DNA of 15,881 nucleotides from Spirochaetia bacterium (lineage in GTDB: Bacteria; Spirochaetota; Spirochaetia; Treponematales; Breznakiellaceae): the NCBI GenBank assembly GCA_025997755.1, contig BNVA01000029.1, positions 1 through 15,881 of the forward strand, written 5' to 3'. The first letter of the stretch is position 1; each line of letters starts with the position of its first letter. The notes beneath the pieces were generated by a model. That model made no database searches. It was not told where the DNA came from and was given only the letters and a program-made list of their open reading frames with translations. This document shows, in pieces, positions 1 through 15,881 of the stretch. Made by a program: the position numbers and the translations under genes.

Positions 1-1
1 C

Positions 2-559
2 AAGGTGCATGCGGTAAATATTCTGGAAGCCGGTACAAACCATAACGCTAAAGGTCTGGGGCTTCTTTGGCAGCAACAAGACACCGAAAGGACGGGATTA
101 AGCGACGATGACTATCAGAAAATGCTGTTCCCTGCCGGAAAAATAAATTCCATAAAAGATTATTCTACCGATAGAAACGCCGCCTATCCTTTTGTTATAC
201 CGGCGTTGCCGCGTGATAAATGGCTGCTTGCAATGATATTGCTTGCGATTGCGGCTTTTATCCTTGTAATAATACGTCAGAAAAAGAAGCGCTTAATTTT
301 AATTACAGGTTTGGCAATTGTATCAATGGCGGCTCTTGTTTCATGTCCGGCCGTTACAAACAGCGCACAAATCCCCGACAGACGGGATTTACATTTTGCC
401 CCCCGTTCCGGTGGGGACACCGGCCTAACAAAATTGGAGACAACAAGTTATTATTTGAATGATAATGTTACAAGCAAAAAAGGTATTTCTGGTGTTACAA
501 TAACTATTTCGAATGAGGTTTCATTCCCGATGACAGTAAAAATTGAGATTACGAAATAA
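2..559 (+). CDS. C-terminal part of an unrecognised membrane protein (5' end outside window)
   Basis: The frame is open to the left edge, so the GTG at position 5 is probably an internal valine. I do not recognise the family. Numbering from that GTG, residues 1-70 are polar (N/D/K/Q-rich). A hydrophobic segment at about 73-90 is followed by the basic stretch RQKKKR, then a second hydrophobic segment at about 97-113 ending in LVSC and a polar tail of about 70 residues. This fits a two-helix hairpin with a basic cytoplasmic turn. Alternatively, the basic stretch plus the second hydrophobic segment and LVSC looks like a lipoprotein signal peptide embedded in the protein, but no good start codon or RBS precedes it. 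The stop lies 14 bases before the next ATG, so the two genes are probably co-transcribed. Coding status is fairly sure; function is unknown. Confidence 0.6.
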   Translation, partial: KVHAVNILEAGTNHNAKGLGLLWQQQDTERTGLSDDDYQKMLFPAGKINSIKDYSTDRNAAYPFVIPALPRDKWLLAMILLAIAAFILVIIRQKKKRLILITGLAIVSMAALVSCPAVTNSAQIPDRRDLHFAPRSGGDTGLTKLETTSYYLNDNVTSKKGISGVTITISNEVSFPMTVKIEITK

Positions 560-573
560 TCCAAGGAGAAAAA

Positions 574-1287
574 ATGAAAAAGATAATAGGGCTAATTTTT
601 TTATTTTCCATTAGTTTTATGGGTGTTTATGCACAAGATGATAATGCGGATGCTAAACAGAAAGATGCGCCTAAAAAGGGTCCGCAGTTGAGTGTTTTAG
701 CGGGCGGTCTTTTTACAGCCGACCTTTCGCAAATAAAAGCGGTGTCTAACGGCAATGACTATATTACAGCTATAAACGCGGCAGGCGGCGGCGGCTTTAT
801 CGGTTTTGACGCAACATACTTCGAAGCCGCTGTCAGTTTGGAAGGATCAGCCTCTAACTTAAAGTATCCTGGCGGCTACCCAGAATCTACCGTAAACTAT
901 TTATCGGCGTTTAATCTTGGTTTGTCACTATTGTGCAAATACCCGTTTTATGTAGGGAACATAACCTTGTTTCCGTTACTGGGTTTTGAGTACAAAATCG
1001 TCTTATCGCAGTCGCTTGACGGTACTCAATTAAGTGACAGTGACTACAAATACCTGCTGTGTACAAAATCCGATTACAATACACTTGCCGTACATTTCGG
1101 TGTAGGCGCGGACTATGCAATTGCATCTAAAATTTTCCTGCGCGCGGAATTGCTCTGGGGCTTTAGAACCCCAAACGCCGATGACAACTACTATAAGGCT
1201 GTTGAGTACAACGCTGATCCGGATGCGGATGTTATACACTGGGCAAGCGTTCCAAAAATAAAAGTTGCCGCCGGTTACAAATTATAA
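574..1287 (+). CDS. secreted beta-barrel-like protein, probable outer membrane or periplasmic
   Basis: The protein has 237 residues. The start is an ATG with AAGGAG at 563-568. The N-terminus is a classical signal peptide (basic MKK, hydrophobic core, cleavage expected after VYA, residues 18-20). A short charged stretch rich in D, K and N follows. The rest alternates glycine/aromatic-rich stretches of beta-strand character (such as GGGGFIGFDATYF and LGLSLLCKYPFYVG) and ends in KIKVAAGYKL, as expected of a small outer-membrane barrel. Similar unassigned proteins are common in treponemes. It lies 14 bases after the preceding gene, and no clear terminator follows. No specific function can be assigned; the barrel call is inferred from composition and the signal peptide. 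Confidence 0.7.
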   Translation: MKKIIGLIFLFSISFMGVYAQDDNADAKQKDAPKKGPQLSVLAGGLFTADLSQIKAVSNGNDYITAINAAGGGGFIGFDATYFEAAVSLEGSASNLKYPGGYPESTVNYLSAFNLGLSLLCKYPFYVGNITLFPLLGFEYKIVLSQSLDGTQLSDSDYKYLLCTKSDYNTLAVHFGVGADYAIASKIFLRAELLWGFRTPNADDNYYKAVEYNADPDADVIHWASVPKIKVAAGYKL

Positions 1288-1342
1288 GCCTATTGAATTA
1301 TACCTACACGTTTCCAAATACCGACTAACTCACCGAAACAAT

Positions 1343-1372
1343 TTGCAAGAATAAAAATTACTCTGTTATAAT
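1343..1372 (+). promoter_or_regulatory. extended -10 sigma-70-type promoter of the fdhF transcript
   Basis: The -35 is TTGCAA (1343-1348), followed by an 18-base spacer and a perfect -10 TATAAT (1367-1372). TG at 1364-1365 gives the extended -10 motif TGnTATAAT. Transcription is predicted to begin near 1379, so fdhF would have a leader of about 275 bases. The sequence closely resembles the yedE promoter at 5124-5152. Start site not measured. Confidence 0.7.
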
Positions 1373-1402
1373 AAATCATCTTAAAGATTTTGGAGGTCTA
1401 TT

Positions 1403-1459
1403 ATGACGTACGTTTTTAAAATGTTGTCAATCGCCGCCTCCCCAAAAGGGGAGCCGTGA
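1403..1459 (+). CDS. putative 18-aa leader peptide ending in an in-frame UGA
   Basis: An ATG at 1403 has a strong Shine-Dalgarno (GGAGG at 1392-1396, spacing 6) and lies about 24 bases after the predicted transcription start. It encodes MTYVFKMLSIAASPKGEP and then TGA at 1457-1459. The same frame continues open from ATG 1460 to a TAG at 1640-1642, which overlaps the AGAGGAG Shine-Dalgarno (1641-1647) of fdhF. The peptide has no run of one amino acid, so classical amino-acid attenuation is not obvious. Either this is a short leader peptide, or the UGA is a conditional selenocysteine/readthrough codon. Neither peptide resembles a protein I know. The RBS is the main support; chance cannot be excluded. 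Confidence 0.35.
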   Translation: MTYVFKMLSIAASPKGEP

Positions 1460-1539
1460 ATGGGTAATTTGGTAAAGGCCAGGATGGCTTTGGATTGTAA
1501 GGAAATAAATCACACCTTTTTGAGGCGCCGTCCGGCGCT
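1435..1539 (+). promoter_or_regulatory. structured leader RNA of fdhF with competing hairpins
   Basis: The leader between the promoter and fdhF holds several perfect inverted repeats. Hairpin A is CTCCCC-AAAA-GGGGAG at 1438-1453, just before the UGA. A bulged hairpin spans 1474-1491. Hairpin B is a GCGCC-GTCC-GGCGC stem at 1525-1538. CGCCTC at 1435-1440 can instead pair with GAGGCG at 1522-1527, which would disrupt both A and B, so two exclusive folds are possible. No uridine run follows any stem, so a simple intrinsic terminator is not supported; control of translation or RNA stability would fit better. No known riboswitch class was confidently matched. Outside these elements I see no conserved gene in 1288-1653. 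Confidence 0.35.
1474..1491 (+). promoter_or_regulatory. SECIS-like bulged hairpin downstream of the leader UGA
   Basis: The stem is AAAG paired with CUUU, then one bulged base (G1478), then CCA paired with UGG, closing a GGA loop at 1482-1484. The helix begins 14 bases after the UGA (1457-1459) and the loop lies about 22 bases after it. From memory, the E. coli fdhF SECIS mini-helix has a similar plan: helix starting about 11 bases after the UGA, a single bulged base, three pairs, and a loop beginning GG. Differences count against it: the bulge is G instead of the important U, the loop has three bases, and the lower stem is weak A-U. A chance hairpin is quite possible. Confidence 0.25.
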
Positions 1540-1653
1540 GAAAGTTTTAACTTACCACATAAAAATTCCCTATTTTTCAATGTCTCGCGAAACCTTTGCG
1601 TTGCAAGAAATTCAACACATCTGTGTTCAGAAATATTTTTAGAGGAGTTTTAT

Positions 1654-3849
1654 ATGGCTACAAAGGAAATTCAAACCACCTGTTGTTACTGCGGCGCGGG
1701 TTGTCAGCTCTTGTTTACTGTTGATCAAACGGCAAACAAGATTCTCGACGTTCACCCCGTAGCGGGCAGAACAAACGATGGCAAAGCCTGTTTAAAAGGC
1801 TGGTACGGCTGGGATTATTTAAATGATCCGCAGATCTTAACAAAACGTTTGCGGGAACCTATGATCCGCAAGGGCGGTAAAAAGTCGCCGCTGGAAGTTG
1901 TAAGCTGGGACGAGGCGATTAAATTCGTGGCGGACAACTTTAAAAAAATCAAGGACAAATGGGGACCTGATTCTTTCCTAGTTGCCGCTTCGGCTCGCGG
2001 CCCGGGTAACGAAGCCGGTTACATAACGCAGAAATTCGCGCGCGCCGTTATTGGAACAAACAACATTGACCACTGCGCCCGTATCTGCCACGCGGCATCG
2101 GTTGCAGGCTCCATGGCGACCATAGGCGAAGGCGCTATGTCGCTTTCAATACCGGAAATCGAAGACTGCGAAGTTATCTTCAACATCGGCTATAACGCGG
2201 CGGCAAGTCACCCGATTGTGGCGCGGCGTATTGTAAGGGCAAAAGAAAAAGGCGCGTTTATTATCTGTGCAGACCCGCGCATCACGGAAACCGCCCGCAT
2301 TGCCGATATGCACCTTCAGCTTAAAGGCGGCACGAATGTTGCCCTAGTGAACGCGATGGCACACGTTATCATCAGCGAAAACCTAATGGACAACGAATTT
2401 GTAAAAGCTCATACAAAGGGTTTTGATGAATTCTGGGCTGTCGTAAAAGAAGACACGCCGGAGCGCAATGCGAAAATCTGCGGACTATCGCCTGAGGACA
2501 TACGTTTTGCAGCGCGTAAATACGCTTCCAGCAAACACTCGGTTATCACTTGGGGAATGGGCATCACTCAGTTCAGCCAAGGTGTAGAAACAGTAAAATG
2601 CTGCTGTTCACTTGCTATGCTCACCGGCAACTTCGGACACTATGCCTGCGGAACAGGACCGGTTCGCGGACAAAACAACGTGCAGGGTACCTGCGATATG
2701 GGCGATCTGCCGAACGTATACCCGGGCTATCAGAGCGTTACCGACCCCGAAATTCAGAAAAAGTTCGAGAAGGCATGGGGCGTAAAACTCGATAACAAAG
2801 TGGGTATTCAGCTTACACGTATCCCGGAATTTACCATTCATCAAAAGGATCCTGCAAAACGAATTCACGCTTATTACATTACTGGCGAGGATCCGGCTCA
2901 GTCCGATCCTGATCTGGAAGAACTTCGTGAAAGCCTTGATGCCGTTGATTTCGTTGTCTGTCAGGATATTTTCTGGAACAAAACCCTCCAGCACGCCGAC
3001 GCGGTACTTCCTGCGACAGCATGGGGCGAACATGACGGCTGCTATACATCAAGTGATCGCGGTTTCCAGCGCATACGCAAGGTGATTGAGCCTACAGGCA
3101 ATGTTTTAACCGATTGGGATATTACCTGCCGCATAGCCCGCGCAATGGGCTACCCGATGCCTAACTACAAAAATACCGAGGAAATTTGGAACGAGATGAT
3201 AGACCTTTCTCCGAAATTCACCGGTGTTACCTACGAGAAACTCGAAAAATATGTGAGTATTCAGTGGCCATGCTGGGACAAAGGCTTGGAAGACAAGGGC
3301 ACGATGTTCCTCCACAAAGACGGACATTTTGCCACACCGGATGGAATCGGTATACTCAAAACATCACCGTATCAACCACCGGCGGAGGTTGAAAACAACG
3401 AGTACCCGATCACGCTCTGCACTGTACGCGAGGTTGGTCACTATTCTGTGCGCACAATGACGGGCAACTGCCGTACATTACGCAATCTTGAGGATGAGCC
3501 GGGCTGGGTGGAAATATCGCCGGAAGACGCGGAAGCGCTCGGTATAAAGCATAAAGAATTGGTGCGTGTTTCTTCCAAACGCGGTTCGGTTATCACCCGT
3601 GCCAATATTACCCAGCGTGTAAAAAAAGGCGCTGTGTATATGACCTATCAGTGGTGGGTTGGCGCTTGTAACGAGCTAACGATTTCTGTATTAGACCCCA
3701 GCAGCAAGACGCCGGAATACAAATACTGCGCCTGCAAGGTTGAAAAACTAGCTGATCAAAAAGCGGCATGGGAGGCGGTCAATAAAACATTATACGATCT
3801 TCGTACGAATATGCGTATTGACGCAGCAAGAGAGGGGGTATCAGCATGA
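1654..3849 (+). CDS. fdhF: formate dehydrogenase H-type catalytic subunit, cysteine variant
   Basis: A 731-residue molybdenum/tungsten bis-MGD enzyme interconverting formate and CO2, clearly related to E. coli FdhF (715 residues). The N-terminal [4Fe-4S] ligands are C10, C13, C17 and C46, with the conserved Lys in CLKGWYGWD (K48). The active-site block is CARICHAASVAG: C145 takes the place of selenocysteine and is followed by the conserved H146. R338 lies in GPVRGQNNVQG. The C-terminal molybdopterin-binding domain (VREVGHYSVRTMTGNC, MTYQWWVGACNEL) is complete. Codon 145 is TGC (2086-2088), one base from UGA. The start has AGAGGAG at 1641-1647. The downstream gene overlaps by ATGA, so the two subunits are coupled. 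No hydrogenase gene is adjacent. In Treponema primitia a Cys paralogue is known whose mRNA falls when selenium is present; similar control here is inferred. Confidence 0.95.
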   Translation: MATKEIQTTCCYCGAGCQLLFTVDQTANKILDVHPVAGRTNDGKACLKGWYGWDYLNDPQILTKRLREPMIRKGGKKSPLEVVSWDEAIKFVADNFKKIKDKWGPDSFLVAASARGPGNEAGYITQKFARAVIGTNNIDHCARICHAASVAGSMATIGEGAMSLSIPEIEDCEVIFNIGYNAAASHPIVARRIVRAKEKGAFIICADPRITETARIADMHLQLKGGTNVALVNAMAHVIISENLMDNEFVKAHTKGFDEFWAVVKEDTPERNAKICGLSPEDIRFAARKYASSKHSVITWGMGITQFSQGVETVKCCCSLAMLTGNFGHYACGTGPVRGQNNVQGTCDMGDLPNVYPGYQSVTDPEIQKKFEKAWGVKLDNKVGIQLTRIPEFTIHQKDPAKRIHAYYITGEDPAQSDPDLEELRESLDAVDFVVCQDIFWNKTLQHADAVLPATAWGEHDGCYTSSDRGFQRIRKVIEPTGNVLTDWDITCRIARAMGYPMPNYKNTEEIWNEMIDLSPKFTGVTYEKLEKYVSIQWPCWDKGLEDKGTMFLHKDGHFATPDGIGILKTSPYQPPAEVENNEYPITLCTVREVGHYSVRTMTGNCRTLRNLEDEPGWVEISPEDAEALGIKHKELVRVSSKRGSVITRANITQRVKKGAVYMTYQWWVGACNELTISVLDPSSKTPEYKYCACKVEKLADQKAAWEAVNKTLYDLRTNMRIDAAREGVSA

Positions 3850-4361
3850 ACTCATTCGTAAAAGCAACACCGCTGCGCTGTATCGGCTGCAGAACCTGTA
3901 TGATAGCCTGCGTTGTAGCGCATGAAGGCAAACGGATTTTTGAAATTGATCCCGATGGTTATGCGTTTAACCCGCGCCTCTTTATGATTAAAACCGCCAA
4001 ATTGAGTGCGCCGGTTCAATGCCGCCACTGCGAAAATGCCGCCTGCAAACAAGCCTGTACTTCCGGCGCGATCAGCATAAAAGATGGAATAGTCAGCATT
4101 GATGCAAAAAAATGTATAGGCTGCAAAAACTGCGTTATCGCCTGTCCCTTTGGCGCGGTCGAAATCGCAGAAACGGCGGAAGTGAACAACGACGGTACGG
4201 TAAAGAAACTCGCAAATAAATGTGATCTTTGCAAAGGCGTAGCCGACAATCCGCAGTGTGTGCGTGTCTGCCCGACGGAAGCCTTAGCATTGGTAACCGA
4301 AGACGCATTTACAGACTGCTTAGCCAAAAAGCGCAAAAACGCACTGGAAGGCAATCTGTAA
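3846..4361 (+). CDS. HydN/HycB-like ferredoxin subunit with four [4Fe-4S] clusters
   Basis: A 171-residue electron-transfer protein with 16 cysteines in four groups: C12-C15-C18-C22, C59-C62-C67-C71, C90-C93-C96-C100 and C126-C129-C138-C142. This pattern and the opening (RCIGCRTCMIAC) match E. coli HydN and the HycB-type subunits that carry electrons between FdhF and hydrogenase in formate hydrogenlyase or hydrogen-dependent CO2 reductase complexes. The ATG overlaps the fdhF stop by four bases (ATGA), and GAGGGGG lies upstream, so both proteins should be made together. No signal peptide is seen, so it acts in the cytoplasm. No hydrogenase or other partner gene follows. HydN and HycB cannot be separated from sequence alone, so no symbol is given. 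Confidence 0.9.
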   Translation: MNSFVKATPLRCIGCRTCMIACVVAHEGKRIFEIDPDGYAFNPRLFMIKTAKLSAPVQCRHCENAACKQACTSGAISIKDGIVSIDAKKCIGCKNCVIACPFGAVEIAETAEVNNDGTVKKLANKCDLCKGVADNPQCVRVCPTEALALVTEDAFTDCLAKKRKNALEGNL

Positions 4362-4429
4362 GGCACTTGCCGCCGCTTGAAATTTTTTGAATTTTATTGA
4401 ACCATACTAACTAATAGTGGGGGTTTCAG

Positions 4430-5071
4430 ATGAAAAAAATTTTAACAGCGGCGGCTTTTTTGTTGCTTTTATCCGGTTTTTGTTTTGCAGGCGCGGGGCG
4501 CGAAAAATCCGAGATAGGTCCTTCGTTTACAGCCTCATGGACAACCGAAAAAGGTGACGACGGGAATGAGTATAAAATATTCATGCCGGCAATGGGTTTT
4601 CAGGTAGGCGTCGCAAGTTACTTCAACGATTTTATCGGACTTAAAAATTCTATGAATGTCTTTTTTCCATGGGAAATGACGGTTGAATCCGGTGCAGATT
4701 CATATAAATTTAAGGGATCAGACTTTTCCCGCCTTGTAGGCTTTGACGATACTTTTGGAGTGGTTATCAGTTTGATTAATACCGGCTTCTTTGAACTTCC
4801 GCTTTTTCTGGGCGCTCATTTTTCATTCTTATTTTTAAAATATAATGGCATATCAGAATCCACCGTATTGATAGGCGCTACCGGCAATCTCGCCGCCGAA
4901 TTCCATTTTACCGATTCTGTATACCTTTCTATAGGTTCCGGCATTACCGCCGATTTTGTAAGTATTTCTGACGTTACCGTAGGTAGAACGAAAACTTACG
5001 GCGATCCGAATTATTCGACATTCGTGCTGGGAATCAATCCCTCAATCTGCATAGGGATCCAGTCGCCATAA
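4430..5071 (+). CDS. secreted barrel-like protein of unknown function
   Basis: The protein has 213 residues and begins with a clear signal peptide (MKK, leucine-rich core, likely cleavage after FCFA near residue 20). There is no lipobox. The mature part is rich in F, G, S and T with alternating hydrophobic stretches (MGFQVGVASYF, GFFELPLFLGAHFSFLF, LSIGSGITADFV), as in small outer-membrane barrels or periplasmic beta proteins of treponemes. The RBS is GTGGGGG at 4417-4423. It lies 68 bases after the ferredoxin gene and before the yedE promoter, so it may be the last gene of the fdhF transcript or have its own weak promoter. I do not recognise the family. Its general plan resembles the protein at 574-1287, but I see no alignable homology. 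Confidence 0.65.
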   Translation: MKKILTAAAFLLLLSGFCFAGAGREKSEIGPSFTASWTTEKGDDGNEYKIFMPAMGFQVGVASYFNDFIGLKNSMNVFFPWEMTVESGADSYKFKGSDFSRLVGFDDTFGVVISLINTGFFELPLFLGAHFSFLFLKYNGISESTVLIGATGNLAAEFHFTDSVYLSIGSGITADFVSISDVTVGRTKTYGDPNYSTFVLGINPSICIGIQSP

Positions 5072-5123
5072 GCATCCGGCGCTATTAACCTTTTCATGCA
5101 AATATTTTTTAAAAGATAGTCGG

Positions 5124-5152
5124 TTGCCAAAATAAACATACCCTGCTACAAT
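5124..5152 (+). promoter_or_regulatory. extended -10 promoter of the yedE operon
   Basis: The -35 is TTGCCA (5124-5129), followed by a 17-base spacer and -10 TACAAT (5147-5152), with TG at 5144-5145 giving TGCTACAAT. Much of the spacer matches the fdhF promoter at 1343-1372 (both carry AATAAA followed a few bases later by an AT step and a C-rich stretch before TG). Transcription is predicted to start near 5159. Confidence 0.65.
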
Positions 5153-5173
5153 AAGTACTAAAATATTCACAAT

Positions 5174-5193
5174 CGTTCAGCCTTTGCTGAGCG
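5174..5193 (+). promoter_or_regulatory. hairpin in the yedE leader
   Basis: CGTTCAGC (5174-5181) pairs with GCTGAGCG (5186-5193), giving eight pairs including one G-U, with a CTTT loop. It lies between the predicted transcription start and the Shine-Dalgarno (AAAGGAG, 5205-5211). No U run follows, so it is not a terminator. It could stabilise the mRNA or bind a regulator. Confidence 0.4.
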
Positions 5194-5217
5194 GACTTTA
5201 ATCAAAAGGAGTTTTGT

Positions 5218-6306
5218 ATGGGTGCAAAACAAGTAAGTGTATCCGGCAAGTCATCTCTGGTATGGCTTGTTGGAACGGGGGCTGTCATAGGCGGGTTGGC
5301 TGTATTGCTCACAAAGTTTGGAAATCCGGCTAATATGGGACTTTGCGCTGCCTGTTTTCTTCGGGATGCCGCCGGAGCTTTGGGACTGGACGTTAATACA
5401 GCGCCGTCGTATTTAAGACCGGAAATTCTCGGGTTTTTATTGGGGGCATTCATTTTGTCCAAGTTAAGGGGTGAGTGGAAAAGTCAGGGAGGTTCCGCTT
5501 CTCTCTCGCGGTTTTTCATAGCCTTTTTTGTGATGATAGGCGCGCTTGTTTTCCTGGGCTGTCCGTTGCGTGTAATGCTGCGTCTTGGCGGCGGCGATTT
5601 AAACGCCCTTATAGGTCTTATTGGATTCGGTGCCGGTGTTGGTATAGGCAGTATATTTATCCGCAAAGGTTTTTCGTTTGGAGAAGTAAAAGTTCAAGGC
5701 ATCGCCAACGGTTGGATTATGAGCGTCCTAGCGGTAGTGCTTCTGGTTTTTCTAATTGTAAAGCCCGCCTTTATCCGCTTTAGCGCAGCAGGTCCCGGCT
5801 CACAGCACGCGCCGGTTATCGTTTCTTTGGTATTTGCCATAATTATAGGCGCTCTCGTACAAAAAAGCGGGCTTTGTATGTCGGGCAGCATACGCAATAT
5901 CGTACTTATAAAGAATCCAACGATGTTTTGGGGTTATCTGGCTATCTTTGTTATCGCACTCATAGGTAATCTTGTTCAGGGCAGCTTTAAGTTAGGATTT
6001 GAAGGTCAGCCCATAGCACACACCAATGCCCTCTTTAACTTTTTAGGGCTCGCGTTGGTAGGATACGGCTCAGTGTTATTAGGCGGCTGCCCGTTACGTC
6101 AAATCATCATGGCAGGGGAAGGCAACTCCGATTCAGGAATCTGTATTTTGGGATTTATAGTTGCCGGAGCCACCGCACACAACTTTGGCATCGCCGCTTC
6201 GCCCGCCGGTGTACCCTTAAACGGCAAAATCGCCGTGATAATCGGTATACTCGTGATTACAGTTTTTGCCTTTTCGTATACGAAAAAATCCGCAGCAAAA
6301 GCCTAG
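5218..6306 (+). CDS. yedE: YedE/FdhT-type (YeeE/YedE family) membrane transporter, likely for a selenium or sulfur species
   Basis: A 362-residue integral membrane protein with many hydrophobic segments from residue 14 to 352. It has two related halves, each with a GCPLR motif (C115 in GCPLRVMLRLGGG; C291 in GGCPLRQIIMAGEGN) and a second cysteine patch (LCAACFLRD, C43/C46; SGLCMSGSIRN, C220). These are hallmarks of the YeeE/YedE family, which includes the thiosulfate transporter TsuA. The selenium-linked branch YedE/FdhT affects formate dehydrogenase activity in Campylobacter. The start has AAAGGAG at 5205-5211, six bases before the ATG. It heads an operon: its stop TAG overlaps the GTG of the next gene. 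Position directly after fdhF and beside DUF3343 favours the selenium-type assignment, but thiosulfate or another sulfur species is possible. Confidence 0.85.
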   Translation: MGAKQVSVSGKSSLVWLVGTGAVIGGLAVLLTKFGNPANMGLCAACFLRDAAGALGLDVNTAPSYLRPEILGFLLGAFILSKLRGEWKSQGGSASLSRFFIAFFVMIGALVFLGCPLRVMLRLGGGDLNALIGLIGFGAGVGIGSIFIRKGFSFGEVKVQGIANGWIMSVLAVVLLVFLIVKPAFIRFSAAGPGSQHAPVIVSLVFAIIIGALVQKSGLCMSGSIRNIVLIKNPTMFWGYLAIFVIALIGNLVQGSFKLGFEGQPIAHTNALFNFLGLALVGYGSVLLGGCPLRQIIMAGEGNSDSGICILGFIVAGATAHNFGIAASPAGVPLNGKIAVIIGILVITVFAFSYTKKSAAKA

Positions 6307-6590
6307 TGAACGGGCATACAGATACTGTATTGTTTACCTTTGAAACGATAAGCGCTGCGTTGAATTGCGAGCTTGTTATCAAAGGTTTGAAAAAGCTGGG
6401 GGCTGAGCAAACGATAATTGGGGGGTGCCGGGTAATTCCGGTTCCCCGAAAACTTGAGGCATCATGTACATACGCGATTGTTGCAGAGACCGGGGACATT
6501 ACCGGCCTCTGTACATCGCTTGGGGCAAAAGGTGCGAATTACAAAAAAGTGTTTCGCTTTGTCGGCGAACAAGATTTTGAGGAACTATAG
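6306..6590 (+). CDS. DUF3343 family small protein, putative Se/S carrier
   Basis: A 94-residue protein with a GTG start that shares one base with the yedE stop (TAGTG), a strong sign of translational coupling. It matches the DUF3343 pattern: a beta strand (VLFTF), an amphipathic helix, then the family motif IPVPRKLEASCTYAI with its cysteine at position 54, and a final helix. Further cysteines are C21, C41 and C69. The family has been described from genome context as a putative selenium/sulfur carrier because it occurs with YedE-type transporters and selenium enzymes; no biochemical role is settled to my knowledge. Cys54 is the likely reactive residue by conservation. It is about 10 residues longer than many members, with an extra N-terminal HTDT segment. 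Confidence 0.8.
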   Translation: MNGHTDTVLFTFETISAALNCELVIKGLKKLGAEQTIIGGCRVIPVPRKLEASCTYAIVAETGDITGLCTSLGAKGANYKKVFRFVGEQDFEEL

Positions 6591-6656
6591 AAATTTACAA
6601 AAGAAATCATCGCACGGAAATTGAAGCTGTAAACATCAGATTAAAAGGAGATCGCT

Positions 6657-7817
6657 ATGTTTGAATCCGACAACCGGCAGTTGCCGGAAATTTTTGAATC
6701 TTTTTCTGATGCCCGCAAGCAGGGCTTTATCGCCATGAAAAATCTAAAAGAACAAGGCAAGGGAGTTGTGGGAACTTTTTGCACCTATGTGCCGGTGGAG
6801 ATTTTTTTGGCAGCCGGGCTTGTACCGGTGGGGCTGTGTTCAACCAGTGATGAAACCATAGGCGTGGCGGAAAAAGTTCTTCCCCGCAATCTCTGTCCCC
6901 TAATTAAGGCTTCCTACGGGTTTGCCGCCGCCGATAAATGTCCATATATGTATTTCTCCGATCTGGTGGTTGGTGAAACAACCTGCGACGGGAAAATAAA
7001 GATGTACGAGCTTCTGGGAAAAATAAAAGATGTATATGTGATGGAACTTCCCCACAGCCAGCAAAGCCCATCCTCCCGCGCACTCTGGATGGAAGAAATA
7101 AAACGTCTAAAAACAAGGGTGGAAGAAAAATTCGGCGTACAAATCACTGTAGAAAAACTGCGCCAAGCAATAAAGGAGCGCAACAAAGAACGGGCGCTGC
7201 TAAAAAACGTGTATGAACTTTCTGTGATTAGCCCTCCTCCCCTCTCAGGCTTACAGCAGCTTCAAATTCTGTTCGGCGCTCAGTTCAAATTCAACCACGA
7301 ACAAAAAGTACAGGAACTGGAAGAAACCATAAACAAGATTACTAACGAATACCAAAATGGGAACCGTCCTGTTTCTGCGGAGGCTAAGCGTATTATTGTA
7401 ACCGGTTGTCCTATTGGCGGCGTTACGGAAAAGTTCACCCGCATAATTGAGGAAAGCGGCGGTGTTGTGACGGCTTATGAAAACTGCACCGGAGCAAAAC
7501 AATTCGATAGGCAGGTTAATGAGACTGCCGACCCATACGAAGCCCTCTGCGACTATTACCTCAATGTAGGATGCAGCGTGATGAGTCCAAATCCCAACCG
7601 TCTTGAACTGCTGGGACGGCTATGCGATCAATTCAATGCCGACGGGGTACTCGAAATGGTATTGCAGTCATGCCATACCTACGCCATAGAATCGTATACC
7701 ATCGGGGAATTCCTTAAATCCCGAAATATACCCTTTATGAGCATGGAGACCGATTATTCCACAGGAGACACGGAGCAGCTTAAAAACCGCATAGCCGCCT
7801 TTATTGAGATGTTGTAA
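6657..7817 (+). CDS. yjiM: double-cubane-cluster protein, YjiM type (2-hydroxyacyl-CoA dehydratase superfamily)
   Basis: A 386-residue protein very close to E. coli YjiM over its full length (LCSTSDETI, LPRNLCPLIKASYGF, CPYMYFSDLVVGETTCDGK, GCPIGG, YENCTGAK, QSCHTYAIES, METDYSTGD and the terminal AAFIEML). The family binds a [8Fe-9S] double-cubane cluster. Cysteines available as ligands include C42, C80, C95, C110, C251, C277, C306 and C339. Members accept very low-potential electrons from an ATP-driven partner and reduce small molecules such as acetylene or hydrazine in vitro; the natural substrate is not known. It lacks a CoA-dehydratase second subunit partner gene, which supports DCCP and argues against hydroxyacyl-CoA dehydratase. 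AAGGAG at 6645-6650 sets the start. The activator gene follows after 10 bases. With YedE and DUF3343 it may reduce a selenium or sulfur compound; that is inference. Confidence 0.9.
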   Translation: MFESDNRQLPEIFESFSDARKQGFIAMKNLKEQGKGVVGTFCTYVPVEIFLAAGLVPVGLCSTSDETIGVAEKVLPRNLCPLIKASYGFAAADKCPYMYFSDLVVGETTCDGKIKMYELLGKIKDVYVMELPHSQQSPSSRALWMEEIKRLKTRVEEKFGVQITVEKLRQAIKERNKERALLKNVYELSVISPPPLSGLQQLQILFGAQFKFNHEQKVQELEETINKITNEYQNGNRPVSAEAKRIIVTGCPIGGVTEKFTRIIEESGGVVTAYENCTGAKQFDRQVNETADPYEALCDYYLNVGCSVMSPNPNRLELLGRLCDQFNADGVLEMVLQSCHTYAIESYTIGEFLKSRNIPFMSMETDYSTGDTEQLKNRIAAFIEML

Positions 7818-7827
7818 AGTAACAGTT

Positions 7828-8658
7828 ATGAGTACGGAGGTAATAACGGCCGGTGTTGATATAGGATCGCTTAGTACCAAAACGGTAATCTTTTCCGGCA
7901 ATAAAATCGCCGGTTCAAGCATCATACAAACCGGTATAAACACCGTTGAAAACGGCGAAAACGGGCTTAAAACGGCGCTTGCAAACGCAAATGCCATTAA
8001 ACAAGAGGATTTACAATTTATTGCGGCAACCGGTTACGGACGTATCTCTGCGCCGTATGCTCAAAAAACAATTACAGAAATTACCTGTCATGCGCGCGGA
8101 GTACATTTTATGCACCCCGCCGCCCGTACAATTATTGATATGGGCGGACAGGATTGTAAGGCGATACGGCTTGACGAAGACGGCAATGTAACCGATTTTG
8201 CCATGAACGATAAATGCGCGGCAGGCACAGGACGATTTCTTGAAGTTATGGCAAATGTATTTAAAGTGCCGCTGGAAGATTTAGGACCGCTCGCGCTAAA
8301 AGCAACGGAATTACTTTCCATATCAAGTACCTGCACAGTATTTGCCGAATCCGAAACTATATCACTTCTTGCGCGCGGCGAAAAACCGGAAAATATTATT
8401 TTAGGAATTCATCATGCAATAGCAAACCGTATAAACAGTATGTTCGCCCGCATCGGTATCGAAAACGATGTATTTTTTTCGGGCGGTGTTGCAAAAAATA
8501 CCGGCATGAGAAACGCGCTTGAAGAAGTTATGCACATAACACTTGCAGAGCCGCGTTACGATCCGCAGCTTGCCGGAGCCTTAGGCGCGGCGATCATCGC
8601 ACAAGAATTGCTTACAAAGCAAAAGAAAAAGGAGGGCGGGCAATACCGCGCTCTGTAA
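7828..8658 (+). CDS. yjiL: ATPase activator/reductase of the double-cubane protein (BadF/HgdC family, YjiL type)
   Basis: A 276-residue ASKHA-fold ATPase that uses ATP to push electrons into the double-cubane partner. Seen motifs are the phosphate-1 loop DIGSLSTK (11-18), IIDMGGQD (102-109), NDKCAAGTGRFLE (C130), SSTCTVFAESE (C169) and FFSGGVAKN (216-224). C130 and C169 are the pair expected to bridge a [4Fe-4S] cluster across the homodimer. I chose ATG 7828 because it gives the family N-terminus; the frame also has a TTG at 7804, inside the previous gene, which is less likely. The RBS is poor (TAAAG at 7815-7819), so translation may depend on coupling to yjiM. Its last 47 bases overlap the 3' end of mtnA on the opposite strand. 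Confidence 0.88.
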   Translation: MSTEVITAGVDIGSLSTKTVIFSGNKIAGSSIIQTGINTVENGENGLKTALANANAIKQEDLQFIAATGYGRISAPYAQKTITEITCHARGVHFMHPAARTIIDMGGQDCKAIRLDEDGNVTDFAMNDKCAAGTGRFLEVMANVFKVPLEDLGPLALKATELLSISSTCTVFAESETISLLARGEKPENIILGIHHAIANRINSMFARIGIENDVFFSGGVAKNTGMRNALEEVMHITLAEPRYDPQLAGALGAAIIAQELLTKQKKKEGGQYRAL

Positions 8659-9657
8659 TTATTCCTGCTATCAAGCTGTTATCCGTTACGTCAAATGCGG
8701 GATTGAACACTTTAACACCGTTAGGCGCCATGCGGCTTTTGTACCACATCTCAGTTACTTCGTCTGCCGGACGCTGCTCTATAACTATATCCGCGCCGGT
8801 TTTTATTGAAAGATCGATTGTTGATGTAGGCGCACAAATATAAAACGGAATGTTATAATGTTTGGCTAGGATTGCAACGCCCGATGTTCCTATCTTGTTT
8901 GCCGCATCTCCGTTAGCCGCAATTCTATCCGCGCCTACAAAGACAATATCTATCCAGCCGTTTTTCATTACCTGCGATGCCATATTGTCGCAGATTACAG
9001 TTGTATCAACGCCGTCCGCAGAAAGTTCGTAGGCGGAAAGCCGCGCTCCCTGCAAAAGCGGGCGTGTTTCATCGGTAAATACCCTAAAATTCATTCCGCG
9101 TTCCCGCCCAAGATGAATAGGGGCAAGCGCTGTTCCATAGCGGACTGTTGCCAGTTGACCCGCGTTACAATGCGTAAGAATACCGCATCCGTCTTTAAGC
9201 AGGGTAAGCCCGTGTTCACCTATGGCGCGGCACATTGCAACATCTTCGTCACGTATCTTTACAGCCTCGCCGTGCAGGATTTTTTTTATCTGTTCTACAG
9301 GTTTATCATTGTTTTGAAGGGCGGCATTTTCCATACGGTTTAACGCCCAAAAAAGATTTACTGCGGTGGGGCGTGCGGATGCCAAATAATCTTTCGCTTT
9401 TTTTAATTTGTCAAAAAATATAGAAGTGTCGTTTGTGTTAATCTGCAGAGCCGTAAGATAAAGCCCTATTGCCGCCGCAACGCCTATAGCAGGCGCTCCG
9501 CGCACCTGCAGCAAATAAATAGCTTTGTGTATATCTTCAATTTTTGTCAGGCGGAGTATTTCCACATTTCCGGGTAATTTTGTCTGGTCTATAATAACAA
9601 GCTCATTTTTTTCATTATCTAACGCGACAGTATCGTAGTGTAATATGTTACCGCTCA

Positions 9658-9658
<1 letters not shown>
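8612..9658 (-). CDS. mtnA: S-methyl-5-thioribose-1-phosphate isomerase
   Basis: A 348-residue aldose-ketose isomerase of the methionine salvage pathway, converting methylthioribose-1-phosphate to methylthioribulose-1-phosphate (related 5-deoxyribose phosphates may also be accepted). Family motifs are clear: VRGAPAIG (52-59), ARPTAVNL (95-102), LTHCNAG with catalytic-type C164, ICDNMASQVM (222-231) and VGADRI with acid D244. These correspond to Cys160 and Asp240 of the B. subtilis enzyme. The length is normal. Its ATG shares one base with the atpD stop (TAATG at 9660-9656), so translation is coupled to an ATP synthase subunit, an odd partnership. No other methionine salvage gene is present. 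eIF2B-like relatives exist, but the isomerase motifs make this call safe. Confidence 0.93.
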
Positions 9659-11073
<1,415 letters not shown>

Positions 11074-11077
11074 TTAA

Positions 11078-11971
11078 TTATTCCATCAATGCCGCTGAGC
11101 CTGAGACTATTTCAGTTACTTCTTGAGTTATTCCCGCCTGACGTACACGGTTATAAAAAAGCTGTTGTTTTGTAAGCATATCGCTGCCGTTGCGGGATGC
11201 CTCGTCCATAGCGCTCATTCTTGCGCTCTGCTCACTGGCATAAGCCTCGACAAGACAACCATAGATAACACCCTTTATATACAAGGGCACCAGCGCCTTG
11301 AAGACATCCATCACGCTTGGTATATATTCAAACTCATCTTTTTTTCTCTGTTCCTTAGTACTGTCGTAAAACGGCGTATCAGAAATAGCCGTCCGCATTT
11401 TATCTTCGTCTAAAGGCAGAACAAGCCTCATGGAAGGCACTAGTTTTAAGGCGCTGTACATGTGTGTATATACAACACGTACCTCGTTAAACACCCCCCA
11501 ATCAAACTGGGAGAGAACATATCCAGATATTTCCTGAGCGTCTTCCACAGTTGGGATGGCTCCGCCGAAGGTAAAACTTTCCAAAACCATGTAAGGGGAG
11601 TTTACAAAGTAACGCTGACCAACATTCCCCACCAAAATAAGCACGGGATTTTTTACTTCTTCGCAGAGTTTAAGTACATAACGGAAAATATTCGCATTAT
11701 ACCCGCCGGCAAGCCCTTTGTCGCTTGTGATAATGACGATAGCGCAACGGCCCTTTTCATTTTTTTGAAAATATCCGCTTGTAACCTTGCCTGCGCTATG
11801 GAGGAGGTCTCTCATCGTCTTTTGTATGCGGGTAAAGTAAGGCTCCGTGTCCTCCAGCAGTCTGCGTCCTTTGCGCAGCTTCGATGTGGAGATCAGGTTC
11901 ATAGCTTTGGTAACTTGCAGGATTTGGCTTATCGCCTTCATTCTAAACCGAACATCGCGTAGATTTGCCAT
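11078..11971 (-). CDS. atpG: F1 ATP synthase gamma subunit
   Basis: A 297-residue central-stalk gamma subunit. The N-terminal helix (RDVRFRMKAISQILQVTKAMNLISTSKLRKG) and C-terminal helix (NRVRQAGITQEVTEIVSGSAALME) carry the family signatures, and the middle has the Rossmann-like domain (VIITSDKGLAGGYNANIFR). The length is normal. No Shine-Dalgarno precedes the ATG; a good sigma-70-type promoter ends seven bases before it, so the mRNA may be leaderless. The gene upstream is a sigma factor with its own promoter. The alpha subunit gene, which normally precedes atpG, is absent, so this is a split F1 operon: atpG-atpD-mtnA. Confidence 0.95.
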   Translation of the reverse strand: MANLRDVRFRMKAISQILQVTKAMNLISTSKLRKGRRLLEDTEPYFTRIQKTMRDLLHSAGKVTSGYFQKNEKGRCAIVIITSDKGLAGGYNANIFRYVLKLCEEVKNPVLILVGNVGQRYFVNSPYMVLESFTFGGAIPTVEDAQEISGYVLSQFDWGVFNEVRVVYTHMYSALKLVPSMRLVLPLDEDKMRTAISDTPFYDSTKEQRKKDEFEYIPSVMDVFKALVPLYIKGVIYGCLVEAYASEQSARMSAMDEASRNGSDMLTKQQLFYNRVRQAGITQEVTEIVSGSAALME

Positions 11972-11977
11972 ATTCGT

Positions 11978-12006
11978 ATTTTAATGAAGGCGGTAAACCT
12001 TGTCTA
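11978..12006 (-). promoter_or_regulatory. promoter of atpG-atpD-mtnA, giving a leaderless mRNA
   Basis: On the minus strand, -35 TAGACA (12006-12001), a 17-base spacer and -10 TAAAAT (11983-11978). The expected transcription start falls at about 11971, the A of the atpG ATG. The lack of a Shine-Dalgarno before atpG agrees with a leaderless start. A GTCTA/TAGAC dyad (12002-12006, 12013-12017) overlaps the -35. Confidence 0.5.
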
Positions 12007-12037
12007 GCGAAATAGACCCAAAACAGCGGGTGTTACA

Positions 12038-12907
12038 TTAAGCAACGTAGCTGTGAAGCACTTGCTGTCTTTTGGGGTGCCTTAGGCGTTTTATCGCCTT
12101 TTTCTCGATCTGCCTTATGCGTTCTTTTGTAAGATGGAATTGATCGCCTATCTCGCGCAGGGACATCTTTGCCGAGTCGCCTATGCCGAAGCGGCAGCGT
12201 ATTACATCGGCTTCTTTTTTGTCCAAGGTTCCAAGAACGGATTCAATATCATCACGCAGAATGCTCTGTTCGGCATACTCGTAAGGGGTTTGATAGGCTT
12301 CGTCTTCAATATGATCCGCAATTATCGTAGAATCACCTGTTGAATACAGCGGCATATCAAGAGAAATCATGTCACGGCTGACATTCATCAACATGGAAAC
12401 ATGAGTTTCGTTCATATCCAAAATACGGGCAATTTCTTTTATTTCTGATTCGCTTCCACCCTGTACTTCGTTTCTTGTCGTCTGTATACGAACAAGTTCG
12501 TCGGCACGGTTCATCGGGAGCCTTATCATTCTTGATTTTTCACAAATTGCCTTCAGTATTGACTGACGTATCCACCAAACGGCGTAGGATATAAAATGAT
12601 ACCCCTTATCAACATCAAAACGCTCGACCGCGTTGATAAGCCCTATATTACCCTCACTAATGAGATCGGAAAGAGGCAAGCCTTGACCTTGATAGCGCTT
12701 TGCCACATTAACAACAAAACGTAAGTTGGATCTGACAAGTTTGTCTAATGCTTCTTTACTGCCTGCAGCCGCCTCGCGGGCTATACAATCCTCTTCCTCT
12801 CGACTTAAAAGCGGTATTTTACTAATCTCCTTTAAGTAGATCGACAGTATATTTTCGTCATTAGAGCATTCCGTTACACAGTCAGTTCGCTTTTCTCTTT
12901 TGTTCAT
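12038..12907 (-). CDS. sigma-70-family (group 2, RpoS/SigA-like) RNA polymerase sigma factor
   Basis: A 289-residue sigma factor without the long N-terminal domain of a housekeeping RpoD. Region 1.2/2.1 begins near residue 20 (LSIYLKEISKIPLLSREEE). Region 2 includes NLRFVVNVAKRYQGQGLPLSDLISEGNIGLINAVERFD and the -10 recognition stretch KGYHFISYAVWWIRQSI. Region 3 covers about 130-210. Region 4.2 is the helix-turn-helix SLREIGDQFHLTKERIRQIEKKAIKRLRHPKR. I chose the start at MNKREKR because GGAGG (12917-12913) lies six bases before it; an upstream in-frame start at 12940 has no RBS and would overlap the promoter. It resembles RpoS-like alternative factors by size. The sigma-54 promoter suggests it is switched on by an RpoN cascade. 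Whether it serves stress, stationary phase or host adaptation cannot be read from sequence. Confidence 0.88.
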   Translation of the reverse strand: MNKREKRTDCVTECSNDENILSIYLKEISKIPLLSREEEDCIAREAAAGSKEALDKLVRSNLRFVVNVAKRYQGQGLPLSDLISEGNIGLINAVERFDVDKGYHFISYAVWWIRQSILKAICEKSRMIRLPMNRADELVRIQTTRNEVQGGSESEIKEIARILDMNETHVSMLMNVSRDMISLDMPLYSTGDSTIIADHIEDEAYQTPYEYAEQSILRDDIESVLGTLDKKEADVIRCRFGIGDSAKMSLREIGDQFHLTKERIRQIEKKAIKRLRHPKRQQVLHSYVA

Positions 12908-12933
12908 AAATGCCTCCATACTATCTAAGATTA

Positions 12934-12949
12934 AGCACAAACTGTGCCA
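12934..12949 (-). promoter_or_regulatory. sigma-54 (-24/-12) promoter of the sigma-factor gene
   Basis: Reading the minus strand from 12949 to 12934 gives TGGCACAGTTTGTGCT. The consensus is TGGCACG-N4-TTGCW, so only two positions differ (A for G at position 7, G for T at position 12), and the invariant GG and GC have exact spacing. The predicted start is about 12923, 16 bases before the ATG and just before the GGAGG Shine-Dalgarno. The same bases form a GCACA-AAC-TGTGC dyad. Confidence 0.6.
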
Positions 12950-12950
12950 A

Positions 12951-13146
12951 GTTCTTTACACCTTTAACATACAAAGGTTTTTCTATCTAACTTATTATTC
13001 GGTAACAAGTTAGTAAAACTATAAGCAAATATTGTTACGATTAGCCCGATGCGAGCCGTTTGTCATATTTGTATCAAAATGACACGGTAGGAAATAAGAC
13101 TTTGATATATGTTTCATAATGATACACTAGTAACAAAAACTTTATA
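12951..13146. promoter_or_regulatory. divergent control region between the sigma-factor gene and the antiterminator gene
   Basis: This AT-rich spacer holds several dyads: CTAACTT/AAGTTAG (12987-12993, 13007-13013), GTAACAA/TTGTTAC (13002-13008, 13032-13038) and TGTCAT/ATGACA (13061-13066, 13079-13084). They could be operators or enhancer sites for a sigma-54 activator, but in AT-rich DNA such repeats arise by chance. No gene is seen. Confidence 0.3.
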
Positions 13147-13148
13147 AT
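13119..13148 (+). promoter_or_regulatory. candidate promoter of the antiterminator gene
   Basis: ATGATA (13119-13124), an 18-base spacer and TATAAT (13143-13148) would start transcription near 13155, about 10 bases before the ATG at 13165. A competing choice is the extended -10 TGATACACT (13120-13128) with TTGATA at 13102-13107. Neither start codon has a Shine-Dalgarno, which fits a very short leader. Confidence 0.35.
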
Positions 13149-13164
13149 GTTATTTTATTTTTAT

Positions 13165-13707
13165 ATGAAGTACTTTGCGGCACAGGTTAAAACCAGAAGC
13201 GAAGAAAAGTATATCAAATTATTTAGGGCTATATACCCCCAATACGGTATCAATCTTTACTTTCCGCTGCGTGAGATGAGAGAGAGACGGGAAGGCGTGG
13301 TGGTTCCCAAAAGACTGCCGGTTTTTCCCGGTTATATTTTTGTTGAACTTGACGATGAAGAAGATATTGTTTTTTTTGCGCGTGACTTTAGAAAAATTGA
13401 CGGCTTTTACCGCTTTTTAAAATCAAATATTGATATTCGTCCTCTGGAAGGGCGCGATCTGGAATTAGCGCTTCATTTTATAAAAAAACGTAATGCGGTA
13501 GCAGGTGTCTCTAAGGTGTATTTTAATGAGAATGATAAGATTGTCGTTGTATACGGAGCATTGCAGGGGCTGGAAGGTCAGATTGTTAAAATTGACAAAC
13601 GTAAAGGGAGGGCAAAAATAAAGATGGATTTATGCGGAGAGGGGTTTCTGGTGGATTTAGCTTTTGAAACTATAGCAATGCCTTCTAAAAATAAACTTTC
13701 ATCTTAA
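13165..13707 (+). CDS. loaP: specialised NusG paralogue, LoaP-type processive antiterminator
   Basis: A 180-residue NusG-family protein. The NGN domain (about 1-95) begins MKYFAAQVKTRSEEKYI, as in NusG homologues, and contains the family motif LPVFPGYIFVEL (51-62). The KOW domain (about 121-150) contains GALQGLEGQIVKIDKRKGRAKI. These proteins bind RNA polymerase and keep it transcribing long operons. LoaP-type paralogues occur in Firmicutes, Actinobacteria and Spirochaetes, typically beside polysaccharide or metabolite clusters. Here it directly precedes a sugar-nucleotide dehydratase gene (9 bases), which supports that role. An in-frame ATG at 13147 would add MLFYFY, but it sits on the likely -10 box, so 13165 is preferred. 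The core nusG would be expected with the secE/rplK genes, which are absent here. The LoaP subtype, as opposed to other NusG paralogues, is a moderate-confidence call. Confidence 0.75.
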   Translation: MKYFAAQVKTRSEEKYIKLFRAIYPQYGINLYFPLREMRERREGVVVPKRLPVFPGYIFVELDDEEDIVFFARDFRKIDGFYRFLKSNIDIRPLEGRDLELALHFIKKRNAVAGVSKVYFNENDKIVVVYGALQGLEGQIVKIDKRKGRAKIKMDLCGEGFLVDLAFETIAMPSKNKLSS

Positions 13708-13716
13708 AATTTTACA

Positions 13717-15237
13717 ATGCCGAATAATAAATCACGAAAATCACGGCGTCTTTATATAATAGGGGCAGGTTTTGCCGGACGTACACTTGCGAACGAGATA
13801 AAAACAAAATCCGTTTTTGGTAAGGTCGCGGCTTTTTTAGACGATGACCTTGCAAAGATTGGAAAAAATGTTGACGGTATTCCGGTTTTGGGTCCTATAC
13901 GGGATGTGGCAAACCTTTTAAAAACAAAAAGCGCCGACGAAGCTGTTATCGCAATGCCCGAAGCATCCGGCGATTACCTAACAGAACTTTACGGAGTGTT
14001 AAAAGCCGCCGGTTTTGAGCGGATAAAGATACTGCCCGGTATATCTCAAATTATCGAAGGCGATCCTCATTTAATTCAAACAAGATCGATAAACCCGCAA
14101 GACCTTCTTGCCCGAACGCCTGTGGCTATCAACTTGAAGGAAAGCCTTGCCTACCTGCGTGGTAAGCGGGTGCTTGTTACCGGAGCGGGCGGCTCCATAG
14201 GCAGTGAACTTTGCCGTCAGTTGCTGTCGGGCGGCGTTCAGCGGCTATACCTATTCGGGCATGGGGAAAATTCAATATTCCAGATTGACAGGGAGCTGCG
14301 TATTCTGCGTGACGAAGGAGTAGGCGAAAAAACTACGCTTGTGCCGGTGATAGGCGATGTTATAGACAGGGAATATGTTGATTATATAATAGGCAGGCTC
14401 AAAGCGGACGCGATCTTTCATACTGCGGCTTATAAACACGTTCCGCTAATGGAGGAAAATCCTGTCGCCGTTATCGGGAATAATGTTTTCGGCACGGAAA
14501 ATTTGGTTTACGCGGCACGGAAACATTCGGTAAAACGCTTCGTCCTTGTAAGCACAGACAAGGCGGTAGAGCCTGCCTCCGTTTACGGAGTTTCAAAATA
14601 TCTTTGCGAGCGTATAGTACTGGATGCCGCAAACCATAAAAACGCCGTAGGGACAAACGAATCAAACTTTATGGTTGTACGTTTTGGTAATGTACTGGGG
14701 TCGCGCGGTTCCATAGTTCCCCTCCTTCAAAAGCAGATCGAGAAAGGAGGACCGGTTACCATAACTCACCCGGAAATGAAACGGTGGTTTATGACGATAC
14801 CGGAAGCCTGCTCACTGGTGCTTAAAGCGGGCGGCGTTGGGGAAAACGGGCGGCTATACATTTTGGATATGGGTGAGCCTGTCCGTATAAAGGATATGGC
14901 TGAACAGATGATACGGTTTTACGGCTATGAGCCGGAGGTCGATATAAAAATAGAAATCATCGGGCTGCGTCCGGGCGAAAAAATTGACGAGCATCTGTGG
15001 TCGGTTGATCATGAAATACCGGAAAATACACAGTTCAGCCATATACGGCGCATAGAACAAATAAATCCGCAAAAACAACAGCTTGACATTGAGTCGATAA
15101 TGGCAAAATTACGTCCTATTTGTTTTTTTGATCCAAAAGAAAGCAAAAAATACCGCGACGGCGGGATACTTCGCTCGATACTGCGTGAGGCGCTTCCAAC
15201 CCTGCCTGATACCGTTAAAAATGAAGAAGTATATTGA
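13717..15237 (+). CDS. CapD/PglF-like nucleoside-diphosphate-sugar 4,6-dehydratase lacking the membrane domain
   Basis: A 506-residue two-domain protein of the polysaccharide biosynthesis SDR family that makes 4-keto-6-deoxy sugar nucleotides, probably from UDP-GlcNAc, for surface glycans or glycoproteins. Residues 10-140 form a nucleotide-binding (CoA-binding-like) domain (IGAGFAG, AFLDDD). Residues 150-480 are the dehydratase: TGAGGSIGSE (155-164) for NAD(P), HTAAYKHVPLMEENP (235-249), VSTDK (278-282), Y290-x3-K294 in SVYGVSK, and VRFGNVLGSRGS (321-332). The usual WbpM/PglF proteins have about four N-terminal membrane helices that are missing here, and many carry Met where Y290 sits. It follows loaP by 9 bases with no clear RBS, so it is probably translated by coupling. 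The sugar product is not predictable. Confidence 0.88.
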   Translation: MPNNKSRKSRRLYIIGAGFAGRTLANEIKTKSVFGKVAAFLDDDLAKIGKNVDGIPVLGPIRDVANLLKTKSADEAVIAMPEASGDYLTELYGVLKAAGFERIKILPGISQIIEGDPHLIQTRSINPQDLLARTPVAINLKESLAYLRGKRVLVTGAGGSIGSELCRQLLSGGVQRLYLFGHGENSIFQIDRELRILRDEGVGEKTTLVPVIGDVIDREYVDYIIGRLKADAIFHTAAYKHVPLMEENPVAVIGNNVFGTENLVYAARKHSVKRFVLVSTDKAVEPASVYGVSKYLCERIVLDAANHKNAVGTNESNFMVVRFGNVLGSRGSIVPLLQKQIEKGGPVTITHPEMKRWFMTIPEACSLVLKAGGVGENGRLYILDMGEPVRIKDMAEQMIRFYGYEPEVDIKIEIIGLRPGEKIDEHLWSVDHEIPENTQFSHIRRIEQINPQKQQLDIESIMAKLRPICFFDPKESKKYRDGGILRSILREALPTLPDTVKNEEVY

Positions 15238-15244
15238 CTTGTGC

Positions 15245-15273
15245 TTGATATAGCCAAAATGTTACCGTATAAC
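15245..15273 (+). promoter_or_regulatory. promoter of the DAHP synthase gene
   Basis: -35 TTGATA (15245-15250), a 17-base spacer and -10 TATAAC (15268-15273). It lies in the 80-base gap after the dehydratase gene and would start transcription near 15280. The DAHP synthase may therefore be expressed independently of the loaP operon. Confidence 0.5.
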
Positions 15274-15317
15274 ACGCGGTATTAAACCGTTCCGCAAAAA
15301 ATAAACCGGGGAAAAAG

Positions 15318-15881
15318 ATGATTGTTGTTTTATCAAAAGATGTTGCGCCTCACGATAAAGAGATGGTGCGCTCATATTTACGCGACCACGGCTATTCCGT
15401 ACGCGATCAGGAATTCGGCGGCAGCGAGCTTTTAGGCGCTATAGGTAAGGGCTTGACCGATCTTCATGAGCTTAGTCTGCTGCCCGGAGTTGAACGGGTT
15501 GCCGCTACTTCAAAACCTTATGAGCTGGCTTCACGGGAAACAAAGAGCGAGGATACTATAGTGTCCGTGGGACAGGTCAAAATAGGCGGCGCTAGAATAT
15601 CCGTTATAGCCGGTCCCTGTGCGGTGGAAAGCCTTGAGCAAATAATGGAAACAGCCGCCCGTGTAAGGGAATCCGGCGCGGTGATCCTGAGGGGAGGCGC
15701 TTTTAAACCCCGTACAAGTCCCTACGCTTTTCAGGGCTTGGGCATGAAAGGCTTGGAATTTATGAAACAAGCCGGTGAAAAATACGATATGCCCATTGTA
15801 ACTGAGGTGGTTTCACCGGAATTGGCGTCCGACATGAAGGATTTAACGGATATGTTCCAGATCGGCGCCAGAAATATGCAG
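15318..15881 (+). CDS. aroF: 3-deoxy-7-phosphoheptulonate (DAHP) synthase, type I-beta with regulatory domain (3' end outside window)
   Basis: The first 188 residues of the enzyme that joins phosphoenolpyruvate and erythrose-4-phosphate, the entry step of aromatic amino acid synthesis. Residues 1-70 form the ferredoxin-like (ACT-type) regulatory domain seen in the Thermotoga maritima enzyme (opening MIVVL, then a KPYELASRE linker). The catalytic barrel starts near residue 79 with the metal-ligand cysteine in IAGPCAVES (C101), then LRGGAFKPRTSPYAFQGLG (124-142) with the substrate lysine K130, and FQIGARNMQ at the edge. The ATG has GGGGA at 15308-15312. The regulatory domain suggests feedback inhibition by an aromatic amino acid. 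The gene runs off the right edge, with no frameshift in the visible part. Confidence 0.93.
   Translation, partial: MIVVLSKDVAPHDKEMVRSYLRDHGYSVRDQEFGGSELLGAIGKGLTDLHELSLLPGVERVAATSKPYELASRETKSEDTIVSVGQVKIGGARISVIAGPCAVESLEQIMETAARVRESGAVILRGGAFKPRTSPYAFQGLGMKGLEFMKQAGEKYDMPIVTEVVSPELASDMKDLTDMFQIGARNMQ

Follow-up and report, generated by a model that had tools for sequence, protein, structure and literature searches.

A recurrent UGA-containing leader ORF upstream of selenium-related operons in gut spirochaetes, a candidate selenium sensor

We have identified a leader element in which a short open reading frame (ORF1) ends in UGA, a SECIS-like hairpin follows and the frame then stays open as far as the next gene. 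In the 15,881 nt stretch of spirochaete DNA that was analysed (the window), the element precedes fdhF, a gene for a Cys-type formate dehydrogenase; paralogous copies precede two other kinds of operon. The element is real and not a product of chance. We consider the chances about even that it is a selenocysteine (Sec)-decoding, cis-acting selenium sensor built on a selenocysteine-type UGA.

Parts of the leader and genes downstream

The initial annotation of the window had described a promoter, a ribosome-binding site, an 18-codon ORF ending in UGA, 60 open codons, a stop over the fdhF Shine–Dalgarno (SD) sequence and a hairpin; the sequence and its translation confirmed every one of these parts (Table 1). 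The promoter-like site by itself is not above chance, as one site of the TTGCAA-18-TATAAT type was found on the whole stretch and 1.0 was expected in shuffles; similar sites were seen by eye at the equivalent place in L001, L002, L120, L119 and G145. ORF1 is conserved in the same five, and GGAGG or AGGAG lies upstream of its start in the other four distinct elements. The 3′ arm of hairpin 1 is the G-rich stretch ahead of the AUG at 1460. Measured against shuffles, the stability of this hairpin has a z of −3.16 in the window and of about −2.4 in both yedE copies; on folding it was not stable in L001, L002 and G145. Scanning the + strand of the window gave no terminator-like site. Rfam produced no matches at gathering score in the window, nor in L001, L002 and eight other loci, and the E-values within 1270–1720 were at chance level (2.4 and above).

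The fdhF product scores 812.1 bits against TIGR01591 (cut-off 666.25), and the Cys codon of its active-site motif is at 2086–2088. No UGA leader was seen before the window's own selenium module (5072–5217 read) or before yedE in G002.

Table 1. Features of the leader and of the genes downstream in the window
Feature	Position	Strand	Basis or remark
Promoter-like TTGCAA-18-TATAAT	1343..1372	+	Consensus scan; just 5′ of leader
SD of ORF1, GGAGG	1392..1396	+	Sequence
ORF1, 18 codons, MTYVFKMLSIAASPKGEP, ATG at 1403, UGA at 1457-1459	1403..1459	+	Translation
Hairpin 1, CUCCCC-AAAA-GGGGAG	1438..1453	+	Fold
Open frame past UGA, 60 codons, AUG first, stop TAG at 1640-1642	1460..1639	+	Translation
Hairpin 2, SECIS-like; upper stem AAAGGCCAGGAUGGCUUU at 1474-1491, starting 14 nt past UGA, apex A-GGA-U; lower stem 1466-1470 with 1492-1496	1466..1496	+	Fold, bSECIS rules
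SD of fdhF, AGAGGAG	1641..1647	+	Sequence; overlapped by TAG of leader frame
fdhF, Cys-type formate dehydrogenase alpha subunit	1654..3849	+	TIGR01591; CARICH active-site motif
4Fe-4S electron-transfer subunit, HydN-like	3846..4361	+	Best matches under curated cut-offs; directly after fdhF
Selenium module, four genes	5218..8658	+	TIGR04112, NF040772, TIGR00241, PF11823
YedE	5218..6306	+	Selenium module
Se/S carrier (DUF3343)	6306..6590	+	Selenium module
Double-cubane reductase DCCP	6657..7817	+	Selenium module
Activase	7804..8658	+	Selenium module

Recurrence in related genomes

The in-frame UGA, open frame and hairpin, which the initial annotation had proposed to look for in orthologues, are kept in the two nearest relatives of this fdhF-Cys (L001 and L002), each with ORF1, a hairpin 14 nt beyond the UGA and a frame open into the fdhF ribosome-binding site. 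Paralogous copies stand before the DUF3343–YedE–DCCP operon in G001 and G003 and before an ABC transporter–DCCP operon adjoining selAB in G145; the presence of the element before operons of the selenium-transport type is evidence from beyond the sequence of the window. Seven strong places, with one TGA each, are carried by 5/195 genomes of the family (L001, L002, a second copy in G001, two in G003, G007 and G145). In the phylum sample of 392 genomes profile matches at E 0.01 or better were confined to G001 and G145. Weak profile matches in G141 and G037 proved false on inspection, and the inspected stop-free matches were either YedE, with V or L at the position of the leader's UGA, or false positives.

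The stop of ORF1 is UGA in every complete element, never UAA or UAG, with Pro just before it in 7/7 aligned elements and AUG immediately after it in every copy. Past the UGA the frame is open for 52–82 codons in the five complete distinct elements (60 in the window; 82, 67, 52 and 63 in the other four) and stops where the next gene begins, the two meeting through SD or ATGA-like overlaps. The worry expressed earlier, that an open stretch of 60 codons may arise by chance, was apt for the window alone, where the probability of an open tail (the last 15 nt excused) is 0.097; it loses its force over five distinct elements, for which the chance product is 3.8e-5, a figure that exaggerates the case, as three of the copies, those at fdhF, are related by descent. 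The fold of the whole window leader has a z of −1.53. Unconvincing as a single case, the element is established as real by the recurrence of the open tails and the hairpin, in copies that come from few, related genomes.

As a general feature of fdhF-Cys the leader is ruled out. Among the matches listed by motif search and tblastn, the 80 retrieved fdhF loci (36 Cys-type and 44 Sec-type) have it in L001 and L002 only, i.e. in 2/36 Cys-type loci. The initial proposal of a selenium-sensing leader of fdhF-Cys is partly supported, its own orthologue check being passed by the closest orthologues. Two loci (L007 and L031), with under 100 nt of upstream DNA, offer too little to judge. The element is absent from L003, even though its FdhF is 89% identical, and from the short leader of the fdhF-Cys of G145 (probably Treponema primitia). 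Thus, if G145 is T. primitia, the selenium response of that species, cited in the initial annotation as support, does not come from the leader.

The carriers look like Sec users. A tRNA-Sec is found in 33/195 family genomes, including four of the five carriers, while in the fifth, G003, an fdhF contains an in-frame TGA and SelB and tRNA-Sec are represented by pieces only. Both SelB and tRNA-Sec are present in G001 and G002, the genomes of L001 and L002, in keeping with the earlier proposal, which presupposed selB and selC. A tRNA-Sec is also present in G007 and G145; the SelB of G145 was recognised by eye, and none was found in G007, whose assembly is probably incomplete.

Hairpin 2 and the ORF1 peptide

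The bSECIS model, as given in excerpts of PMC13188914, has an apical loop of 3–9 nt with G in the first two loop positions, a stem of 4–16 bp, a spacing of 16–37 nt from UGA to apical loop and an MFE at or below −7.5 kcal/mol. In 5/5 complete distinct elements the UGA is in frame, with the frame open on both sides, and hairpin 2 conforms to the loop and stem rules; the apex G is offset from the UGA by 22, 22, 22, 22 and 20 nt, within the allowed spacing, and the apices read A-GGA-U, U-GGA-G, C-GUA-G and C-GGG-C. The energy rule is borderline: the MFE of the 42-nt segment is −7.1 kcal/mol in the window, short of the model's value, −13.3 in L001, −8.9 in L002, −9.4 in L120 and −8.8 in G145, where the best fold is a different structure. 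The objection that the bulge is G and not U is weak, since in the general model it is the apical loop and the spacing that define a bacterial SECIS.

Hairpin 2 scores −6.3 to −6.8 versus −5.3 to −5.8 for six true fdhF-Sec SECIS. Of 2,000 background UGA triplets, 29.55% are followed by some rule-fitting hairpin and 2.7–3.4% by one as strong; in the leader a hairpin of this kind and this strong recurs in all five elements at nearly one spot and is the part conserved at the RNA level past the UGA. The stem had earlier been called weak; in the window its z is −0.59, with 73/300 shuffles equally stable. Across elements, stability was not above that of their own shuffles (z −1.94 to +0.5) and covariation was weak, with one pair changed on both sides, matched by 139/500 shuffles. 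The fdhF-Sec SECIS of this group have CGGGU at the apex, unlike hairpin 2.

Judging by their codons, the last nine codons of ORF1, with the conserved ending IAASPxGVP, are selected as a peptide (59% synonymous changes vs 20% simulated). For the 14 codons past the UGA the values are 23% and 14% (P = 0.046), the tails of L120 and L119 differ by three synonymous and six other changes, and the codon test revealed no residue past the UGA clearly selected as protein. No Cys-containing counterpart at the UGA residue was found in the profile search of family genomes or among the stop-free matches inspected. Given a tail without protein conservation and no Cys counterpart, we do not file the leader as a selenoprotein gene, and an ordinary small selenoprotein is set aside.

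A possible selenium switch and its alternatives

ORF1 would be translated until the ribosome meets Pro-UGA, a site at which it probably terminates slowly. If selenium is present, SelB on hairpin 2 would bring Sec-tRNA and the ribosome would read on through the open frame into the next gene's ribosome-binding site; with selenium absent it would halt at the UGA and perhaps restart at the adjoining AUG at a different rate, a coupling made possible by the AUG directly after the UGA in all copies. Ribosome traffic over the next gene's start would set its expression, with a shortage of selenium most likely turning on the selenium-free enzyme and the uptake-type genes. What the sequences show is an architecture conserved ahead of three kinds of operon, an ORF1 peptide under selection, a frame kept open to the next start, a SECIS-like hairpin and Sec machinery in carriers; we infer from there that Sec is inserted at this UGA, that termination is slow, which way control runs and how the coupling works. 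Read-through repressing fdhF, as first envisaged, was not borne out by folding, in which the pairing of the fdhF SD is unchanged with a ribosome at the UGA and no ribosome-binding-site switch was seen. A broader proposal, held more tentatively and at somewhat under an even chance, is that the Sec codon serves as a pure sensor in a leader ORF family of gut spirochaetes, switching three selenium-starvation operons (Se-free formate dehydrogenase, the YedE module and the ABC transporter–DCCP module).

Genes behind the leader are expected to rise in selenium starvation. According to excerpts of PMC11097638, the yedE transcript of Methanococcus maripaludis does go up on selenium starvation, and the search for a selenium transporter has so far been unsuccessful; excerpts of PMC5322559 add that an export role has also been proposed for YedE. 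The function of YedE is unproven.

Sensing through Sec insertion has no need of a selected ORF1 peptide or of an AUG after the UGA. The former, together with the Pro ahead of the UGA in all copies, would suit a TnaC-like arrest peptide that stalls at Pro-UGA in response to some ligand, either formate or a compound of selenium or sulfur. The UGA would then be a normal RF2 stop, and hairpin 2, at the leading edge of the ribosome, would belong to the switch. A terminal Pro slows termination, and TnaC ends in Pro-UGA. Compared by layout, TnaC-type peptides are likewise short, conserved and placed before an operon; unlike them, the leader has a frame open past the UGA, to the next start in 5/5 elements, and a SECIS-like hairpin. 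An arrest peptide explains neither of these, nor why the element is confined to apparent Sec users, and we hold it to be unlikely, if deserving of serious attention. The AUG in every copy, the G-rich stretch ahead of it and the overlaps at the next start could instead mark coupled small ORFs, with UGA-AUG a stop–restart junction that passes ribosomes on to the next gene and senses no selenium. That the stop is always UGA, that every complete element has the SECIS-like hairpin and that the downstream genes share a selenium theme make this improbable.

Hairpin 2, which fits the bSECIS loop rule and is the conserved RNA-level part past the UGA, might also act as a roadblock, SelB with Sec-tRNA repressing the next gene without read-through. 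Work from 2002 attributed to Thanbichler and Boeck is said to describe SelB-mediated repression of this kind at a SECIS-like hairpin in the leader of E. coli selAB. A roadblock needs neither the UGA nor the ORF1 peptide nor the open frame, yet all three are conserved, and its probability is slightly lower still. Finally, ORF1 matches the YedE motif GIAASPAGVP in both peptide and DNA, and L120 has a third copy, without UGA, behind the activase. The leader might thus have arisen through copying of a 3′ yedE segment (GIAASPxGVP) and be without function today; this is highly improbable in view of the codon selection in ORF1 and of an SD, UGA, hairpin 2 and open frame intact before three kinds of operon.

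A Sec-decoding leader would share with fdhF-type bSECIS sites of E. coli and clostridia the in-frame UGA, the G[G/U] apical loop 16–37 nt on and, in relatives, SelB and tRNA-Sec; it differs in making no enzyme and in its short frame, its unselected tail, its end at the next start and an apex unlike the one in fdhF-Sec SECIS of the same group. The leader of E. coli selAB is alike in having a SECIS-like hairpin, there put to use in regulating a selenium gene; reportedly it has no UGA-interrupted leader ORF and controls genes other than those here. In Methanococcus, excerpts of PMC11097638 and PMC5322559 describe Cys isoenzymes and yedE that likewise vary with selenium status, there under HrsM/LysR, a protein repressor of transcription whose cue is not known, in contrast to a cis-acting leader. 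As in other regulatory leaders, a short ORF that is conserved and has an SD of its own lies immediately 5′ of the gene that would be regulated; excerpts of the open-licence PMC literature searched contained no description of such a leader.

Selenium sensing is called an open question for Methanococcus in excerpts of PMC11097638. If the leader is indeed a Sec-decoding sensor, it would read the supply of Sec-tRNA through its own UGA, a direct answer to how selenium is sensed, and a recoding event would be given a purely regulatory job. For those acetogenic gut spirochaetes that have retained Sec as well as Cys formate dehydrogenases, it would also define a selenium regulon.

Occurrence of the UGA leader

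The fdhF leader of the window has a promoter-like site and a Shine-Dalgarno (SD) sequence upstream of ORF1, a short leader ORF ending at UGA; the initial annotation had placed these elements, the UGA, the open frame and the closing TAG correctly (see the table). Taken alone, this leader is a weak case, with a probability of 0.097 for the open tail and z-scores of −0.59 for the hairpin and −1.53 for the leader. Comparison with relatives establishes, at the level of sequence, a conserved leader in which a selected peptide precedes the UGA, a SECIS-like hairpin follows it and the frame stays open to the next gene.

The FdhF search of genome contigs yielded at least 80 loci; among the matches listed we counted 36 Cys-type and 44 selenocysteine (Sec)-type genes. 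The closest of these listed matches, L001 and L002 (93% identical; fdhF-Cys loci of genomes G001 and G002), have the same leader as the window, with consensus (V/M)TRxFxGGIAASPxGVP-UGA-MANQxKAWRVLDCK. The expectation that orthologues share the leader held for these two and for no other locus among the best 80 FdhF matches, either by motif or by tblastn among the matches listed; L003, with FdhF 89% identical to that of the window, is without it, and L007 and L031, with <100 nt of upstream sequence, were outside this judgement. The L003 gene, with a different leader, lies on a contig labelled Candidatus Adiutrix, which looks like gene transfer or a binning error.

A profile and a sequence-only model applied to 195 genomes of the same family gave seven strong places in five genomes (two each in G001 and G003, one each in G002, G145 and, at a contig end, G007); in the profile search each contained a single TGA. 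In a 392-genome phylum sample, matches at E 0.01 or better were found only in G001 and G145. Metagenome protein P0001 (73% identical to the query) resembles the post-UGA frame of a further copy and, judged from the end of the protein, would run past an fdhF start. The leader set comprises five distinct copies from one spirochaete family, and the statistics are drawn from related copies. At two contig ends (L119, L121) the fdhF leader continues into neighbouring sequence in inverted orientation; these junctions are probably chimeras made by amplification in single-cell assemblies, not true inversions.

In another treponeme group the fdhF-Cys genes are preceded by a leader of a different kind (second leader in the table), conserved, structured and about 170-185 nt long, laid out as CTTTGGTGA...TTCACCAAAG, then GGCCGG...ATTCACGG...GCCGG, with 7 of 27 predicted pairs changed on both sides. 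Rfam gave no match at the gathering score and, for L009, none at E 5; this leader is a candidate new cis-regulatory RNA.

Coordinates of the leader elements and associated features
Feature	Locus	Position	Remark
fdhF, Cys-type	window	1654-3849	TIGR01591
ORF1, UGA stop	window	1457-1459	18 codons
Post-UGA open frame	window		60 codons; ends in fdhF SD
Post-UGA open frame	L001		82 codons; ends just within fdhF
Post-UGA open frame	L002		67 codons; ends just within fdhF
Post-UGA open frame	L120		52 codons; ends at ATGA overlap
Post-UGA open frame	G145		63 codons; ends 9-11 nt within permease
TAG	window	1640-1642	inside fdhF SD
ORF1/YedE motif	window	1430-1456; 6178-6237	
ORF1/YedE motif	L120	3270	
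ORF1/YedE motif	L136		reverse strand
Decayed leader core	L120	5378-5420	G001
Leader flips	L119; L121	4272-4622; 1-560	contig ends
DUF3343 deletion	L119	862-1045	G003
SelB-like frames	L120; G001:C34	3-1517; 4549-6480	
Unnamed proteins	window	574-1287; 4430-5071	
FdhF-Cys	L003	2322-4521	
Second leader	L008	1000-1167	
Second leader	L009	9170-9344	
Second leader	L010	590-765	
Second leader	L012	9815-9985	
Second leader	L013	5560-5730	
Second leader	L014	3170-3353	
Second leader	L017	1865-2043	
Second leader	L068	4090-4261	

Conservation of the leader frame and hairpin

Five distinct complete elements were compared: those of the window, L001, L002, L120 (the yedE-type copy of G001) and G145. All five share the SD, ORF1 (16-18 codons), the Pro-UGA-AUGG junction, hairpin 2 and the open post-UGA frame; only the window and the yedE copies have a clearly stable hairpin 1, the one that precedes the UGA. 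In every element each of the two alternative frames contains 2-6 stops ahead of the start codon. The five open tails have a chance product of 3.8e-5 with the last 15 nt excused, a figure that kinship among the fdhF copies makes too strong.

In a codon test that counts related pairs as independent, 59% of changed codons among the last nine of ORF1 were synonymous versus 20% simulated (0 of 2000 as high), and 23% versus 14% in 14 post-UGA codons (G145 left out; p 0.046); the tails of L120 and L119 (the G003 locus) differ by three synonymous and six other changes. These statistics argue that ORF1 is selected as a peptide and the post-UGA stretch mainly as RNA, the tail being merely held open. The AAGGCC of hairpin 2 in G145, shifted one base relative to the frame, again points to RNA. 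The GIAASPxGVP of ORF1 is a C-terminal YedE motif (GIAASPAGVP, GIAASPNGVP) at the peptide level and, in most copies, at the DNA level; the simplest guess is that ORF1 descends from a yedE fragment. Behind the activase gene, G001 has a third copy of the leader core, decayed and without UGA (GIAASPKGVPRSS).

The published model of the bacterial SECIS (PMC13188914) has a loop of 3-9 nt with G in the first two loop positions, usually of the form N1-G[G/U]-N-N2 with N1:N2 paired, a stem of 4-16 bp, a distance of 16-37 nt from the UGA and an MFE of at most −7.5. The leader apices are A-GGA-U, U-GGA-G, C-GUA-G and C-GGG-C (N1:N2 unpaired in the last), with the apex G 20-22 nt from the UGA. An equally good hairpin stands behind 2.7-3.4% of 2,000 background UGA triplets (0.65-1.05% at offset 19-22), and some such hairpin behind 29.55%. 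On a second measure the leaders score −6.3 to −6.8 versus −5.3 to −5.8 for six real fdhF-Sec SECIS, and 2.2-3.0% of 2,500 background contexts reach the leader scores. In the alignment 90.9% of cells pair in the given register, and at most 63.6% in slid ones. Against a SECIS are the z-scores of −1.94 to +0.5 versus shuffles of the same segment, a single pair changed on both sides (matched by 139 of 500 shuffles), the window MFE of −7.1 and an apex differing from the CGGGU of the group's fdhF-Sec.

Proposed read-through and its alternatives

With Sec-tRNA present, SelB would read the UGA, and ribosomes would then get to the start of the next gene. Unfolding of the leader or occlusion of the fdhF RBS by read-through, as initially proposed, found no counterpart in folding: the SD region of the window is unpaired at 0.25 whether or not a ribosome sits at the UGA, and at 0.54 only with the tail removed; the value rises from 0.18 to 0.44 in L002 and changes little in the other three elements. 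If anything, this absence of a predicted switch would favour coupling over occlusion. The elements also allow two rivals to read-through: a ribosome restart at the UGA, with an AUG after it and a G-rich stretch before that AUG, and a TnaC-like arrest, which Pro-UGA and the selected ORF1 peptide would suit.

Lack of selB/selC/selA had been named as evidence against a selenium-sensing leader. tRNA-Sec scores above cut-off in 33 of the 195 family genomes, including four of the five carriers (G001, G002, G007, G145), and SelB does so in G001 and G002. G003 has no tRNA-Sec match above cut-off; an fdhF with in-frame TGA and SelB fragments are present. In G007 (FdhF 98% identical to the window) SelB was not found at E 1e-30; this is probably an assembly gap, because an EF-Tu-like match of equal strength is missing too, unlike in other genomes. 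Transcripts of the Cys-variant FDH in T. primitia reportedly fall when selenium is supplied, as the initial annotation stated; the fdhF-Cys of G145, probably T. primitia, has a short leader without the UGA element.

Operons behind the leader

The leader precedes fdhF-Cys in the window, L001 and L002. The yedE-type leader of G001 precedes DUF3343 (Se/S carrier)-YedE-DCCP (double-cubane reductase)-activase, and that of G003 YedE-DCCP-activase with DUF3343 cut down; both yedE-type leaders lie directly downstream of a SelB-like frame. In G145 an amino-acid-type ABC transporter (cystine-type models best or next-best, below cut-off), DCCP and activase follow, divergent from selA-selB; this cluster, its genes named by eye except those with model matches, also holds a NifS-like gene, a YedF-like gene, SelD and both fdhF genes. 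In the window YedE matches TIGR04112 (putative selenium transporter, 447.6 bits), DCCP matches NF040772, and a 94-aa protein matches PF11823 (putative Se/S carrier).

In G003 a deletion within DUF3343 has brought its C-terminal part into the frame that follows the UGA leader, ahead of yedE. G001 apparently has two SelB-like frames, of which one lies immediately before its yedE-type leader. In the window, fdhF and its HydN-like gene stand between two unnamed proteins whose starts resemble signal peptides.

YedE and DUF3343 are treated as selenium genes in PMC5322559, where an export role for YedE is also offered. PMC11097638 gives a log2 change of +5.28 for the yedE transcript of M. maripaludis when selenium is depleted; its table of selenium-influenced transporters also lists an amino-acid ABC transporter gene. 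One leader thus precedes operons of three kinds, all made up of genes that plausibly respond to selenium starvation. By logic only, the direction would be that with selenium the selenium-free enzyme and the uptake-type genes are turned off.
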